Assembly (NCBI GenBank): GCA_023511455.1
Contig: JAIMBJ010000019.1
Coordinates: 1-64,000, forward strand
Direction of reading: 5' to 3'
DNA length: 64,000 nucleotides
Origin: Bacillota bacterium
GTDB lineage: Bacteria; Armatimonadota; HRBIN16
Made by a program: the position numbers and the translations under genes. Of the stretch, positions 1 to 64,000 are shown piece by piece. A model generated the notes under the pieces. The model was not told where the DNA came from. It did not search any database and worked only from the letters and a program-made list of their open reading frames with translations. How positions within the stretch are numbered: the first letter of the stretch is position 1; each line of letters opens with the position of its first letter.

Positions 1-26
1 GAGGCGTTCTTGCTACCCCTTGTCTT

Positions 27-105
27 ACCTCACCCCCGTCCCCTCTCCTACGAGGAGAGGGGCGTTCCCCCTTCCCTCGCAGGGAAGGGGGCAAGGGGGT
101 TAGGT
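27..105. repeat. Paired-hairpin intergenic repeat, family A copy 1
   Basis: Two adjacent imperfect palindromes bounded by ACCTCACCCCC on the left and GGGGGTTAGGT on the right. The first hairpin pairs CCCCTCTCCT with GGAGAGGGG; the second pairs CCCCCTTCCCT with AGGGAAGGGGG. The same architecture recurs at 9078-9166, 11741-11822 and 58193-58280, always between genes. It resembles REP/BIME-type elements, but no transposase for it is visible here. Bases 106-215, up to the mannosidase stop, hold nothing I can name. Confidence 0.8.
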
Positions 106-215
106 GATCTATCCTCCAACCACCAATTTCGAACACCCTCAGGTTTTCTCAGATTCGTGGGTGGTTTCTAATGTGAAATGTCACATCGCCATCCAAACAA
201 TAGCGTTGCAAAGCG

Positions 216-2648
216 TCAGGTCCTTTCGAGAAGATTTACTTCCATGACCTCTGCTGGCTTGCTTACCGTTACCCTCCAGGTCTTCACCTCGCACGCGCCG
301 ATGGGGGCTTCCCATCGAAGCCCCAGCACTGGCATCTCGATTTTCACCGTGCAGGGATGCCCTGCGCTCTCGTATGCCCGCACAATCAGCGCGTCGGCGT
401 CCTCCGCCTTCTTGCACACCGTCAGCAGCACGTTTTGCGGCTCCACCCGCAGGAAAGAAGCCGCTTTGGGCAGGCTGCCCTCGTGCAGATACTCGTTGAC
501 AGTGATGGGCGGCACGTTCAGCTCCCATGCCCGACGCGCTACATTTGCCTCCTGCCAGCTGCCCCGATGCGGCACCATGCGGCACACGACTGTCTGAATA
601 CCCTGATCGATCGTCGGGTAGCGGCGTTCAGGGTCCAGTCGGTAGGGGTCATGGTGCGCATAGACGGGGCTGCGCAGCAGGCTCAGCCTCAGCTCCGAAC
701 CCAGTGCGTCGTAGCCGTATTTGCTGTCGTTCAGCAGGGCGAAGCCGTAGGGGATGCGGCTGCCGTCCTCGTCGGTCGTCCAGCCAGACAAATCCACCCA
801 CTGCTGACAGGGTTCCTCCTCTCCGTTAGGTGTCCGAATGGTAAAACCGTAAGGGGCTTCGGCGGTTACCTGCGGCTCCTGCAGGCGCAACTGGAAGGCG
901 AGTTTCAGCATCTTATATTGCTCCTGCCAGTTCACCGTGATGCGGCTCTCCAGCAGGTCTATGTCGCGATAGAGATACAGGCGGTGTATCAGCTCGGAGT
1001 TGCCCCAGCGGCTCTCGATGCGCAGGCACGCCCGCACTGCTCCTGCCTCCTCCATCACCAACTTCGCGCCTGCAAACCGCCCCAGATAGGTGCGGAAGGC
1101 ATCGACGTCATGGCTCCAGGTGTCGCTGGGGTCATCGATAACCACGCCCACACCCGCTGGTGCGGAGAAGACCTCCACGCGGTTGCGCTTATCGAACAGG
1201 CGGGACAGGTGTCCGTCGGCGTTGACCTCCAGACGCCAGAAAGCGTTCTCCATCCTTGCGGCTGAATCGGTAGCCTCTATCTCCAGCATCCCTTCGGGTG
1301 CGTCCGCCGAGACGGCGACATCCCTCCGCAGCACGCGATAGCCCATAGCAGGTAAGTCCACCACGAAGACCACGCGCGGCTGACCGGCAACGGTGCTGGA
1401 AGCGATGCGCTGGGCAAGCAACGGCTTGCCGGTTTCGTCCTGCAACCCCACATCGCACCGTTCCACCTCCACGGGCGCTTTCACCTCCCACGGCAGCGGG
1501 TTGAACACCACCAGCGGCATTCCCTCGCCACGCGTGTCTATCGAGCGGGTGAGTGCTTGCAGGCGGGTATGCAGGGTGTAACCGCCCAGCGTCGCCGCGT
1601 GCCCGAACAGGTCGCGGGCGTCCTCGTAGCCCTCGGGCAGACTGGTTCCCGCCAGAATGTCGTGGAACTGGTTGAACAGCAGGCTCTGCCACGCCTCGGT
1701 GAACGCTGCCTGCGGATAGGGACGCTGTAGCAGCAGCCACGCCATCGATGCCACGCGCTCGGCGGTCATCAGCAGGTGTTCCACGCGGCGGTTCTGGCGT
1801 TTGACCTCTGAGTGGGCGGTATAGCAGCCGCGCGCATGGTGCTGCAGCTCCTCCGCGACGACTGGTATGGCTGCGCCCGCATCCGCCTGCGCCTCTGCTG
1901 CTTCGAAGAAGGCTTTCAGCGTGCTGAGGCGGACCTCTGGGGCATCGGTCTGCTGCGCCATTGCCAGCAGGGAGCGGATGTTCTGGATGGTAGGACCGCC
2001 GCCATGATTGCCCACGCCGTAGAAGACGATGTAATCGGACAGGAAGTCGGGGCTGCCTTCCGCGCATTTCTGCACGTGTTCGGCAAGGTCATCGCCCCAG
2101 GTGGCGTAGGAGCGAGTGATGCGCGCTGCCAGCACGCGCGAGCCGTCGGGTGATTGCCACCAGAAGACGTTGGCAGGCAGGCTCTTCTCGTGCGGACCGG
2201 GGCGCATGAAGATGTAGCGCGTCAAGCCCGCCCTGCGCAGGATTTGGGGCAAGGTGCCCGCGTGCCCGAAAGAATCGGGGTTGTAGCCGACGGTGGCGGT
2301 GACGCCAAAGGTCTTCTGGAAGTATCGCTGGGCGTAAAGGGCATGGCGCACGAACGACTCGCCGCACGGGACGTTGCAGTCGGGCTGCAACCACCATCCG
2401 CCCACAATCTCCCAGCGTCCTTCCTGCACCCGCTGGCGGATGGCAGCGAGCATCTCGGGGTCGGTCTGCTCCAGCAACCAGTAGAACGCCGCCGAGCTGC
2501 CCGTGAAGTGGAACTCCGGGAACTCCTCCATGCGCTGCAGCACGCTGGCGAAGGTGGCACGGATGGTCTCCAGCCCCTCCGTCCACCGCCACAGCCACAC
2601 GGGGTCGATGTGCGCGTTACCGATGGCGTGAAGCCTTTTGTTCTGCAC
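216..2648 (-). CDS. Alpha-mannosidase, glycoside hydrolase family 38
   Basis: An 810-residue retaining alpha-mannosidase-type enzyme expected to cleave terminal alpha-mannose. The N-terminus carries the GH38 zinc-site signature HIDPVWLW (His13, Asp15), and YNPDSFGHAGTLPQIL follows with Asp125 as the expected nucleophile and zinc ligand. The C-terminal half is the usual beta-rich region. I chose the GTG at 2648 because AGGGAGGAA lies 8 bases upstream; a longer in-frame opening to 2936 runs antiparallel to nothing and overlaps the end of the preceding gene, so it is unlikely. No signal peptide is visible, so the enzyme is probably cytoplasmic. It is the last gene of the glycosidase operon, 35 bases after the GH52-like gene. 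Family assignment is firm; the exact linkage is not known. Confidence 0.93.
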   Translation of the reverse strand: MQNKRLHAIGNAHIDPVWLWRWTEGLETIRATFASVLQRMEEFPEFHFTGSSAAFYWLLEQTDPEMLAAIRQRVQEGRWEIVGGWWLQPDCNVPCGESFVRHALYAQRYFQKTFGVTATVGYNPDSFGHAGTLPQILRRAGLTRYIFMRPGPHEKSLPANVFWWQSPDGSRVLAARITRSYATWGDDLAEHVQKCAEGSPDFLSDYIVFYGVGNHGGGPTIQNIRSLLAMAQQTDAPEVRLSTLKAFFEAAEAQADAGAAIPVVAEELQHHARGCYTAHSEVKRQNRRVEHLLMTAERVASMAWLLLQRPYPQAAFTEAWQSLLFNQFHDILAGTSLPEGYEDARDLFGHAATLGGYTLHTRLQALTRSIDTRGEGMPLVVFNPLPWEVKAPVEVERCDVGLQDETGKPLLAQRIASSTVAGQPRVVFVVDLPAMGYRVLRRDVAVSADAPEGMLEIEATDSAARMENAFWRLEVNADGHLSRLFDKRNRVEVFSAPAGVGVVIDDPSDTWSHDVDAFRTYLGRFAGAKLVMEEAGAVRACLRIESRWGNSELIHRLYLYRDIDLLESRITVNWQEQYKMLKLAFQLRLQEPQVTAEAPYGFTIRTPNGEEEPCQQWVDLSGWTTDEDGSRIPYGFALLNDSKYGYDALGSELRLSLLRSPVYAHHDPYRLDPERRYPTIDQGIQTVVCRMVPHRGSWQEANVARRAWELNVPPITVNEYLHEGSLPKAASFLRVEPQNVLLTVCKKAEDADALIVRAYESAGHPCTVKIEMPVLGLRWEAPIGACEVKTWRVTVSKPAEVMEVNLLERT

Positions 2649-2683
2649 CAGGCCGTTCCTCCCTGTCGTTATCCTGCTTGATT

Positions 2684-4828
2684 TCAATACCACTCCACGC
2701 GCAAGCCGCCCGGCAACTTCTCGCCTTCCAGCGCGCCCGTCACCCCTGCATCCGTCAGGTGATAGGTCACGAACGGCACCTCCCCTTGTTGCCAGTCTGC
2801 CAGGGGCAACAGCGGCACGCGGCAGGGATACGGGGCTGTCCTGCGCAGACGCACCACTCCCTGCGTACGGTCTATTTGCAGACCGCACATCGCGAACAGG
2901 TAGCCGATGGAGGTGATACCCCGCGGGTAGAAGCAAAGGTTGTTGGTGAAGTAGGTGTCGATGAACCCCTTGTTCAGTCCCGCGGTGTTCATGAGTTGCT
3001 CCATCGCCATGTACCTCGAAGAGTTATCGGGCAAGCCGACGTCGAGATAGGCAGCGATGTAGTCGCGCCACAGATTCTGAGAAAGCCACACGTTGCTTTT
3101 GTCCGCACTGGTGTGCGTGCAGCCGTACTCGGTGAGCGCATGCCGATAGGCGTTGGCGATGTCCTGTTTCATGCGCCAGAGGTCCACGGGCGGCGTGTGT
3201 CCGCTCATCAGCAGGTAGAGCAAGCCGTTGGCGGTGTAGATGGAGTAGGCGTCCCAGCCGCTCAGCTCGCCGTGCAACGGCTCGCCCGTCCAGGGGTCGT
3301 GCAAGCCTTCGGCGGTGCGCTCCAGGCAGACGGCATAGTGGTCGCCCAGCCAGGCGTGTGCGTCGAGAGTTTCCCGAATGCGCGTGACGATGCGCTCACA
3401 CTGCGCCTGCCATTCGGCATCTCCAAGCGCGCTCGCCAGCTGCGCCGCGGCATGGCACGCGGAGAGCGTTTTGACCGCGAGGTATACCTGCTCTCGCGCG
3501 TACTGCACCGCGGCGGAGGCATCGTCGATGGTGTTTGCTACCCCTTCGTTTGGGAAGCCGTTACCAGTGGTATCGCTGCGCTCGAAGTAGTTTACGAGTC
3601 GCTTGCACAGCGCATGATGTCGACGCGCGGGCGCCAGGTTGCCCGCCCACCGCCAGTAGGCGTGCAGCATCAGCAGGTAGTTTGCGTTCTCTTCCACCTG
3701 CATGGGATGGGGATAAGCCTGCGAACCCACCTGCGCGTGCGTGCCCATGTCGTGCGCGAGGTAGCTGCCCACTTCGTCCTGCATCTCGAATCGCGCCCAC
3801 TCGTCCAGCAGCTTCTCCAGCAAAGGCAGCCAGAAGGCGAAGTAGACCAGCCCGTTGTTGTACTCCACGTCCACCGTACTGTGGAAATAGCAGGAACCTT
3901 CCCATACGCTGAACCACTCTTCGCCCTGCTCGTCCACCACCCACCAGCTGTTTAGCAGGAAGTTCTGGAACGAGAAGCGGATGAGGTCCAGCTGCGATTT
4001 GCTAAGACTTGCTTCGTCCAGCAGGCTCTCGGTGAATGCCGTCTTGCGCAGAAGGGTGTCCTGTTGCTCCCTTGCGAAGCGTGCCACGTCCTCCACGCTG
4101 GCGAAATGGCGTGTGTACAGGAACCGCATCGGCTTGCCGAACACTTCCAGCACGGGTGCATCCACGTATGCACACCACGCGAAGCGCAGAGTGGCTTCCT
4201 CGCCGCGAGAGAAGTCAAAGGGAAGTGATAGCCCGTCGTTGTCGATGGATGCTCCGTCGGTCAATGGCACGAGCCGTTCGTGCGCCGTCGGTGGCGTATC
4301 ACCGACAATAAAGTCTTTGATGGAGAAGCGGTCGTCCGCCACCTGCGAGATAACATATTCCATCGCCAGTGCGTCGGGCAGGGCGGTGAACTGCAAGCCC
4401 TCCCGTTTCAGACGCACCAACAGCCTGCCCTGCTGCAAGGGATTTTGGGTGTTTGTCCAGAAGAGACGATGCTGTGGCTGCACCCGCAGGGTGAAATAGA
4501 GCACTGGCGCAATGGAGGTGGAGACGTCGTGCGGATAGAAGGGAGCGGTTACTTCCAGCGTCAAGCGAACGCCGTACTTGACGGAATGCGCGGTATAGCG
4601 CACGCCGCAAAGGCGCAGCTCCTGTTCCACCGCGTCGAACATCTCCGCCTCGCGGGTAAACGGTAGGGCAACCACCTCACCGCTCTCTGTCTGCACCCCG
4701 ATGGTCAGGTCTAGAGGCTGGTCTATCCATCTGCCCAGCGCGGAGTGCAACACATGACGATGGTAGGGATCGAACACCAGTGTGAAGCGCGATCCCAGTC
4801 GGCTAACAGATGTCGCGAACAGGTTCAT
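2684..4828 (-). CDS. GH52-like (alpha/alpha-barrel) glycoside hydrolase, possible beta-xylosidase
   Basis: A 714-residue protein, close to the roughly 700 residues usual for GH52 beta-xylosidases. Recognisable segments are LAHDMGTHAQVGS in the middle (compare the GH52 FTHDMG region), KSNVWLSQNLWRDYIAAYL, and FYPRGITSIGYLF near the C-terminus (compare YYPRGVTSILW). The chain is rich in Trp and acidic residues and has no signal peptide. Its ATG overlaps the stop of the restriction-enzyme gene by ATGA, with GAGGTGGAGAG just upstream, so translation is probably coupled. I recalled the family from motif resemblance only; another alpha/alpha-barrel glycosidase family remains possible. The neighbours GH35 and GH38 support a role in breaking down plant or glycoprotein oligosaccharides. 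Confidence 0.62.
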   Translation of the reverse strand: MNLFATSVSRLGSRFTLVFDPYHRHVLHSALGRWIDQPLDLTIGVQTESGEVVALPFTREAEMFDAVEQELRLCGVRYTAHSVKYGVRLTLEVTAPFYPHDVSTSIAPVLYFTLRVQPQHRLFWTNTQNPLQQGRLLVRLKREGLQFTALPDALAMEYVISQVADDRFSIKDFIVGDTPPTAHERLVPLTDGASIDNDGLSLPFDFSRGEEATLRFAWCAYVDAPVLEVFGKPMRFLYTRHFASVEDVARFAREQQDTLLRKTAFTESLLDEASLSKSQLDLIRFSFQNFLLNSWWVVDEQGEEWFSVWEGSCYFHSTVDVEYNNGLVYFAFWLPLLEKLLDEWARFEMQDEVGSYLAHDMGTHAQVGSQAYPHPMQVEENANYLLMLHAYWRWAGNLAPARRHHALCKRLVNYFERSDTTGNGFPNEGVANTIDDASAAVQYAREQVYLAVKTLSACHAAAQLASALGDAEWQAQCERIVTRIRETLDAHAWLGDHYAVCLERTAEGLHDPWTGEPLHGELSGWDAYSIYTANGLLYLLMSGHTPPVDLWRMKQDIANAYRHALTEYGCTHTSADKSNVWLSQNLWRDYIAAYLDVGLPDNSSRYMAMEQLMNTAGLNKGFIDTYFTNNLCFYPRGITSIGYLFAMCGLQIDRTQGVVRLRRTAPYPCRVPLLPLADWQQGEVPFVTYHLTDAGVTGALEGEKLPGGLRVEWY

Positions 4829-5931
4829 CTCTCCACCTCGTTAGGGATTGTCTTACTGAAGAGCTGCTGGACAGCATCGTTCCATGCCATCTTTATCGCT
4901 GCAGGCGCACCGTTCAACAGCTCCGTGAATTCTTTCAGAAAAACCTTCCTGCCCTCATTCCCAGCGGTGGCAAGGTTGTAATAGACCCAGTCCTGCACGC
5001 GGATGAAGCCAACCTCATGCCCCTGTGCAAATAGCATTTCTGCCAGCAATTTGGCGTCTTTTTGAGGTTCTAGGTTGGTGAAAGCGAAAAGATAATCGCG
5101 CAAACCGAGCTGGGAAATCTTGTCGCGCAGCGTGGTTTCAACCCTGCCTCTATCTACCTCGCGTTCTGTCACCTCGATGACGAGATATATTTGCCCTCCA
5201 TCCCATACTGTGACATCTCCTCCAACACCAGAGGTCCGGTCGGCAACATTAATGGGCTGCCATTTAATATCCCATGCCAGGCGATACACCTGTTTCATAG
5301 CGCGCAGAAGAGCCACCGTGATTAGGACAGGCAACACACCCCCGCTTGGGCGGGACAGGAGATTTGCAACTACCTGGGCAATTTGATCTAAGCTCATCCG
5401 ATCAAGAGCACCAACAGGAACTCTTGAACTCTCCCGCAGCTCCACGAAACGATACAGCAGGTAGCGCAGAAGGATTCTCGCCTGGTCAGGGTCCGCCTGT
5501 TTCAGCACTTCAATGTATCGCAAGAAAGCGTCGTAGCCCGTCTTGTCGCGCAGTCCTTCACGCGTTTCATGGACAAACCGTACGCTTCGTCGGAATACGG
5601 CGAGATATGGACCTTTGGAGCAGGGAACTTGCCGCGAAACAAGGAAAGGGTTGACTACCTGTTCGTCTAGCGTACGCCCACTAAAGGCGTTGCTACCATG
5701 ACCTGCATAGGGTAATGTGATATCGATGCGGGAGTCGATAACACGAGCTAACGCACAACCCAATAAAGCCTCACGAAAAGCCTGAGTACGTGTGGTAAAC
5801 AGAATGTCCGCTGCGTCGCGAAGGATAGGGTCTACATCAATAGGAGATGCACTAAGGTAAGCACGTTCGGCCATATCGAACTCGTGTTGCAGTAATCTCT
5901 GGGCAGTCTCTAAATCGATGCGTATTGCCAC
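4825..5931 (-). CDS. Type II restriction endonuclease, SacI-like family
   Basis: A 368-residue protein resembling the SacI family of type II restriction enzymes. Supporting segments are AFSGRTLDEQVVNPFL, GPYLAVFRRSVRF and INVADRTSGVGGDVTVW followed by IYLVIEVTERE, where GGDVTV and the Glu-rich strand form a plausible PD-(D/E)xK-like active site. It starts 16 bases after the adenine methyltransferase stop, so the pair is a compact restriction-modification unit. The cut site cannot be read from the sequence. Its TGA overlaps the ATG of the GH52-like gene, which is unusual because restriction modules normally sit apart from metabolic operons. The family call rests on remembered motif patterns. 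Confidence 0.68.
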   Translation of the reverse strand: MAIRIDLETAQRLLQHEFDMAERAYLSASPIDVDPILRDAADILFTTRTQAFREALLGCALARVIDSRIDITLPYAGHGSNAFSGRTLDEQVVNPFLVSRQVPCSKGPYLAVFRRSVRFVHETREGLRDKTGYDAFLRYIEVLKQADPDQARILLRYLLYRFVELRESSRVPVGALDRMSLDQIAQVVANLLSRPSGGVLPVLITVALLRAMKQVYRLAWDIKWQPINVADRTSGVGGDVTVWDGGQIYLVIEVTEREVDRGRVETTLRDKISQLGLRDYLFAFTNLEPQKDAKLLAEMLFAQGHEVGFIRVQDWVYYNLATAGNEGRKVFLKEFTELLNGAPAAIKMAWNDAVQQLFSKTIPNEVER

Positions 5932-5947
5932 CGCTTTTTGAACCTCT

Positions 5948-6862
5948 TCAAACAGGCACTCGATAATTGATCCATAGGGCTTCTTGTCGCGGCTGTTTCA
6001 CCGAGTGGCAGGTTTTTACTGGCGCGAGAATACACTCCCAATCCCCATAAAGCTCGTCCATCAGTGGACAGCGGTACCCCGATATCGCGACCATTCCCTT
6101 GCATTCGTGCAACACCTTCGCCAGCTCCCTGTGAGCGGAGGCGTCCATCTCAAAACCATAGGCGCGTCTATCGCCGCGCGTATCTGGCACATACGGCGGG
6201 TCACAGTAGAACAGTGTTCGTGGGGAGTCGTAAAGTCGAATGACCTCAATAGCAGGGCGGTTTTCAATCTGCACGCGAAGCAGGCGTTGTGCGATGTCTG
6301 GCAGCAGGTCTATCCCTCCCAGCCACCGCGACACGGCACCGGACATTCCTCTCCTCGAGGTATTGATGCAGTTTGCCCATCTGCCCAATGTTGCTGTCTG
6401 CGCGAGCCCCGTGCGCGCTTGCCTGGCGCGGACGTAGAAGCGTCTGGCTCGTTCAAGGTCGGAGATATCCTCCTCAGGCGGGGAGATAGCCAGTTCAAAC
6501 TCTTCCCGTGAAAACGGTGTCAGGGCTATCGCCTTAATCAGTTCGTCTGTTTGCTCACGAAGCACCCTGAAAAAGTTTACCACCTCACCGTCCAAGTCGT
6601 TGTACGTCTCCACCGGTGAGGGTTCTCTATTCAACAGGACCGCAGCAGACCCTCCGAATGGCTCACAGTAATGATGTGCTGGCGGAAGTAGTGGTAGCAA
6701 CCAGTCAAGGTGAGAGTATTTTCCCCCATACCATCCGAAGGCAATCAGCCTGCGGGTTCGCGATCGCCCGTTGCGCGTCACCAGTGGGTCGACTCGACGC
6801 GTTCCCTGCCCAGGCGAAGTCAAGAACAGAGCTGGTTCCTCACCGAATTCGAAGAGTTCCAT
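5948..6862 (-). CDS. DNA adenine-N6 methyltransferase, D12 (Dam-like) class
   Basis: A 304-residue methyltransferase that should methylate adenine in the site recognised by the adjacent endonuclease, protecting the host. The order of motifs is that of D12-class enzymes: FGWYGGKYSHLDWLLPLLP near residue 45 (target and AdoMet binding), CEPFGGSAAVLLNR (motif I) and YCDPPYV (motif IV, catalytic DPPY) in the last third. I prefer the ATG at 6862, preceded by AGGGG six bases away, over a TTG at 6877. It lies 60 bases after the GH35 gene and 16 bases before the endonuclease, and all three read the same way. Confidence 0.9.
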   Translation of the reverse strand: MELFEFGEEPALFLTSPGQGTRRVDPLVTRNGRSRTRRLIAFGWYGGKYSHLDWLLPLLPPAHHYCEPFGGSAAVLLNREPSPVETYNDLDGEVVNFFRVLREQTDELIKAIALTPFSREEFELAISPPEEDISDLERARRFYVRARQARTGLAQTATLGRWANCINTSRRGMSGAVSRWLGGIDLLPDIAQRLLRVQIENRPAIEVIRLYDSPRTLFYCDPPYVPDTRGDRRAYGFEMDASAHRELAKVLHECKGMVAISGYRCPLMDELYGDWECILAPVKTCHSVKQPRQEALWINYRVPV

Positions 6863-6937
6863 GTTATCCCCTCGCAAACTTCCCTGTATCTATTTTGGTA
6901 CATTTCCGGAACCGCGTCAAGCACAGAAATTATCCCC

Positions 6938-9031
6938 CTACACTCTGTAGCACAATCTCACCTGCGTGGGGTCGCCGCCGACTTCTTCAAAAAGCACCAG
7001 CACGTTCTGTTCCACCAGCCAGTCGGCGGGCAGGTGGTAATAGCGCTGCGTGGGTAAGCCCTCGCCTTCCTGATACACCGCCTGCAGCAGCCACTCCTCC
7101 GGCTTGCCGGTGCCAGGCGCCAGCCAGTACCGCCCGACGCATCGCCCGTTCAGCCATGCCATGCCTTTCGTCATTCCGTTCAGGTCTAAAGCCAGCGGAG
7201 CACTGCTCTTGGGACGTTCAAAGGTCGTTTTCCACCAGCAAAGCGGTTTCCCACGCGCTACCTCAATGCTGCTCTCCCAGCGTACCAGCGCGCTGCCTTC
7301 GGCATAGACACGGTGATGCTCGCCTTTCAGCCCCGCTTCGATACGCCATGGTGCTTCCAGAGGCTCACCACGCCACAGCAGCTTGCCCCAGAAACCCTTG
7401 CGTTCGTCCACCATGTTGCGCTCGCCCAGCATCCAGTCGCCCTTAACCAGTCCCAGCGCGCAGCACAGGATGGCTAAGGTATGCTCACCTGTACTCATCT
7501 CGATTTCAAACCGCTGCGTGAAGGTGTCCAGGTCGTCCAGGTTGCGGTTCTCGGGCAAAGGCGGTTGTGTCGTGGCGACAAACTGCCCGTCCAGAAACAG
7601 ATGCACCACGTCCGCAACCCCCTGCAGTTCCAGCACGCCTTTGCCTTCCTGATGCGGCAGCACCATCAGTTTGGCAACGTACCAGCAGTAGTCGGTCTGG
7701 TCGCGGGTGAACTGCAGTTGCTCCACTGGCTTGTCGGAAAGGACGGGCGGGTGCAACGGTATCGCTTCGCTGCCGGGAAGCGGCTCTACCCACCACTGGA
7801 ATGGCGCGAGCTTGGGGTCGCAGACTTCGAAGCGTCGCTCTATGACATCGCGCGGCTCCACCTGCGCCGTGTTCATCAGAGGCGTGCCGTCGCCGATGAG
7901 TGTCACCGACTGCGGCGGCAGCTGGTAACGATGTCTCTGGTATGAGACAGACACCGTCCTTTGCGTGTCATCATTGCACAGGAAAACCAGCGACCGCCCA
8001 TCATGTCGGTAAGTGTACACCAGAACGCCCTCGGATAGCGTTTCCGGGTGGGCGCGTTCGCTCTCCACCAGCACCGTCGCGTATTCCCGCAGGATGCGAT
8101 GCAGACGCGCCAGATGGTACATCTTGGTGGTGGGCAGCCCGTATTCGTCCAGTGGGGCGTCGTAGTCGTAGCTGGTGGTTTGCAGGAAGCTGCCGTCGCG
8201 GTCGAAGTTGGTGCCGCCGTGCCACATGTAGTAATTCATGCCTGTTCCACCAGCCGCAAAGAATCGTGCGGCGGCGTATGCCACGTTCTCGGGCGTGCGG
8301 CGGTTGTGCGGGTATCCCCACAGGTCGTACCAGCCGGGCCAGTGTTCCGTCCACAGCGCGGGCTTGTCGGGGTAGCGGGCGAAGTAATCGTCCAGCTCGC
8401 GATGCGCGTAAAAGGCGTTGATGGTCTCGATGGTTCCGGGCGCACCGCCTTTGCACATCACCCATGGCACGCCTACCTGCAGGGTCCGCGTCATCTCGGC
8501 AAGGCGGTTCAGGTAACGTTCGCCTTCCTCCCCGTAGCGCCACGCGATGTTGCCGTATTCGTTTTCAATCTGCGCAAGGATGATGGGACCGCCCTGAGGC
8601 GCGAAGTACGGACGCACGTAGTCGCACAGCAGCCTCACCCACTGCTCCATCTCCCGCAGGAACGGTTCATTGTCGGTGCGCATCCGGATGCCAGGCACGT
8701 CGCGCAGCCAGGCTGGCAGACCACCGTAGTTGGTCTCCGCGCAGATATAGGGGCCGATGCGCAGGATAACATACAGTCCCAGCTCCTGTGCGATGTCCAG
8801 AAAGCGGCGGATATCCAGCCTGTCGGAGAAATCGTATATCCCGCGGAAGCGTTCGTGCAGGTTCCAGAAGACGTAGGTCTCGACGGTGTTTAACCCTGCC
8901 TCTTTACTGCGCTCCATCAACGACCGCCACATTCCGGGGGTGCTGCGGGGGTAGTGTATCGCTCCGCTCAGCAACAGTGTCCGTTTGCCATCGATGGTGA
9001 CAGCACGGTGGTCGTAACTCACGTTCGGCAT
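6938..9031 (-). CDS. Beta-galactosidase, glycoside hydrolase family 35
   Basis: A 697-residue GH35 enzyme releasing terminal beta-galactose. The N-terminal TIM barrel contains LSGAIHYPRS, TYVFWNLHE, RIGPYICAE and ILAQIENEYG, in which Glu158 is the expected acid/base. ALWTEHWPGWYDLWG supplies the nucleophile Glu229, and MWHGGTNFDRD completes the family signature. The C-terminal half has jelly-roll-like domains such as KGMAWLNGRCVGRYW. The ATG at 9031 is preceded by AGAGGAAC at good spacing. There is no signal peptide. It is the first gene of the minus-strand glycosidase operon and lies directly downstream of repeat family A copy 2. Confidence 0.94.
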   Translation of the reverse strand: MPNVSYDHRAVTIDGKRTLLLSGAIHYPRSTPGMWRSLMERSKEAGLNTVETYVFWNLHERFRGIYDFSDRLDIRRFLDIAQELGLYVILRIGPYICAETNYGGLPAWLRDVPGIRMRTDNEPFLREMEQWVRLLCDYVRPYFAPQGGPIILAQIENEYGNIAWRYGEEGERYLNRLAEMTRTLQVGVPWVMCKGGAPGTIETINAFYAHRELDDYFARYPDKPALWTEHWPGWYDLWGYPHNRRTPENVAYAAARFFAAGGTGMNYYMWHGGTNFDRDGSFLQTTSYDYDAPLDEYGLPTTKMYHLARLHRILREYATVLVESERAHPETLSEGVLVYTYRHDGRSLVFLCNDDTQRTVSVSYQRHRYQLPPQSVTLIGDGTPLMNTAQVEPRDVIERRFEVCDPKLAPFQWWVEPLPGSEAIPLHPPVLSDKPVEQLQFTRDQTDYCWYVAKLMVLPHQEGKGVLELQGVADVVHLFLDGQFVATTQPPLPENRNLDDLDTFTQRFEIEMSTGEHTLAILCCALGLVKGDWMLGERNMVDERKGFWGKLLWRGEPLEAPWRIEAGLKGEHHRVYAEGSALVRWESSIEVARGKPLCWWKTTFERPKSSAPLALDLNGMTKGMAWLNGRCVGRYWLAPGTGKPEEWLLQAVYQEGEGLPTQRYYHLPADWLVEQNVLVLFEEVGGDPTQVRLCYRV

Positions 9032-9077
9032 AATAGTTCCTCTGTTTTCGTGTGTTTGTTCAGGATTCGGTGTTTGC

Positions 9078-9166
9078 CCTCACCCCCGACCCCTCTCCCA
9101 GCGCTGCGGGAGAGGGGAGCAGGCTCTCCCCCTTCCCTTGCAGGGAAGGGGGCTGGGGGGTTAGGT
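9078..9166. repeat. Paired-hairpin intergenic repeat, family A copy 2
   Basis: Starts CCTCACCCCCGACCCC and ends GGGGGGTTAGGT. It has two hairpins: CCCCTCTCCC with GGGAGAGGGG, and CCCCCTTCCCT with AGGGAAGGGGG. It fills most of the space between the unknown 139-residue gene and the GH35 gene on the minus strand, where it could act as a transcript stem-loop. Confidence 0.82.
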
Positions 9167-9195
9167 TCGCTCCAACCTCTTCCTGCGCGTTGGCG

Positions 9196-9615
9196 TCATT
9201 CTCGTCGAGGGGCGGGACGCTCCTCGAAGTAATCCGGGTTTTGGCACTCCAATACATGGTGTCGGAAGGCTTCAATTAGTTGCTCCGCTTCTGAGCGCAA
9301 GCGAAAAGTGCCCTTCACCTCGCCCTGCCAGACGTCCTGCTGCACCCAGTCGGGCACAGGCATGAAGACCACTGGCTCGGGGGTATCCACCTCCACACAC
9401 AGAATCAGCGGCGCACCTGGATTGTCGTGCCAGAACAGGAACTCCAGAATCACGCTATGCGGGGTATAATGCGCACTGCTCATCTGCATCTCCCGCATCT
9501 GCATCGCCTCTTCATAGGTCTTCTGGTCGAATCGCCCGACAGGCGGTGGCTGTTTGTGCTGCAACGCCTCCAGAATCTGCCTTCGGGTGGTATTGGTGAA
9601 CTCGCGCAGGGTCAT
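9196..9615 (-). CDS. Hypothetical protein, 139 residues
   Basis: I do not recognise this protein. It is acidic overall, has no signal peptide or membrane segment, and ends in a proline- and arginine-containing tail (EERPAPRRE). The central part (ILEFLFWHDNPGAPLILCVE) looks like a folded beta strand core. I chose the ATG at 9615, with AGGTGG five bases upstream; a GTG at 9624 is the alternative. It follows the 199-residue unknown gene almost without a gap, so the two are probably co-transcribed and may act together. Function unknown. Confidence 0.7.
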   Translation of the reverse strand: MTLREFTNTTRRQILEALQHKQPPPVGRFDQKTYEEAMQMREMQMSSAHYTPHSVILEFLFWHDNPGAPLILCVEVDTPEPVVFMPVPDWVQQDVWQGEVKGTFRLRSEAEQLIEAFRHHVLECQNPDYFEERPAPRRE

Positions 9616-9625
9616 TGTCGCCACC

Positions 9626-10225
9626 TCATCTCTGGTGCTGATTGAGCCACTCCTCGACCTCCTCGACGCTCTGCTGGTAGTTGGAAATCTCCTGTTGAAG
9701 TGCCGTTAAAGCTTCCAGCAAGCCCTCGGGCGGCTCCGGAGCGACACGCGGTTGCGAATGGAGCAGCAGTACTTTGTCGTGCAGCACATCCAGCGCGACC
9801 AGCCACTGATGCACCTGCGCCTCGATCTGCCTCGCCACCAGCAGAGCGCGATTGCGCTGACGACGCGCCTCGTCGAGCTGTTTCAGGGTCAACTGGTAAG
9901 TGATAGCGAGCTCGAGCTCTCCGCGATGCTCATACCACCATGCCAGCCCAGTGAACCACAGCCGCTGAAACCACCGGTCTGGCGGCAGGTGTATCAGGAT
10001 GCGGTCTTGCTGGAGCAGGTGCTCATAAATACCCGCCTGCAACCGTTGCAGGCTGTCGGGCAGGTCGCGCAGACATTCGCGGCTGTGTTGCGGCAGAGCG
10101 CGGTAGGTGCGCAGGATTCTGGCAGCACGCTCCTTCGCCTGCTTCCACAACGCCTGCGTGCGTCCGTGTCGCAACCGCCTTGCTTGCCACTGTCTCCACC
10201 TTTCCAGCCAGACACGCAGGAACAT
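9626..10225 (-). CDS. Hypothetical basic, helical protein, 199 residues
   Basis: A 199-residue protein of unknown function. It is strongly helical and charged: an Arg/Trp-rich N-terminus (MFLRVWLERWRQWQARRLR), long runs that look like amphipathic or coiled-coil helix, and an acidic Glu-rich end (SVEEVEEWLNQHQR). It could be a membrane-surface or nucleic-acid-associated protein, but nothing in the sequence decides this. The ATG at 10225 has AGGAG five bases upstream; this places it 13 bases after the gatA stop. A longer in-frame opening overlaps gatA and lacks a ribosome binding site. Confidence 0.65.
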   Translation of the reverse strand: MFLRVWLERWRQWQARRLRHGRTQALWKQAKERAARILRTYRALPQHSRECLRDLPDSLQRLQAGIYEHLLQQDRILIHLPPDRWFQRLWFTGLAWWYEHRGELELAITYQLTLKQLDEARRQRNRALLVARQIEAQVHQWLVALDVLHDKVLLLHSQPRVAPEPPEGLLEALTALQQEISNYQQSVEEVEEWLNQHQR

Positions 10226-10238
10226 GGTCGCTCCTACC

Positions 10239-11696
10239 TTACAGCGCCGGTTTGCGCCGGTGCCAGTCGGTTGCCTGCTCATAGGTGTAGGCTACGCGCA
10301 GGATGGTCTCCTCGTCCCACGGCTTGCCGATAATCTGCAGACCAATCGGCAATCCGTCCTGAAACCCGCAGGGCATTGCCAGCGCAGGCAAGCCCGCGAT
10401 GTTCACTGGAATGGTGCACACATCCGCCAGCTTCATCGCCAGCGGGTCTTCCGCCTTTTCGCCGATTCGGAAAGCAACGGTGGGCGACGTCGGGGTGAGG
10501 AGCACATCGTAACGCTCGAACGCACGGTCGAAGTCTCGGCGGATGAGCGTGCGCACCTGCTGTGCTTTCAGGTAGTAGGCATCGTAGTAGCCCGCCGACA
10601 GCGCATAGGTGCCTATCATGATGCGCTGCTTGACTTCCGCACCGAAGCCCTCGCCGCGAGTCTGCTCCACCATGTCGATGTGTCCTTTCAGCTCCTGCGT
10701 GCGCCAGCCGTACTTGACGCCATCATAGCGGGCGAGGTTGGAACTCGCCTCGGCGGGGGCGAGGATGTAGTAGCACGCCAGCCCGTACTCAATGTAGGGC
10801 AAAGAGGTCTCTTCCGCAACGGCTCCCACACTTTCCAGCAGGCGCACCGCCTGATACACAGCGTCAGTCACTTCGGGAGCTACTCCCTGCGCGAAGAACT
10901 CTTTCGGCACGCCGATGCGCAGCCCTTGCACCTCCGGCACCAGCGCAGCGGTGAAATCGGGCACGGGGACGTCCACACTGGTGGAGTCGCGATAGTCCTT
11001 GCCGCAGATGGCGTTGAGCAACAGCGCGCAGTCGGTGACGTCTTTGGTAATGGGTCCAATCTGGTCGAGGGAAGAGGCGTATGCCACCAGCCCGTATCGG
11101 CTGACGCGCCCGTAGGTGGGTTTCATCCCCACCACACCACACAACGCGGCAGGCTGCCGGATGGAGCCGCCCGTGTCGGAACCCAGCGCGGCAATGCACA
11201 TGTCCGCTGCCACCGCCGCCGCCGAGCCCCCACTGCTGCCCCCAGGCACACAATCCAGATTCCACGGGTTGCGCGTGACAAAGAACGCCGAGTTCTCGGT
11301 GGAGGAACCCATGGCAAACTCGTCCATGTTCGCCTTGCCCACGAACACCGCGTGCCGTTGGCGGAGCTGTTCCACCACATGGGCGTCGTACGGCGGCACG
11401 AAGTTTTGCAGTATCTTAGAAGCGCAGGTAGTCAGCACGCCGCGCGTGCAGAGGTTGTCCTTCAGCGCAAGCGGGATGCCCGTTAGCGCGTCGCCCTCAC
11501 CTGCCTGCAGCAGGCGGTCCGCCTCCTCTGCTTGTTGCAGGGCAAGTTCGGGTGTGCGGGTGATATAGGCGCGCACCTTCGGCTCCACAGCTTCGATGCG
11601 CTCCAGCACCGCCTGAGTGAGTTCACGGCTGGTTATCTCCCGCCTGCGCAGCAGGTCGTGCGCCTCATGGATGGTCAGACTGCATAACTGGCTCAT
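10239..11696 (-). CDS. gatA: Aspartyl/glutamyl-tRNA amidotransferase subunit A
   Basis: The amidase subunit of GatCAB, which releases ammonia from glutamine so that misacylated Glu-tRNA(Gln) or Asp-tRNA(Asn) can be amidated. The 485-residue length matches the family. The catalytic triad falls at Lys79 (PLALKDNLC), Ser154 ([11 protein letters not shown]) and Ser178 ([12 protein letters not shown]), the positions known for GatA, which fixes the start at the ATG at 11696. An in-frame extension to 11864 would translate straight through repeat family A copy 3 and is not real. gatB and gatC are not next to it, which is common in bacteria where the subunits are scattered. Confidence 0.95.
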
Positions 11697-11740
11697 CTCA
11701 CTCCCGTGTTCCACATCTATCGTCATTTGAAGTTGGGTCA

Positions 11741-11822
11741 CCTCACCCCTGACCCCTCTCCTAGAACGAGAGGGGTGTGCTGCTCTACCTTCCCTCGCAG
11801 GGAAGGGGGATGTGGGGGTGGG
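11741..11822. repeat. Paired-hairpin intergenic repeat, family A copy 3
   Basis: CCTCACCCCTGACCCCTCTC at the left, then hairpins from CCCCTCTCCTAG with ACGAGAGGGG and CCTTCCCTCGCAGGGAAGG. It sits between gatA and the aminotransferase gene. The right end reads GGGGGTGGGTT instead of GGGGTTAGGT, so this copy has diverged more than copies 1 and 2. Confidence 0.78.
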
Positions 11823-11860
11823 TTCCATACATACCATTATACCGCCCTTTTGCCTGGCTG

Positions 11861-13093
11861 TCACCGTGTAAACGCACGCTGTACCTTAGCCACCGCTGTA
11901 GCGATGTCTGCCATGTCCTGCTCATCGCCGAGCAGCATGTTCTGGTACAGCCACACTGCCTCCTCGTAGCACGCCCGCTCGCACACTGGGCAGTGTACCT
12001 TCGAATAATCCTTCAGCGTGCTGAGCTGGCACAGGTCTTTAGAGATAGGGCGGTTCAGGAAAACGCGCTCTTTATACAGCGGCACGTATCCTGCCGTGCA
12101 GGGGATGCCTTCCGCGCTCAATGCTTTGAGAAAGTCTTCGCGCGGACGTCCGCCGAAATGGCTTTTGTCATAGCGGAAGATGTACAGGTGATAGGCGTGT
12201 CGCGTCACGCGTGGATCCGGTCGGGGTGGTCGGATGCCCGGAATCTGCGACAGCATCTCGGTGAGCTTGCGTGCGTTTTGGGTGCGCCGTTCGGTCTGCT
12301 CAGGCAGGCGCTGGAGTTGTGCCAGCAGAATCGCTGCTTGAAACTCGGTCATGCGGAAGTTACTGCCCAGCACGTGATGTTCGTACCAGCGTCCGCCGCG
12401 CACCCTGCCCACGTTGTGCACCGACCACACCTGGTCCGCCCAGTGGGGGTCGTTGGTTAGCACCGCACCGCCCTCGCCCGCGTTGAGGTTCTTGCTCGCC
12501 TGAAAGCTGAAACACCCCATATCGCCAATCGCGCCCACTTTGGTGCCCTTCCACTCGGCAGCGTGCGCCTGCGCGGCATCCTCAATCACCAGCAGGTTGT
12601 GTTTGCGTGCGACCTCCAGCACGCCGTCCATGTCTGCCGGGCATCCAGCGATGTGCACGGGAATAATCGCCCTCGTGCGTGGGGTAATCGCCTCCTCGAT
12701 TTTCGTGGGGTCGATGTTCAGGCTCTCCTCCTCCACGTCTACGAACACGGGTGTCGCGCCTACTGACAGCACTGCGGTGGCCGTGGCAATGAAGGTATAT
12801 GGCGGCACGATGACCTCATCCCCGCAGCCGATATGTGCCGCACGAAGAGCTACCTCCAGTGCCGCTGTGCCGTTGGTGACGCACACGGCAAACTGCGCAT
12901 CCTGAAATCGGGCGAAGGCTGCCTCGAACTCCCGCACCTTCGTACCCTCGACCGACCACCACTTACCACTGCGCACCACCTCCAGCAACGCCTCTTCTTC
13001 GGTCCTGTCAAAGACGGGCCAGGTAGGCCAGCCGCGTGCGCGTACGGGCGTGCCCCCCTCAACGGCTAAGGTGTCTGCCGTGCTGTGTATCAT
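11861..13093 (-). CDS. PLP-dependent aminotransferase of the DegT/DnrJ/EryC1 family
   Basis: A 410-residue fold-type I PLP enzyme. The family typically aminates keto-sugars for cell-surface or secondary-metabolite saccharides. Seen in order: [15 protein letters not shown] (phosphate and cofactor contact), [37 protein letters not shown] (Asp contacting the pyridine nitrogen) and [16 protein letters not shown] with the Schiff-base lysine. The first residues ([19 protein letters not shown]) are typical of this family. There are no sugar-biosynthesis genes next to it, so the substrate is undetermined. It is transcribed away from the cupin-like gene. Confidence 0.9.
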
Positions 13094-13430
13094 GGTCTCA
13101 GCCTCCCGCAGTCTTTAGCACAGGATTCGCTTTTCAGCGGAAGATTCCTGTCGGTAGTGCGGCGCGCGCTGAAAGCGTAAAGACAAACTCAGACAATACA
13201 CACTCCTGTTGATGTGGTAACAGAAAGGCTTTTGCTTATTGGCGGGCTTTCATCCGGGCAGACAATGGTACAAAAGGCGGAGAACGAACGCCTCTTCGCA
13301 CTCACACCCCTTTATGGCAGAAATCCGCGCAAAAAGAATACCCTTACAGGTGCTACAACTTTGGCGAAAGAGGTAAAATGCAGTGTGGTACAGCAACAGC
13401 TTTTTACTTGCCTGGCAGAGGGTCATCACG
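13094..13430. other. Divergent intergenic region
   Basis: A 337-base region between the minus-strand aminotransferase and the plus-strand cupin-like gene that must hold promoters for both. I see only a weak -10-like TAAAAT at 13373-13378 upstream of the cupin gene and no convincing -35. No repeat, RNA gene or credible short gene is visible. Confidence 0.5.
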
Positions 13431-13931
13431 ATGAACGCTGAGGCGCAACACTGGATCGAAGCGCTACGGTTGCAACCGCATCCCGAAGGAGGTTACTATC
13501 GGGAAACTTACCGCTCCAGCCAGCGACTGCTGGGGTGTTGCCTTTCCCAGCACGAGGGACCACGCGTCGCGGCAACCGCCATCTACTTCCTCTTGCCGGG
13601 TGAGCAGTTTTCCGCTCTGCATCGCCTGCGCTCCGATGAGATATGGCATTTCTATGCGGGCAGCCCATTGACCCTGTATATCATTGACCCGCAGGGCAAT
13701 CTCTCTCAAGTCAAGCTGGGAAAAGATATCGACAACGACGAATCGTTGCAGGTGATGGTACCAGCTGGCTGCTGGTTCGGAGCAACAGTGGACGCACCCG
13801 ACGGTTACACGCTGGTGGGCTGTACGGTAGCACCCGGTTTCGAGTTCGAGGACTTCGAGCTGGGTCATCGCGAAGAGTTGATAGAACGCTATCCGCAGCA
13901 CCGCGAACTGATTGAGCGGTTAACGAGGTAA
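13431..13931 (+). CDS. Cupin-like protein, DUF985 (Cupin_5) family
   Basis: A 166-residue single-domain protein. Typical DUF985 segments are LQPHPEGGYYRETYRS at the N-terminus, TAIYFLLPGEQFSALHRLRSDEIWHFYAG in the centre, LQVMVPAGCWFGATV, and GCTVAPGFEFEDFELG at the end. Members adopt the cupin beta-barrel; their reactions are mostly unassigned. The ATG at 13431 is preceded by GAGGG. The stop lies 7 bases before zwf, and GAGGTAAC inside the end of this gene serves as the zwf ribosome binding site, so the genes are likely co-transcribed. Confidence 0.85.
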   Translation: MNAEAQHWIEALRLQPHPEGGYYRETYRSSQRLLGCCLSQHEGPRVAATAIYFLLPGEQFSALHRLRSDEIWHFYAGSPLTLYIIDPQGNLSQVKLGKDIDNDESLQVMVPAGCWFGATVDAPDGYTLVGCTVAPGFEFEDFELGHREELIERYPQHRELIERLTR

Positions 13932-13938
13932 CAGCGAA

Positions 13939-15405
13939 ATGCACAGTACCCGACTGGTAATATTCGGCGCGACCGGGGACCTGACGCGACGGTTTCTGGT
14001 GCCGGCGCTTTACCGTCTGCACCGCGCCGGTTTGCTGGAGCCCGACCTGCAAATCGTTATCTATGCCCGTCGCCCCCTGACGCTGGAGACTTTTCTGGAT
14101 GGCATGGAGAGCGCATTGCGCGAGACGGGCAGGGACATGAGCGCGTGGGAGCAGTTTGTGCGCCGCTTTGTCGCCTATGTGCAGGGCGGGCTGGACGCAG
14201 AGGGAGTGCGCCAGCTGCGCGACTGGATAGACGGCAACGCGGTGTTCTACCTGGCTCTGCCGCCCGGCTTGTTCGCGGAGGCGGCGGAGTATCTCGCCCT
14301 GGCAGGGCTTCACGAAGAGAAATCGGGCTACCGTCGGCTGGTCATCGAGAAGCCCTTCGGGCAGGACCTGCAAAGCGCACACCATCTGCAACAGCGCGTG
14401 AGCCGATACTGGCGCGAGGAACAGGTCTTCCGCATTGACCACTATCTGGGCAAGGAGACGGTGCAGAATATCCTGGTCTTCCGGTTCGCCAACCTGTTGA
14501 TGGAGTCGTTGTGGAACCGCAATTACGTGGATTGCGTGCAGATTACCGCCGCTGAAACCGCTGGCGTGGAAGACCGTTCTGGCTACTACGACCAGTCGGG
14601 CGCGCTACGCGACATGGTACAAAACCACCTGACGCAGTTGTTCACCCTGACCGCGATGGAGCCTCCCGCCAGCCTGGACCCGGATGCCCTGCGCAGCGAG
14701 AAGGTGAAAGTGCTGGAGTGCGTGCGTCCCATCCCGAAGAATGCCGTGGGGGCGTTTGCAGTGCGTGGACAGTATACACGTGGCAGGCTGGACGGCGTCG
14801 AGGTGCCGGGCTATCTGGAGGAACCCGGTGTGTCGCCAAACTCCACCACCGAAACGTATGCCGCTATCAAGCTGTACGTGGACAACTGGCGATGGCAGGG
14901 GGTGCCTTTCTACCTGCGCACGGGCAAGCGATTGGCGGCGGAGCGCAGCGAAATCGCCATCCGGTTCAAATCACCACCGGTACAGCTGTTCCGGCGCACC
15001 CCGCTGGACCATGTCGAACCCAACAGCGTGGTCTTTGAGATGAAGCCCTCGGAAGCCATGTTGCTGGTGGCGCAGGCGAAAACCGTCGGACTGGAGATGG
15101 GCGCACGCACCATTGTGCTACGTGCCTGTTACCGCGAGGTGGGTGAGGAGGGCTACGAAGCGTATGAAACCCTGCTGTTGAGCATCCTGCAGGGCGACCG
15201 CACCTACTTCCTGCGCTTCGATGAGGTGGAAATGGCGTGGGAGATACTGGACCCGGTGCTGCGGGCGTGGCAGACGCAGAACGTGCCAATGGCGTTTTAC
15301 CCGGCGGGCAGCGAGGGACCGCGTGAGGCGGAACGGATACTGGACTCATCGACTCACCAATGGCGACCTCTGAAAGGCGAACCGGTCGGCTCCGAGTGCA
15401 GGTAG
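13939..15405 (+). CDS. zwf: Glucose-6-phosphate 1-dehydrogenase
   Basis: Oxidises glucose 6-phosphate to 6-phosphogluconolactone with NADP or NAD, the entry step of the oxidative pentose phosphate pathway. The 488-residue chain has the N-terminal nucleotide-binding motif FGATGDLTRRFLVPALYRL, the conserved VIEKPFGQDL, and the substrate-binding signature RIDHYLGKETVQN around residues 165-178. ETAGVEDRSGYYDQSGALRDMVQNH is also typical. The 3' end overlaps pgl by 46 bases, which couples the first two steps of the pathway. Confidence 0.97.
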   Translation: MHSTRLVIFGATGDLTRRFLVPALYRLHRAGLLEPDLQIVIYARRPLTLETFLDGMESALRETGRDMSAWEQFVRRFVAYVQGGLDAEGVRQLRDWIDGNAVFYLALPPGLFAEAAEYLALAGLHEEKSGYRRLVIEKPFGQDLQSAHHLQQRVSRYWREEQVFRIDHYLGKETVQNILVFRFANLLMESLWNRNYVDCVQITAAETAGVEDRSGYYDQSGALRDMVQNHLTQLFTLTAMEPPASLDPDALRSEKVKVLECVRPIPKNAVGAFAVRGQYTRGRLDGVEVPGYLEEPGVSPNSTTETYAAIKLYVDNWRWQGVPFYLRTGKRLAAERSEIAIRFKSPPVQLFRRTPLDHVEPNSVVFEMKPSEAMLLVAQAKTVGLEMGARTIVLRACYREVGEEGYEAYETLLLSILQGDRTYFLRFDEVEMAWEILDPVLRAWQTQNVPMAFYPAGSEGPREAERILDSSTHQWRPLKGEPVGSECR

Positions 15406-16097
15406 CCGACAGCGCAGACGAACTCATCCGGGCTGTTGCGGAAGCGATAGCCGCACGGGTCACGGAGGTGCTTTCCCGGCAGGCCAGTTTCAGCCTGGCT
15501 CTGTCGGGCGGCAATACTCCGCGCGCACTGTATCGCCTGCTGGCACAGGAGTATCGCCAGCGGGTGGAGTGGAACCGCGTGCATCTCTTCTGGGGCGATG
15601 AGCGATACGTTCCGCACGACCATCCCGCCAGCAACTACCGGATGGCGCGGGAGACGCTGATAGACCCTCTGGGCATCCCATCGCAAAACGTGCATCCGAT
15701 GCCCACCGACGAGCCGACCCCCGATGAGGCCGCCTTCCGCTACGAACAGGAACTGCGCCGCTTCTTCGGCACAGAACCGCGCTTTGACCTCGTGTTGCTG
15801 GGTATGGGCGCAGACGGACACACCGCTTCCCTTTTCCCGGGCACGCCCGCCCTGCAGGAGCGCATCCGCTGGGTAGCCGTCGGCGAAGCCCCGTCGGAAC
15901 CCCGTATCCGCCTCACGTTAACGCTACCCGTGCTGAACGCCGCACACGCCGTGTACTTTGTGGTGACGGGGGAGGACAAGGCGGAGACCGTGCGCCGGGT
16001 GCTGATGGAACAGGAGCCGTTGCCCGCCGCGCTGGTGCAGCCGGAGCAGGGCGACCTCATCTGGTGGCTGGACGCAGCAGCGGCAAGAGGCGTATAA
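15360..16097 (+). CDS. pgl: 6-phosphogluconolactonase
   Basis: Hydrolyses 6-phosphogluconolactone to 6-phosphogluconate, directly after Zwf. A 245-residue DevB/Pgl-type protein with SLALSGGNTPRALYRLLAQ, VHLFWGDERYVPHDHPASN and VLLGMGADGHTASLFPGTP, all family hallmarks. The ATG at 15360 lies inside the last codons of zwf in another frame. The C-terminal half (RIRLTLTLPVLNAAHAVYFVVTGEDKA) is also typical. It is the last gene before an intergenic stretch carrying a family C repeat. Confidence 0.95.
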   Translation: MATSERRTGRLRVQVADSADELIRAVAEAIAARVTEVLSRQASFSLALSGGNTPRALYRLLAQEYRQRVEWNRVHLFWGDERYVPHDHPASNYRMARETLIDPLGIPSQNVHPMPTDEPTPDEAAFRYEQELRRFFGTEPRFDLVLLGMGADGHTASLFPGTPALQERIRWVAVGEAPSEPRIRLTLTLPVLNAAHAVYFVVTGEDKAETVRRVLMEQEPLPAALVQPEQGDLIWWLDAAAARGV

Positions 16098-16170
16098 TGG
16101 ATAGGAGTTATGTCAATGCGGTGTAGACCCAGCAGTCATGCTTTTTCAGCAAGCGGAGAGGCCATTTCTT

Positions 16171-16230
16171 GTCATGCTGAACGCGCAGTGAAGCATCTCT
16201 GAGATTCTTCGCTTCGCTCAGAATGACAGC
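16171..16230. repeat. Short interspersed repeat, family C copy 1
   Basis: A 60-base element with inverted ends GTCATGCTGA and TCAGAATGAC and the inner string GAGATTCTTCGC. A second copy lies at 33276-33334. It occupies the gap between pgl and the enolase-superfamily gene. Family function unknown. Confidence 0.75.
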
Positions 16231-16296
16231 TGATGTCGCTTTATCAAGCAAAATCATCGATAGTCTTTCAACTGCGTAACTCACAGACGAGCCATT

Positions 16297-17721
16297 ATGT
16301 CTCTTGAGATATACAATACCGCTCTGCACCTGTTGCCGCTGCGCACGCGGATGCCCTTCCGCTACGGCATCGCCACCGTGCACGAGCTGCATCATGCCGT
16401 CCTGCGCGTCACCATGGCCGTGAACGGGCGGCGGGTAGAAGGTTGCTCTGCCGACCACCTCGCGCCTCGCTGGTTTGTGAAAGAGCCCAGTCTCAGCGCG
16501 GGTCAGGAGCGACAACTTTTGCTGCGCTCCATCCACCATGCCGCCGACCTTGCCCGTGAGGCAGGAGAGGTTTCTACGCCTTTCGACCTGTGGTGGCTGG
16601 TCTACCACGCCCAAAGGGATTGGGCGCGGGCGGAAGGCGTTGCCCCGCTGGTGGCAGCCTTTGGGGTGAGTCTGGTGGAGCGGGCGGTCATCCACGCCTT
16701 CTGCACGGCAATAGGAAAGCCGTTCGGCTGGGCGTTGCACGACGGCTCACTGGGCGTGCAGCTGGAACGGATTTACCCCGCGCTGGCAGGCACGCAACCG
16801 CGCGACTATCTGCCCACCGAACCGCGACCGCGCATCACCGTGCGCCACACTGTCGGCTTAAGTGACCCGCTGACCGAAACAGACATCGCTCCCGAAGAGC
16901 GGTTGGATGACGGCTTGCCGCAGTCGTTGCAGGCGTGCATCCGCACGTATCGGCTGACTCATTTCAAGGTCAAACTGAGCGGCGACCCGCAGTTCGACCA
17001 CGCGCGGCTGCGACAGCTAGCACGGCTGCTGCCGCAGGAGTGTCCCTCCTATCGCTTCACGCTGGACGCCAACGAGATGTATCCCGATATCCAATCCTTC
17101 CGCGCTTTTTGGGAGCAGCTGCAGGCGGACGCGAGCCTGCGCGATTTTCTGCAACGGCTGATATTCGTGGAGCAACCTCTCCACCGCGACGAGGCGCTGA
17201 CCGAACGCACCCGCGAGGAGCTGTACCGCTGGAAAAACCACCCGCCCGTGATTATCGACGAATCCGACGCGGAGCTGCACACCCTGGCGGTTGCGCTGCA
17301 GTATGGTTACTCGGGGTGCAGTGTGAAGAGCTGCAAAGGCGTCTTCAAGGGCATTGCCAACGCCTGTCTTGCCGAGCATCTGCGCCTTCAGGGACAGCAA
17401 GTGCTGGTGAGCGGCGAAGACTTGACCACTGTCCCGCCAGTTTCCCTGCAGCAGGACCTCGCGCTGATGGCGAACCTCGGCATCGAACATGTGGAGCGCA
17501 ACGGTTATCACTACTTCCGCGGGCTGAGCATGTTGCCGCAGGAGCAACAGGAGCGGCTGCTGAACGACCACCCCGACCTCTTCACCCGCCATCCGCAGGG
17601 GTTTGTGACGCTCAGGGTGACGAAGGGTCAACTGCACACCGAAAGCGTCACCGCCGCCCCGTTTGGGGTAGCAGGTTGTCAGGCACAGGAGCGCAGTGAG
17701 GCAGGAGACGTAAGGCAATAA
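16297..17721 (+). CDS. Enolase-superfamily enzyme (mandelate racemase / muconate lactonizing type)
   Basis: A 474-residue member of the enolase superfamily, which abstracts a proton next to a carboxylate. The barrel carries HFKVKLSG (Lys of the KxK site), TLDANEMYP (metal ligand Asp), FVEQPLHRD (metal ligand Glu), VIIDESDAE (third ligand Asp) and CSVKSCKGVFKG (second barrel lysine). An N-terminal capping domain of about 130 residues precedes it. It is longer than many MR/MLE enzymes (about 370 residues), with an insertion before the barrel and a loose C-terminal tail. The ribosome binding site before the ATG at 16297 is poor. The substrate is not evident; the neighbouring sugar-acid genes make a sugar acid a reasonable guess only. 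Confidence 0.78.
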   Translation: MSLEIYNTALHLLPLRTRMPFRYGIATVHELHHAVLRVTMAVNGRRVEGCSADHLAPRWFVKEPSLSAGQERQLLLRSIHHAADLAREAGEVSTPFDLWWLVYHAQRDWARAEGVAPLVAAFGVSLVERAVIHAFCTAIGKPFGWALHDGSLGVQLERIYPALAGTQPRDYLPTEPRPRITVRHTVGLSDPLTETDIAPEERLDDGLPQSLQACIRTYRLTHFKVKLSGDPQFDHARLRQLARLLPQECPSYRFTLDANEMYPDIQSFRAFWEQLQADASLRDFLQRLIFVEQPLHRDEALTERTREELYRWKNHPPVIIDESDAELHTLAVALQYGYSGCSVKSCKGVFKGIANACLAEHLRLQGQQVLVSGEDLTTVPPVSLQQDLALMANLGIEHVERNGYHYFRGLSMLPQEQQERLLNDHPDLFTRHPQGFVTLRVTKGQLHTESVTAAPFGVAGCQAQERSEAGDVRQ

Positions 17722-17775
17722 CAGGACGGTGGGCGAGAAGGCAATCAGGCAAGCCCTGGTCAGCACGGAGTTGCC

Positions 17776-17863
17776 GAAACGCAGTCAGGTGCCTCCCAGC
17801 CATTCACCGGCCCCTGCTCGCTCAACACCGCATCCCGCGAGATAAACCGCCCGACTTCTAGGG
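17776..17863 (-). pseudogene. Rhs core remnant (tip junction fragment 5)
   Basis: On the minus strand this reads LEVGRFISRDAVLSEQGPVNGWEAP and then a stop a few codons later. VGRFISRDAVLSE is identical to the core end of the full Rhs gene at 22715-25606, but the segment PYLYCEHE is deleted and the tail is short. It has no start codon or ribosome binding site, so it is a relic. It marks the downstream edge of the Rhs locus. Confidence 0.75.
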
Positions 17864-17878
17864 CGTGGATTGGTCAGC

Positions 17879-18370
17879 TCAGGGTACGTAGCGAGTCAGC
17901 CCGGGAATGCGGTCAAAGTGGGCATCCCTGCTTGCTATATTCAGACATCCAAGTCGAACCATTACCGCATAATGCAAGGCATCACGCGGGCGTAATTGGT
18001 AACGCTCCATGCTGTCGGTCATCACCGACAGGTCATCTGCAACAACCTCAACCACGTAGAGGTTGGGTAAGCGAGTGAGTTCTTCCAACGCTGCGCGTAC
18101 GGGTGGGACAATCTCCCGCAGCACGGTGACCTCCTGCTCGCGCAACACGTCAAGCGGGGAACCACCATACCGTTCCCGAACCAGTGCCAGTATCAGGCGA
18201 TAGGCAAGTTCATCAAACGTAAGCACTGAAGTGTACGCCTGAATAGCCCCTGCCTCTACGCGCTCGAAGAAAAGCCTGACCTGCTCGTCGAACCCGCGCA
18301 GAAGGGCATAAGGCAACATCGTATCCAGATAGACACTATCTCCGGCAAAATCGCGAAGAAGCAGGTTCAC
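17879..18370 (-). CDS. PIN-domain toxin (VapC-like)
   Basis: A 163-residue PIN-domain protein, probably a ribonuclease toxin. PIN features are the N-terminal VYLDTMLPYALL (first acidic residue), the SVLTFDELAYRL helix (second acid), and LRPRDALHYAVMVRLGCLNIASRDAHFDRIPGL, which carries the last acidic residues. Its GTG overlaps the stop of the upstream gene (GTGA), the normal arrangement of VapBC pairs. It is sited among Rhs fragments, a typical place for toxin-antitoxin modules. The RNA target cannot be predicted. Confidence 0.85.
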   Translation of the reverse strand: MNLLLRDFAGDSVYLDTMLPYALLRGFDEQVRLFFERVEAGAIQAYTSVLTFDELAYRLILALVRERYGGSPLDVLREQEVTVLREIVPPVRAALEELTRLPNLYVVEVVADDLSVMTDSMERYQLRPRDALHYAVMVRLGCLNIASRDAHFDRIPGLTRYVP

Positions 18371-18570
18371 AGAGCGAACCTCTTCCAGTCAGCATCGTCA
18401 TCATACTCTTGCCACGAACCCGTGCCCAGCTTACCGAAAAGATCAGCCACCCGGCTCGCACGCAAGGGTGGTTCGGTGACCAATTGGGTACGCAGTTTCT
18501 GCAAGTTGCAGATAAGCGTATCGATTTGACGAAGCAGTTGTTCTCGTTCGTCTGGAGAGGTCCTTTGCAT
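18367..18570 (-). CDS. VapB-like antitoxin
   Basis: A 67-residue partner of the PIN toxin. The N-terminal half is a helical, charged segment (PDEREQLLRQIDTLICNLQKL), and the C-terminal half (ADLFGKLGTGSWQEYDDDADWKRFAL) has the acidic, aromatic tail that antitoxins thread into the PIN active site. The ATG at 18570 gives 67 residues; an earlier in-frame ATG at 18603 sits almost exactly at the predicted transcription start of the TATAAT at 18607-18612 and would be leaderless. The two genes overlap by four bases. Confidence 0.72.
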   Translation of the reverse strand: MQRTSPDEREQLLRQIDTLICNLQKLRTQLVTEPPLRASRVADLFGKLGTGSWQEYDDDADWKRFAL

Positions 18571-18606
18571 GTTTTCCGACCCCCAGCTCACAGGCATCAT
18601 CACTTC

Positions 18607-18612
18607 ATTATA
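18607..18612 (-). promoter_or_regulatory. -10 element of the toxin-antitoxin promoter
   Basis: A perfect TATAAT on the minus strand lies 4 bases before an ATG triplet at 18603-18595. The -35 region is weak (TTAGAC at 18 bases). If it is used, the transcript starts at or within a few bases of that ATG. Confidence 0.5.
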
Positions 18613-18632
18613 CCATGAGACGTTCCTTTGGT

Positions 18633-18818
18633 CTAAACCGCATCCCGGCTGATAAACCGCCCCACCTGCGGGTCGTAATAGCGTGCCCCGACGTGCAACA
18701 ACCCCGCATCACCGTCATCGCGGTAGCCCCATGCCCCCGCAAAGCGATAGGGATTGGCATTGCTGCCCCACTGCGCCACCGTGTTGCCGAAGGCTTCGGT
18801 TGTCAACCTGCTGGTTAT
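18633..18818 (-). pseudogene. Rhs core fragment ending in a stop (fragment 4)
   Basis: An open minus-strand segment of about 60 codons that is nearly identical to residues of the full Rhs gene from LTTEAFGN through YRFAGAWGYRDDGDAGL and YYDPQVGRFISRDAV, followed at once by TAG. The full gene differs at a few positions, for example GSNANP here against GSSANP there. It lacks the SEHPYLYCEHEPVN junction and any tip. There is no start codon. It is a duplicated or deleted copy of the last YD-repeat region. Confidence 0.85.
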
Positions 18819-18851
18819 GTTCGTATAATTGGTTAACCGTCTCTAAATGAC

Positions 18852-19259
18852 CTACAGTATGAGACCCGCAATACACAAGGCGAGGCCAATCGCAACCATC
18901 ACTCCTCCGCCTATGCGAGCGTACTGGTAATTCAAACTATTCTGTAGTGCTCGCGCCCAGAGGCGATCAAGCTTCGTACGAAGCAGCCACCCTACGACAA
19001 ACAACGCGGCGCTAAATGCGATGTAGGCAAGGGTAGACAGACGCCCTCTACTTAATGTCCACAGGATACCACCTGCGGCCGCTGACAACCACACAAGAGA
19101 CAAACAGGACATCAGACGCTCACGGGTGGGCAAATCAGACAGCCACTCCAAGGAACGGTACTGAGGCGTCCCACGATACTCTGGTTCTTTGCTCAAAAGG
19201 GCGTCTACTCCCCCTACTATCAGTACGACGCCAGCGACCATGCACTCAACGTTCGGCAT
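18852..19259 (-). CDS. Small membrane protein following Rhs tip 4
   Basis: A 135-residue protein with three to four predicted membrane segments (VECMVAGVVLIVGGVDALL; LSLVWLSAAAGGILWTL; LAYIAFSAALFVVGWLL; GGGVMVAIGLALCIAGLIL). No family recognised. It begins 11 bases after the displaced Rhs tip at 19271-19738, with AGGGTGATG upstream of the ATG. By position it is where an immunity gene would be expected in an Rhs system, but this is inference. Confidence 0.65.
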   Translation of the reverse strand: MPNVECMVAGVVLIVGGVDALLSKEPEYRGTPQYRSLEWLSDLPTRERLMSCLSLVWLSAAAGGILWTLSRGRLSTLAYIAFSAALFVVGWLLRTKLDRLWARALQNSLNYQYARIGGGVMVAIGLALCIAGLIL

Positions 19260-19270
19260 GTTGCATCACC

Positions 19271-19738
19271 CTACATCACCCAACCAAAGACGACGCTTAC
19301 GCTAGGGCTGCCTATACCGACCTCCCTAAACGCACCGCCACCAGGGCTCCAGCCGCGTTGGAAACCAGGGGCGGGCAACCGGGGTAACCAAAATCGCTTG
19401 GGGATATAGCCCCCATATCCAATGAACGGTCCTGGTGCAATGTAGTCCCACGAGCTGTTGAACCCCCAGCCTAATCCTGGTGGCAAACCGAACCCAAAGA
19501 ACAGGTAAGGATGGCAACCCAGTCTACCTCCTGGGTGGGTATTGCCGTATTGGAAGCCTCCACCAAAAGTGAAGGGAACCGGTATTGTATGAACAAGTAC
19601 TATCGTTGTGAACGAGACGTTGATGTCAACATAAACCCTCCCACTTGGATCCACATAATTAACCGGCTCATGCTCGCAATAGAGATACGGATGCTCGGTC
19701 AGCACCGCATCCCACGAGAGGAATCGCCATAAACGCAG
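19271..19738 (-). CDS. Displaced Rhs tip 4, glycine/proline-rich
   Basis: The open segment begins with FLSWDAVLTEHPYLYCEHEPVNYVDPSG, the junction of the Rhs core, and continues with a tail unlike the full gene's tail: VYVDINVSFTTIVLVHTIPV, then a Gly/Pro/Phe-rich region (FFGFGLPPGLGWGF, IGYGGYIPKRFWLPRLP). It has no convincing start codon; the frame stays open upstream into the preceding gene. This is the structure of an orphan Rhs C-terminal tip that could replace the active tip by recombination through the shared junction. No enzymatic motif is visible in the tail. Confidence 0.6.
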   Translation of the reverse strand: MRLWRFLSWDAVLTEHPYLYCEHEPVNYVDPSGRVYVDINVSFTTIVLVHTIPVPFTFGGGFQYGNTHPGGRLGCHPYLFFGFGLPPGLGWGFNSSWDYIAPGPFIGYGGYIPKRFWLPRLPAPGFQRGWSPGGGAFREVGIGSPSVSVVFGWVM

Positions 19739-19767
19739 GGTCAGACCCCCGTGTCTGCCCCCACTAT

Positions 19768-20967
19768 CTAAGTCAGATTTCCGACAGCAGTCATCAAGCG
19801 GTTGACAAACGGCACATAGTAGTACGCCGCAAACAACAGTGAAGGCACCCATAGCCGCCTCCACGTTTCATAAGTAGTGACGCAAGCAAGCACTATTATC
19901 GCCGATGACAACATGCTGGAGATGCTCATCGCTCCGCCCGCCGTCAGAAAGGTGAGAACAAGCAGAACAGTCCATCCCACAGCCACCGCGACACCGGGTA
20001 GTTCCATGTGGTGCAAACGTTCGCGTGCCTGAGTGTATACTGTGCCGATAAACCACCATGTAAAGATGGCTGCGGCGATGGGGATGCCTGCAGTCAGAAA
20101 AATCACCGACTGTACGGTAATGTGGCGCAGCACACGCGGAACATCCGTATGGACAACTACCATGTGAAGCCAGTAAGCTTGGTCCAGCAACATTCCTGCG
20201 TAAAGTGTAAGAGCAAGTGCTAACAACCAGCGAGGTGGTTGCCACATCGGGGTCGTGTCTCCCTGCACATACCTGCGCCGATAGAATGTTGCTATGGCTG
20301 CCAGTCCAAGCCAAAAGCCGGCTTCGGTAAGCAGTTGGTAGCTGTTCGTGTTTCCCTCTGCACTGGGGAGCGGCACTCCGAAAGTCAACCAGGCGAGCAG
20401 ATAAGCCGCGACGACGTTCCACAGGTATAGCAATAGCATCGCGATTGCTTGTGGGAGCACCCAGACACCCACCCAGCGTCTAGCGAGCGCGGCAAAGCCA
20501 ACCAGCACTAAGAAAGGCAGGAACACCTTGGCGAGCCATTCCACTATCTCCTTCTTTGGAAGTAGCTGCCAGGCTGCCAGATAGTCCCCTTTTCTCCATT
20601 GTACCTCTGCCAGTTTCTTGCGGACCTCACCGCGCCAAGCAGACGAGGAGGTTTGAGCCAGCATCTGACGAAAAACATCTTCCGCTTCGTCCAGTTGCTT
20701 CAGGTCTAATAGACAAGTGGCTTTGAACCACGATAGGCTCATGTCACCCGGATACTTCTGCAACGCCTGCTCGGTCTGTTTGAGAAGTTCCCGCACATGA
20801 GAAGGCTTGACACGTCCCAGTCGGTCGTTTCGCTCTTGAGACATCAAGCTCAATCGGTGCACCTCAGCGAAAGACGGAGGGACACCAGCTGCGACTTCCG
20901 TCTGGCAAGCGCCTTGCCTGTCGCACAACAGCCAGGTGATTACGAAAAATAGAAGAAACCTGCACAT
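19768..20967 (-). CDS. Secreted-then-membrane protein with TPR-like N-terminus, 399 residues
   Basis: Begins with a signal peptide (MCRFLLFFVITWLLCDRQGA), then about 130 residues of helical repeats of TPR type (LLKQTEQALQKYPGDMSLSWFKATCLLDL; LDEAEDVFRQML; EVQWRKGDYLAAWQLL), then about seven membrane segments from residue 150 on. The ATG at 20967 has GGAGGA six bases upstream. No family recognised. It follows displaced tip 3 by about 70 bases and partly overlaps the open frame leading into tip 4, so it takes the partner position in the tip array. Function unknown. Confidence 0.7.
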   Translation of the reverse strand: MCRFLLFFVITWLLCDRQGACQTEVAAGVPPSFAEVHRLSLMSQERNDRLGRVKPSHVRELLKQTEQALQKYPGDMSLSWFKATCLLDLKQLDEAEDVFRQMLAQTSSSAWRGEVRKKLAEVQWRKGDYLAAWQLLPKKEIVEWLAKVFLPFLVLVGFAALARRWVGVWVLPQAIAMLLLYLWNVVAAYLLAWLTFGVPLPSAEGNTNSYQLLTEAGFWLGLAAIATFYRRRYVQGDTTPMWQPPRWLLALALTLYAGMLLDQAYWLHMVVVHTDVPRVLRHITVQSVIFLTAGIPIAAAIFTWWFIGTVYTQARERLHHMELPGVAVAVGWTVLLVLTFLTAGGAMSISSMLSSAIIVLACVTTYETWRRLWVPSLLFAAYYYVPFVNRLMTAVGNLT

Positions 20968-21035
20968 TTTCCATCCTCCGTCTCGTTTTGATGTAAGTGC
21001 AGGGTAGGTAGACCACCCTGCACGACGCAACTACC

Positions 21036-21413
21036 TCACACGACAGGTAAGAGGGCGGTATCCGGCACCGGTACCGCACTGCTCGGTTGGGATGGTTGGA
21101 ATCCAGGGTTGGGCGCAGCTCCTGGATTTGTCGGGAAAGGATCCATGTTATCCGGAATGCCGTCGTTGTCGTCATCATAATCCACAATATTTGGATGGCG
21201 ATCCCCGTCGCTATCGCGTCCTGGGTTTGTCGTCCCCGTTGCTGGGGGGGGACCTTGGGTAACACGCCCGCATCCAGGCAATATAAACACCAGCGCCGCA
21301 GCCGCTAACAACACCAGTATCCCAGCCCGCCCACTCGGATCCACGTAATTGACCGGGTCGTTCTCGCAATACAGATACGGATGCTCGCTCAGCACCGCAT
21401 CCCGCGAGAGGAA
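21036..21413 (-). CDS. Displaced Rhs tip 3 with lipobox-like segment and Ca-binding repeats
   Basis: Starts with the Rhs junction FLSRDAVLSEHPYLYCENDPVNYVDPSGR, then ILVLLAAAALVFILPGC, which looks like a lipoprotein signal ending in a lipobox-like LPGC, a Pro/Thr/Gly linker, and DSDGDRHPNIVDYDDDNDGIPDNMDPFPTNP, which matches thrombospondin type 3-like calcium repeats. It ends in a Pro/Ser-rich tail. The only start codon in the core part is the GTG at 21395. The tail is unrelated to the tips at 19271, 21778 and in the full gene. It may be translated only after recombination into the full gene. Confidence 0.62.
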   Translation of the reverse strand, partial: FLSRDAVLSEHPYLYCENDPVNYVDPSGRAGILVLLAAAALVFILPGCGRVTQGPPPATGTTNPGRDSDGDRHPNIVDYDDDNDGIPDNMDPFPTNPGAAPNPGFQPSQPSSAVPVPDTALLPVV

Positions 21414-21470
21414 AGGGTCATACTCTTATCAGCGTTTTGACACAGGAAGCCCACTTTGGTCCCGTGTCTT

Positions 21471-21731
21471 TCATATCCCCTTCGTACGCCTCCGCCACCA
21501 CAACACTGTAGCCAGCAGAGCAAACGGAAAGACGGTGCGCTCCAAGAAGAACTTCAGTTCACCAGATAGCCACCCCAGCGTGACCGGCTGCCCTTCTGCT
21601 GTAGCCAATAGAGCGGAAGCGCCCGCAGCACACAACAGCAGAATGGCAAAAAAGGCAGCGAAGACCACTATGGTCTCACAGATTAGCCGCAGCAGGATAC
21701 CGGGCTCTGATGGTGCACCAAGTAGCCTCAT
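21471..21731 (-). CDS. Small membrane protein following Rhs tip 2
   Basis: An 86-residue protein with two clear membrane segments (ICETIVVFAAFFAILLLCAAGASALL and FPFALLATVLWW) and a basic C-terminus (RRRTKGI). It begins 46 bases after tip 2 ends, with GGGAGG upstream of the ATG at 21731; the open frame extends to an ATG at 21758 without a ribosome binding site. No family recognised. It is in the position of a tip-specific partner or immunity protein. Confidence 0.6.
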   Translation of the reverse strand: MRLLGAPSEPGILLRLICETIVVFAAFFAILLLCAAGASALLATAEGQPVTLGWLSGELKFFLERTVFPFALLATVLWWRRRTKGI

Positions 21732-21777
21732 GGAATTTGCGCCTCCCGTCTGGAACATCCACTGGTGCCTGAGTCAG

Positions 21778-22044
21778 TCATTTGCACCACACAGGCGGAT
21801 GATCGGCATACCAGCGGACCATGTCTCTATACTTTTGCTTGGCCCACTCCCACACGCGTACTTCATGCCCTTCCTCGTAACCGCCGCCGAAGAACCCTGC
21901 GATGGCGCCGGGGACCATCCACCGTAGCCCACCAGGGCTGCCGCCTATAGCTCCCATTAGTGCGCCTACGATAGCTTTACGCAGGCTAAACATCCCACTC
22001 GGATCCACATTATTAACCGGCTCATGCTCGCAATACAGATGCAG
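21778..22044 (-). CDS. Displaced Rhs tip 2
   Basis: The open segment starts with LHLYCEHEPVNNVDPSG, a shortened Rhs junction in which the RDAVLSEHPY part has been lost, and continues with MFSLRKAIVGALMGAIGGSP, a Gly-rich hydrophobic stretch (MVPGAIAGFFGGGY), and a charged end (WEWAKQKYRDMVRWYADHPPVWCK). A GTG at 22008 or the ATG in GMFSL could start it, but neither has a good ribosome binding site. It follows the 95-residue membrane gene directly. I see no known toxin motif. Confidence 0.55.
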   Translation of the reverse strand: MHLYCEHEPVNNVDPSGMFSLRKAIVGALMGAIGGSPGGLRWMVPGAIAGFFGGGYEEGHEVRVWEWAKQKYRDMVRWYADHPPVWCK

Positions 22045-22051
22045 TTGTGGG

Positions 22052-22339
22052 TCACCGTCGGTTGCGACCGTACTTTAGTACGCCCCGCAAAATGACGATA
22101 GTTCCAACTAATCCAACGAATAGTCCGACCACTTCTGCCTCCTTCAGGGCGAATTTCCTTCCTGAGTATAAAAGACTCAAACCTGTAGCCCAAAGCAGAG
22201 TGGGAAGAAAAAGGACCGGTGAAGCCGATGCCCGGTTTGACGCGCTGACGTGAGCCAGCCGCCACCAAATAAGTTGGACGACAGCTGCAGCCCATACAAC
22301 GCATGTGACAACTAGCCAAATGCCGTCTGACATTTCCAC
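22052..22339 (-). CDS. Small membrane protein following the full Rhs gene
   Basis: A 95-residue protein with three predicted membrane segments (IWLVVTCVVWAAAVVQLIWW; PVLFLPTLLWATGLSLLY; VGLFVGLVGTIVILRGVL) and a basic end (KYGRNRR). The GTG at 22339 has GGAGGT five bases upstream; the ATG at 22333 is an alternative. It is the first gene downstream of the full Rhs gene, 375 bases after its stop, and runs straight into displaced tip 2. No family recognised; a partner or immunity role for the resident Rhs tip is an inference from position. Confidence 0.62.
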   Translation of the reverse strand: MEMSDGIWLVVTCVVWAAAVVQLIWWRLAHVSASNRASASPVLFLPTLLWATGLSLLYSGRKFALKEAEVVGLFVGLVGTIVILRGVLKYGRNRR

Positions 22340-22714
22340 ACGTCACCTCCTCGTCGCCTGCATTCCTCAACGTGGTCGCGCTGAGAAACCACTACTATGA
22401 ATTCTCAAGATGCGGCTTTTGCCGCGTGTTTTACACGTACCCATAGACGTGTCCCACAGGCGAAGGCCTGTCCTTTCGGGCGTGGGCACGCAGTTGATAT
22501 GAAATGAAACTGCCTCCGACGACAACACTCAAGACATACATAGGGTACCCTCACTTTGAGTCTTCTACTTTTGTTGCACTCCGTGCCATGGTTGGAGATT
22601 GCTTCGGTCGCGGCCAACACTAATGACACGAAGCATGTCTCATTTCGCTCTGCGCACACGAAGCAATCCCCAAGTTTCATTAACAGGCGTGATTCTGTAC
22701 GCACTTGACCGAGC
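22340..22714. other. Gap between full Rhs gene and its downstream membrane gene
   Basis: A 375-base stretch. It contains an open minus-strand frame rich in Cys and Arg (roughly 22405-22680) without a ribosome binding site, and short GC-rich palindromic pieces near 22425-22480. I do not accept a gene here. It may be the decayed end of an earlier tip or partner gene. Confidence 0.4.
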
Positions 22715-25606
22715 CTACATAGATAGAGTAGGCGTCGGAGCATACGGATTGAGTGGGTCGTGCCACGGCGGTAGCAGCCTGCCATCATCTTCCGAAGAAC
22801 GTGGAGGCTGCGGGACAGGTGGAATGCTTGGTGGCGGAATGTATAAATGTTCCTCGTCTATAGGGAACAGCGCATCGGCAATAAGTTCGCCGAGGTGCAG
22901 TCCTAAACCAATACCCCCCACCAATGCACCCACAAAGGCTATCACACTTCCGGCTGGTGGGTTGACTATTGCTACTAGGCCACCGACGCTTGCGATAAGT
23001 CCCCCTGCAACCTCCAACCATTCATATGTCTTCCTTCCACTCGGATCAACCCTATTCACCGGCTCATGCTCGCAATACAGATACGGATGCTCAGAAAGCA
23101 CCGCGTCCCGCGAGATGAACCGCCCTACCTGCGGGTCGTAGTAGCGCGCACCGACGTGCAACAACCCCGCATCGCCGTCGTCGCGGTAGCCCCACGCCCC
23201 CGCAAAGCGGTAGGGGTTAGCACTGCTGCCCCACTGCGCCACCGCGTTGCCGAAGGCTTCGGTTGTCAACGTGCTGGTCAAAGCCTGAAGGCTGTTCACC
23301 GTCGCCCGCGTGGTGCCTAACCCGTCTGGCAGCACCACCTCCCCGTTGCGGGCAACCAGCGCGTTGCCGTAACTGTAGACGGCAGTGACCGCGCTGCCCT
23401 GACGTTCCACTATTATCTTATCACCGTCATGCACCAGTTGACAAGGGGTGCCGTTCACCGTGCGCGAAACCCGACGTCCCAGCGCATCGTAGCTGAAGGT
23501 TACCACACTGCCTTTGCCGCTGATGCCCACCAGCTGACCGTCGTAGTCCCAGCTCAGCGTATAGCTCACCCCGTTCAGCACACGGGACACCTGCTCCCCG
23601 TTGGCGTTGTAGGTGTAACTGTTGTTGAAACCGCCACTCGTGGAGAGCAACTGGTCGTCGGCATTGTAACTGAAGGTGGTGGTCACTCCGTTCACCGTCT
23701 GGCTCAGACGGTTGCCCTCTGCGTCCAGGGTGTAACTGATGGAATAGGGTGCCGTGCCGGTGCGAACCTCGCCCACCAGACGGTGCGCACCGTCGTAGGT
23801 GTACGTAACGGTGGAATCATCCGCCTCCACCACCTGCGTGCGCAACCCGTCCGCGTTGTAACTGTAATTGTAGGAGGCTATCACGTTGTTGTCGCTGCGC
23901 CGATGCACGATGCTCGTCAACCGGTTCGCCACATCGTAACTCTTGCTGGTGGTGACCCCGTTCGGAGCGGTGATGCTCACCTCGTTGCCGTTGGCGTCGT
24001 AGGTATAACTGGTGGTGCCGGTCGGCTCCGTTACCGATGCCAGCTCGTTGCGCGCGGTGTAACTGTAGGTCACCGTGCGACCGCTCAGGTCACTCATGCT
24101 GCTGAGCAGTCCCCGCTTGCCGGACGCATCGTAACTGTAACTGACCTGAACCACCCCGTTCCACGACTCGCTGGTGAGGCGGTTGGTAGAGTCATAGGTG
24201 CGTGCCCAGGTGCCCGTGCTATCCGTCCAGCCCACCAGATTATCGTTGGCATCGTAACTGAAGGTCTTGACGCTGTTATCGGGGTAGGTTATCTGCACCA
24301 GGCGCATCCAGTTGTCCCGGCTGTAGGTGGTGGTCCGCCCCATGGCGTCGGTGCGGGCGGTCTGCAGTCCCAGCAGGTTGTAACTGTACTGGGTCACTTT
24401 GCCCAGCGGCGTGGTGACGCTGCTGAGGTTGCCGTGCGTGTCATAGCCATATTGCGTGGTGTGTCCGCCCGCATCCGTCTTGCTGGTAACCAGTCCGTAA
24501 CTGTTCACAGTGTAACCGACGGTGCTGATGACCGCACCGTTGCTGTCCTTGTGTTGTGTCTGAATAAGGTTCCAGCCCGTAGCATCATAGGTGTTCACCG
24601 TCTGATGCCCCAGAGGGTCGGTAACAGTCAGCACGCGGTTGCGGGCGTTGTAGGTGAAGCTGCTGGTATTGCCCAGCGGGTCGGTCTGACTGAGCACATT
24701 ACCCCGACTGTCGTAGGTGAAACTCCACACGTTACCCCGCCTGTCGGTCAGGGCAGTGAGGTTGTTGCTGGCATCCCAGCTGTAACTCTGGATGTATCCC
24801 AGCGCATCTTGCTCCGAGAGCAGTCGTCCGTTGCCATCGTAGGTGTGCACCGTGGTGTGCCCGTTGGGGTCGGTGACACCGGTCTGGTTGGTGCCATAGC
24901 TGAAGGTGATGGTGTTGCCCGCAGGGTCGTTCTGCGAAACCAGGCGGTTGGAGACATCATAACTGTATTGCCACACGTTACCCCGCCGGTCGGTCAAACT
25001 GGTGATGTTGTGGTTGGCGTTGTAGCCGAACTGCAGACGATAGGTGTTGCCGTTGAGGGTGGGAAAGTTCACCTGCGTCAAACGCCCGTAGGCGTCATAG
25101 GTGAACGTCCACTGCCGGTTGAGCGGGTCGGTGACCGCCGTCATCCTGCCCGACAGGTTGTAGGAGAAGTTCAGCTGGCGGTTGGTGGGGTCGCTCAGGC
25201 GGGTGAGGCGGTTGCTGCTATTGTAGGTGAGGGTGATGGTATTGCCGTTAGGGTCGGTGATGCTGGTGCAGAACCATCCCGTGCCGTTGGGATTAGTGAA
25301 ACGGTAGCGTATCTGCTCTTTGGTGGTGAGGTCATAACTGCTGATGGGGCTGCCGTTGGCAACAAGGGTGTCGTAGATGCCTGCGGGAGGCAGGTAACTG
25401 CCATTGGGCTGACGGATGAAGGTGTAGCACTTGCCATCGCCCCAGTGCACGGTAACGTTTCCCGTCGGGCTGTCCACCAGCAGGTAGAGCAGATACGTGT
25501 GTGACCACTTCTGCCCCAACTCGCGGTTGATGGTGGCTTTACTGTTGTGGTAGAGAGTGAACTGCACGGGCATTCCGCCTCTGGCTTGCCAGCCGACAAG
25601 GGGCAC
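22715..25606 (-). CDS. Rhs/YD-repeat protein with resident tip (5' end disrupted)
   Basis: 963 codons open. From residue 20 on the chain is a long series of YD repeats (for example LTYNSSNRLTRLSDPTNRQ, FTYDAYGRLTQVNFP, YSYDVSNRLVSQNDPAGN), forming the beta-shell that wraps the C-terminus in Rhs proteins. The core ends at YYDPQVGRFISRDAVLSEHP and YLYCEHEPVNRVDPSG, after which comes the resident tip of about 105 residues: hydrophobic and Gly-rich (VAGGLIASVGGLVAIVNPPA, FVGALVGGIGLGLHLGELIADALF), then an acidic Pro-rich tail. The first codon at 25606 is a GTG in mid-protein: the frame stays open upstream to a TGA at 25784-25786, and the true N-terminus lies beyond a frameshift. The protein as encoded may not be made or exported. 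Confidence 0.88.
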   Translation of the reverse strand: MPLVGWQARGGMPVQFTLYHNSKATINRELGQKWSHTYLLYLLVDSPTGNVTVHWGDGKCYTFIRQPNGSYLPPAGIYDTLVANGSPISSYDLTTKEQIRYRFTNPNGTGWFCTSITDPNGNTITLTYNSSNRLTRLSDPTNRQLNFSYNLSGRMTAVTDPLNRQWTFTYDAYGRLTQVNFPTLNGNTYRLQFGYNANHNITSLTDRRGNVWQYSYDVSNRLVSQNDPAGNTITFSYGTNQTGVTDPNGHTTVHTYDGNGRLLSEQDALGYIQSYSWDASNNLTALTDRRGNVWSFTYDSRGNVLSQTDPLGNTSSFTYNARNRVLTVTDPLGHQTVNTYDATGWNLIQTQHKDSNGAVISTVGYTVNSYGLVTSKTDAGGHTTQYGYDTHGNLSSVTTPLGKVTQYSYNLLGLQTARTDAMGRTTTYSRDNWMRLVQITYPDNSVKTFSYDANDNLVGWTDSTGTWARTYDSTNRLTSESWNGVVQVSYSYDASGKRGLLSSMSDLSGRTVTYSYTARNELASVTEPTGTTSYTYDANGNEVSITAPNGVTTSKSYDVANRLTSIVHRRSDNNVIASYNYSYNADGLRTQVVEADDSTVTYTYDGAHRLVGEVRTGTAPYSISYTLDAEGNRLSQTVNGVTTTFSYNADDQLLSTSGGFNNSYTYNANGEQVSRVLNGVSYTLSWDYDGQLVGISGKGSVVTFSYDALGRRVSRTVNGTPCQLVHDGDKIIVERQGSAVTAVYSYGNALVARNGEVVLPDGLGTTRATVNSLQALTSTLTTEAFGNAVAQWGSSANPYRFAGAWGYRDDGDAGLLHVGARYYDPQVGRFISRDAVLSEHPYLYCEHEPVNRVDPSGRKTYEWLEVAGGLIASVGGLVAIVNPPAGSVIAFVGALVGGIGLGLHLGELIADALFPIDEEHLYIPPPSIPPVPQPPRSSEDDGRLLPPWHDPLNPYAPTPTLSM

Positions 25607-25965
25607 AGTGGTCAGTTTGTTGCCGTGCAGGGTGTTGGTGTCGGCGAGCTGTGCCTGCCATCGGTAGGGGTTGCCGGTGTTGGTTTCATTGGGCAGGGGT
25701 TCGTCATCGCCGATGCCGATACCCGAGTTGGTTGTGCTGCCGCCAGATGGTGGCCGTAGGGCAGCAACGAGGATGGTCTGGTTTCACAGGTGGTGGAGCG
25801 TGGTTGCACAGGCAGTGGTCGTATTCGCGAGGATAATCCCCAGCGAGGCAGCTGCTGCGAGGACGTTACTAAGCGTGGTTACCCCCTCGCATTTGTAAGC
25901 AGGAATACAACAGAAAGAGCCAACGCGAGGGGTTTGGTCACAAAGCGTTTGCGAACACGGTTCAT
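25607..25965 (-). pseudogene. Disrupted 5' end of the Rhs gene (signal peptide plus linker)
   Basis: From an ATG at 25965, preceded by AAGGGGGA at good spacing, the minus strand encodes MNRVRKRFVTKPLALALSVV followed by FLLTNARG and a TAA, a clear signal peptide. Shifting frame near the run of five G at 25881-25885 continues as VTTLSNVLAAAASLGIILAN and TTTACATTLHHL, then a TGA at 25784-25786, after which the same frame runs as NQTILVAALRPPSGGSTTNS into the YD-repeat gene. One frameshift and one stop therefore separate the export signal from the body. Confidence 0.72.
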
Positions 25966-26001
25966 GATGGTTCCCCCTTCTTCATTTGGTTCTTTGGAGA
26001 C

Positions 26002-26031
26002 AGTATATCACAGGGTCAGCGTGTTTGGCAA
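26002..26031 (-). promoter_or_regulatory. Sigma70-type promoter of the Rhs gene
   Basis: TTGCCA at 26031-26026 and TATACT at 26007-26002 on the minus strand, 18 bases apart, each 5 of 6 to consensus. The start point would be about 30 bases before the ATG at 25965. Bases 26032-26270, between this promoter and that of ricT, hold no gene I can support. Confidence 0.65.
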
Positions 26032-26270
26032 GGGATTTTGCGGGGATGTTCGAGAAAGATACCGTCCAGCATCTGGAAGTTACGGACAACCTGAAAAACA
26101 ATCCTTCTTGGGAGGCTGGAAACCGGCATCAGCAGGTTTTGTTCCTGCGTTGCCCGCCACCTGTAATCGCCGGGTTACCTCGCGTAGCCGAACTCTTTCA
26201 GGGGGGCGTTAAGCCTATCGCAGTCTAAAACCTGCGGCTACAGGAAGGCAGACATTCGTTTGACCACCGT

Positions 26271-26299
26271 TTGCCTGCACCTGTTGATTATGTTAAAAT
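26271..26299 (+). promoter_or_regulatory. Sigma70-type promoter of the ricT operon
   Basis: TTGCCT at 26271-26276 and TAAAAT at 26294-26299 with a 17-base spacer. The predicted start near 26306 places the ATG at 26337 about 30 bases downstream and excludes ATG triplets at 26298 and 26304. Confidence 0.7.
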
Positions 26300-26336
26300 G
26301 AAAATGCAAGCAGTCTTTACCATCACAGGGGGAACG

Positions 26337-27236
26337 ATGCCCATTGCGGTTGGAATAGCTTTCAAGCGCGTGGCGCGCTCGTACTGGTTTGACCCGGCAG
26401 GGTACGAACTGAAGGAGTGGGATAAGGTCATCGTGGAGACCGCACGCGGTCAGGAGATGGGCACGGTGCGTATCCCTCCGCGCGAGGTCGTCGACGAGGA
26501 TTTGCAGGCACCGCTGAAGCCCATCCTGCGCCCAGCCACCCCCGAAGACCTGGAACAGTACAGGCAAAACCTGTATATGGCAAAAGAGGCTTTCGGCATC
26601 TGCCGGGACAAGATAGCCAAACACGGCTTGCCGATGAAGCTGGTTCACTGTGAGTATGCCTTTGACCGCACGCAGCTCACCTTCTACTTCGTGGCGGAGA
26701 ACCGTGTGGACTTTCGCGAGCTGGTGCGGGACCTCGCCGCCACTTTCCGCACGCGCATCCAGCTGCTGCAGATTGGTCCCCGCGACCAGGCGAAGATGAT
26801 GGGCGGCATCGGTCCGTGTGGACTGACGCTGTGTTGCAGCACCTTCCTGAAGGAGTTCACACCCATCTCGATGAAGATGGCGAAGGACCAGAGCCTGTTC
26901 CTGAACCCGGTGAAGTTCTCGGGCGTGTGCGGCAAGCTGATGTGCTGCCTGCAATACGAGCATGACATGTATAAGGACGCCCGGTCGCGCTTGCCCCGAA
27001 TCGGCGACACCGTGCAGACCCCGCGCGGAGAGGGGCGCGTGAGCGACCTGAACATCCTTAAGGAAGAGGTGATGGTGGAGTTTCCCGATGGGACAATCAT
27101 CACTTATGCCGCATCGGAGTTACAGTGGGAGAAACAGGTGACCGGTTGCGCCTGCGCTGCTGGCGGTGCTGTCGAAGTGGTGGAAGAAGAGCCCATCGTC
27201 GACGAGGAGGTGCCGGATACCGATGCCTATCTATGA
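26337..27236 (+). CDS. ricT: PSP1-domain protein RicT (YaaT family)
   Basis: A 299-residue protein of the YaaT/RicT family. In Bacillus, RicT works with RicA and RicF in an iron-sulfur complex that affects RNase Y specificity and phosphorelay activity. Conserved segments are KVIVETARGQEMGTV near residue 30, the PSP1 core (FYFVAENRVDFRELVRDLA), and the cysteine-rich GPCGLTLCCSTFL plus GVCGKLMCCLQYEHDMY, the expected metal ligands. VEFPDGTIITYAASELQ follows before an acidic C-terminal tail. The ATG at 26337 is preceded by GGGGGA. It leads an operon that overlaps the zinc-ribbon gene and ends with rng. Confidence 0.92.
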   Translation: MPIAVGIAFKRVARSYWFDPAGYELKEWDKVIVETARGQEMGTVRIPPREVVDEDLQAPLKPILRPATPEDLEQYRQNLYMAKEAFGICRDKIAKHGLPMKLVHCEYAFDRTQLTFYFVAENRVDFRELVRDLAATFRTRIQLLQIGPRDQAKMMGGIGPCGLTLCCSTFLKEFTPISMKMAKDQSLFLNPVKFSGVCGKLMCCLQYEHDMYKDARSRLPRIGDTVQTPRGEGRVSDLNILKEEVMVEFPDGTIITYAASELQWEKQVTGCACAAGGAVEVVEEEPIVDEEVPDTDAYL

Positions 27237-27465
27237 GTTTCGCTGCAAAGGGTGCGGTCAGAAGTTCGAGCAGAGGTTTTCCAGCACCGATGTCTCCGGG
27301 GTGACCTGTCCCCAGTGCGGGTCAACGGAAGTATCGCGCCTTATCTCGCTGTTTTTCTCGCCGAAGGTGAGCAAAGATATGGGTGTGATCGGATGCGACA
27401 GATGCACGGGAGGCAATCCGCCTCCGTTTTGCGAACCGGGGCGTTGTCCTTCCTGTGAGACGTGA
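27223..27465 (+). CDS. FmdB-family zinc-ribbon protein
   Basis: An 80-residue protein starting MPIYEFRCKGCGQKFEQRF with a CPQCGS pair further on: a classic FmdB-type zinc ribbon of four cysteines. A second cysteine set (GCDRCTGGN, CEPGRCPSC) lies at the C-terminus, which is richer in cysteine than many family members. Its start overlaps the end of ricT by 14 bases. Proteins of this kind are often regulatory, but the function here is unknown. Confidence 0.88.
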   Translation: MPIYEFRCKGCGQKFEQRFSSTDVSGVTCPQCGSTEVSRLISLFFSPKVSKDMGVIGCDRCTGGNPPPFCEPGRCPSCET

Positions 27466-27466
27466 G

Positions 27467-27721
27467 ATGCGCCACAACTCTCGCCAGCAATGGGTGCTTT
27501 TGTACTCCACCCCGAACGTGATGGAGGGTAACATCATTGTAGACCTGCTGCGCAGCGCAGGGGTGAAGGTGTTTGTACGCACGCTGGGACACGTTTACGT
27601 CACATGGGGAATGGAAATCCTGGTACCGCAGGACCAACTGGAACAGGCTCAGCAGGTGTTAGCGGAAGCAAAAGAAGCACGCGAACCGGAAGAAGGAGAT
27701 AATGGACATTATGGGGAGTGA
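27467..27721 (+). CDS. DUF2007-type putative signal-transducing protein
   Basis: An 84-residue soluble protein. WVLLYSTPNVMEGNIIVDLL and then LRSAGVKVFVRTLG, followed by MEILVPQDQLEQAQQVL, match the pattern of DUF2007: a strand, a helix that acts on a paired segment, then a final helix, much like a degenerate ferredoxin fold. The C-terminus is acidic. The ATG at 27467 is just after the zinc-ribbon stop; a GTG at 27455 is possible. The end overlaps metG by 20 bases. Confidence 0.72.
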   Translation: MRHNSRQQWVLLYSTPNVMEGNIIVDLLRSAGVKVFVRTLGHVYVTWGMEILVPQDQLEQAQQVLAEAKEAREPEEGDNGHYGE

Positions 27722-29645
27722 AAAGGCGTACTATGTGACTACCCCGATTTATTACGTGAACAGTTCGCCACACATCGGCAGCACATTGACCACACTGGCA
27801 GCGGACGTGCTGGCGCGCTACCAGAAGATGCGCGGGCGCAGGGTGTGGCTCCTCACCGGCACCGACGAGAACGCCATCAAGGTGCACCGCGCCGCGCAGG
27901 AGCGGGGCGTGCCCACGCAGCAGTTCGTGGACGAGCTCGCCGCCGAGTTCCAGCAGGCATGGAAGGTGATGCACATCGAATACGATGACTTCATCCGCAC
28001 CACCGAGCCACGCCATGTGCGCGTGGTGCAGGAGTTTTTCCGCCGGATGCGCGAAAAGGGCGATATCTACAAGGGCATCTACGAAGGCTGGTACTGCGTG
28101 TCGGATGAAACCTTCTTCGCCCCGTCTGATGTGGGCGAGGACAAACTGTGCCCCAACGCCGAGTGCCGTCGCCCTCTGCAGTGGGTGCAGGAAGAGGATT
28201 ACTTCTTCCGCCTTTCCGCCTACGGGGACCGCTTGCTGCAATATATCGTAGAGCATCCCGACTGGCTGGAGCCGGAGTTTCGCAAGAACGAGGTCATCGC
28301 CTTCATCAAGCAGGGGCTGCGCGACCAGAGCGTCACCCGCGCCAACCCGGGCTGGGGCATCCCCGTGCCCGGCGAGCCGGATAAGGTCATCTACGTGTGG
28401 TTCGACGCGCTGATTAACTACGTCTCCGCCACCGGCTGGCCCGAAGATATGGAACGCTACCGGCAGCTCTGGCCCGCCGTGCACCTGATGGGCAAGGAGA
28501 TTTTCGTGCGCTTCCACGCCACCCTCTGGCCTGCCATGCTGATGTCGCTGGGTCTGCCTGTGCCGGAGCGGATCTTCGGGCATGGCTGGTGGACCATCGG
28601 CGGCGAGAAGGGGAGCAAGTCCAAAGGCAACCTGCCCCACCCGGTGCAGCTGGCGAAGGATATCGCCGCGTGGTCGGGAGCGGATTTCGAACTCGCGGTG
28701 GACGCCGAGCGATACCTGTTGATTCGCGAGATGCAGTTCGGGCTGGACAGCGAGTTCTCGGAGGAATCCTTCCGCAAACGCTATAACAGCGACCTTGCCA
28801 ACGACCTGGGCAACCTGCTCAATCGCACGCTGAACATGGTCTGGCGCTACGCGCAGGGACGGGTGCCCAAACCGCTCGAACACCACGCGGAACTGGCGCA
28901 GCTGGCGGCGGACATCGAGAGGGACATTGAGGAAGAGGTTTACCGCTTCCGTCTCAACGGCGTGCTGGAGCAAATCTGGCGGATGGTGTCGCGCCTGAAC
29001 AAGTATCTGGATGAGCAGGCACCGTGGAGCCTTTACCGCAACGGCGAGACCGAGCGTGCGCAGGGCGTGCTGTATGATGTGCTGGAGGGAGTACGGCTGT
29101 GCGCCCTGTGGCTGGCACCCACCATGCCAGTGGCGACGGCACGCATCTGGCAACAGCTGGGCATCGATACGCCGGCGGTGCAGGCGAGCTGGCAGGCGGA
29201 AAGCGTGTGGGGGCGGTTGCAACCGGGCACGAGCGTGCAGCAGCCACAGCCCCTGTTCCCGCGCATTACGGATGAAGCGGTGACAGTGAAGATGGAAAAG
29301 GAGACCGACATGGAGCAGAGCAACCTGATTACCATTCAGGATTTTCAGAAGCTGGAAATCAAAATCGCCGAGGTGAAGTCGGCGGAACCCGTTCCGAACA
29401 CGTCCAAACTGCTGAAACTCACCGTCGATATCGGCGGAGAGGAGCGCACGCTGGTGGCTGGTATCGCCGAGACCTACAGCCCACAGGATGTCATCGGCAG
29501 GCAGATTGTGGTGCTGACCAACCTGCAACCCGCCACCATTCGCGGCGTGCCATCGCAGGGCATGTTGCTGGCGGCGGAAGTGGACGGTAAAGCCATCCTG
29601 CTGACGCCTGACAAGCCTGTACCTGTTGGAAGCAAGGTGCGTTAA
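27702..29645 (+). CDS. metG: Methionine-tRNA ligase with C-terminal tRNA-binding domain
   Basis: Charges tRNA(Met). A 647-residue chain: class I catalytic core with VTTPIYYVNSSPHIGSTLTT (HIGH site as HIGS) and GTDENAIKVHRAA, a partial zinc knuckle (LCPNAECRRPLQW), the anticodon-reading helices, and KGSKSKGN, a variant of KMSKS in which Met is replaced by Gly. From about residue 540 (MEQSNLITIQDFQKLEIKIA) an EMAPII/Trbp111-like tRNA-binding domain follows, ending LTPDKPVPVGSKVR. RBS AAGGAGATA immediately precedes the ATG at 27702; ATG at 27711 is an alternative. Confidence 0.96.
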   Translation: MDIMGSEKAYYVTTPIYYVNSSPHIGSTLTTLAADVLARYQKMRGRRVWLLTGTDENAIKVHRAAQERGVPTQQFVDELAAEFQQAWKVMHIEYDDFIRTTEPRHVRVVQEFFRRMREKGDIYKGIYEGWYCVSDETFFAPSDVGEDKLCPNAECRRPLQWVQEEDYFFRLSAYGDRLLQYIVEHPDWLEPEFRKNEVIAFIKQGLRDQSVTRANPGWGIPVPGEPDKVIYVWFDALINYVSATGWPEDMERYRQLWPAVHLMGKEIFVRFHATLWPAMLMSLGLPVPERIFGHGWWTIGGEKGSKSKGNLPHPVQLAKDIAAWSGADFELAVDAERYLLIREMQFGLDSEFSEESFRKRYNSDLANDLGNLLNRTLNMVWRYAQGRVPKPLEHHAELAQLAADIERDIEEEVYRFRLNGVLEQIWRMVSRLNKYLDEQAPWSLYRNGETERAQGVLYDVLEGVRLCALWLAPTMPVATARIWQQLGIDTPAVQASWQAESVWGRLQPGTSVQQPQPLFPRITDEAVTVKMEKETDMEQSNLITIQDFQKLEIKIAEVKSAEPVPNTSKLLKLTVDIGGEERTLVAGIAETYSPQDVIGRQIVVLTNLQPATIRGVPSQGMLLAAEVDGKAILLTPDKPVPVGSKVR

Positions 29646-29646
29646 C

Positions 29647-29856
29647 ATGCAGCAGACGCCGAACTCTTTCATCGGCAGGCGCGTGCAGGTCTGGTCGCGT
29701 TCTGGCAGCGCTGAGCACAAGGACGAGGGCATTCTCCGCGCCATTGCCAACAACTGGGTCGCCATCGAGAACGACAAGGGCGAGTGGTTACTTTTCCCCG
29801 CGGTGGCGGTGCGGCTGGTGAAGGTGTTTCCAGAAACAGACTCCGCTTTGCGATAG
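29647..29856 (+). CDS. Small hypothetical protein with LSm/SH3-like pattern, 69 residues
   Basis: Starts one base after the metG stop with AAGGTG upstream. The sequence SFIGRRVQVWSRSGSAEHKD, then GILRAIANNWVAIENDKGEW and LLFPAVAVRLVKVF, reads as short beta strands with a conserved Gly turn, much like Sm-like or SH3-like barrels that modify RNA-binding surfaces. I do not recognise the family. Its place between metG and the mobA-like gene suggests co-transcription only. Confidence 0.68.
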   Translation: MQQTPNSFIGRRVQVWSRSGSAEHKDEGILRAIANNWVAIENDKGEWLLFPAVAVRLVKVFPETDSALR

Positions 29857-29858
29857 GC

Positions 29859-30464
29859 GTGAACGCACCGGGAGCAGCAGCGATACTGGCAGGGGGCAGT
29901 AGCCGGCGGATGGGCACGCCCAAAGCGTTGCTACAATGGCAAGGGCGTCCGCTGTTGGAGTATGTGGCGACCCGTCTTCAGACCGCCTTCTCGCAGGTAG
30001 TGGTGATTGGCGGAGAGGCGGCGTGGGTCACCGCGCCCGGCGTGGAGTGGGTACCGGATGAACAACCGGGCGCAGGTGTAGCCGCAGCCATACTGACTGC
30101 CCTGCACCATCTGCAGCAACCGTGCTTCGTATGCGCCTGCGATATGCCCTTCGTGCATGTGGAGTTCGGCAGGTGGTTAGTGGAGAACGCGGCGGGCGCC
30201 GCGGTACATGTGCCGCGCTGGCTGGGGCAGGCGCAACCTCTGCACGCGGCGTGGCTTCCCGAGGCGGCACCCTTCTTAGAGTCGAGCCTGCGGGAGGGGG
30301 AGTACGCCATGTGGCGCGTCCTGCAGCAAATGGAGAAGGCGGGTATACTGCAGTGGGCACAGGAAGAGGTCATACGCCGCTTCGATGCCGACGGGCAGTG
30401 CTTCGTCAACCTGAACACCCCGCAAGAGTGGCAACGGTGGAAAACAGCCTCGGAAAGGAGGTGA
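29859..30464 (+). CDS. MobA-like NTP transferase (molybdenum cofactor guanylyltransferase family)
   Basis: A 201-residue nucleotidyltransferase. The N-terminal signature AAILAGGSSRRMGTPKALLQW is the GTP-binding loop of MobA and related enzymes, followed by VVIGGEAAW, VPDEQPGAGVAAAILTAL and FVCACDMPFVH, where the Asp binds metal. Such proteins attach GMP or CMP to molybdopterin, or act on similar substrates. No other molybdenum-cofactor gene is in the window. The start is uncertain: I use the GTG at 29859; GTG at 29826 in the same frame is possible. Confidence 0.82.
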   Translation: MNAPGAAAILAGGSSRRMGTPKALLQWQGRPLLEYVATRLQTAFSQVVVIGGEAAWVTAPGVEWVPDEQPGAGVAAAILTALHHLQQPCFVCACDMPFVHVEFGRWLVENAAGAAVHVPRWLGQAQPLHAAWLPEAAPFLESSLREGEYAMWRVLQQMEKAGILQWAQEEVIRRFDADGQCFVNLNTPQEWQRWKTASERR

Positions 30465-30473
30465 GGCAGGCAG

Positions 30474-32207
30474 ATGAAAAAGGAAATCATCGTGAACGTG
30501 GGCAGCCGTGAGACGCGCATTGCCGTGCTGGAAGACGACCGTCTCATGGAGCTGCATGTGGAGCGCGAAGAGCGCATCGTGGGCAGTATCTACAAGTCGC
30601 GTGTGGCAAACGTGCTGCCCGGCATGGATGCGGCTTTTGTGGATATCGGGCTCGAGCGCAATGCGTTTCTGTATGTGGGCGATATCCTGCCCGAAAGCGG
30701 CGAAGAAACCCCTGCCCCCGCGTCGATGCGTCGTTCCGCCCTGCGCAACCGCAACATCAAGGAGATCCTGCGCGTGGGACAGGAGATACTGGTGCAGGTC
30801 ACCAAAGGACCGCGCGGCACGAAGGGTTGCCGCGTCTCCACACGGATTACCCTGCCTGGCAGGTACGTGGTGCTGACGCCGGAAGGCGAGCATCTGGGCG
30901 TCTCTCGCAAAATCACCGACCCCAAAGAGCGCGAGCGACTGAAACGGCTGGGGCGCGAACTGCGCCCGGAGGGCTTCGGGCTGATTATCCGCACCGAAGC
31001 GGAAGACAAGAGTGAAGAGCAACTGCTGCAGGATATCGAGTGGCTGCTGGAGCAGTGGAGCAAGATTCAGGAGACCGCCCGCAAGGCGAAAGCGCCCGCG
31101 CTGATTCACAAAGACTACTCGCTGCTGTTCAAGACGGTACGCGACATCTTCAGCTCGGACACAACCCGTATGGTGATTGACGACCCGGAGGAGTTCCAGA
31201 AGGCAGTGGAGCTCGCCGGTCGCTTTGCGCCCAAACTCAAGTCTCGCATCGAATTGTACGACAAGGACGAGCCTATCTTCGACCACTTCCGCATCGAGCA
31301 GGAGATAGACCGCCTCATGAAGCGGCAGGTGTACCTGAAGTCGGGCGGTTACCTGACGATAGACGAAACCGAAGCGCTGACCACCATCGATGTGAACACG
31401 GGCAAGTTTACGGGCAGCACCAGTCTGGCAGACACCATCGTGCGTACGAACATCGAAGCCGCCGAGGAAGTAGCACGGCAACTGCGTTTGCGCGATTTGG
31501 GCGGGATTATCGTCATCGACTTCATCGACATGAGCAACGCGCATGACCGCCAGCAGGTGATGCGCACCCTGGAACGCGCCTTGAAACGCGACCGCGCCCG
31601 CACCAAAATCAGCCACATCAGCCCGCTGGGGCTGGTGCAGATGACGCGCAAGCGAACGGGCGAGTCGGTGGTGGAGCTTCTGATGGAGCCGTGTCCCTAC
31701 TGTGGTGGGCGGGGGCGTATCATCGCTCCCGAATCGGTCAGTCTGGACATCGAGCGAGACCTCACCCGCCGCGCCACCGCCGAGCACGCCGAAGCCTACC
31801 TCGTTATCGCGCACCCGAAGGTGGCGGAGCTGATTATCGGTCCCGAGGGCGAAAACGTGGATGAACTGGAACACGCCCTGCATTGCGCTATCTATGTGCG
31901 CAGCGACCCGGAAAGACACGTGGAGAGCTACGATATCCGACCGGGCACGATGGCAGACTTCGACCGTTCCTGGCTGGGCTTCCGACGCGCGCAGGTGGTA
32001 GAGTGTCTGGTGGAACCGTCCTCGCTGGCTGCGGACGGCAACCTGAAATTCATCGGCTGGACGGACGGCTTCCTGCTGGACCTCACGGACGGCGCAGAAT
32101 ACGCGGGGCAACGGGTGAAAGCGCGCCTGCTGGACGTTCGTCGCTCCTTTGCCTTTGCGGAAATCATCCCCTCGGCGCGCCCGCTGGAGCGTAACGAGAT
32201 ACCGTAG
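30474..32207 (+). CDS. rng: Ribonuclease G/E family endoribonuclease
   Basis: A 577-residue Rne/Rng enzyme for 5'-end-dependent cleavage of rRNA precursors and mRNA. The S1 domain covers about residues 35-125 (ERIVGSIYKSRVANVLPGMD, IGLERNAFLYVGDI). The catalytic part has GGYLTIDETEALTTIDVNTG and GGIIVIDFIDM with the metal-binding Asp residues, and CPYCGGRGRI is the zinc-link that joins subunits. The C-terminus beyond residue 420 has an extra domain ending with a TRAM-like segment (VKARLLDVRRSFAFAEIIP). RBS GGAGGTGAGG. It ends the ricT operon. Confidence 0.95.
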   Translation: MKKEIIVNVGSRETRIAVLEDDRLMELHVEREERIVGSIYKSRVANVLPGMDAAFVDIGLERNAFLYVGDILPESGEETPAPASMRRSALRNRNIKEILRVGQEILVQVTKGPRGTKGCRVSTRITLPGRYVVLTPEGEHLGVSRKITDPKERERLKRLGRELRPEGFGLIIRTEAEDKSEEQLLQDIEWLLEQWSKIQETARKAKAPALIHKDYSLLFKTVRDIFSSDTTRMVIDDPEEFQKAVELAGRFAPKLKSRIELYDKDEPIFDHFRIEQEIDRLMKRQVYLKSGGYLTIDETEALTTIDVNTGKFTGSTSLADTIVRTNIEAAEEVARQLRLRDLGGIIVIDFIDMSNAHDRQQVMRTLERALKRDRARTKISHISPLGLVQMTRKRTGESVVELLMEPCPYCGGRGRIIAPESVSLDIERDLTRRATAEHAEAYLVIAHPKVAELIIGPEGENVDELEHALHCAIYVRSDPERHVESYDIRPGTMADFDRSWLGFRRAQVVECLVEPSSLAADGNLKFIGWTDGFLLDLTDGAEYAGQRVKARLLDVRRSFAFAEIIPSARPLERNEIP

Positions 32208-32214
32208 CACAGGT

Positions 32215-32305
32215 GGAGGGCGAACCTCCCAGTGAGCCGAATCCGCATGCGACCTCCCCGCGGGTGGGGAGAAGGGTTTACGGCTCAGCAGGAGGCTCGC
32301 CCTCC
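32215..32305. repeat. Inverted intergenic repeat, family B copy 1
   Basis: GGAGGGCGAACCTCCCAGTG at the left and GGAGGCTCGCCCTCC at the right form an imperfect inverted repeat around an inner palindrome TCCCCGCGGGTGGGGA. The same end sequences recur at 34701-34805. It sits just after rng, between convergent genes, where it may form a bidirectional transcript end. Confidence 0.75.
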
Positions 32306-32327
32306 GAGGCGAAGGCTTCACGGTGCA

Positions 32328-33113
32328 CTACCGCCTGATGCGCAGGGGCAGTATCGAGTACTTCCGTTGCTCAAATTGCTCGCGGTTCTCGTATACCAGA
32401 ACAAGGTTGGTCAATCGACGCAGGGGGCGCATCAATATCTGACCGCGGTAGTACATGCCGGTGGAGGAACCGGCATCCAGATTGATGGCGTCCACACAGC
32501 CCAGTCGGTGCATGACCAGCGCCATCTGCCTCAGCGTGATGGGTTTGCGCGTGCCGACAAACAGCAGGTGGTTCTCGCGCGTCAAGCCCACCGCCAGCCG
32601 CCATGCCGGACGGAGCAGGTTCCTGTCGCGAAAACCCTCCGCACGCGGATACACCCCGATTCTGCCAGCCCTCACCAGACGCGGCCCCGAGCGGATGACG
32701 AAGTTGTACGCGCTCCAGTCCTCCCGGCGGTTGCGCTGGACATCCACAAACTCCACCTGATTATCGGGAGTGATGCAAAGCGCAGTGCCGATACCGCCGA
32801 AATGCACCATTCTTCCCTCTATCACGATATCACCCACAGGCAGATAGGAGCGCGTACCGAAAAAGGTTCCGGTAACTGCTGCGGTCGGTCGGGCGCGCGC
32901 TACCATGCTCTCCAGCGGCTCGGTGCGTCCACGCTGCTGCTTCGCCAGCATGCCCGTCACCTTCACGTTTTCATCGTTCATATTCACGCGAATGATTTTC
33001 ACCGGAATGTTCTGCACGGTGGTGGCAATCAGCTGCACACTGCTGCCAGCCGCCCACACCGTAGTGGATACATAGCACCACAGACCGAGCATCCACAGCC
33101 ATCGCACTCCCAT
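32328..33113 (-). CDS. Secreted phosphodiester glycosidase (NAGPA-domain) protein
   Basis: A 261-residue protein with a signal peptide (MGVRWLWMLGLWCYVSTTVWAAG). The body matches the NAGPA-type phosphodiester glycosidase domain: VKIIRVNMNDENVKV, AAVTGTFFGTRSYLPVGDIVIEG, the central RSGPRLVRAGR, and DAINLDAGSSTGMYYRG near the end, which carries the conserved LDxGxSxxM pattern. These enzymes cleave sugar phosphodiesters and are commonly extracellular. I chose the ATG at 33113 with AGAGGGAT upstream; an ATG at 33158 has the ribosome site too close and would spoil the signal peptide. Confidence 0.85.
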   Translation of the reverse strand: MGVRWLWMLGLWCYVSTTVWAAGSSVQLIATTVQNIPVKIIRVNMNDENVKVTGMLAKQQRGRTEPLESMVARARPTAAVTGTFFGTRSYLPVGDIVIEGRMVHFGGIGTALCITPDNQVEFVDVQRNRREDWSAYNFVIRSGPRLVRAGRIGVYPRAEGFRDRNLLRPAWRLAVGLTRENHLLFVGTRKPITLRQMALVMHRLGCVDAINLDAGSSTGMYYRGQILMRPLRRLTNLVLVYENREQFEQRKYSILPLRIRR

Positions 33114-33275
33114 CGCAATCCCTCTTCTGCTCCAGCTCTGCTGTACCGGTTGTTCCATATCCTGCCGTCGCTTGTTCGGTGTTATTAAGATACCTGAAAA
33201 CTCGCAGAGATACCAGTTTGACAGCGATGGTATGGCGTGATAAGATTCTGGTGCCCAATAGCAATGCTGACCATC

Positions 33276-33334
33276 GTCATGCTGAACGCGGTGAGGCATC
33301 CCGGAGATTCTTCGCTGACGCTCAGAATGACAGC
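33276..33334. repeat. Short interspersed repeat, family C copy 2
   Basis: GTCATGCTGAACGCGG at the left and CTCAGAATGACAGC at the right, with GAGATTCTTCGCTGACG inside. It matches the copy at 16171-16230 in order and size. It lies in the divergent space between the NAGPA gene and the dockerin-like gene. Confidence 0.75.
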
Positions 33335-33397
33335 AGCCATGACTGACAAACCATCATGTAGTCGCGCGCGGCGCACCCTTGGAAAGGAGATGTAGCC

Positions 33398-34693
33398 ATG
33401 CATATCGCCATGGTCTTGATATCGATCATCCTGTGGATAAACAGTGCATCTGCTCAGGTGGTCTTTTCGGACAATTTCGAAAGCTATCAGGGTCAGCAGC
33501 AGTTTGAACAGTATGACAACCCGAACGACCTGTTCGACGCTGTCTGGCTAACACGCAACGTGTGGCACGGGCAGATTGCCCCTCCCAACCTGCAGCTGGT
33601 CCACATCGTCAATCCCTATGTGCATCCAGCCTACCCGGGCGACCCTTACCTGCCTCAGCCCTCCGACGCAAAAGCACGCGGTAGCCAGAGCCTGTGGCTG
33701 AAAGCGGGTGCGCACCGCGCCAACTTCCTGAACCTGTCCGCGCCACTGGGCGTCGGGGCATACGTGGACTGGTGGTTTTATGATACCGGTTCCGCAGGTA
33801 AACAGGCGAACGCCTGGGTGGAACTGCTGTATTACAGCACAGGGTTACTGGATGTGGGAGCGGGAGTGACCACCGGGCAGGTGACCTCGTTTTCACTGGG
33901 CGCGGCAAGCTTCGACCCGAAGGCAAATCTCAACACCTATCAGGTGCGAGGAGACATTTCAGACCCTGCCTACTATCCGCCCGACTCGTTCGCCAGTCAG
34001 GGAGGTGGGGCGGCGACATGGGCAAACTTTGCCGGTACCGCCCGCAGTGCGGGCTGGCATCACGCCGCTATCTGGCTTTGGAAACCTGATGAGGTTCTCT
34101 TCATCGTCGATGGCGTGCTGAAGACGGAACCGCGTAACCCGGCGTATGGCGCCACGACGGTGCGCATTCGGGGACTTGCCAGCAACGCCACCGATTTCTA
34201 CTTCGATGACGTCACGATAGGCACAGGCATTCCTCCCGCCATGCCCCGTTCAAACACCGCCTGCGCCGTCACGCTCACCGATTTCGTGGGCGATTACTCG
34301 CTGGTGGCTCTGCAGGTAGAGATACGCCAGCCCGACGATACGCAACCCCTGGAGACGCAAACGGTTTCGCTCTCGGAAGGGGGAAGTGTGCAACTCGCCC
34401 TGCCGGTCGGCACGTGGGATGTGGCGTTTAAGGCAGACCGTTCCCTGCGCCGGGTGTCGCGCAGTGTCAATGTGCCCTTCAGTGGCACGCTGAGCGTATC
34501 CCTGCTGGGTGGTGATGCCGATGGAGATAATGAAGTCACCCTGTTCGACTTCGGCAGGCTGGTGGCGGCGTTTGGCGCGTTTCGTGGCGACCCCCACTTC
34601 GACCCCGCCACCGACTTCGACGGCGACGAGGAGATCAGCCTGTTCGATTTCGGCGTTCTGGTGCGCAATTTCGGGCTGATTGGGGACGAGTAA
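33398..34693 (+). CDS. Secreted protein with C-terminal dockerin-like EF-hand pair
   Basis: A 431-residue protein with a signal peptide (MHIAMVLISIILWINSASAQ), a lectin-like beta-sandwich of about 260 residues (for example WWFYDTGSAGKQANAWVELL and IRGLASNATDFYFDDVTIGTG), a second small beta domain, and at the end two EF-hand loops, GDADGDNEVTLFDFGRLV and TDFDGDEEISLFDFGVLV, in the arrangement of dockerin type I. The linker precedes them without a cohesin being visible in the window. RBS AAAGGAGATG. The role is probably extracellular binding; the ligand is unknown. Confidence 0.82.
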   Translation: MHIAMVLISIILWINSASAQVVFSDNFESYQGQQQFEQYDNPNDLFDAVWLTRNVWHGQIAPPNLQLVHIVNPYVHPAYPGDPYLPQPSDAKARGSQSLWLKAGAHRANFLNLSAPLGVGAYVDWWFYDTGSAGKQANAWVELLYYSTGLLDVGAGVTTGQVTSFSLGAASFDPKANLNTYQVRGDISDPAYYPPDSFASQGGGAATWANFAGTARSAGWHHAAIWLWKPDEVLFIVDGVLKTEPRNPAYGATTVRIRGLASNATDFYFDDVTIGTGIPPAMPRSNTACAVTLTDFVGDYSLVALQVEIRQPDDTQPLETQTVSLSEGGSVQLALPVGTWDVAFKADRSLRRVSRSVNVPFSGTLSVSLLGGDADGDNEVTLFDFGRLVAAFGAFRGDPHFDPATDFDGDEEISLFDFGVLVRNFGLIGDE

Positions 34694-34700
34694 GGGACCC

Positions 34701-34805
34701 GGCGGGAGCCTCGCCTTCCAATAGGCAATCGGTTCATGAACTGGAGGGCGAACCTCCCGGTGAGCCGAACACTTGGCGAACGACTCGGCGGGAGCCTCGC
34801 CCTCC
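34701..34805. repeat. Inverted intergenic repeat, family B copy 2 (composite)
   Basis: GGCGGGAGCCTCGCC at 34701, then GGAGGGCGAACCTCCCGGTG with TGAGCCGA and finally GGCGGGAGCCTCGCCCTCC at 34787-34805. Two copies of the right-hand half flank one left-hand half. It lies between the dockerin-like gene and the convergent pfp gene, at a likely transcript end. Confidence 0.72.
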
Positions 34806-34817
34806 AAGAGGTACCTG

Positions 34818-36473
34818 TTACCCGCGCTCCAGCTGCAGGGTCAGCGTTGGCGCGTCGCAAATCTCGCTCGGACCAAAATACTGGATGGGCCCGGGGAAGC
34901 GATAATCGTCCTCCACCGCCCACCTGTCGCGCTGCGCGGCGAAGGTCTGGAACGGCTTGCCGTTGAGGTCCACCAGCGCCTTTCGGATAACAGGCGTGGG
35001 TTTGCCCTTGCGCACCTCGATATTGAGCATCATCGTCACCGGCACGCCGCCCGCTACCCATTCCTCTGCGCTCCTGGTCAGGTGACGCACGTAAACGGTG
35101 TAACCCGTCAATCCGGCGCGTATCAGCTGCGCCGCAGCGTAGCCCAGCGTGTAGGCGTAGTCGGCGTCGAAGTTAGAAGGAGCAGCGCATCGCCCCTCGT
35201 AGCCGAAGAAGTGGCTCAGAGGACTGAACTTCACCTCTTTCGCCTCGCCCTTCGCCTGCATCTCGCGGATGCGGTCGGAGACGAGGTCAATCAGCAACCG
35301 CTCCGTCTCCACCTGTGACAGAGGCACGTTGCCGTGACTGTCGCGGCGCAGAAGCACTTCCTGAATGTCCTGAGGCAGAGAGCCGTATACTCGGGCGCTG
35401 TGGTCGCTGAGCTTGCTGCTCAGGTACTGCACACGCTCCGAATGGTCGGGCAGGCTGTGGATGTACTCTTCCTCCTGACCGAGTATCGCGCTGAGTTCAT
35501 CGATGAGCGTCTTAATCTCGGCGATGAACTCCACGAGTCCCTCCGGCACCAGCGCGACGCCGTAGTTCTTGCCCGCCTGTGCCCGCTTCACCACCGAGTC
35601 CACGATTTGCTCCACAATCTGTTGCAGGGTGATGCCCTTCGCCTGCACCTCTTCCGAGATGAGCGCGATGTTGGGGTGGGTCTGCAGGGCGCATTCCAGC
35701 GTGACGTGGCTGGCAGCACGTCCCATCAGGCGGATGAAGTGCCAGTACTTCACCGCGGAGGTGGCATCGCGGGCGATATTGCCAATCAGCTCGGCGTACA
35801 CCTTGCTGGCGGTATCGAAACCGAACGAGGCTTCGATGAGCTCGTTCTTCATGTCGCCATCGATGGTCTTGGGCACACCGATGATGCAGGTGGAGGAACC
35901 GACGGAGCGCAAATACTCGGCGAGAACCGCCGCATTGGTGTTCGAGTCGTCCCCGCCGATGATGACCAGTCCGTCCAGTCCCATCTCTTCAAAGTTCTTT
36001 CGGCAGGCTTCCAGTTCTTCCGGCTTTTCGATCTTGTCGCGCCCGGTCATAATCATGTTGAAGCCACCGGTGTTCCGATACTGGTCGACAACATCGGCGG
36101 TGAGTTCGATGTACTTGCCCTTGATAACGCCTGCGGGTCCCTTCAGGAAGCCGTATACCTTGCTGTCGGGGTTTGCCGCTTTCAGGGCGTCAAATACCCC
36201 GGCGATGACGTTATGTCCGCCAGGCGCAGGTCCACCCGAGAGCACCACCCCGACCTTGAGCGGTTTGGTGCTGAGGTCTCCCTTCCCTTCCACCAGCGTT
36301 GCGATGGGCTGACCGTAGGTGAGCGGAAAGAGTTTGCGGATTTCCTCCTTGTCGGTTGCCGGTTCGGTGGGTTCACCCAGCTGCACGGCGATGTTGCCCG
36401 TACGCAGAGCGGGTGGTAACTTGGGTTGATACGATGCTCGTGCTTGCTGTAGCGGAGATTTGCTGTCTGTCAT
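34818..36473 (-). CDS. pfp: PPi-dependent 6-phosphofructokinase, long form
   Basis: Transfers phosphate from pyrophosphate to fructose 6-phosphate, a reversible glycolytic step. A 551-residue long-type PFP: GVVLSGGPAPGGHNVIAGVF (phosphate-donor loop), IIGGDDSNTNAAVLAEYL with the GGDD motif that favours PPi over ATP, GVPKTIDGDMKNELIEASFGFDTA (catalytic PKTIDGD), and MGRAASHVTLECALQTHPN. The C-terminal half has GYEGRCAAPSNFDADYAYTLGY. No PPi-specific regulator is visible. It is divergent from no gene: hpf is the next minus-strand gene upstream, separated by a terminator. Confidence 0.95.
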   Translation of the reverse strand: MTDSKSPLQQARASYQPKLPPALRTGNIAVQLGEPTEPATDKEEIRKLFPLTYGQPIATLVEGKGDLSTKPLKVGVVLSGGPAPGGHNVIAGVFDALKAANPDSKVYGFLKGPAGVIKGKYIELTADVVDQYRNTGGFNMIMTGRDKIEKPEELEACRKNFEEMGLDGLVIIGGDDSNTNAAVLAEYLRSVGSSTCIIGVPKTIDGDMKNELIEASFGFDTASKVYAELIGNIARDATSAVKYWHFIRLMGRAASHVTLECALQTHPNIALISEEVQAKGITLQQIVEQIVDSVVKRAQAGKNYGVALVPEGLVEFIAEIKTLIDELSAILGQEEEYIHSLPDHSERVQYLSSKLSDHSARVYGSLPQDIQEVLLRRDSHGNVPLSQVETERLLIDLVSDRIREMQAKGEAKEVKFSPLSHFFGYEGRCAAPSNFDADYAYTLGYAAAQLIRAGLTGYTVYVRHLTRSAEEWVAGGVPVTMMLNIEVRKGKPTPVIRKALVDLNGKPFQTFAAQRDRWAVEDDYRFPGPIQYFGPSEICDAPTLTLQLERG

Positions 36474-36553
36474 CGTTGTCGCCTCTCTCTTTCCACGCTT
36501 TTATCGAGTATATCTTACAGCACAAGTCGCAAAATTGCTATAACAGTAGCACA

Positions 36554-36582
36554 AAAAGCCCCTCCACGCGGGAGGGGCTTCG
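36554..36582 (-). terminator. Rho-independent terminator of hpf
   Basis: On the minus strand AGCCCCTCCC and GGAGGGGCT flank a short GCGT loop, followed by TTTTTGTGC. It begins about 20 bases after the hpf stop. Confidence 0.88.
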
Positions 36583-36601
36583 GCACAGTAGCAGGAGAGC
36601 G

Positions 36602-37177
36602 TTACTCTTCCCCGATGAGCAAGCCGTAGGTTCCATCCCTGCGGCGGTAGAGCACCCGCACCCCCTGCGTCTCCATGTCCAGAAAGACATGGAAGTCGTG
36701 CTGTAACATCTCCATTTCCATCGCTGCCTCTTCGAGCGTGGAAGGCTTCAGCGTAAAGCGCTTGATGCGCGCGATGCGGAAGGGGGGAGCCTCCTCTTCA
36801 CCCGGCTCGGTCGCAGGTTCTTCCCCTGTGGCTTCCAGCATCAGCGTAATCTCTTCCGCGTGCAACATATCCTCCCGGTCGCGCTTCGCCAGCGAGCGGA
36901 AGCGCTTGCCCTTGAAACGTGCCAGCTGCGCTTCCAGTTTGTCCACCACGCGGTCTACGGTAGCACGGAGGTCATTGGTGCTGTCTTCCGCACGCAGGGT
37001 GATTCCGTCGCCGTTCAGTGTGATCTCGATGGTGTGTCTGCCGCGGATCTCCTCGTGCACCACGGTGGCGGTGCGGAAGTTCTTGAAATGACGCTCCAGC
37101 TTGCTTATCTTCTTCCCAATGTACTCGCGCGCTGCCTGTGGCAGCGAACCCTCCATGTCACGGAATTGCACTTGCAT
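36602..37177 (-). CDS. hpf: Ribosome hibernation promoting factor, long form
   Basis: Binds the 30S decoding region and promotes formation of inactive 100S ribosome dimers in slow growth. 191 residues: an N-terminal S30AE domain of about 110 residues (MQVQFRDMEGSLPQAAREYI, VDRVVDKLEAQLARFKGK) and, after an acidic linker, the C-terminal dimerisation domain (IARIKRFTLKPSTLEEAAME, LYRRRDGTYGLLIGEE). Both domains are needed for long-form HPF. A terminator follows it. A strong hairpin lies in its 5' leader at 37204-37226. Confidence 0.95.
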   Translation of the reverse strand: MQVQFRDMEGSLPQAAREYIGKKISKLERHFKNFRTATVVHEEIRGRHTIEITLNGDGITLRAEDSTNDLRATVDRVVDKLEAQLARFKGKRFRSLAKRDREDMLHAEEITLMLEATGEEPATEPGEEEAPPFRIARIKRFTLKPSTLEEAAMEMEMLQHDFHVFLDMETQGVRVLYRRRDGTYGLLIGEE

Positions 37178-37203
37178 GGCTACGCCTCTTGTTCACCCAT
37201 AGT

Positions 37204-37226
37204 GGCAAGGCGATGAGCGCCTTGCC
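37204..37226 (-). promoter_or_regulatory. Hairpin in the hpf leader
   Basis: GGCAAGGCG, a five-base loop, and CGCCTTGCC form a perfect 9-base-pair stem 27 bases upstream of the hpf ATG. There is no U-run after it, so it is not a classical terminator. It could affect mRNA stability or act as a factor site. Confidence 0.55.
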
Positions 37227-37363
37227 CTCTATTCTTATTATGAATGTTATTCACCATCGGTATCAGGTAAACCTTTGTGGAGCGGAAGATTTGCAGAACA
37301 ATGACGCATGCCCCAGCGTCTATTTAGAGGTGTGAAATGCAGGGTATCCATCGAAGCGGGCAC

Positions 37364-37393
37364 TTGGTAATCAGGGGCAGAGTGTGACATAAT
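37364..37393 (+). promoter_or_regulatory. Sigma70-type promoter for the CxxCH mini-protein genes
   Basis: TTGGTA at 37364-37369 and CATAAT at 37388-37393 with an 18-base spacer, about 40 bases before the GTG at 37436. Confidence 0.5.
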
Positions 37394-37435
37394 ACAGGAG
37401 AAAAACACCCGACGTGCGAAAGGAGGTCTCTCACT

Positions 37436-37774
37436 GTGCGAATGAAACTGCTTGCAACCACTATACTGACTCTGGGGCTGATGGTCGGTGTGCTGGCAAC
37501 GCCGGCTTATCTGGGAACATTTCGCAAAACTTACCGTCCGCCCAAAGACAGCGCATTGATGAAGGCGAATTGCAATGCCTGCCACTCGACGGGGACGCAG
37601 CTGAACTCCTACGGCAAGGACGTGCAGAAGGCGATGCAGGCAAAGAAAACGAAGGATTTGACCGCCGAGATTTTGAAATCTATTGAGAAGGTCGACTCGG
37701 ACAAGGACGGTGTCTTGAACGTCAACGAAATCCGGGCCGGTACGCTTCCCGGCGACCCAAAGAGTAAGCCGTAG
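37436..37774 (+). CDS. Exported CxxCH mini-protein with EF-hand, copy 1
   Basis: A 112-residue protein with a signal peptide (MRMKLLATTILTLGLMVGVL) and one CNACH motif, the heme c-binding signature, at about residues 46-50. The C-terminal third contains DSDKDGVLNVNEI, an EF-hand-like calcium loop, then the motif RAGTLPGDPKSKP. The GTG at 37436 has AAAGGAGGT at correct spacing. Its close paralogue follows 61 bases downstream. It is likely a periplasmic monoheme cytochrome, but the distal heme ligand is not obvious and other uses of the motif are possible. Confidence 0.8.
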   Translation: MRMKLLATTILTLGLMVGVLATPAYLGTFRKTYRPPKDSALMKANCNACHSTGTQLNSYGKDVQKAMQAKKTKDLTAEILKSIEKVDSDKDGVLNVNEIRAGTLPGDPKSKP

Positions 37775-37835
37775 AGCGTCACGGCAAACCCTTTGCTGTG
37801 CCGAACAACGAAGGACACCCAAAGGAGGTAACCGC

Positions 37836-38183
37836 ATGAACAGAGTGAGGATGCTGGTGAGTACGTTGCTTGCGCTGGGGCTGATGGTGAGTGCGCTGGC
37901 AACACCCAAGATGCAGGTGTTGTTCAACAAGACGTACCCTGCCCCCAAAGACAGCGCGCTGGCGAAAGCAAAGTGCATGGCCTGTCACGTCAAGGGCAAG
38001 GAGCTGAACGTCTACGGCAAGGACGTTCAGAAGGCAATGCAGGAGAAGAAGACGAAGGACCTGACCGCCGAGATTCTCAAGTCCATCGAGAATGTCGACT
38101 CGGACAAGGATGGGGTTTCCAACGGCAACGAGCTGAAAGCAGGCACTTTGCCCGGTGACCCGAAGAGCAAACCTGCCTCTTAA
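37836..38183 (+). CDS. Exported CxxCH mini-protein with EF-hand, copy 2
   Basis: A 115-residue paralogue of the preceding gene. Signal peptide MNRVRMLVSTLLALGLMVSA, heme-type CMACH, then a nearly identical tail: VQKAMQEKKTKDLTAEILKS, DSDKDGVSNGNEL and LKAGTLPGDPKSKP. The central helix AEILKSIE is the same in both copies. The region between the signal peptide and CxxCH has diverged (LFNKTYPAPKDSAL against TFRKTYRPPKDSAL). RBS AAAGGAGGTAACC. A tandem duplication that has been kept, suggesting both proteins are used. Confidence 0.82.
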   Translation: MNRVRMLVSTLLALGLMVSALATPKMQVLFNKTYPAPKDSALAKAKCMACHVKGKELNVYGKDVQKAMQEKKTKDLTAEILKSIENVDSDKDGVSNGNELKAGTLPGDPKSKPAS

Positions 38184-38246
38184 CGGCATCGCCGTTCTCC
38201 TGTGCAACACCGTTGGGGCAGAACTCCGTGTCTGCCCCGCTCTACG

Positions 38247-41081
38247 CTATCCTGTGCTCTGCATGGCGGCGGCGATACCTGCGATGCTCAGCAGGATAGC
38301 ATCATGCCAGGCACTCTGTACATCCTGTTCCCCGTGTTTCTCCCAGATGTCCAGCAGTGCCAGCTGGAGCTTGTTCAGGGGCATTACCGCCGGATTGCGC
38401 AGGTCTACCGTGCGTCGCACCACCATCGCATTCTGCATCAGCTCCGTTTGCCCGGTAATGCGCAGTATCCAGTCCATCGTGCGCTCAAATTCCTCTTCGA
38501 TCAGGAGATGCAATCTCCGTCCCAGATCAACGGGTTGTACCCTGGACGCATAGAGCCGTGCGGTAGGCATGTGAGCACGTATCAGCTCCAGCTGCGCGTT
38601 GTCTACTATCATCCGGAAGAACGGCCACGCCCGATACATCTCCTGCAACAGCGCGAGGTTGTCGGGCGATTCGGAGCAGAACCATTGTAACGCGCTGCCC
38701 ACTCCGTACCAACCCGGTATCGCATACCGGCTTTGCACCCAGGCGAATACCCATGGGATGGCTCGAAGGTTCTCCAGCCCGACGGTGTCCGCTCGAGGGC
38801 GGAACACCGGACGCGAGGCGATGGGCAGTCGGCTGATATGAGAGATGGGCGTTGCCTGGGTGTAAAACGCCCAGAAATCCGGATCCTCATACACCAGCGC
38901 GCGGTATACCTGCAGGGAGTGTCTGGCAAGGCTTTCCATTGCCGAGTACCAGCGCCGCGGAATGCGCTTACGGATGCGACCTGCGGTAGCCAGCATCACC
39001 GCGTGTGCCACCTGTTCCAGATGCCGATGGGCAAAGGGTATGAGACCGTAGCGGAACGAGACCACTTCACCCTGCTCGGTGAAGCGGATGCGACCGTTCA
39101 AGCTTCCCGGAGGCTGCGAGAGAATGGCTACGTTCGCCCTTCCCCCACCCCGTCCGACAGTGCCGCCCCGCCCGTGAAACAGACGGAAATCCACTCCTGC
39201 TTTACGACAGGTATCCGCCAGGCGAGCCTGGGTTTCGTAAAGCCACCAGTTCGCTGCCAGATAGCCACCGTCTTTGCTGCTGTCCGAGTAGCCCAGCATA
39301 ATCTCCTGAAAGTGACCACGTGCCCGCAGGTGGTGTTCATAGGCGTGATTACCAAACAGCTGCTTCATCAGCGTGTGGCAGTTGCTCAAATCGTGTATGG
39401 TTTCAAAGAGTGGCACCACATCGATATCGCTCTTCATATGTCCATTTTGCCAGGACACCAAACCCGCCTCTTTCGCCAGAAGCAACACCTCCAGCACGTC
39501 GCTGATGCCGTGCGTCATGGAAATGATGTACGCCCGCACCGAGTCGGGTGAAATGTAGCGAAGGGCGTGCTTCATCACCTCGAACACCTGCATCACCGAC
39601 TGAGCGTGCGGCGTGCCTGTCCATTCGCGAGGCAGCAGGGGGCGCGGATTGCACAGCTCCCGGGTCAGTAGACGCACCTTCTCTTCTTCCGGCAAATCCG
39701 AATAGCGCGTGTCACCTGGCAAGACTTTCGCCACTTCCAGAATCTCGTCAATCACTTTGGCGTGTTCATCACTGTGCTGGCGGATGTCCAGCGTTGCCAG
39801 ATGGAAACCGAACACCCGACACTGGGCAATCATCTTTGCCAGAGGACCTTCTTCAGCCAGCGCACGCGCCCGGTTCTCGCGCAGGCTCCGCTGCAACAGC
39901 AACAGGTCTGCCAGAAGCTCCTGACTGTTCTGATAGGCAGGAAATCTGGCGACGAACGACGGTCCCTCCGCGTGGAAGTCGGTCAGCGCGTTGAGGTGTC
40001 GCAGGGTGGCACGGAGGCGAACCTCGATAAAGCAGAGCTTCAGCGCATAAGGCTCGCGCTCATGACGGTGCAGGATATGTGCGGGCAGAGCGAACTGTTC
40101 GCGGTCGTCATCAAGGGCGAGCAACAACTCTTCGTTCGCAGGCACCAGGCGTGTGCTCTGGGTCAACTCGCGCCGCAATTCCCGAACGCAGCGCAAGTAG
40201 TGCTGAAGTACCACCTTCTTATGCATTAACAGCGTCCACCAGGTCACCTCCGGAGTGACCTTGGGGTTACCGTCGCGGTCGCCACCCACCCACGAACGGA
40301 AGCGAATAAATGGAGGTATCTCGAAAACTGTATCTGGATAAGCGTGTCGAAGGGCAGTGCGCAGGTCTTCCATCAACCACGCCACCACGTCGAGGATCGT
40401 GTGCTGGAAAAAATACAGGGCGTTGCGTACCTCGTCATAGGGGGTGACGGTGGCGGAGCCGAACTCATCGGTTTGCCACAGGGCAGTGAGCGCACGCCTC
40501 AGCTCGCTTTCGGTGACGCCCACCATATCCAGAGGCATGTCCAGCCGAGGAGCACTCGGAGGAAGCGAACGCTCCGACAGGTGTTGCACAATCCGGTACA
40601 GCTTGTCCAGCACGGAACGACGACGGGCTTCGGTCGGATGCGCGGTAATGGTGGGACAGATGTCCAGCTGGTAAAGCAGTTGCTGCATCTGTTCGGCGGT
40701 CATCCCGCTCTCTTTCAAACGCAGCACCGCTTCACGGATCGACTCGGGGCGAGGTTCACCTGTGGCCTGCAGTTGTCTCTCGCGGTTTACCCGCACAATC
40801 TCTTTCTGTTCCACCATGTTCAGCAGCTGGAACAGCACGGTATATGCCCGCAACAGTTGACGCACAAAGTAGGGGTTTCTCAACTGCGGGATGCGCTCCA
40901 TCAGGGTATGAGGGTCTTCCGTCTCGCTTTCCTCGTACAGCACACGCGCGACTTGCAACAGTTCTTCGCCCTCCTGCTCTTGAAGCACCTCGCCCAGCAG
41001 CTGGTCTACGAGCGTGACATCGTCGCACATGGGGCGAGACAGCCCCGCACACTCCGCCGACAAGCCCAGAAAAGCTCCCAT
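38247..41081 (-). CDS. ppc: Phosphoenolpyruvate carboxylase
   Basis: Carboxylates PEP with bicarbonate to oxaloacetate, an anaplerotic step. 944 residues, the length of bacterial PEPC. The catalytic His148 lies in TITAHPTEARRRS. RSWVGGDRDGNPKV and the loop GYSDSSKDGGYLAANWWLYE hold substrate-binding residues, and LFHGRGGTVGRGGGRANVAI is the conserved glycine loop. The C-terminus ends in AMQSTG rather than the usual NTG, so the end has been altered or extended. Minus strand, ending 63 bases from the mini-protein genes. Confidence 0.95.
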   Translation of the reverse strand: MGAFLGLSAECAGLSRPMCDDVTLVDQLLGEVLQEQEGEELLQVARVLYEESETEDPHTLMERIPQLRNPYFVRQLLRAYTVLFQLLNMVEQKEIVRVNRERQLQATGEPRPESIREAVLRLKESGMTAEQMQQLLYQLDICPTITAHPTEARRRSVLDKLYRIVQHLSERSLPPSAPRLDMPLDMVGVTESELRRALTALWQTDEFGSATVTPYDEVRNALYFFQHTILDVVAWLMEDLRTALRHAYPDTVFEIPPFIRFRSWVGGDRDGNPKVTPEVTWWTLLMHKKVVLQHYLRCVRELRRELTQSTRLVPANEELLLALDDDREQFALPAHILHRHEREPYALKLCFIEVRLRATLRHLNALTDFHAEGPSFVARFPAYQNSQELLADLLLLQRSLRENRARALAEEGPLAKMIAQCRVFGFHLATLDIRQHSDEHAKVIDEILEVAKVLPGDTRYSDLPEEEKVRLLTRELCNPRPLLPREWTGTPHAQSVMQVFEVMKHALRYISPDSVRAYIISMTHGISDVLEVLLLAKEAGLVSWQNGHMKSDIDVVPLFETIHDLSNCHTLMKQLFGNHAYEHHLRARGHFQEIMLGYSDSSKDGGYLAANWWLYETQARLADTCRKAGVDFRLFHGRGGTVGRGGGRANVAILSQPPGSLNGRIRFTEQGEVVSFRYGLIPFAHRHLEQVAHAVMLATAGRIRKRIPRRWYSAMESLARHSLQVYRALVYEDPDFWAFYTQATPISHISRLPIASRPVFRPRADTVGLENLRAIPWVFAWVQSRYAIPGWYGVGSALQWFCSESPDNLALLQEMYRAWPFFRMIVDNAQLELIRAHMPTARLYASRVQPVDLGRRLHLLIEEEFERTMDWILRITGQTELMQNAMVVRRTVDLRNPAVMPLNKLQLALLDIWEKHGEQDVQSAWHDAILLSIAGIAAAMQSTG

Positions 41082-41364
41082 TGCCCCTCCTGATAGAAAC
41101 CCACTGCTAATCCATACTCATTTCTCCACCACCAGGAGCAGGGCTATGGTGCGAACCTGTGGTTCTCATAACCCACGCTCCGGCGCATTTGGGAAGAACA
41201 GGTTCTTTACAAGACGTTGAATCTCCTGCTCCTGAGGGAGAACTCCTATGCGAAGTCATATCCTGATGGAGTCTGAAGGCGTTTCCGCGCTTAAGTCTCA
41301 GCCGGCAGCCACATCGGAACGCAGCCACCGGCTGAGAGTAACGGATGTGCGTGCGCAGACGGAT
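41082..41364. other. Intergenic region between ppc and phosphatase genes
   Basis: A 283-base stretch. On the minus strand CTCAGCCGG and CCGGCTGAG pair at about 41299-41338, soon after the phosphatase stop, as a possible weak terminator without a U-run. GGAGCAGG near 41135 and CCTGCTCC near 41226 are complementary and 80 bases apart, possibly a long-range leader structure of ppc. No gene is visible. Confidence 0.4.
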
Positions 41365-42855
41365 TTAGGTCCAGTGTACCGGGCGTACTCGGGGCGCACG
41401 TGCCAGATAGCGTTTCGCCTGTTCAGGGGTCATCTCCGGGTTGCGGAAGGAGATACCGGACAACCTCAGCATCCGGTGGAAAGCCTCCTTGTGGGGCTGA
41501 ATACCCGCAAACATCTCCTTTCCCGCCCCCAATGCGGTCACCAGCGTCCAGTCGCCCGTGTGCTGCGTGCCAATCCATGCGATGCCGAAGTAGTTAGCCA
41601 GCACCTCGCCCATCACCCCGACTAAACTAGCATGGGCGCGGTTGAGTGTCGGCGCAGGCTTACCCGCAGCCACATTGGCAATAACCTCCGCCTCTTCACG
41701 ACTGATTTCGACACCAATGACTTCGCGGATGACCTCGCGAACCCTGTCGGCAGTGGGCGCACCCGCCTTCCGCAGCTGTTCCTGAACGGCGACGTAAGAG
41801 CCCTTCGCCTTTGTGATGCGTTCCAAACACTTCTCGCTGTCGCGGTATTCTTCGCCCATGCCGTTCAAGCCGGGGTTGGAGTTGCCGTGGTCGCTGGTGA
41901 CGATGAGCAGCGTGTCGGGATTTCGGCGCACGAACTCCAGCGCTACTGCCACGGCATCGTCAAAGGCGAGCTGGTCCCACAAGATGGCGGCGGGGTCGTT
42001 GGCATGTGCGGCGTGGTCTACACGCCCGCCCTCCACCTGAAGCAGGAAACCTTTCGGGGAGCGGGAAAGCATTTCCAGCGCGGCACGTGTCATCTCCGCC
42101 AGCGTTGGCACCTGCGCCCAGATTTGCGGGTCGTTCTTGTGGTCGATGGTGTAGGGCACATGTCCTGACCAGAACAGCCCGAGTACCTTTTCAGGGCGTT
42201 CGCGCCCGGTCACCTGCTCCCGTCTCTCCCAGAAGGCATAGCCCTTCTGCTGGTATTCGGCAATAAGGTCGCGTTTGTCCGCGCGCTGCACAGGGTCGAA
42301 GAACCGCCGTCCACCGCCCATCAGCACGTCCACCAAATCTAAATACTGCGTGGCGATAATATGCTCGTCGTCGCGGTTGGGGGTCACCGCTGCGAAACCG
42401 GCTGGGGTGGCGTGGGTGATGGTCGTCGTGGTTACCAGCCCTACCCGTTTGCCCGCCCGCTTCATCAGGTGTGCAATCGGGGTCAGTTTGGTGCCGTCGG
42501 GCAGTACGTTGACGGCTCCGTTGAACACCCTTGAGCCACTGCCCCACGCGCTGCTCGCCGCCGACGAGTCGGTCACCAGCGAGTCCAGCGATCTGGTCTC
42601 GAAAAGCCCCACAACCGCCTCCGGGTCCTGCAAGAGCTGGAACCATCGCGTGCCTTTGCCACGTGCCATCCGAGAGAACGGCTCTGCCATCGATGGCACG
42701 CCCATGCTCATGCCGTCGGAGACCATGAAGATGATGTTTTTGGGAGCTCGCGAACGCCCTTGCGCTGACGATTGCCGCGCCAGCAAACCACCGCTGAACA
42801 GGGCTACCGTACTTGCCTGCAACAGTTCCCGCCGTGACAGTGTAGAAGATGCCAT
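41365..42855 (-). CDS. Alkaline phosphatase, Tat-exported
   Basis: A 496-residue PhoA-type alkaline phosphatase. The N-terminus carries a twin-arginine signal (SRREL in the first 12 residues, then LLQASTVALFSGGLLA). The mature part has IIFMVSDGMSMG (metal ligand Asp), SLVTDSSAASSAWGSG with the nucleophilic Ser, GRVDHAAHANDP, TSDHGNSNP, and GTQHTGDW with the late His zinc ligands. Tat export implies folding before export, in line with metal loading. No phosphate-box regulator site is visible upstream. Confidence 0.9.
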   Translation of the reverse strand: MASSTLSRRELLQASTVALFSGGLLARQSSAQGRSRAPKNIIFMVSDGMSMGVPSMAEPFSRMARGKGTRWFQLLQDPEAVVGLFETRSLDSLVTDSSAASSAWGSGSRVFNGAVNVLPDGTKLTPIAHLMKRAGKRVGLVTTTTITHATPAGFAAVTPNRDDEHIIATQYLDLVDVLMGGGRRFFDPVQRADKRDLIAEYQQKGYAFWERREQVTGRERPEKVLGLFWSGHVPYTIDHKNDPQIWAQVPTLAEMTRAALEMLSRSPKGFLLQVEGGRVDHAAHANDPAAILWDQLAFDDAVAVALEFVRRNPDTLLIVTSDHGNSNPGLNGMGEEYRDSEKCLERITKAKGSYVAVQEQLRKAGAPTADRVREVIREVIGVEISREEAEVIANVAAGKPAPTLNRAHASLVGVMGEVLANYFGIAWIGTQHTGDWTLVTALGAGKEMFAGIQPHKEAFHRMLRLSGISFRNPEMTPEQAKRYLARAPRVRPVHWT

Positions 42856-43063
42856 TTGCCTCCTCCCGCGCGTTTAATCGTGGTTGTCCAGTTTGATTCT
42901 GCAACCCGCGCCACTAACTAAATTTCATTATACCTCCAGCAATGTTAAGGCGGTGTGAAGTTCCGTAATCAGGCGGGTTCAGAAGTTCAAACCGCGTGCA
43001 GGAGCACACGGTCCGGTGAGGAATCACTCCACCGAAAATCCGTTTTCAGGAGGAATCAAAGCC

Positions 43064-45064
43064 ATGCGCTCGTTGGTAGCTTCCATGACTGACCCGGACG
43101 AGGTTCAGGAGTGGATGTTCGCTCAGTTCGCCGCTGGGGCGGTGCCGCCGTTTTCGTTTCAGTATGGGAACAGGTCGTCCGCAGAACTCTTGCCTCAATG
43201 GCAACTTCAACATCACAGCCGTCGCCCTGCTCGTTCGCGTACTCTGCACACCTTCATTTACACGGACCCTGCCACGGGCTTGCAGGTGGAATGCGAATGC
43301 ACGCTGTTTGCGGATTTCCCCGCCATCGAGTGGCTCCTGCGGGTTCGCAACACCAGCACGCAGGAGAGCCCTGTTCTGGCGAATCTGCAAGCGATAGACA
43401 CCGCGCTTTCGGGCGCAACCCACTGGAAGCTGCACCGGGCACGGGGCAGCAGTGCAGAGAAAGACGACTTTGCTCCACTGGTGGACGACCTGACGCCCGG
43501 CAAAACGGTGCACCTTGCGCCGGTGGGAGGGCGATCCTCGAACACCGTTGCCCTGCCCTTCTTCAACCTGCAAACGGACGACGGTGGAGTCGCGTTCGCC
43601 ATCGGCTGGTCGGGGCAGTGGGCGGCAGACTTCTGGGTGGAGGACGGCAACACACTGCGCCTGCGGTCTGGTATGGAACAGACGCACCTGAAGCTGCACC
43701 CTGGCGAAGCGATACGCACACCGCGTATCCTATTGCTCTTCTGGCAGGGCGAGGACGAGTTCGTGGGGTTCAACCGGTTGCGCCGCTTTTTGTTGCGACA
43801 CCACGTGCCACAACGTCGAGGCAAGCCGGTGACCCTACCCTTCACCTGCACCTTTTGTGGACCTCCAGAGTGGGCGAACCCCGCCACCGAGCAGAACCAG
43901 ATTGAGCTCGCCCAGCAGTTCGCGCCCCTTGGGGTGGAGTATTTCTGGGTGGACGCGGGCTGGTTCGAGGGGCTATGGCCTGACGGCGTGGGCAACTGGT
44001 TCCCGCGTAAGGACGCCTTTCCACGCGGACTGCGACCGCTCTCCGATAGCGTGCGAGAGGTGGGCATGAAGGGGCTGCTGGTGTGGTTTGAGCCCGAGCG
44101 CGTCTTTCGGAGCACCTGGATTGACCGCGAACATCCTGACTGGGTGCTGCGCCTTCCCAACGAACCCAACGGCTTGCTGAACCTCGGCAACCCCGATGCC
44201 GTGCGTTGGCTTACCGAACATCTGTCGCAAATGATTGTGCAAGAAGGTATCGATATTTACCGCCACGATTTCAACATCGAGCCGCTACCATACTGGCGAG
44301 CCCACGATGCCCCCGACCGGCAGGGCATCGCCGAGATACGCTATGTGGAGGGACTGTACACGCTGTGGGACACCCTCCGAGAACGCCACCCTGACCTGCT
44401 TATCGACAATTGCGCCTCTGGAGGCAGACGTATTGATTTGGAGACCGTCTCGCGCAGTGTGGCGCTGTGGCGCACCGATTACATGTCGTTCGAGCCCGTC
44501 AGTCAGCAGTGCCACACCATGGGCATCAGTCGCTACCTGCCCACTACCAGCTCCGTATGCGGCTATCCCGACGCCTACCTCCTGCGCAGCGCGATGAACA
44601 ACGGCTTACTGCTGTGGAAAGCGTGGGTGAACGCTGCCCCCGATGAGGAGTGCCGGGGGTTGCTGCCGCCAGAAGCCACGTGGCAGGCTGGGCACCGCTT
44701 CCCCAGCGGACGGGCAAAGGCACTGGCGGCGGAGTTTCGCCGTGTGCGCGCTTATTTCTTTGGCGACTTCTATCCCCTGACGCCCTACAGCACCGCCGAC
44801 GATGCGTGGATGGCTTACCAGTTCCACCTGCCAGAGAAGGATGCGGGCATTGCGCTGGTCTTCCGAAGGGCGCGTTGCTGGCCGCGCGAGCAGACGATCA
44901 GCCTGCGTGCGCTGAACCCAGAAGAAACTTACGAAATACGCATGACGGACGAGAACCTGCGCCACACGGTAAGTCAGGCGAGCGGCAGCGATCTCCTGCA
45001 AGGTTTGTTGGTTCGGATAGACCGCGCGCCGGGTTCACTGTTGCTGGAGTATCGCAAACGTTGA
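43064..45064 (+). CDS. Alpha-galactosidase-type enzyme, glycoside hydrolase family 36
   Basis: A 666-residue GH36 enzyme for alpha-galactosides. An N-terminal beta-sandwich of about 250 residues is followed by a TIM barrel with VEYFWVDAGWFEG, LLVWFEPERV, IYRHDFNIEPLPYW (nucleophile Asp at about 402) and IDNCASGGRRIDLET plus WRTDYMSFE (acid/base Asp at about 471). The ATG at 43064 has AGGAGG upstream; an in-frame GTG at 43016 does not. No signal peptide. It complements the glycosidases at 0.2-9 kb but stands alone here. Confidence 0.9.
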   Translation: MRSLVASMTDPDEVQEWMFAQFAAGAVPPFSFQYGNRSSAELLPQWQLQHHSRRPARSRTLHTFIYTDPATGLQVECECTLFADFPAIEWLLRVRNTSTQESPVLANLQAIDTALSGATHWKLHRARGSSAEKDDFAPLVDDLTPGKTVHLAPVGGRSSNTVALPFFNLQTDDGGVAFAIGWSGQWAADFWVEDGNTLRLRSGMEQTHLKLHPGEAIRTPRILLLFWQGEDEFVGFNRLRRFLLRHHVPQRRGKPVTLPFTCTFCGPPEWANPATEQNQIELAQQFAPLGVEYFWVDAGWFEGLWPDGVGNWFPRKDAFPRGLRPLSDSVREVGMKGLLVWFEPERVFRSTWIDREHPDWVLRLPNEPNGLLNLGNPDAVRWLTEHLSQMIVQEGIDIYRHDFNIEPLPYWRAHDAPDRQGIAEIRYVEGLYTLWDTLRERHPDLLIDNCASGGRRIDLETVSRSVALWRTDYMSFEPVSQQCHTMGISRYLPTTSSVCGYPDAYLLRSAMNNGLLLWKAWVNAAPDEECRGLLPPEATWQAGHRFPSGRAKALAAEFRRVRAYFFGDFYPLTPYSTADDAWMAYQFHLPEKDAGIALVFRRARCWPREQTISLRALNPEETYEIRMTDENLRHTVSQASGSDLLQGLLVRIDRAPGSLLLEYRKR

Positions 45065-45089
45065 CGCCCTGTGCGGCAAAGGATATAAT
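45061..45089 (+). promoter_or_regulatory. Sigma70-type promoter of the FHA-phosphatase-kinase operon
   Basis: TTGACG at 45061-45066 and TATAAT at 45084-45089 with a 17-base spacer, among the best promoters in the window. The -35 overlaps the stop codon of the preceding glycosidase gene. The start point would be about 25 bases before the GTG at 45123. Confidence 0.8.
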
Positions 45090-45122
45090 GGAAAGCAGTC
45101 CTTGCAGGAAGGTGAGAACCAC

Positions 45123-46271
45123 GTGCGCAGGCTGTTCGAGCGCATCAACACACTGTTTGGCAGCTGGTACGAGGGGCTGTTCGGCGCGGGCGGCGAGCTG
45201 CATCCGCGCGAGGTGCTGCGTCGGCTGGTGATTGCGGCAGAGGAGCACCGCATCGAGGGGCTGGATGGCGAGATGTATGTGCCCAACCGCTACCGGCTGG
45301 AAATCGCCCTGCAGAACCCGGAAGAACAGGATGCCCATCTCACCTTCCTGCAACCGCAGGAGCTGGCGGATGCGCTGTGGCAGGAGCTGCAGGAGGAGGG
45401 CTATCGCCTGCGCGGGGGCATCGTGTGCGAGGTGGTGGCGCAGCCGGTTTCACCTGCAAACGCGCCGAGGCAGGCGCTGCGCATTACCGCGAAGTTCGAC
45501 CCGTCTGTCCCCCTGCCATTGGTAACGCCGTCTCCGCAGTTTATCCCACCGGAAGAGGCAACTAACGTCGCCAGCGTGCCCTTTACTGCCACCACCGATG
45601 TGGCAACGGGCATGGGCGCGCGCGCCGTGCTGAAAAGCGCGGACGGCAACGTGTTGCTGTCGCTGGCGAACCGTCCGGTCATTATCGGGCGGTCACGCAA
45701 TGCAGGGTGCGACCTGGTGCTGGACGGCGACCAGCAGGTGTCCCGCAGACACGCACGAATTGAGTGGGACGCCTCCGCAGGCAACTATGTCATCTATGAC
45801 CTGCAAAGCACCAACGGGCTGTTTGTCAACGAGCAGCGGGTGGACAACAGGGTGCTGCGCTCCGGCGACCGCATCCGCCTGGGCAAGACGATGCTCGTTT
45901 TTGAAAGCAGCGAACCGCCCTCCCAGCAGCAGGACACATCCGCTGTAGCAGAGACGGTAGCACGCCCCGCAGCCACGCTGACATTGTATCCGGACACTCC
46001 CCAGGAGGAGGTCATCCCTCTGCCCAGCGAGGCGTTAATCGGGCGTGCGCTGACGGCGGACATCGTTATCGAAGAGCCGGATGTTGCCATGCGCCATGCG
46101 GTGATTCGCTGGAACGGCAACGAGTGGCAGATAGAGGACCTGGGCAGCACATCGGGCACCGCCGTGAACGAAAAGATTCTCACCCCGCGCAAGCCACTGG
46201 CTCTGCAGCCCGGCGCCCTCATTGTCGTAGGCAAAACGATTCTACGCTTCGATGTCGAGGCAACGCCATGA
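45123..46271 (+). CDS. FHA-domain protein (FhaA-like, two FHA domains)
   Basis: A 382-residue phosphothreonine-binding protein. The N-terminal 110 residues match the FhaA N-terminal domain (LFERINTLFGSWYEGLFGAG, LHPREVLRRLVIAAEEHRIE, VPNRYRLEIAL). Two FHA domains follow, at about residues 185-260 (VIIGRSRNAGCDLVLDGDQQ, VSRRHARIEW, STNGLFVNEQRV) and 300-380 (EEPDVAMRHAVIRWNG, LGSTSGTAVNEKIL). The first has the full SRRH recognition loop; the second has MRHA, which may weaken binding. GTG at 45123 with AAGGTGAG upstream. It should bind phosphorylated partners of the kinase encoded downstream. Confidence 0.9.
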   Translation: MRRLFERINTLFGSWYEGLFGAGGELHPREVLRRLVIAAEEHRIEGLDGEMYVPNRYRLEIALQNPEEQDAHLTFLQPQELADALWQELQEEGYRLRGGIVCEVVAQPVSPANAPRQALRITAKFDPSVPLPLVTPSPQFIPPEEATNVASVPFTATTDVATGMGARAVLKSADGNVLLSLANRPVIIGRSRNAGCDLVLDGDQQVSRRHARIEWDASAGNYVIYDLQSTNGLFVNEQRVDNRVLRSGDRIRLGKTMLVFESSEPPSQQQDTSAVAETVARPAATLTLYPDTPQEEVIPLPSEALIGRALTADIVIEEPDVAMRHAVIRWNGNEWQIEDLGSTSGTAVNEKILTPRKPLALQPGALIVVGKTILRFDVEATP

Positions 46272-46366
46272 ACGTGCTGGCGGGATTGCTTCGGTTTGTG
46301 CTGCTGGCAGCGCTGGTATTGTTTGTGCTGTACGTAGCGTGGACTATTCGACAGGATGTGGAGTAG
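46268..46366 (+). CDS. Single-pass membrane micro-protein, 32 residues
   Basis: MNVLAGLLRFVLLAALVLFV followed by LYVAWTIRQDVE: one membrane helix and a short polar tail. The start overlaps the FHA stop by ATGA, and the stop lies 4 bases before the phosphatase ATG, so its position in the operon is tight. Too short for routine gene calling, but conserved spacing on both sides supports translation. A role in anchoring or regulating the phosphatase, FHA protein or kinase is speculation. Confidence 0.7.
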   Translation: MNVLAGLLRFVLLAALVLFVLYVAWTIRQDVE

Positions 46367-46370
46367 ACGA

Positions 46371-47813
46371 ATGGCAAGCCTGGTGACGGGAAAGAAACCT
46401 CTCTGGCAGGTTGCTGCCGCCACAGACGTGGGCAAAGTGCGAGCGCATAACGAAGACAGTTACGCCATATTGAATTCGGCGCAGCTGCGTGGTGCGTACG
46501 ACTTTGCGCTCATCGTTGCGGACGGCATGGGTGGACGTAACGCCGGGGAGGTTGCCAGTCGTGCGGCGGTAGAGGCAGCATCGCAAGCAATATTGAACAA
46601 CGCGAGGTATGTGGACGCCTCCTCCCTGCTGCGTTTTGCGGTGGAAGCGGCGCATATCTCCATCCAGCAACGCGCAGAAGAGCATCCCGAGTACGAAGGT
46701 ATGGGCACGACCCTCGTGATGGCGCTGGTCCGGGACACGGAGGCGTGGATAGCCAGCGTGGGGGACAGCCGGGCGTATATCCTTCGCGGCGAACAGCTGC
46801 TGCCCCTCACGGAGGACCATACCTTTGTCGCCGAGCAGGTGCGCGCCGGAGGTATGAGCCTTGAGCAGGCTCGCCACAGCCGTTTTCGGCACATGCTCAC
46901 GCGCGCCGTCGGCACCAGTGTGGATTACACGCCGGATGTAGTTTCCACGCGGGTGGAGTCGGGCGATGTGCTGATGCTTTGCACCGACGGCTTGACGAAT
47001 ATGGTGTGGGAAGAGGAGATAGTGCGCCTGCTGCGCAAACACCGTCGCGACCCCGAACGCGCCTGTCGCAGCCTGATTGAAGCCGCCAACGCACAGGGGG
47101 GACAGGATAATATCACCGTGTTGCTGGCAGCAGACATGCGCGAGATAGCCGCTTCATCCGACGATGAAGAGCTGCAGACGGTCTCCGAACTGCCTACGGT
47201 TCGTGACCCTCTCCGGCAGGTAGCCCGCTGGGTAAAGCGCATCTCGCCTCGGCCTGCGGCGATTGGGATTGTGGTGGTCTTAATAATGGCAGGCGTGCTG
47301 GCATGGGTATCCGTTGTCAGAAAACCGAAACCCGCCCCACAGCTGCCGCCGCCCCCGCCAGTGTTGGACCTTGCCCGGTTGCGTTACGCTGAGCCGAAGG
47401 TTCTGCTGAACAAACCGCTGCGCGGCGCACCCTTAACCGTCGACCCGCAGGGCAGGATTTACGCCATGAGCGAGCAGGGCAGAGTGCTTTGCATCTCGCC
47501 GGAGGGGAAGTTGCTAACGGTTTCCAGCCAGCCTTTCAGCGCGGCAGCAAACCCCGAAATCAAGCCCGATGTGGTCTACTTCGCAACCGACCCACAGGGC
47601 AACTTCTATGTGTGCGACCGCACCGGTCGACGCATTCTCAAGTACCGTACCGACGGGGCGTTGCTGGGAAGCATCGGGCAGGGTAAGCTGAAGCGACCAG
47701 CGGCGCTGGCAGTGGGTTCGGACGGCTCAGTATACGTCATCGATGCGGGCAGGCTGACCGTCTTCCGCGCCATACCAGAGGGAACCGACAATGGCTCTCA
47801 GCCCCATCGGTAA
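46371..47813 (+). CDS. PP2C-type Ser/Thr phosphatase with membrane anchor and NHL-like C-terminus
   Basis: 480 residues. The N-terminal PP2C domain has TDVGKVRAHNEDSY, LIVADGMGGRNAGEVAS, GMGTTLVMALV, ASVGDSRAYILR and GGQDNITVLLAA, with all metal-binding Asp residues. One membrane helix at about residues 298-318 (AIGIVVVLIMAGVLAWVSVV) is followed by a proline-rich linker and a 130-residue outer part with beta-propeller or NHL-like repeats (DPQGRIYAMSEQGRVLCI, DPQGNFYVCDRTGRRILKY). It should reverse the kinase encoded next. The end overlaps the kinase start by 23 bases. Confidence 0.9.
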   Translation: MASLVTGKKPLWQVAAATDVGKVRAHNEDSYAILNSAQLRGAYDFALIVADGMGGRNAGEVASRAAVEAASQAILNNARYVDASSLLRFAVEAAHISIQQRAEEHPEYEGMGTTLVMALVRDTEAWIASVGDSRAYILRGEQLLPLTEDHTFVAEQVRAGGMSLEQARHSRFRHMLTRAVGTSVDYTPDVVSTRVESGDVLMLCTDGLTNMVWEEEIVRLLRKHRRDPERACRSLIEAANAQGGQDNITVLLAADMREIAASSDDEELQTVSELPTVRDPLRQVARWVKRISPRPAAIGIVVVLIMAGVLAWVSVVRKPKPAPQLPPPPPVLDLARLRYAEPKVLLNKPLRGAPLTVDPQGRIYAMSEQGRVLCISPEGKLLTVSSQPFSAAANPEIKPDVVYFATDPQGNFYVCDRTGRRILKYRTDGALLGSIGQGKLKRPAALAVGSDGSVYVIDAGRLTVFRAIPEGTDNGSQPHR

Positions 47814-49419
47814 ATACGAGCGTGTGGACGTGCTGGGCTACGGCGCGACGGGCATCGTTTACCTCGCGTGGGACACCTTGCTGCGCAAACAGGTCGCGCT
47901 GAAGGAGATTAACGTGCAGGCGGGCGATATGGAGCGGTTTTTGGAAGAGGCGCGCCTGCTGGACCGCCTGCGTCACCCGAACATCGTGCAGGTGCACAGC
48001 GTAGACAAGGTGGACGGCAAAGTCCTCATCGCGATGGAGTATGTGCCCGGCGTCAACCTGCAGGAACTGCTGCGGCAGCAGGGCAAACTACCTGTCTCGA
48101 AGGCGCTGGACATCGCGATTCAGGTGCTGGACGCTCTGGACTACGCCCATCAGAACCACACCATCCACCGTGACATCAAGCCGGGTAACATCCTGATACG
48201 CAAAGACGACGTGGTAAAGCTGGTGGACTTCGGGCTGGCAACCATTCTGGGCACAGGCTCATATGCGGGCGGAGCGGGCACCTACGTGTATATGGCGCCC
48301 GAGGACTTCGAAGAAGAAGAGCATTCCGACTATCGCTCGGATCTGTGGGCGGTCGGAGTGACGCTGTATGAGATGGTGACTGGTCGCCGCCCGTTTAACG
48401 CCGCCAATCCGAAGAACCCCTTCTCGTGGCAGGAGGCGGTGCAGAAACAGCAGCCGTCGCCCTTACAGGAGTCCGTAGCCGATGTGCCCGCGGCTTTGCA
48501 GACAGTGATAGACCGCGCACTGGCAAAGCGCAAGGAAGACCGCTACGCCACCGCCAGCGAGTTCGCGGATGCCCTGCGCAAGGTGCGCGCGTTGCTACCG
48601 GCAGAGGACGGGGAAACCATCGCCCTCGTCTCATCGCAGGCGTATGGCGTGCAGCAGAAACGGAAGCACGCAGGCGGGACACCCCATAGCCCACAGCCTT
48701 CCATCGTCCGTCTGGAGCCAAAGGAGGTACTGCTGGGTCCCGTCCGTCAGGGAGAGCGGTGTATGGCCAAGGTGTCGGTGCGTTCCACCAACAGGAAGCC
48801 GCTGGACGCTCAGCTGGTCTCGCAACCGGGATGGCTGTATGTGCATCCCACCGTCTTACGCCGCAAACAGCAGGTGGTTACCCTGACCGCCGACACGAGC
48901 ATGGTCTCTGCGCAGGGCAAACTGGCGGACACGGTACAATTCCTCAATGGAGGACATCGCATTGTGATACCGGTACAGCTGGAGGTGTTGCCGCCGCGCC
49001 CACAGTTCGGGCAGGTGGCACACTGGTATGTACCCCTGTATGTTGCCTGCCTGATACCGCTCTTCACGGTGGTATTGGGTACGGCGCAATGGGCGCGATG
49101 GATGCCTATCGGTCTGGAGTTAACAGGATTGTTGGGCGCGATGCTGGCATTGATCACCGTAGGAGCGCAGCTTCGTTCTGGTGAGCGGTTAGGCGCAGTG
49201 CTGCTGATGCTGACGGGGCTGTCGGCGACGGGCACCTATCTGGGCGTACTGGGTGAACCCCAAAATCACCCGCAGGGTCGGGTTGCGGTGGAACTGCTGA
49301 CCATCATGGGGGCGGTGCTGCTTCTGCAGGTGTTCACGACGCGCAGGTGGAAGTGGTGGGCATGGGTGTTGGTAGGGCTATCTTTGACGCTTTCGTGGGG
49401 CATCACGTCTATGATTTGA
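47791..49419 (+). CDS. Ser/Thr protein kinase with C-terminal membrane segments
   Basis: 542 residues. The Hanks-type kinase domain covers about residues 8-270: glycine loop LGYGATGIVYLAWD, Lys38 in QVALKEINV, catalytic HRDIKPGNIL (Asp128), DFGLATIL (146-148) and YMAPEDFEEE as the activation segment, which is APED rather than APE. A beta-rich region of about 100 residues (VRLEPKEVLLGPVRQGERCM) and five or so membrane segments follow. It forms a switch with the PP2C phosphatase and FHA protein upstream. The position of membrane helices at the C-terminus with no large outer domain is unusual relative to PknB. Confidence 0.92.
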   Translation: MALSPIGKYERVDVLGYGATGIVYLAWDTLLRKQVALKEINVQAGDMERFLEEARLLDRLRHPNIVQVHSVDKVDGKVLIAMEYVPGVNLQELLRQQGKLPVSKALDIAIQVLDALDYAHQNHTIHRDIKPGNILIRKDDVVKLVDFGLATILGTGSYAGGAGTYVYMAPEDFEEEEHSDYRSDLWAVGVTLYEMVTGRRPFNAANPKNPFSWQEAVQKQQPSPLQESVADVPAALQTVIDRALAKRKEDRYATASEFADALRKVRALLPAEDGETIALVSSQAYGVQQKRKHAGGTPHSPQPSIVRLEPKEVLLGPVRQGERCMAKVSVRSTNRKPLDAQLVSQPGWLYVHPTVLRRKQQVVTLTADTSMVSAQGKLADTVQFLNGGHRIVIPVQLEVLPPRPQFGQVAHWYVPLYVACLIPLFTVVLGTAQWARWMPIGLELTGLLGAMLALITVGAQLRSGERLGAVLLMLTGLSATGTYLGVLGEPQNHPQGRVAVELLTIMGAVLLLQVFTTRRWKWWAWVLVGLSLTLSWGITSMI

Positions 49420-49450
49420 GAGTGAGTATAATGAGGCTGGTGGGCTGCTG

Positions 49451-50254
49451 ATGACCGAGAACCCGTTTCCTGGCATGAACCCATATCTGGAAGACCCGCG
49501 CCTGTGGTCGGGGGTGCATCACCGATTCATTACATACCTTGCGGATGAGCTGAACGTTTCCCTTCCTGAAGGCTATGCCGCCGACATCGATGAGCGGGTG
49601 TATGTGGAGCGTGCGGATACAGCGCGGGTGATTTATCCCGACGTGACCATCTCGCGCCCCGTTGGCTCTCCAGGCAGCCCACCAGCGGCGCAAACCGTCG
49701 CGCTGGCAGACCCGCCCGTGAAGGTGGAACTGCACCCTTACCCCGTGCGCGAACCCTTCATCCAGATTTACGCCATCCGCAAGGGCAGGCGCGAACTGGT
49801 TACCGTGATTGAACTGCTCAGCCCTGCCAATAAGACGCCCGGCGCGCAGGGCAGGGAGTTGTATCTGCAAAAGCAGCGCGACCTCATCCGCAGTACCACG
49901 CACCTGATGGAGATTGACCTGTTGCACGTGGGGGAGCATACGGTTTTGGTGCCGCGCGGGTTGCTGGTGCAGCGGGAGTGGGACTACGTGGTGTGTTTGC
50001 ACAAGGCGGGCTGGGAAGGTGGCACTGCGTGGGTGTGGTTGTGGTCGTTGCGGGACCGGTTGCCGCGGGTGAGTGTGCCGTTGGCGGAGGGCGACGCGGA
50101 TGTGGTGATAGACCTGCAGGAGGTATTGAACCGGGTGTATCGGGAGGGTCGTTACTGGGCGTTGGTGGACTACACTGCGGAGCCGCCCATGCCTCTGCGT
50201 CAAGAGGATAAAGAGTGGGTGCGTACAGTGCTGCGGGAGCAAGGAGTGGGGTAG
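49451..50254 (+). CDS. DUF4058 family protein
   Basis: A 267-residue protein with the DUF4058 start MTENPFPGMNPYLEDPRLWS and GVHHRFITYLADELNVSLPE, then VYPDVTISRP-like text, IELLSPANKTPG and REWDYVVCLHKAG. This family is common in cyanobacteria and Armatimonadota-like genomes and is thought to be nuclease-related, but the function is unproven. The coding strand of its last third (about 49970-50220) is strikingly G- and T-rich. Stop and start are clean; the ribosome binding site is weak. A TATAAT lies at 49427-49432 upstream. Confidence 0.85.
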   Translation: MTENPFPGMNPYLEDPRLWSGVHHRFITYLADELNVSLPEGYAADIDERVYVERADTARVIYPDVTISRPVGSPGSPPAAQTVALADPPVKVELHPYPVREPFIQIYAIRKGRRELVTVIELLSPANKTPGAQGRELYLQKQRDLIRSTTHLMEIDLLHVGEHTVLVPRGLLVQREWDYVVCLHKAGWEGGTAWVWLWSLRDRLPRVSVPLAEGDADVVIDLQEVLNRVYREGRYWALVDYTAEPPMPLRQEDKEWVRTVLREQGVG

Positions 50255-50352
50255 GCACTTGTAGACATATCCAAGTTCCCTCGATTTGCAGGAATTGCAC
50301 TGTAGTTTTCCGAAGTTCATAGATAACGAGTATGCTATTTTCCAGGTGAAGC

Positions 50353-51423
50353 ATGTTTGAGCGAGACCTTTGGAATCCAGTTATCCGAATTGGTTTTGTG
50401 CTAACATTCTACGTGGGGCTGAGTTTTGCTATTCTGCTGGCAGTAGTGTTGCGCAGAGGCTTCTACGTAGATGGAAGGGCGTATCTCTCTAAAATGATAG
50501 AGGGTACAGCGTGGAGACCTTTTGTATACCGGGTGCTAGTGCCCAAGACTGCGTTCGTGGTTGGTCAGATTGCACCTCTCAAGCATCAAACCGTGCATTT
50601 TGTAGAGCGGTTTGCAAAAAAGCACAGTTGGCTTTTATTGGGAAAAGCGCCAGTTTATCGCTTCGAGTATTTTGTCGTCGTATTACTTATGACCCTGTGT
50701 CTGGCGGCTTCAGGCGTTGTATGGAAGCACAGTCTTAGCCAACTGTATGGCTATTCCCCGTCTTTGTGCTGGGTTTTACCCGTATTGGGGCTTGTTGGTC
50801 TCGCACCGATACTGCTGCTTTACGGTCCGTACCCGTATGACCCTACCACTCTATTCTGCTTCTCTTTAGCGACATACGCCTTGTTGACAACTTATAGAAA
50901 GCTATACTATTTGTCATTTGTTTTGGCTGTTCTGAACAAAGAGACAGCATTGCTGCTGCCCTTCATGTTTTGGTTTGCGTTCGCCAGAGGTACGCCTCGC
51001 CGCCAACTGCTGGGCGAGACTGCCCTTCAGCTCGCAGTGTGGGGCGTGTGGCGATACTACCTTCTGCGCTTTTATGGGAGTAACGCAGGAGTTAACATGG
51101 AGTTTCACCTGTTTGACTATAATCTACCATTCTTCACTGATTTTGGTCTCAAACATGTGCGTTTTGGACTCGTCATCGCTGCAGCTTTGCTGCTTATTTC
51201 CTATCGTTGGAGACAAAAACCTGTAGTCTTGCGCACTCTCTTCGCGCTTTCCTGCGTCTTCCTCCTACCCCTATACGTAATGTTTGCTTGGATTGATGAG
51301 TTTCGCGGGTTGCTAGAGTTGTATCCCCTCGTGTTTCTCTTAAGCGCGCCGTCGCTTATTGCCGCTCTGGAAGGTGTATCCCAAAAGACCCCGCTCGCAC
51401 GTTCGGACTCAGTCAATGTTTAA
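50353..51423 (+). CDS. Polytopic membrane protein, GT-C-like, 356 residues
   Basis: About nine membrane segments. The stretch YDPTTLFCFSLATYALLTTY, RKLYYLSFVLAVLNKETALL, then PFMFWFAFARGTPR resembles polyprenyl-linked glycosyltransferases of GT-C type, where NKET lies near the lumenal loop. Its codons and base composition are clearly lower in G+C than neighbouring genes, which suggests acquisition. The end overlaps the oxidase gene by 8 bases, tying it to the DprE1/E2-like pair. No firm family. Confidence 0.65.
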   Translation: MFERDLWNPVIRIGFVLTFYVGLSFAILLAVVLRRGFYVDGRAYLSKMIEGTAWRPFVYRVLVPKTAFVVGQIAPLKHQTVHFVERFAKKHSWLLLGKAPVYRFEYFVVVLLMTLCLAASGVVWKHSLSQLYGYSPSLCWVLPVLGLVGLAPILLLYGPYPYDPTTLFCFSLATYALLTTYRKLYYLSFVLAVLNKETALLLPFMFWFAFARGTPRRQLLGETALQLAVWGVWRYYLLRFYGSNAGVNMEFHLFDYNLPFFTDFGLKHVRFGLVIAAALLLISYRWRQKPVVLRTLFALSCVFLLPLYVMFAWIDEFRGLLELYPLVFLLSAPSLIAALEGVSQKTPLARSDSVNV

Positions 51424-52798
51424 GTCAATCCCTTGCAAGAAGCAGGTGTACCTTAGTGGTTGGGGTCGTTACGCTAGTGCCCTGTGCTACCTCTTTCGCC
51501 CCGAGCGGGTGCGGGAGGTGGCGGAGGTGCTGCAGCATGGCGGGATGTCCAGTTACCTGCCAAGAGGGCTCGGTCGGGCATACGGCGACGCCGCGCTCAA
51601 CAGCGAGCAGGGCGTGCTGCTGATGGAACGCCTCGACCGTTACCTCGCATTTGACACGGAAACGGGGTTGCTGCGGTGTGAGGGAGGCGTTGCGCTGGCG
51701 GACATCATCGCCACTTTCCTGCCTCGCGGCTGGTTTCTACCAGTGACGCCCGGCACCAAGTTCTGCACGGTCGGCGCGTGTGTGGCATGCGATGTGCATG
51801 GCAAGAACCACCACCACGACGGCTCCCTCGGCAACTTCGTGCGTTCATTGACGCTGTTGTTGCCGGGTGGTGAAACCGTGTGCTGTTCGCGCAAGCAGAA
51901 CTCGGAGCTCTTCTACGCCACCGTCGGCGGGATGGGGTTGACGGGCATCATTCTGGAGGTGGAACTGCAACTACGCCCCGTGGAGACCGCCTGGATTGTG
52001 GTGGATTACGTGCGCACACGCGACCTCGACGACACCTTGAACACCTTCCACGAGCGCGACGCGGACTACCTTTACTCGGTGGCATGGCTGGACTGTGTGG
52101 CACAGGGCAGAGGCTTCGGCAGGGGCGTGCTGATGTTCGGGCGCCACGCAGGGGCAGGCGAGCTGCCCAATGCCCAGAGGCAAAATCCGTTTGGCATTCC
52201 GCGCAAGCGGGACAAAAAGCTTCCTCTCGATGTGCCTGAATTCGTGCTGAACCCGTTATCGTTGCGAGTGTTCAACAACCTGTATTACGCCACCCACCCT
52301 GCCCGTGACAGCGTGCTGGTGGACTACAACACCTACTTCTATCCGCTGGACAGCATCCTGCAGTGGAACCGCGCCTACGGCAAACGGGGCTTCGTGCAGT
52401 GGCAGTGTGTACTGCCGTATGAGAACGGCGTGAAGAGTCTGGAGGACATCCTGCGAACTGCCCAGCAGCGACGCGCCTATCCGTTCCTGTCGGTGCTGAA
52501 ACGCATGGGTGAGAGCAGCGGCGGGATGCTATCGTTCCCCATGCCCGGCTACACCATCGCGCTGGACTTTTCCGTGCGTCGCGGGCTGTTTGAGGTGCTG
52601 GACGAGCTGGACAGTATCGTGCTGGGTGCGGGCGGACGACTGTATTTGGCAAAAGATGCACGCATGTCGGCAGAGACCTTCCACGCCACGTATCCCCTGT
52701 TGCCGCGCTGGCGCGAGGTGAAAGCACAGGTAGACCCAAACGGGCTGCTGCAGTCCGACCTGGCGCGACGCCTGCGTCTGGTGGAGGTGAGCAAATGA
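51416..52798 (+). CDS. FAD-dependent oxidase, DprE1-like
   Basis: A 460-residue FAD-linked oxidoreductase. LPRGLGRAYGDAALNSEQG is the FAD-binding motif and VTPGTKFCTVGACVACDVHG with KNHHHDGSLGNFV is the DprE1-type pattern. GGMGLTGIILEVELQL and PNGLLQSDLARRL at the end are also typical. DprE1 oxidises decaprenyl-phosphoryl-ribose at C2 and DprE2 reduces the ketone to arabinose. Its ATG overlaps the membrane gene and its stop overlaps the SDR gene. Related proteins act on other polyprenyl sugars, so the sugar is undetermined. Confidence 0.85.
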   Translation: MFKSIPCKKQVYLSGWGRYASALCYLFRPERVREVAEVLQHGGMSSYLPRGLGRAYGDAALNSEQGVLLMERLDRYLAFDTETGLLRCEGGVALADIIATFLPRGWFLPVTPGTKFCTVGACVACDVHGKNHHHDGSLGNFVRSLTLLLPGGETVCCSRKQNSELFYATVGGMGLTGIILEVELQLRPVETAWIVVDYVRTRDLDDTLNTFHERDADYLYSVAWLDCVAQGRGFGRGVLMFGRHAGAGELPNAQRQNPFGIPRKRDKKLPLDVPEFVLNPLSLRVFNNLYYATHPARDSVLVDYNTYFYPLDSILQWNRAYGKRGFVQWQCVLPYENGVKSLEDILRTAQQRRAYPFLSVLKRMGESSGGMLSFPMPGYTIALDFSVRRGLFEVLDELDSIVLGAGGRLYLAKDARMSAETFHATYPLLPRWREVKAQVDPNGLLQSDLARRLRLVEVSK

Positions 52799-53532
52799 GA
52801 CGGTTGCTGATTGTCGGGGCGACCTCTCCGCTGGCGCGCTACATGGCGCACGAGTTCGCGAAGCAGGGAGATGCGCTTTTCCTTGCCGCGCGCGATGGGG
52901 ACGAGCTGGAGCGCGTTGCCAGCGATGTGCGTATCCGCTTTGGGACGACCGTTTACAGCGGACGTTTTGATGCCGCCGCCATCGAGACGCATGAGGCGTT
53001 CTGGCAGCAGGTGGTGCAGGCAATGGACGGATTGGACGGTGTGGTGTGGGTGGCGGGTAGCATGGACGGACTGGAAGAGGCGTTCCGTGAACCACAGGCG
53101 GTGCGGCGGCTGATAGACGTCAACTTCACTGGCGCAGCGTCGCTACTAACGCTGGCGGCTTGCTACTTCGAGCAGCGGGGAACGGGGTTCATCGCGGGGG
53201 TCAGCTCGGTGGCGGGCGACCGCGGGCGCGGGCAGAACTACCCCTACGGCGCAGCGAAGGGTGGTTTGTCGCTATTCCTGCAGGGTCTGCGCAACCGGCT
53301 GAGCAAGAAGGGGGTACAGGTCACGACCATCAAGCCCGGTTTCATCGATACGCGGATGACGTGGGGGCGGGATAAGCTGCCGTTTCTGGCATCGCCACAG
53401 CGGGTGGCACGGGAGAGCGTGCAGGCTATCCTGCGCGGCAGAGACATCGCCTACGTGCCCGCCGTGTGGTGGCTGGTGATGCTGGTCATGCGCAGCATCC
53501 CCGAGCGTGTGTTCAAGAAGATGAACATTTAG
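52795..53532 (+). CDS. Short-chain reductase, DprE2-like
   Basis: A 245-residue SDR. VGATSPLARYMAHEFAKQG is the cofactor motif (Gly-poor TGxxxGxG variant), GVVWVAGSMDG follows, and SSVAGDRGRGQNYPYGAAKG carries the Ser-Tyr-Lys triad. KPGFIDTRMTW continues as in DprE2. The C-terminus has a membrane-like helix (AVWWLVMLVMRSI) that fits a polyprenyl-phosphate substrate. The 4-base overlap (ATGA) with the oxidase gene and the shared order make the pair an epimerase system. Confidence 0.86.
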   Translation: MRRLLIVGATSPLARYMAHEFAKQGDALFLAARDGDELERVASDVRIRFGTTVYSGRFDAAAIETHEAFWQQVVQAMDGLDGVVWVAGSMDGLEEAFREPQAVRRLIDVNFTGAASLLTLAACYFEQRGTGFIAGVSSVAGDRGRGQNYPYGAAKGGLSLFLQGLRNRLSKKGVQVTTIKPGFIDTRMTWGRDKLPFLASPQRVARESVQAILRGRDIAYVPAVWWLVMLVMRSIPERVFKKMNI

Positions 53533-54278
53533 CCACGCCGCTCGCCCAGCAAGAGAGTATCGCCTTCCAACAGCAGGCTCATCCGAAGGTCGCGGCAGCC
53601 CATCAGCCGCCCCGTTTCACGCGGGGTAGTAACTGCCCGAAGCACCACCACCTGCCCTCTGTATACGCGCAACTGATTAGCCTGCACGACTGCCCATGCC
53701 CCTTCGTCCAGACCGATGCCCACACAGTCGGGATGTTCCAGCACCGCGCACAGCAGCCGCGCCCACCGATTGCGGCGGATGAAGTGCTGGTCCACGATGG
53801 TGTTCGGCAGCAGGTCTAACCCACGTCCTAGCGAGACTGCCCCCCGTCGCACAGCCTCTCTGGCGTTGCGTTCGCCGGTTGGCATCCAGCGACCCATTAG
53901 CGAGGCACCAGCACTGGTTCCGCCAACGACGCCGCCGCGACGCAACACCCCCTGTATCGCCTGACGGAACGCACTGGAGTGTCCCAACAGCCGCATCAAG
54001 CGGTTCTGGTCGCCGCCAGGAATCCATACCCCACTGGCTTCGTGAAGGTGGCTGGCAAGCGTCTCTGCCTGCATCGAATCGGGGGCTACCACGTTGCGGG
54101 CGCCATGCTGCTCGAACAGAGCCACCGACTGCTCGCCAGCCTCGTGGAGGTCCGATTGTGTGTGCGCCAGAATAACGATACGCGCGTCCACACCGCCAGC
54201 AAACCGAATGAACGCTCGCACTGTCTCAGGTAGGGTTACTCCTCCGCCTGCTAACAGCACAGTGCCTTGTGGTGTCAT
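53529..54278 (-). CDS. Cyanophycinase-like serine peptidase, S51 family
   Basis: A 249-residue protein with VLLAGGGVTLPETVRAFIRF, GVWIPGGDQNRLMRLL and GVVGGTSAGASLMG, in which the Ser of GGTSAGAS is the expected nucleophile. LDLLPNTIVDQHFIRRNRWA holds the His-rich partner. Cyanophycinases hydrolyse the Asp-Arg polymer cyanophycin, but no cyanophycin synthetase is in the window, so another dipeptide substrate is possible. It converges on the SDR gene with a 4-base overlap of stops. A TATAAT lies on the minus strand upstream near 54312. Confidence 0.85.
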   Translation of the reverse strand: MTPQGTVLLAGGGVTLPETVRAFIRFAGGVDARIVILAHTQSDLHEAGEQSVALFEQHGARNVVAPDSMQAETLASHLHEASGVWIPGGDQNRLMRLLGHSSAFRQAIQGVLRRGGVVGGTSAGASLMGRWMPTGERNAREAVRRGAVSLGRGLDLLPNTIVDQHFIRRNRWARLLCAVLEHPDCVGIGLDEGAWAVVQANQLRVYRGQVVVLRAVTTPRETGRLMGCRDLRMSLLLEGDTLLLGERRG

Positions 54279-54531
54279 GGTCGCACCGTTGCCTCAATTG
54301 ACGGATATATTATAGCTCGTGATAGGCAAGCTTTTGGCAGCTGATTCATCATCTTGCGTTTCCCAGATGAACGTTTCCCACAACTCGATTCCGCGCGAAC
54401 TTCCACCGCTGGATGATGGGTAGCAATCCACTTCTTCGTGGCACGTGGGGAACCTTCGCGGGCGCGCTTCCGTATAGAGGAAACGGACATGTAGTTAGCA
54501 TGTCTAAATAAATCGCATCGTGGAGGAGGAG

Positions 54532-55044
54532 ATGAAGGTTTTGCGGAAGCTGATTGCCGCCGGAGCAGTGACGATGGTTCTGGCAATATTGGTAATGCCT
54601 GCCGCTCGCGCGGCGGAGAAGGACATCGTGGACACCGCTATTGCAGCGGGTCAGTTCAACACGCTGGTGAAGCTGGTGCAGGAAGCGGGGCTGGTGGACG
54701 CCCTGCGTGGTGAGGGTCCCTTCACCGTGTTTGCTCCGACCGACCAGGCGTTCGCCAAACTGCCGAAGGCGCAGGTGGACGCCCTGCTGAAGGACAAGGA
54801 AGCGCTCAGGCAGGTGTTGCTGTACCATGTGGTCAGCGGGAAGGTTACCTCCGACCAGGTCGTCAAGCTCAAGAGCGCGAAGACCCTGCAGGGAGCGGAG
54901 ATTAAGATAGCCACCTCGCGCGGCAAGGTGCGCATCAACAAAGCGAACGTGGTGAAGGCAGACATCATGTGCACCAATGGCGTGATTCACGTCATCGACA
55001 CCGTGATTCTGCCTCCGAAGCAGACACAGAAGAAGACCTACTAA
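54532..55044 (+). CDS. Secreted fasciclin-domain (FAS1) protein
   Basis: A 170-residue protein: signal peptide [20 protein letters not shown], then one FAS1 domain with [38 protein letters not shown] (conserved box 1) and [20 protein letters not shown] (box 2, here with NGVIHVID). Basic C-terminus [10 protein letters not shown]. Such proteins act in surface adhesion. GGAGG at five bases precedes the ATG at 54532. The 253-base gap before it holds an AT-rich region but no clear promoter. A strong terminator follows. Confidence 0.9.
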
Positions 55045-55054
55045 CCTACCGACC

Positions 55055-55088
55055 CGTGCAGGAGGACGTATCCTCCTGCACGTATTTT
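55055..55088 (+). terminator. Rho-independent terminator of the fasciclin gene
   Basis: CGTGCAGGAGGA, a CGTA loop and TCCTCCTGCACG form a 12-base-pair perfect stem, followed by TATTTTC. Confidence 0.85.
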
Positions 55089-55094
55089 CAAAGC

Positions 55095-55523
55095 ATGTCG
55101 TCAATACCCATTTTAGCCTTCCAACTTCGGCTTCTCAAACAGCTCACCGCGTGGTCATTGCTCAGCATCTTCGCAGGCGGTCTCCTTGCGTTGCTCTCCG
55201 CAGAACGTTCGTTCTGGCAGGCTTTCGGGGGCATGAACGCGGCATGGGGGTTCGTCAACCTGCTTATCGCTTCGGCAGGACTGTATGGCGTGCTGAAAAA
55301 GGAGCGTCGGGGTATCGCCGATGAGGAGGCGGAACGCCTTAAGCTGCTGCGGTTACTGAAAGTGAACGTCTTTCTCGATGTGGGTTACGTGCTGGTAGGG
55401 CTGGGCATGGTGATTTGGGGACGCAGTGCGCTACTGCACGGCTTCGGATGGGGTATAACTTTGCAGGGAGCGTTTCTGCTGCTATTCGACGCTTTTCACT
55501 ATAAAGGAGGTCACGCACAGTAA
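55095..55523 (+). CDS. Small four-helix membrane protein
   Basis: 142 residues with four membrane segments (LTAWSLLSIFAGGLLALLS; AAWGFVNLLIASAGLYGVL; FLDVGYVLVGLGMVIWG; WGITLQGAFLLLFDAFHY). A charged loop (KKERRGIADEEAERLKLL) lies between helices 2 and 3. I recall a DUF of similar layout but cannot name it. It starts 7 bases after the terminator stem of the fasciclin gene, and GGAGGT near its own end precedes the next gene. Function unknown. Confidence 0.7.
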   Translation: MSSIPILAFQLRLLKQLTAWSLLSIFAGGLLALLSAERSFWQAFGGMNAAWGFVNLLIASAGLYGVLKKERRGIADEEAERLKLLRLLKVNVFLDVGYVLVGLGMVIWGRSALLHGFGWGITLQGAFLLLFDAFHYKGGHAQ

Positions 55524-55525
55524 CC

Positions 55526-56242
55526 ATGCTGTCGGAGAAGGTTGCCATCGTCACGGGAGGCACGAGTGGTATCGGGCTTGCGCTCACCAAACGCCTGCTG
55601 GATGAAGGAGCGAATGTGGGCGTGTGTGGGCTGTCGGCAGAGGGGATAGCACGGGTGACGGCGTTAGACCCCTCGGGCGACTCGCTCATCGCCATGCAGG
55701 CGGATGTGCGCTCTCGTGAGGACTGCCAGCGCTTTGTGGAGCGAGTCGTGTTAGATTTCGGCAGGCTGGACATGGTGATACACTCGGCGGGGGTGGGGCA
55801 TCTGGGCGCGTTTGCCGACACCGATGAACAGACCTACGACCGCCTTTTCGATACCAACGTCAAAGGGCTTTACCACATCGCTCAGGTGTCGTTGCCCCAT
55901 CTGACGCAAGCGGGGGGCGGGCACATCGTCGCCATCGCGGGCATACTGGGCATCAAGCCGCTGGCGAACGGCAGTATCTACGCTGCCAGCAAATACGCGG
56001 TGGTGGGCATGTGCCAGTCGCTGTCGCACGAGCTGCGTCGGCAGAACATTCGGGTCAGCGTCATCTGTCCTTCGGGCGTAGACAGTCCGTTCTGGGAAGG
56101 CATTCCGGGCAAACCGCGTGCGGACATGCTGTTACAACCCGAGGACGTCGCGGACGCCATCATCCAGTTGCTGCAGATGCCCGCGCACGTCACGCCTAAC
56201 CTGCTGGTGATGCAACACCTCAACCACCAGATTTGGCCGTAA
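55526..56242 (+). CDS. Short-chain dehydrogenase/reductase
   Basis: 238 residues with the classical SDR signature: VAIVTGGTSGIGLALTKRLL (cofactor), VIHSAGVGHLGAF (NNAG-like as HSAG), and SIYAASKYAVVG with catalytic Tyr and Lys. NIRVSVICPSGVDSPF follows. The AdoMet-free Rossmann fold is of FabG type. The substrate is not evident. It starts 2 bases after the preceding gene's stop. The C-terminus (NHQIWP) is slightly short. Confidence 0.9.
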   Translation: MLSEKVAIVTGGTSGIGLALTKRLLDEGANVGVCGLSAEGIARVTALDPSGDSLIAMQADVRSREDCQRFVERVVLDFGRLDMVIHSAGVGHLGAFADTDEQTYDRLFDTNVKGLYHIAQVSLPHLTQAGGGHIVAIAGILGIKPLANGSIYAASKYAVVGMCQSLSHELRRQNIRVSVICPSGVDSPFWEGIPGKPRADMLLQPEDVADAIIQLLQMPAHVTPNLLVMQHLNHQIWP

Positions 56243-56252
56243 AGGAGGCAGG

Positions 56253-57155
56253 CTATTCCTCCACCTCTGCGCGGTAGGGCAGGGACGGCTGCGCTCCCAG
56301 GCGGGTCACCGACAGGGCAGCGGCGCGCTGGGCAAACTGCACGGCGGCCTCGATGCCCTTGCCCTCCGCCAGCGCAACCGCCAGCGCGCCCGCGAAGGCA
56401 TCCCCGGCAGCTGTTGTATCTATGGCTTGAACTGGGTAGGCGGGCATCCGCTGGGCACCTGTGGCGTCCTGAAGCAGTACTCCTTCCGCGCCCAGGGTGA
56501 TAATCACTGTCGGCACGCCCAGCGCACGCAGCGCCTGCCCCATCGATTCCGCAGAGGCATACGCGGGCGCGTTGCAGATGCTCTGTGCCTCGGTTTCGTT
56601 GGGCGTCAGGATGTCTACGTGTCGCAAGAGCTCAGAAGGCAGGGGTTGTCTGGGCGCAGGGGCTGGGTTCAGAATCATCCGCTTGCCGTGCTTGTGTGCC
56701 AAATCGGCGGTTCGGGTCACGGTGGGGATGGGCACCTCCAGCTGCGCCAGCACGACGTCCGCCTTTGCGATGGCTTCCTCCGCCCGCTCGACATCCTCCG
56801 GAGCCAGCCGCATATTGGCGCCGGGCGCGACCACAATCGCGTTTTGCCCTTCCGCGTCCACTGCAATCAACGCCACTCCGGACGGGGTCTCTTCATCCCG
56901 CACGATGAAGCGGCAGTCGATCCCTTCGTGCTGATAGCCTTCCAGATTATGGTCGCCAAAGAGGTCGTTGCCCACCCGCGCCACAAAGGTCACGTGCGCG
57001 CCGAGACGTGCCGCCGCCACCGCCTGGTTCGCGCCCTTTCCGCCGGGCACCATGACAAACTGCGTCCCGACGATGGTCTCGCCCGGTCGTGGAATGCGCG
57101 GGGCGCGCACCACCATGTCCATGTTTGCACTGCCGACCACGACCACTCGTGCCAT
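56253..57155 (-). CDS. rbsK: Ribokinase
   Basis: Phosphorylates D-ribose at O5. 300 residues, PfkB family: VVVVGSANMDMVVRAPRIPR, VPGGKGANQAVAAARLGAHV (sugar-contact), LNPAPAPRQPLP, and IDTTAAGDAFAGALAVALAE with the catalytic Asp. The NPAPA and DTTAAGD motifs are specific to ribokinase. No ribose transporter is adjacent. RBS GGAGGC upstream. It is convergent with the SDR gene. Confidence 0.93.
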   Translation of the reverse strand: MARVVVVGSANMDMVVRAPRIPRPGETIVGTQFVMVPGGKGANQAVAAARLGAHVTFVARVGNDLFGDHNLEGYQHEGIDCRFIVRDEETPSGVALIAVDAEGQNAIVVAPGANMRLAPEDVERAEEAIAKADVVLAQLEVPIPTVTRTADLAHKHGKRMILNPAPAPRQPLPSELLRHVDILTPNETEAQSICNAPAYASAESMGQALRALGVPTVIITLGAEGVLLQDATGAQRMPAYPVQAIDTTAAGDAFAGALAVALAEGKGIEAAVQFAQRAAALSVTRLGAQPSLPYRAEVEE

Positions 57156-57205
57156 GCTGAAAAAGCCTCCAGTGTGTTGCAGGATTGCTACAGCAAGGTT
57201 TCGCG

Positions 57206-58066
57206 TTAAGCGGAGACCTCTCCTGCCTGCACCCTCTGCCGAAACGCCGCCAATTCCGCCGCGAACAGCACGTTATGCGCCCAGCCCGCGTATGCACCAA
57301 ACCGCGCCCGGAAGAAATCGCCTACCTGCCAGTATACTCGTTCGGTAAGGCTGCGCCCCTGCAGTTCGGGCAGGTAGTCGCGCCGGGCGATTTGCCAGAC
57401 ATGGGTATCTACTGGTATCGCCTGCGGTTTGTCCAGCGAGAACAGACAGACGCAATCAGCTATCTTGTGTCCCACGCCGGGCAGGGTGAGCAGCTGGCGG
57501 TGCGCCTCCTCATAGGGAACATCTCTGAGCGCATACAGCCACTGCTCGCCCCGTTCGGCCAGCGCGCGCGCCGCCTGCACCACCACCCGCGCCCGATAGC
57601 CGAATCCCAAAGCGAACAGCTCCTCCTCGCGTGCCGCCGCCAGTGTGGACACAGAAGGGAACCGGTAATACCTTACTCCTTCCACCTCCCCTAGCGGCTC
57701 GCCGTAACGCTGGCAGAGCGCGTCCACCATGCGGGTGATGCGTGCGATGTGATTCGCGCTGGAGCAGAGAAAGCTGAACAGACACTCCACCGGGTCGGTA
57801 CGCACCACGCGCAAGCCCGGAAAGGCGGGCGCGACCCGCGCCAAACGGGCATCTGCGACGCTCCACTGCCGATACAGGGGCGCAAGGGGTACGTGCAGCT
57901 GGAGATAGTCGTTTAATAAGGGCACTGCATCCTCACCGTTGGATGCCTCGTAGAACACGTCGCGCTCCGTCTGGTGCAGCGTAATGACGTGCGAGCCGAT
58001 CACCCCTCTCCACGTGTCGGGCGCGACGGTCTTCCACCGGAACGTCTGCCCGCACCGCAGGGTCAC
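57206..58066 (-). CDS. ogg: 8-oxoguanine DNA glycosylase, OGG1 type
   Basis: A 286-residue helix-hairpin-helix glycosylase-lyase that removes 8-oxoguanine. TLRCGQTFRW is the family start motif, RTDPVECLFSFLCSSANHIARI is the DNA-contact helix, and LPGVGHKIADCVCLFSLDKPQAIPVDTHVW carries the catalytic Lys and Asp (reading GVGHKIAD and PVDTHVW). The GTG at 58066 is the first canonical start, but the frame upstream reads IPPDELRCD in a family-like way and then LIHPL before a TGA, with no ATG, GTG or TTG. The real start is therefore uncertain. Confidence 0.88.
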   Translation of the reverse strand: MTLRCGQTFRWKTVAPDTWRGVIGSHVITLHQTERDVFYEASNGEDAVPLLNDYLQLHVPLAPLYRQWSVADARLARVAPAFPGLRVVRTDPVECLFSFLCSSANHIARITRMVDALCQRYGEPLGEVEGVRYYRFPSVSTLAAAREEELFALGFGYRARVVVQAARALAERGEQWLYALRDVPYEEAHRQLLTLPGVGHKIADCVCLFSLDKPQAIPVDTHVWQIARRDYLPELQGRSLTERVYWQVGDFFRARFGAYAGWAHNVLFAAELAAFRQRVQAGEVSA

Positions 58067-58112
58067 GTCACAGCGAAGCTCATCGGGTGGTATCTGTAAT
58101 GGATGGATGAGG

Positions 58113-58280
58113 CCTCACCCCCAAAAATGTATCGTGCGGTATGGTTCAATGCAACACCTGCCCTACTCCTGCGAGGAGAGGGGAGTTTGGTGCCCTCACC
58201 CCCTGCCCCTTTCCCGACGCTGCGGGAGAGGGGTGTCCTGGCTCCCCCTTCCCTCGCAGGGAAGGGGGATGGGGGTCAGG
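58113..58280. repeat. Paired-hairpin intergenic repeat, family A copy 4 (composite)
   Basis: A complete unit at 58193-58280 begins CCCTCACCCCCTGCCCC and ends GGGGGTCAGGT with hairpins CCCCTTTCCC/GGGAGAGGGG and CCCCCTTCCCT/AGGGAAGGGGG. Left of it, GGCCTCACCCCC at 58111 and CTCCTGCGAGGAGAGGGG at 58166-58183 look like an interrupted second unit. It fills the gap between ogg and the HEAT-repeat gene. Confidence 0.8.
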
Positions 58281-58291
58281 TCAAACTGCCT

Positions 58292-59248
58292 TCACCCCTG
58301 GGGCTGCGCGGGCAGCAGCCTCTCCAACGCCTCCTGCGCGGCTTGCAGTACCTCTGGAACTTTCTCCTGCAGCGTCAACTGGACGATGGCGTTGGCAGCG
58401 CGGGGGTCACCCAACTTGCCCAACGCCCGACACGCCGCCGCGCGAACCGTGCTTTTCTTATCAGCCAGCCGTCGGATCAAAAGCTTCACCCCACGAGCAT
58501 CTCCCAACTCGCCGATCGCCTCACAGGCAGCGACGCGGGCGACCGTGTTTCTGCTATTGAGCATGCGCGGGATTTTCTCCCATACCCGCTCGCAGCCCAA
58601 CTTCGCCAGTGCCACACAGGCAGCTGATTGAAGAACCAAGTAGCCAAAACCCAGTTCTGGCTCCAGGAGCGGCAGCATCGGCTCCACCGCACGCACGTCG
58701 CCCAACGCACCCAGCGCCTCACACGCCGCCACGCGAACCGAACTGTAGCCATCCCCCAGCCGTTGCAGGAGCGGTTCAAAGGCACGCACGTCGCCCAACT
58801 TGCCGAGCAACCGGCTTACCTCTGCGCGCTTTGCATGAGGGTCTTGCAACGCTGCCAGCAGTGGACGCCACAACTGCTCCTCGCCAGCCGCGATGCGATG
58901 GCGCAGTTGCTCCACCGCCTGCGCCTTCCCCTCCAGCCCTTCGGTCACCAGCTGCGCCTCTGCCCCAAAACCCAACGCACCCAGCGCCCGACACGCCGCC
59001 GCGCGAACCGAACTGTCATCATCCCCCAGCCGTTGCAGGAGCGGTTCAAAGGCACGCACGTCGCCCAACGCACCCAGCGCCCAACACGCCGCCGCGCGAA
59101 CCGAACTGTAGCCATCCCCCAGCCGTTGCAGGAGCGGTTCAAAGGCACGCACGTCGCCCAACGCACCCAGCGCCCAACACGCCTCGCGCCTTGTCCGCCA
59201 ATCGCCGCGGGTCAACTGTTGTATCAGTTCGTCCACTTTGTGCGCCAT
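58292..59248 (-). CDS. HEAT-repeat protein
   Basis: A 318-residue solenoid of about nine HEAT repeats of PBS-lyase type. The repeating unit is LGALGDVRAFEPLLQRLGD with SSVRAAACWA, about 31 residues. Such proteins act as binding scaffolds. At the DNA level three units share long stretches without mismatch, near 58748-58800, 59027-59100 and 59120-59175. I chose the ATG at 59248 with GGAGGA nine bases upstream; an ATG at 59257 overlaps the upstream stop but has the ribosome site too close. It follows the VWA gene, and a longer open frame upstream overlaps that gene in another frame. Confidence 0.82.
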   Translation of the reverse strand: MAHKVDELIQQLTRGDWRTRREACWALGALGDVRAFEPLLQRLGDGYSSVRAAACWALGALGDVRAFEPLLQRLGDDDSSVRAAACRALGALGFGAEAQLVTEGLEGKAQAVEQLRHRIAAGEEQLWRPLLAALQDPHAKRAEVSRLLGKLGDVRAFEPLLQRLGDGYSSVRVAACEALGALGDVRAVEPMLPLLEPELGFGYLVLQSAACVALAKLGCERVWEKIPRMLNSRNTVARVAACEAIGELGDARGVKLLIRRLADKKSTVRAAACRALGKLGDPRAANAIVQLTLQEKVPEVLQAAQEALERLLPAQPQG

Positions 59249-59253
59249 CTCGC

Positions 59254-60459
59254 TCATTCCTCCGTCTCTCTGGCTGGAATACATCGTACTGCCCGCGCCC
59301 ATGCGGGGGCGTGTGTTTCTTTTGTCGTCAACGCCACCACTACCCGCATCCCCCGCGGCGGCTTGTCGGGCCAGCCCGTAACTCCGTCCGTCACTACCAC
59401 CAGCACGTGGGGCGGCGGGACTAACCGCTGCGCCGCGGCGATGCCCACTCCCATGTCCGTGCCTCCTCCACCTACCAGCTGCACCTGTTCCGCCCGGAAC
59501 ACGCGCCGCACCTCGTGCACCGCCGCATCCACGCTCAGCACCGTGACTTCGCGCACCTGCCGCAACACCGCCCCAATCTCCGCCAGCGCCTGCGCCAGCT
59601 CGGTTTCGCTCATCGAGCGCGAAGTGTCCACCACCACCGCCACGCGCGGCAGCGGCTTGCGCAGGCTGGGCAACACCACCTGTGGCAACGCGCACTGACG
59701 GCGGTTGGGGCGGCTGTAGGTGTAATCCTCCAATCCCATCGTCCACGCCAGCGCGCCCTGAACCGCCGCGCGCAACTCCCGCCGCCAGTCCACCTGCGGC
59801 TTCAGCTTCTGCCTTGCCCAGCGCAGGATTTCGTCTGGCACCCTGCCCTGCGACTTCGCATACTCCACGATGCGCAACGCCGTCTCGCGACGGATTAACT
59901 CCGCATGGGCGTCGCTGACCGCCGAAACGGAAGCGGCATCTGCTGGCAACTCCCATGCCTCCTGACGCCCGTGCGCACAGGAACCGTGGTCCTGCACTAG
60001 CAAACCTCCGCCAGGAGGGACACACAGGCTGTCCGCTTGCTGCTGCAACTGCTCACAATACTCCTCGGCGGTGAGATTGGGCGGCAAGCCGAACTGCTCC
60101 GGCAGCACCCCGTCCTCTGGCAGGCATAGCCCCTCGCGCTGCACGATGCTGTTAATCGCCAGGTCCCCCCCAAGATTGGCAATCCGGGGCGGCCATGCCG
60201 CCAGCCGTTCGGGGTGCGCGTTCAGCAGGTGCCACAGTTCGTGATACAGCACACCGACCAGCTGCTGCGTGTTCCAGCGGGCGATGCCCTCCGGGTCGTA
60301 GTAGAGACGCCAGAGCCTGTCTACTCCGATGTCCCCCAACGCACGCCTGCGGAGACCAGGTGCCGCGGCAGGTATCAGCGCAAAGGCGGCAGCCGCTATG
60401 TAGGGACGCTCTCGGAGCAGCAGGAAACGCGCCGCACGCAGGTTTTCTGGCAACTCCAT
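59254..60459 (-). CDS. DUF2201 metallopeptidase-VWA protein
   Basis: 401 residues. The N-terminal part has VGVLYHELWHLLNAHPERLA with a zincin-like HELWH site, typical of the DUF2201 putative metallopeptidase domain. The C-terminal part is a VWA-like domain with VAVVVDTSRSMSETELAQAL (MIDAS DxSxS) and LVGGGGTDMGVGI, VVTDGVTGWPD. Proteins of this kind pair with MoxR-type ATPases, one of which is encoded just upstream. It overlaps the HEAT gene start region and lies 3 bases after the ATPase C-part stop. Confidence 0.88.
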   Translation of the reverse strand: MELPENLRAARFLLLRERPYIAAAAFALIPAAAPGLRRRALGDIGVDRLWRLYYDPEGIARWNTQQLVGVLYHELWHLLNAHPERLAAWPPRIANLGGDLAINSIVQREGLCLPEDGVLPEQFGLPPNLTAEEYCEQLQQQADSLCVPPGGGLLVQDHGSCAHGRQEAWELPADAASVSAVSDAHAELIRRETALRIVEYAKSQGRVPDEILRWARQKLKPQVDWRRELRAAVQGALAWTMGLEDYTYSRPNRRQCALPQVVLPSLRKPLPRVAVVVDTSRSMSETELAQALAEIGAVLRQVREVTVLSVDAAVHEVRRVFRAEQVQLVGGGGTDMGVGIAAAQRLVPPPHVLVVVTDGVTGWPDKPPRGMRVVVALTTKETHAPAWARAVRCIPARETEE

Positions 60460-60462
60460 CGG

Positions 60463-60951
60463 CTACCTCCCCACCTGCACGATATTAGCGCGCTGCAGCA
60501 GGGGCAGGAAGGCGCGGATTTCGTCCGGCGGGATGTAGTTGGTCTTTGCCGCCCGCGCCAGCTGCAGCGCGACCGCCCCCGCGATGTCATCCACGCCGAG
60601 CTTTGCCGCCTGCGCCAGCACCCGCCAAGCCGCCTGCCAGCGTTCCAGCGTGTTGCGGTTCACCACCACCGCCACCACCGCCGACAACACCGCGTATTGC
60701 TTATCTCCCTCTTCTGGAAGTTGGAGGTCTTTGGGATGGCGCAGCAAGTGTTCGGGGTCGGGCAGGTCGGTATTGCGCAACCAGTGCACAAACTCGATGC
60801 CTACGCCCTCGCCTACCGTCTCCGCGACGTAGGGCAACGCCTCCTCGGTGGGCAGGTTCTGCTGCAGCACCACCGCCAGCAGGCGACTGGCATGGTCCCA
60901 GCTGCGCGGGGAGGGCCAGGCGTAGCCCGCCTGCTCCTCCGATTTGGGCAT
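60463..60951 (-). pseudogene. C-terminal part of split MoxR-type ATPase
   Basis: 162 codons in the same frame as the preceding ORF, separated only by a TAG. Reads MPKSEEQAGYAWPSPRSWDH, then a helical lid-type region. SEEQAGYAWPSPRSWDHA is normally internal in MoxR-type ATPases of this family. The ATG next to the TAG could serve as a restart, but no ribosome binding site precedes it. Together the two parts give about 362 residues, the usual size. Confidence 0.72.
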
Positions 60952-61551
60952 CTACAGCAACAGGTGCGGGCGCGTTCGGATGAATCCTGCCACCAGCGCA
61001 CGGGCGCGCAACCACACCGATTCGTCCACTCCCGCCACCTGCGGAGGACTACCCCAGTAGGCAGGGAACTCCTCCGCCCATTGCGCCGGGTCTAAGCGAA
61101 ACGAGATGTGCGACAGACGGTTTGCCAGCGGCGGCTTGAGGTTCCATCCGTCTGCCGCGACGTCCGGTGGGTTCGCTGCCGCCAGCACCGCCACGCCATC
61201 GGGGAGCTTGAGGTCACCCACCACGCGCTCCAGCACCACGCGCAGCATCGCCGCCTGTACCACCGGTGGCGCGTTGCTGATTTCGTCAAAAAACAGGATG
61301 CCTCGCCCTGCCTGATGTAGCCGCACCGCCCACGCCGGCGGCGCGAAACGCACCCTGCCATCGTGAATTACGGGCAAGCCGTTGAAATCGGAGGGCTCGT
61401 GGATGCTGGCGATGACGGTCTCCACCGGCAATCCCAGTCGCGCCCCCAGCGCCAGCACCGTCGCCGTCTTACCCACTCCAGGCGGTCCCCAAAGAACTAC
61501 CGGAATGCGCGTGCGCACGTAGAACTCCAGTCGCTTTTGCAACGCGGACAT
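60952..61551 (-). CDS. MoxR-type AAA+ ATPase, truncated by an in-frame TAG
   Basis: 199 residues of an AAA+ ATPase. Walker A VLWGPPGVGKTATVLALGAR, Walker B GILFFDEISNAPPVVQAAM, sensor 1 VLAAANPPD. The protein ends HLLL and then TAG at 60952-60954; the next codon is ATG of the C-terminal piece. A CAG to TAG change would account for this. The ATPase likely serves the DUF2201/VWA protein downstream as in MoxR-VWA chaperone pairs. Loss of the lid region would be expected to impair activity unless the stop is read through or the parts reassociate. Confidence 0.85.
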   Translation of the reverse strand: MSALQKRLEFYVRTRIPVVLWGPPGVGKTATVLALGARLGLPVETVIASIHEPSDFNGLPVIHDGRVRFAPPAWAVRLHQAGRGILFFDEISNAPPVVQAAMLRVVLERVVGDLKLPDGVAVLAAANPPDVAADGWNLKPPLANRLSHISFRLDPAQWAEEFPAYWGSPPQVAGVDESVWLRARALVAGFIRTRPHLLL

Positions 61552-61754
61552 CGACTCTTCTCCACAGACACCTTTGCCGATAGTCGCACCAGCTTGGTCA
61601 CTAAGCAGGTGCTTTGCTGATTTTGTCTCCCTTGCTTATCAGAACCTCCGATGACATCTGGCTACCCGAATAATGCACATACTGTCTACATCCGAGTGAA
61701 AGTAGAAGCTGTTTGTTCTAAACCACATTCTACATCGTCGAAGCTAAAAAATCA
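61552..61754. other. Upstream region of the split ATPase gene
   Basis: About 200 bases of lower-GC sequence between the ATPase start and the insertion sequence. It should contain the promoter of the ATPase operon, but I see no clear -10/-35 pair. No gene is visible. Confidence 0.4.
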
Positions 61755-62759
61755 AGCAGGGGACAGAGGGTGTCCGAGAATTCCTTTTCCTTGTGCTCCA
61801 TCCACCCAAAACATCAACGACACACACCAAAAATTACCCGCTCCACCTCCCACCCGCAACCACTGCACCAAGTTCCACAATACCAACATCCCCCACACCT
61901 GCACCCGCGCATACTTCCAACTGCGACATCCTACGTAACTCCCATATACCCACTTCACACTCCCAAACACCTGTTCCACCCGATACCGCTCCCCCAACGC
62001 CCATCCATACTCCCCCAAACGCTCTAACGCCCGAACACGCGCCTTGTCCCGAACGCCCTGACGCAAACCACAACCCACACGAACCACAGGCAACCAGCCC
62101 ACCTCCTCCACCTGCGACAACAAACCACCCCGATACCCATACAACTTGTCACCTACCAACAACGCACCACCACCCACCAACCCACTGCCATACGACCCTA
62201 ACCACTCACTCAGCAAACGACCCTCGTCCGCATATGCACCACCCAACGACACCCCCACCACCCAACGACGACCACCACCCCGACAATACACCAACACCAC
62301 CGCCTTCACATGCGAACGTATCCGCCGTATCTCTGACCCACGACGAAACTGCGCATCAAACGGCGTGTCAAAACCCACACCCGTGCCGTCCACAAACACC
62401 ACAGGCACTTCAAACGGCACCTCCACAACCTCCCGCGCAATCCCCTGCGCCGCCAGCCAATCAAGCAGCGCGTGCCAGCGTGCGTCGGGGATGGTCTGCA
62501 GACGATACAGCAGCGTGCCCAGCGCGGGCAAAGGCTCCTCCGGCAGCACTTCGGGGGCGACGCAGAAGAGTAGTTGGCGATACGAGAGGCGTCGGGCGGT
62601 GCGCAACAGGGCGAGGGTGAGGATAAGGGCTTCGGAGTAGATGGGTTTGCGTCCTCTGGTGCGAGGCAGCGGGTGCTGCTCGGTGAACTGGGTCACGGCT
62701 TCGTAGATAGCGCGTGCGCGCAGTGTGCTGAGCGTGATGCGATAGTTTCGGTGTTTCAT
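61752..62759 (-). CDS. IS4-like DDE transposase
   Basis: 335 residues. The catalytic acids are probably Asp in VVFVDGTGVGFD, Asp in LVGDKLYGYRG, and Glu in RYRVEQVFGSVKWVYG, where R(3)E(6)K fits the IS4 motif. The N-terminal region is helical (TLRARAIYEAVTQFTEQHPL). The ATG at 62759 is preceded by TATAAT a few bases upstream, so the mRNA may be nearly leaderless. Unusually, the frame has no stop inside the element: it reads through the left inverted repeat and the target duplication and ends at TGA at 61752-61754. The downstream two thirds of the gene is strongly G+T-rich on the coding strand, the first third is not. Confidence 0.85.
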   Translation of the reverse strand: MKHRNYRITLSTLRARAIYEAVTQFTEQHPLPRTRGRKPIYSEALILTLALLRTARRLSYRQLLFCVAPEVLPEEPLPALGTLLYRLQTIPDARWHALLDWLAAQGIAREVVEVPFEVPVVFVDGTGVGFDTPFDAQFRRGSEIRRIRSHVKAVVLVYCRGGGRRWVVGVSLGGAYADEGRLLSEWLGSYGSGLVGGGALLVGDKLYGYRGGLLSQVEEVGWLPVVRVGCGLRQGVRDKARVRALERLGEYGWALGERYRVEQVFGSVKWVYGSYVGCRSWKYARVQVWGMLVLWNLVQWLRVGGGAGNFWCVSLMFWVDGAQGKGILGHPLSPA

Positions 62760-62814
62760 GGTATGATTATACCCCACTGCACTACCTATTCTCGAACACC
62801 CTCAGCAGGGGACA
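61755..62814 (-). mobile_element. IS4-like insertion sequence with terminal repeats and 11-bp target duplication
   Basis: The element runs 61766-62803. Its ends are inverted repeats of 16 bases with one mismatch: GAGGGTGTCCGAGAAT at 61766-61781 and ATTCTCGAACACCCTC at 62788-62803. AGCAGGGGACA flanks it directly on both sides (61755-61765 and 62804-62814), an 11-base target duplication as expected for IS4-type elements. It carries one transposase gene. Intact ends and a perfect duplication point to recent insertion, between the ATPase operon and clpB. Confidence 0.88.
62767..62772 (-). promoter_or_regulatory. -10 element of the transposase gene
   Basis: TATAAT on the minus strand, about 8 bases before the ATG at 62759. 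The -35 would fall in or near the right inverted repeat but is weak. Confidence 0.5.
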
Positions 62815-62863
62815 TGCAATCGCCCCCTGCTTTCGTGCAACCCGTTTGCCACCGTTGCAGTGC

Positions 62864-64000
<1,137 letters not shown>

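Follow-up and report, generated by a model that had tools for sequence, protein, structure and literature searches.

The core-end copies and the genes between them

The window analysed here, 64,000 nucleotides long, comes from an Armatimonadota genome of 3.85 Mb in 73 contigs, where it is contig C19. It contains a long YD-repeat gene of the Rhs type, read on the minus strand. In the order of that strand, a leader is followed by the gene body, its variable end (tip 0) and a partner ORF, and then by three modules, each made of a core fragment, a tip and an ORF (tips 1, 2 and 3). At the distal end of the array are a core fragment ending in TAG, a small ORF with a PIN gene, and a relic. The features are these:

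25879..25965, minus strand: Sec-type leader MNRVRKRFVTKPLALALSVVFLLTNARG, ending in a stop, ATG at 25965; out of frame with the YD body
25882..25888, minus strand: poly-G tract where the leader adjoins the body, shortened and interrupted (GAGGGGG); 6-18 G at the homologous site in relatives
25784..25786, minus strand: in-frame TGA stop in the body frame, missing from the 93%-identical RSWS16 homologue L043 in the alignment
22718..25606, minus strand: main YD-repeat/Rhs gene body, core plus tip 0, 963 aa from GTG; Pfam RHS_repeat 5e-103, TIGR03696
22718..23032, minus strand: tip 0, 105 aa, Pro-rich at its end and with two hydrophobic segments; a homologue sits on a different core fragment, G003:C3
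22052..22339, minus strand: candidate partner of tip 0, 95 aa, 2 TM; by position, 375 bp downstream
21994..22054, minus strand: core fragment of tip 1, by DNA self-comparison
21781..21993, minus strand: tip 1, 71 aa, Gly-rich, C-terminal YADHPPVW; homologues on other core fragments, G000:C4 and G006:C36
21471..21758, minus strand: candidate partner of tip 1, 95 aa, 1 TM; by position, 19 bp downstream
21328..21413, minus strand: core fragment of tip 2, by DNA self-comparison
21039..21326, minus strand: tip 2, 96 aa, a hydrophobic segment ending LPGC, a Pro-rich linker and a DSDGD Ca-motif-like stretch; recurrent family
19768..21030, minus strand: partner of tip 2, 420 aa, TPR and about 6-8 TM; homologous partners at 7 of 8 places
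19637..19731, minus strand: core fragment of tip 3, by DNA self-comparison
19274..19636, minus strand: tip 3, Gly-rich, 121 aa, all-beta by a weak prediction; homologues in G002, G003, G005 and G006
18852..19259, minus strand: partner of tip 3, 135 aa, 4 TM; homologue directly downstream of a homologous tip, G002:C46
18633..18818, minus strand: tipless core fragment, stop TAG; by self-comparison, shared with RSWS16
18367..18603, minus strand: small ORF that overlaps the PIN gene and is probably its antitoxin; the pair also occurs in RSWS16
17879..18370, minus strand: PIN-domain toxin-like gene, Pfam PIN 7e-11
17815..17855, minus strand: short core relic, by DNA self-comparison

The main gene was identified as Rhs/YD by Pfam RHS_repeat and by Rhs chains in the PDB (E 1e-47). 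The Rhs-associated core, recognised by TIGR03696 (Rhs_assc_core) with 60.3 bits against a cut-off of 32.5, ends at the junction LYCEHEPVN-VDPSG. When the DNA was compared with itself, four fragments matched the main gene: the core-only fragment (18637-18815 with 23100-23278) at 90% over 179 nt, E 4e-65; that of tip 3 (19637-19731 with 23033-23127) at 83%, E 3e-22; that of tip 2 (21331-21413 with 23037-23119) at 83%, E 2e-18; and that of tip 1 (21995-22040 with 23037-23082) at 91%, E 7e-12. The relic (17815-17842) matched the tip 2 fragment at 96% over 28 nt, E 7e-6. These core-end matches are far above the chance level. The initial annotation had described at least five partial copies of the core end behind one long YD-repeat gene on the same strand, three of them fused to three different tips, one ending in a stop and one a short relic at the end of the array, and these five lie where it had placed them.

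Overlooked at that stage was the reading frame that each tip has behind it (22052-22339, 21471-21758, 19768-21030 and 18852-19259). From each of these four partner ORFs the next core fragment is only 0-46 bp away in window coordinates, so that every cassette of tip and partner is enclosed by two core copies. Also overlooked was the antitoxin/PIN-nuclease-like pair (18367-18603 and 17879-18370) that stands behind the last core fragment instead of a tip. This pair, spanning 17879-18603, takes the place that a partner would have after the tipless fragment, and in RSWS16 the PIN gene is cut. Within tip 2 there is an 8-base C/G run at 21244 that is possibly prone to slippage.

Linked partners and exchange of tips

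In the genomes of the genus, core-end copies number in the dozens according to a model of the junction, and the tails on them are about 25-200 aa long. The distance from the stop of a tip to the start of its partner was less than 80 bp in 30 of 38 modules, with a tail of the distribution up to 375 bp. Tip 0 is the 375-bp case, and its pairing with the ORF at 22052-22339 is therefore doubtful. With tip homology set at E <= 1e-10, 12 of 16 homologous tip pairs had homologous partners too, compared with a mean of 0.5 and a maximum of 4 in 2000 shufflings of the partners; one of the 12 (L032/L121) is syntenic and hence not independent.

A search of 251 genomes gave eight long relatives of the tip 2 partner, seven of which lie directly behind or beside a tip of the same family, and this linkage extends to a different core in a family of the phylum that is only distantly related. 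A 54% identical relative of the tip 3 partner (tblastn, 133 aa) is found right behind a homologous, broken tip in G002; the alignment of the partner with this homologue on contig C46 scored 367 against 32 +/- 6 for shuffled sequences. For the partners of tips 0 and 1, a search turned up no recognisable relatives. Within the window, linkage is shown for tips 2 and 3, and tips 0 and 1 are paired with their ORFs by position only. In G003, a relative of the partner found there with the tip 0 family (L106:11421-11702, contig C3) stands behind a leader with no main gene, in the manner of an orphan immunity gene.

The tips themselves recur on other cores. The tip 3 family is present in G002, G003, G005 and G006, with broken copies in G002 and G006; the tip 2 family in G001, G003 and G005 as well as in the distant family f43 of the phylum; tip 1 has homologues at G000:C4 and G006:C36, and tip 0 has one in G003. 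One case is a 0.9-kb cassette of the tip 3 family, tip plus partner, which is 98% identical between G003 and G005, whereas the cores that precede it are 65% identical. The shift in identity falls exactly at the VDPSGR codons, and identity drops again about 930 bp past the start of the tip, near the next core fragment. At the level of sequence this comparison gives direct evidence that cassettes flanked by core copies have been exchanged. Comparing junctions for tip exchange had been proposed in the initial annotation; the comparison shows that a tip-3-family cassette has switched cores, and the tips that follow the DPxG junction are both variable and exchanged between cores.

A second case, DISPLACEMENT, concerns a full-length gene in the sister species RSWS16 (L043, which is G007:C293). 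This gene is 93% identical to the window gene and carries the tip DDWFDDLTNLQVV (DDWFDDL). Its flanks match contig C4 of the window genome (G000) on both sides, rather than the window. C4 is syntenic with L043 and has a different, degraded core and further tips, the DDWFDELTNLQVV tip being its most distal fragment. The arrangement fits the C-terminal displacement model (PMC2935791). The outcome of exchange between cores, loci and species can thus be read from the alignments, and homologous recombination would be its presumable route. The view of the initial annotation, a full gene with stored alternative ends in the style of Rhs polymorphic toxins, is borne out to this extent.

At the locus of the window, RSWS16 has the same neighbours, and in place of an array they enclose a single core fragment of 237 bp that likewise ends in TAG; the antitoxin/PIN pair is present and cut at its 3' end, in a locus that spans two contigs with overlapping ends. 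In another species, G003, the site is empty, with the neighbours about 165 bp apart and Rhs sequence absent. The neighbours are together in RSWS16 and G003 only, and gain and loss can thus be put in order only in part. The initial annotation had held that a fixed arrangement among relatives, with no exchange of tips and decay of all fragments, would reduce the array to a graveyard of duplications; the array is missing from this locus in both relatives, so that its arrangement is not fixed.

Several further rearrangements were seen. A second Rhs array in the window genome (L033, contig C14, 758-10381) has a different core and longer tips, and two of its tips are each present in two identical copies, so that part of the array looks duplicated. 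In G006 (L128) and in RSWS16 (L120/L044) the leader or the region upstream of it is joined to core residues about 680-691, a recurrent internal deletion of the Rhs body. Two contigs of the window genome, C39 (L142) and C33 (L031), end inside near-identical Rhs sequence; C39 has a leader with 10 G and C33 a core end with its tip, and together they may be one more full gene split in two.

The leader and its poly-G tract

The YD frame of the main gene is open only from 25783, and the leader is in another frame, which terminates just past the G-rich stretch GCGAGGGGGTAA. Because the leader is out of frame and the TGA stands at 25784-25786, the body ORF from GTG 25606 (963 aa) has no export signal. 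The initial annotation had listed 22715-25606 as a full gene. The long YD-repeat gene is there, but its 5' end is broken, with the leader out of frame and an extra stop in frame, and from these reading frames we take it to be, most likely, silent or broken in the window genome. With this leader and stop, the relic and the tipless fragment, the locus is partly decayed.

The same Sec-type leader occurs at 10 places in six of the ten genus genomes. The sheath protein VipB (PF05943) of type VI secretion systems (T6SS) is absent from all ten, with a positive control in E. coli, and delivery by T6SS was rejected on this ground. Of the autocleavage motif DPxG-x18-DPxG, the second DPSG is present by inspection, and the first is degenerate, reading RDAVLSEHP.

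In the assemblies, in which G counts are those of consensus sequences, the border between a type 1 leader and the body has 6, 7, 9, 10 or 18 G at homologous sites, the window having the degenerate GAGGGGG. In a second leader family (type 2) there are 7-13 G. Leader and body were out of frame at all nine type 1 sites (window 25882-25888, L129, L124, L131, L125, L130, L126, L132 and L127) and at all seven scorable type 2 sites (L037, L133, L134, L139, L212, L214 and L229), with both wrong phases represented. The chance of this would be (2/3)^16 = 0.0015 for independent sites, and these sites are related. One other Rhs leader, with 12 G (G003:C21), is in frame. Upstream of another class of Rhs there is a gene for a secreted TPR protein with the tract in its signal peptide, and here both frame states occur: in frame with 9 G at five sites (L211, L215, L227, L230 and L236) and out of frame with 10 G at L188 and L195. 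Runs of at least 9 G are rare, with about ten sites in the 3.85-Mb window genome and about 82 across ten genomes, and 18 of 66 examined sites of this kind coincide with the 5' end of an Rhs gene or operon or precede it by a short distance.

These frame states suggest phase variation, which is the simplest reading of the poly-G tracts at Rhs leaders. Relatives show both wrong phases, which one fixed shift cannot repair, and this makes a programmed ribosomal frameshift at the leader the less likely explanation. Transcriptional slippage at the tract may take place. We regard it as an evenly balanced question whether the Rhs contact toxins throughout the genus are contingency genes, switched on and off by poly-G slippage and mostly off, with the displaced cassettes supplying alternative ends. 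If they are, diversification would have two layers, on or off by the G-tract and the tip by recombination, in bacteria with no T6SS. A literature search, with subscription journals mostly outside it, found no description of phase-variable poly-G in Rhs genes. The poly-G tracts are the newest element of this locus study, and they open a clear and cheap test of phase variability in contact toxins.

Other exported proteins, too, have runs of at least 9 G where they start (L181, L182, L184 and further sites), such as those beginning MKRLALLLK-GG. This type is in frame with 9 G on contig C6; its 10-G copies lie at contig ends and are unscorable. The single-contig genome G029, from a more remote member of the phylum, contains an Rhs gene (L061/L136) that is out of frame, with a run of 8 C separating an ATG leader from a Tat-like signal.

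Function of the tips and comparison with known systems

No known toxin family was found in the tips by Pfam, NCBIfam, PADLOC and PDB sequence searches, and a nuclease or other known toxin domain was dropped as a candidate, in agreement with the earlier remark that the tails are not nuclease-like; nothing beyond the Rhs core was matched. An assignment of some relatives' tips to polymorphic toxin types 34 and 37 was also dropped, as Pfam did not support it. Strong hydrophobic segments are present in two of the four window tips, 0 and 2, and membrane segments are predicted in all four adjacent partner ORFs. Other tip families on the same cores have soluble partners. The AlphaFold model of tip 3 is all-beta (pLDDT 58), with nothing found by Foldseek at E <= 0.001; that of the tip 2 partner (pLDDT 71) has TPR and long helices, with no significant structural match. 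Both models are weak. Hydrophobic tips and TM partners would fit membrane-acting toxins. The logic of the cassettes, together with these segments, makes toxicity the most likely role of the tips, for several of them at or within membranes, and immunity that of the partners.

The locus is likely, in our view, to represent an array of displaced tips belonging to an Rhs/YD-repeat polymorphic protein, that is, a main gene with orphan cassettes for putative tip toxins and their putative immunity proteins. Each cassette would consist of the end of the core, a variable tip and its cognate partner gene, with the next core fragment directly behind. Homologous recombination through the core copies could swap a tip with its partner onto a full-length core or, alternatively, push the old tip downstream. 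Export would most likely follow the Sec route, with the N-terminal leader as signal, given that no T6SS sheath gene turned up in the genus. As the main gene is at present silent or broken, the array in the window would be a reserve or a remnant and no active weapon.

The tips could instead be anchoring, adhesion or display ends of an exported YD protein, with membrane partners that place, process or anchor them and confer no immunity. This is unlikely, although several features of the tips lend themselves to it: they are short, hydrophobic, Gly/Pro-rich or Ca-motif-like, and have no recognised enzyme domains, the hydrophobic stretch of tip 2 ends in the lipobox-like LPGC, and a large TPR and multi-TM protein such as the tip 2 partner is odd for an immunity protein. 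Cognate cassettes with fast turnover and exchange are, on the other hand, the signature of toxin-immunity polymorphism, and soluble partners for other tips of the same cores are ill-suited to one shared anchoring machinery. It is also unlikely that the fragments are inert products of duplication and decay with no function as a store, since tips and partners remain open, cassettes travel as a unit between cores and species and the arrangement varies among relatives, although decay as seen in the 5' end of the main gene, the relic at 17815-17855, the tipless fragment and the broken tip 3 copies may make this partly true of the present state of the locus.

On the preferred reading, as a displaced-tip array of putative toxins, such arrays are extended to a poorly studied, mostly uncultured phylum and to a genus with no T6SS. 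About a dozen families of tip and partner, many of membrane type, have no recognised toxin domain and are therefore candidates for new toxin-immunity pairs. A literature search for Rhs in Armatimonadetes gave nothing related, and a comparison of Chthonomonas strains mentions neither Rhs nor homopolymers.

WapA-type toxins of Firmicutes are exported by the Sec route and combine YD repeats with a Sec leader in frame and a wall-binding part. In their YD repeats and Sec-type leader they resemble the window gene, whose leader is out of frame. Polymorphic toxin systems as a class have a constant delivery part, a variable C-terminal part, an adjacent immunity-type gene and standalone cassettes (PMC3482391). 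The window shares this organisation, but none of the toxin domains listed there was recognised in its tips; in the available portion of that survey there is no mention of Armatimonad-. Tse5 is a pore-forming Rhs toxin delivered by T6SS, with pore activity established by experiment (PMC10684867). Like the present proteins it has an Rhs shell, with a membrane-active C-terminal end where hydrophobic segments alone are seen here, and the window tips have no sequence match to it.

The closest likeness is to the Rhs arrays of Enterobacteriaceae, described in PMC3967940 and PMC2935791, in which a main gene is followed by core-end fragments with no start signals and with other tips, the tips have linked partner genes, and tips are found on full genes in other strains. 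The present arrays differ in belonging to Armatimonadota with no T6SS, in their Sec-type leader, in their short tips with no known toxin domain and in partners that are often multi-TM. The core kept by the window fragments is also shorter, about 45-180 nt compared with the 522 bp shared at 95% by the rhs orphan of Salmonella LT2 (PMC3967940). By the features tested, the window array belongs with the main-plus-orphan Rhs arrays of Enterobacteria, inside the wider class of polymorphic toxin systems, with putative toxicity of the tips and putative neutralisation by their partners.
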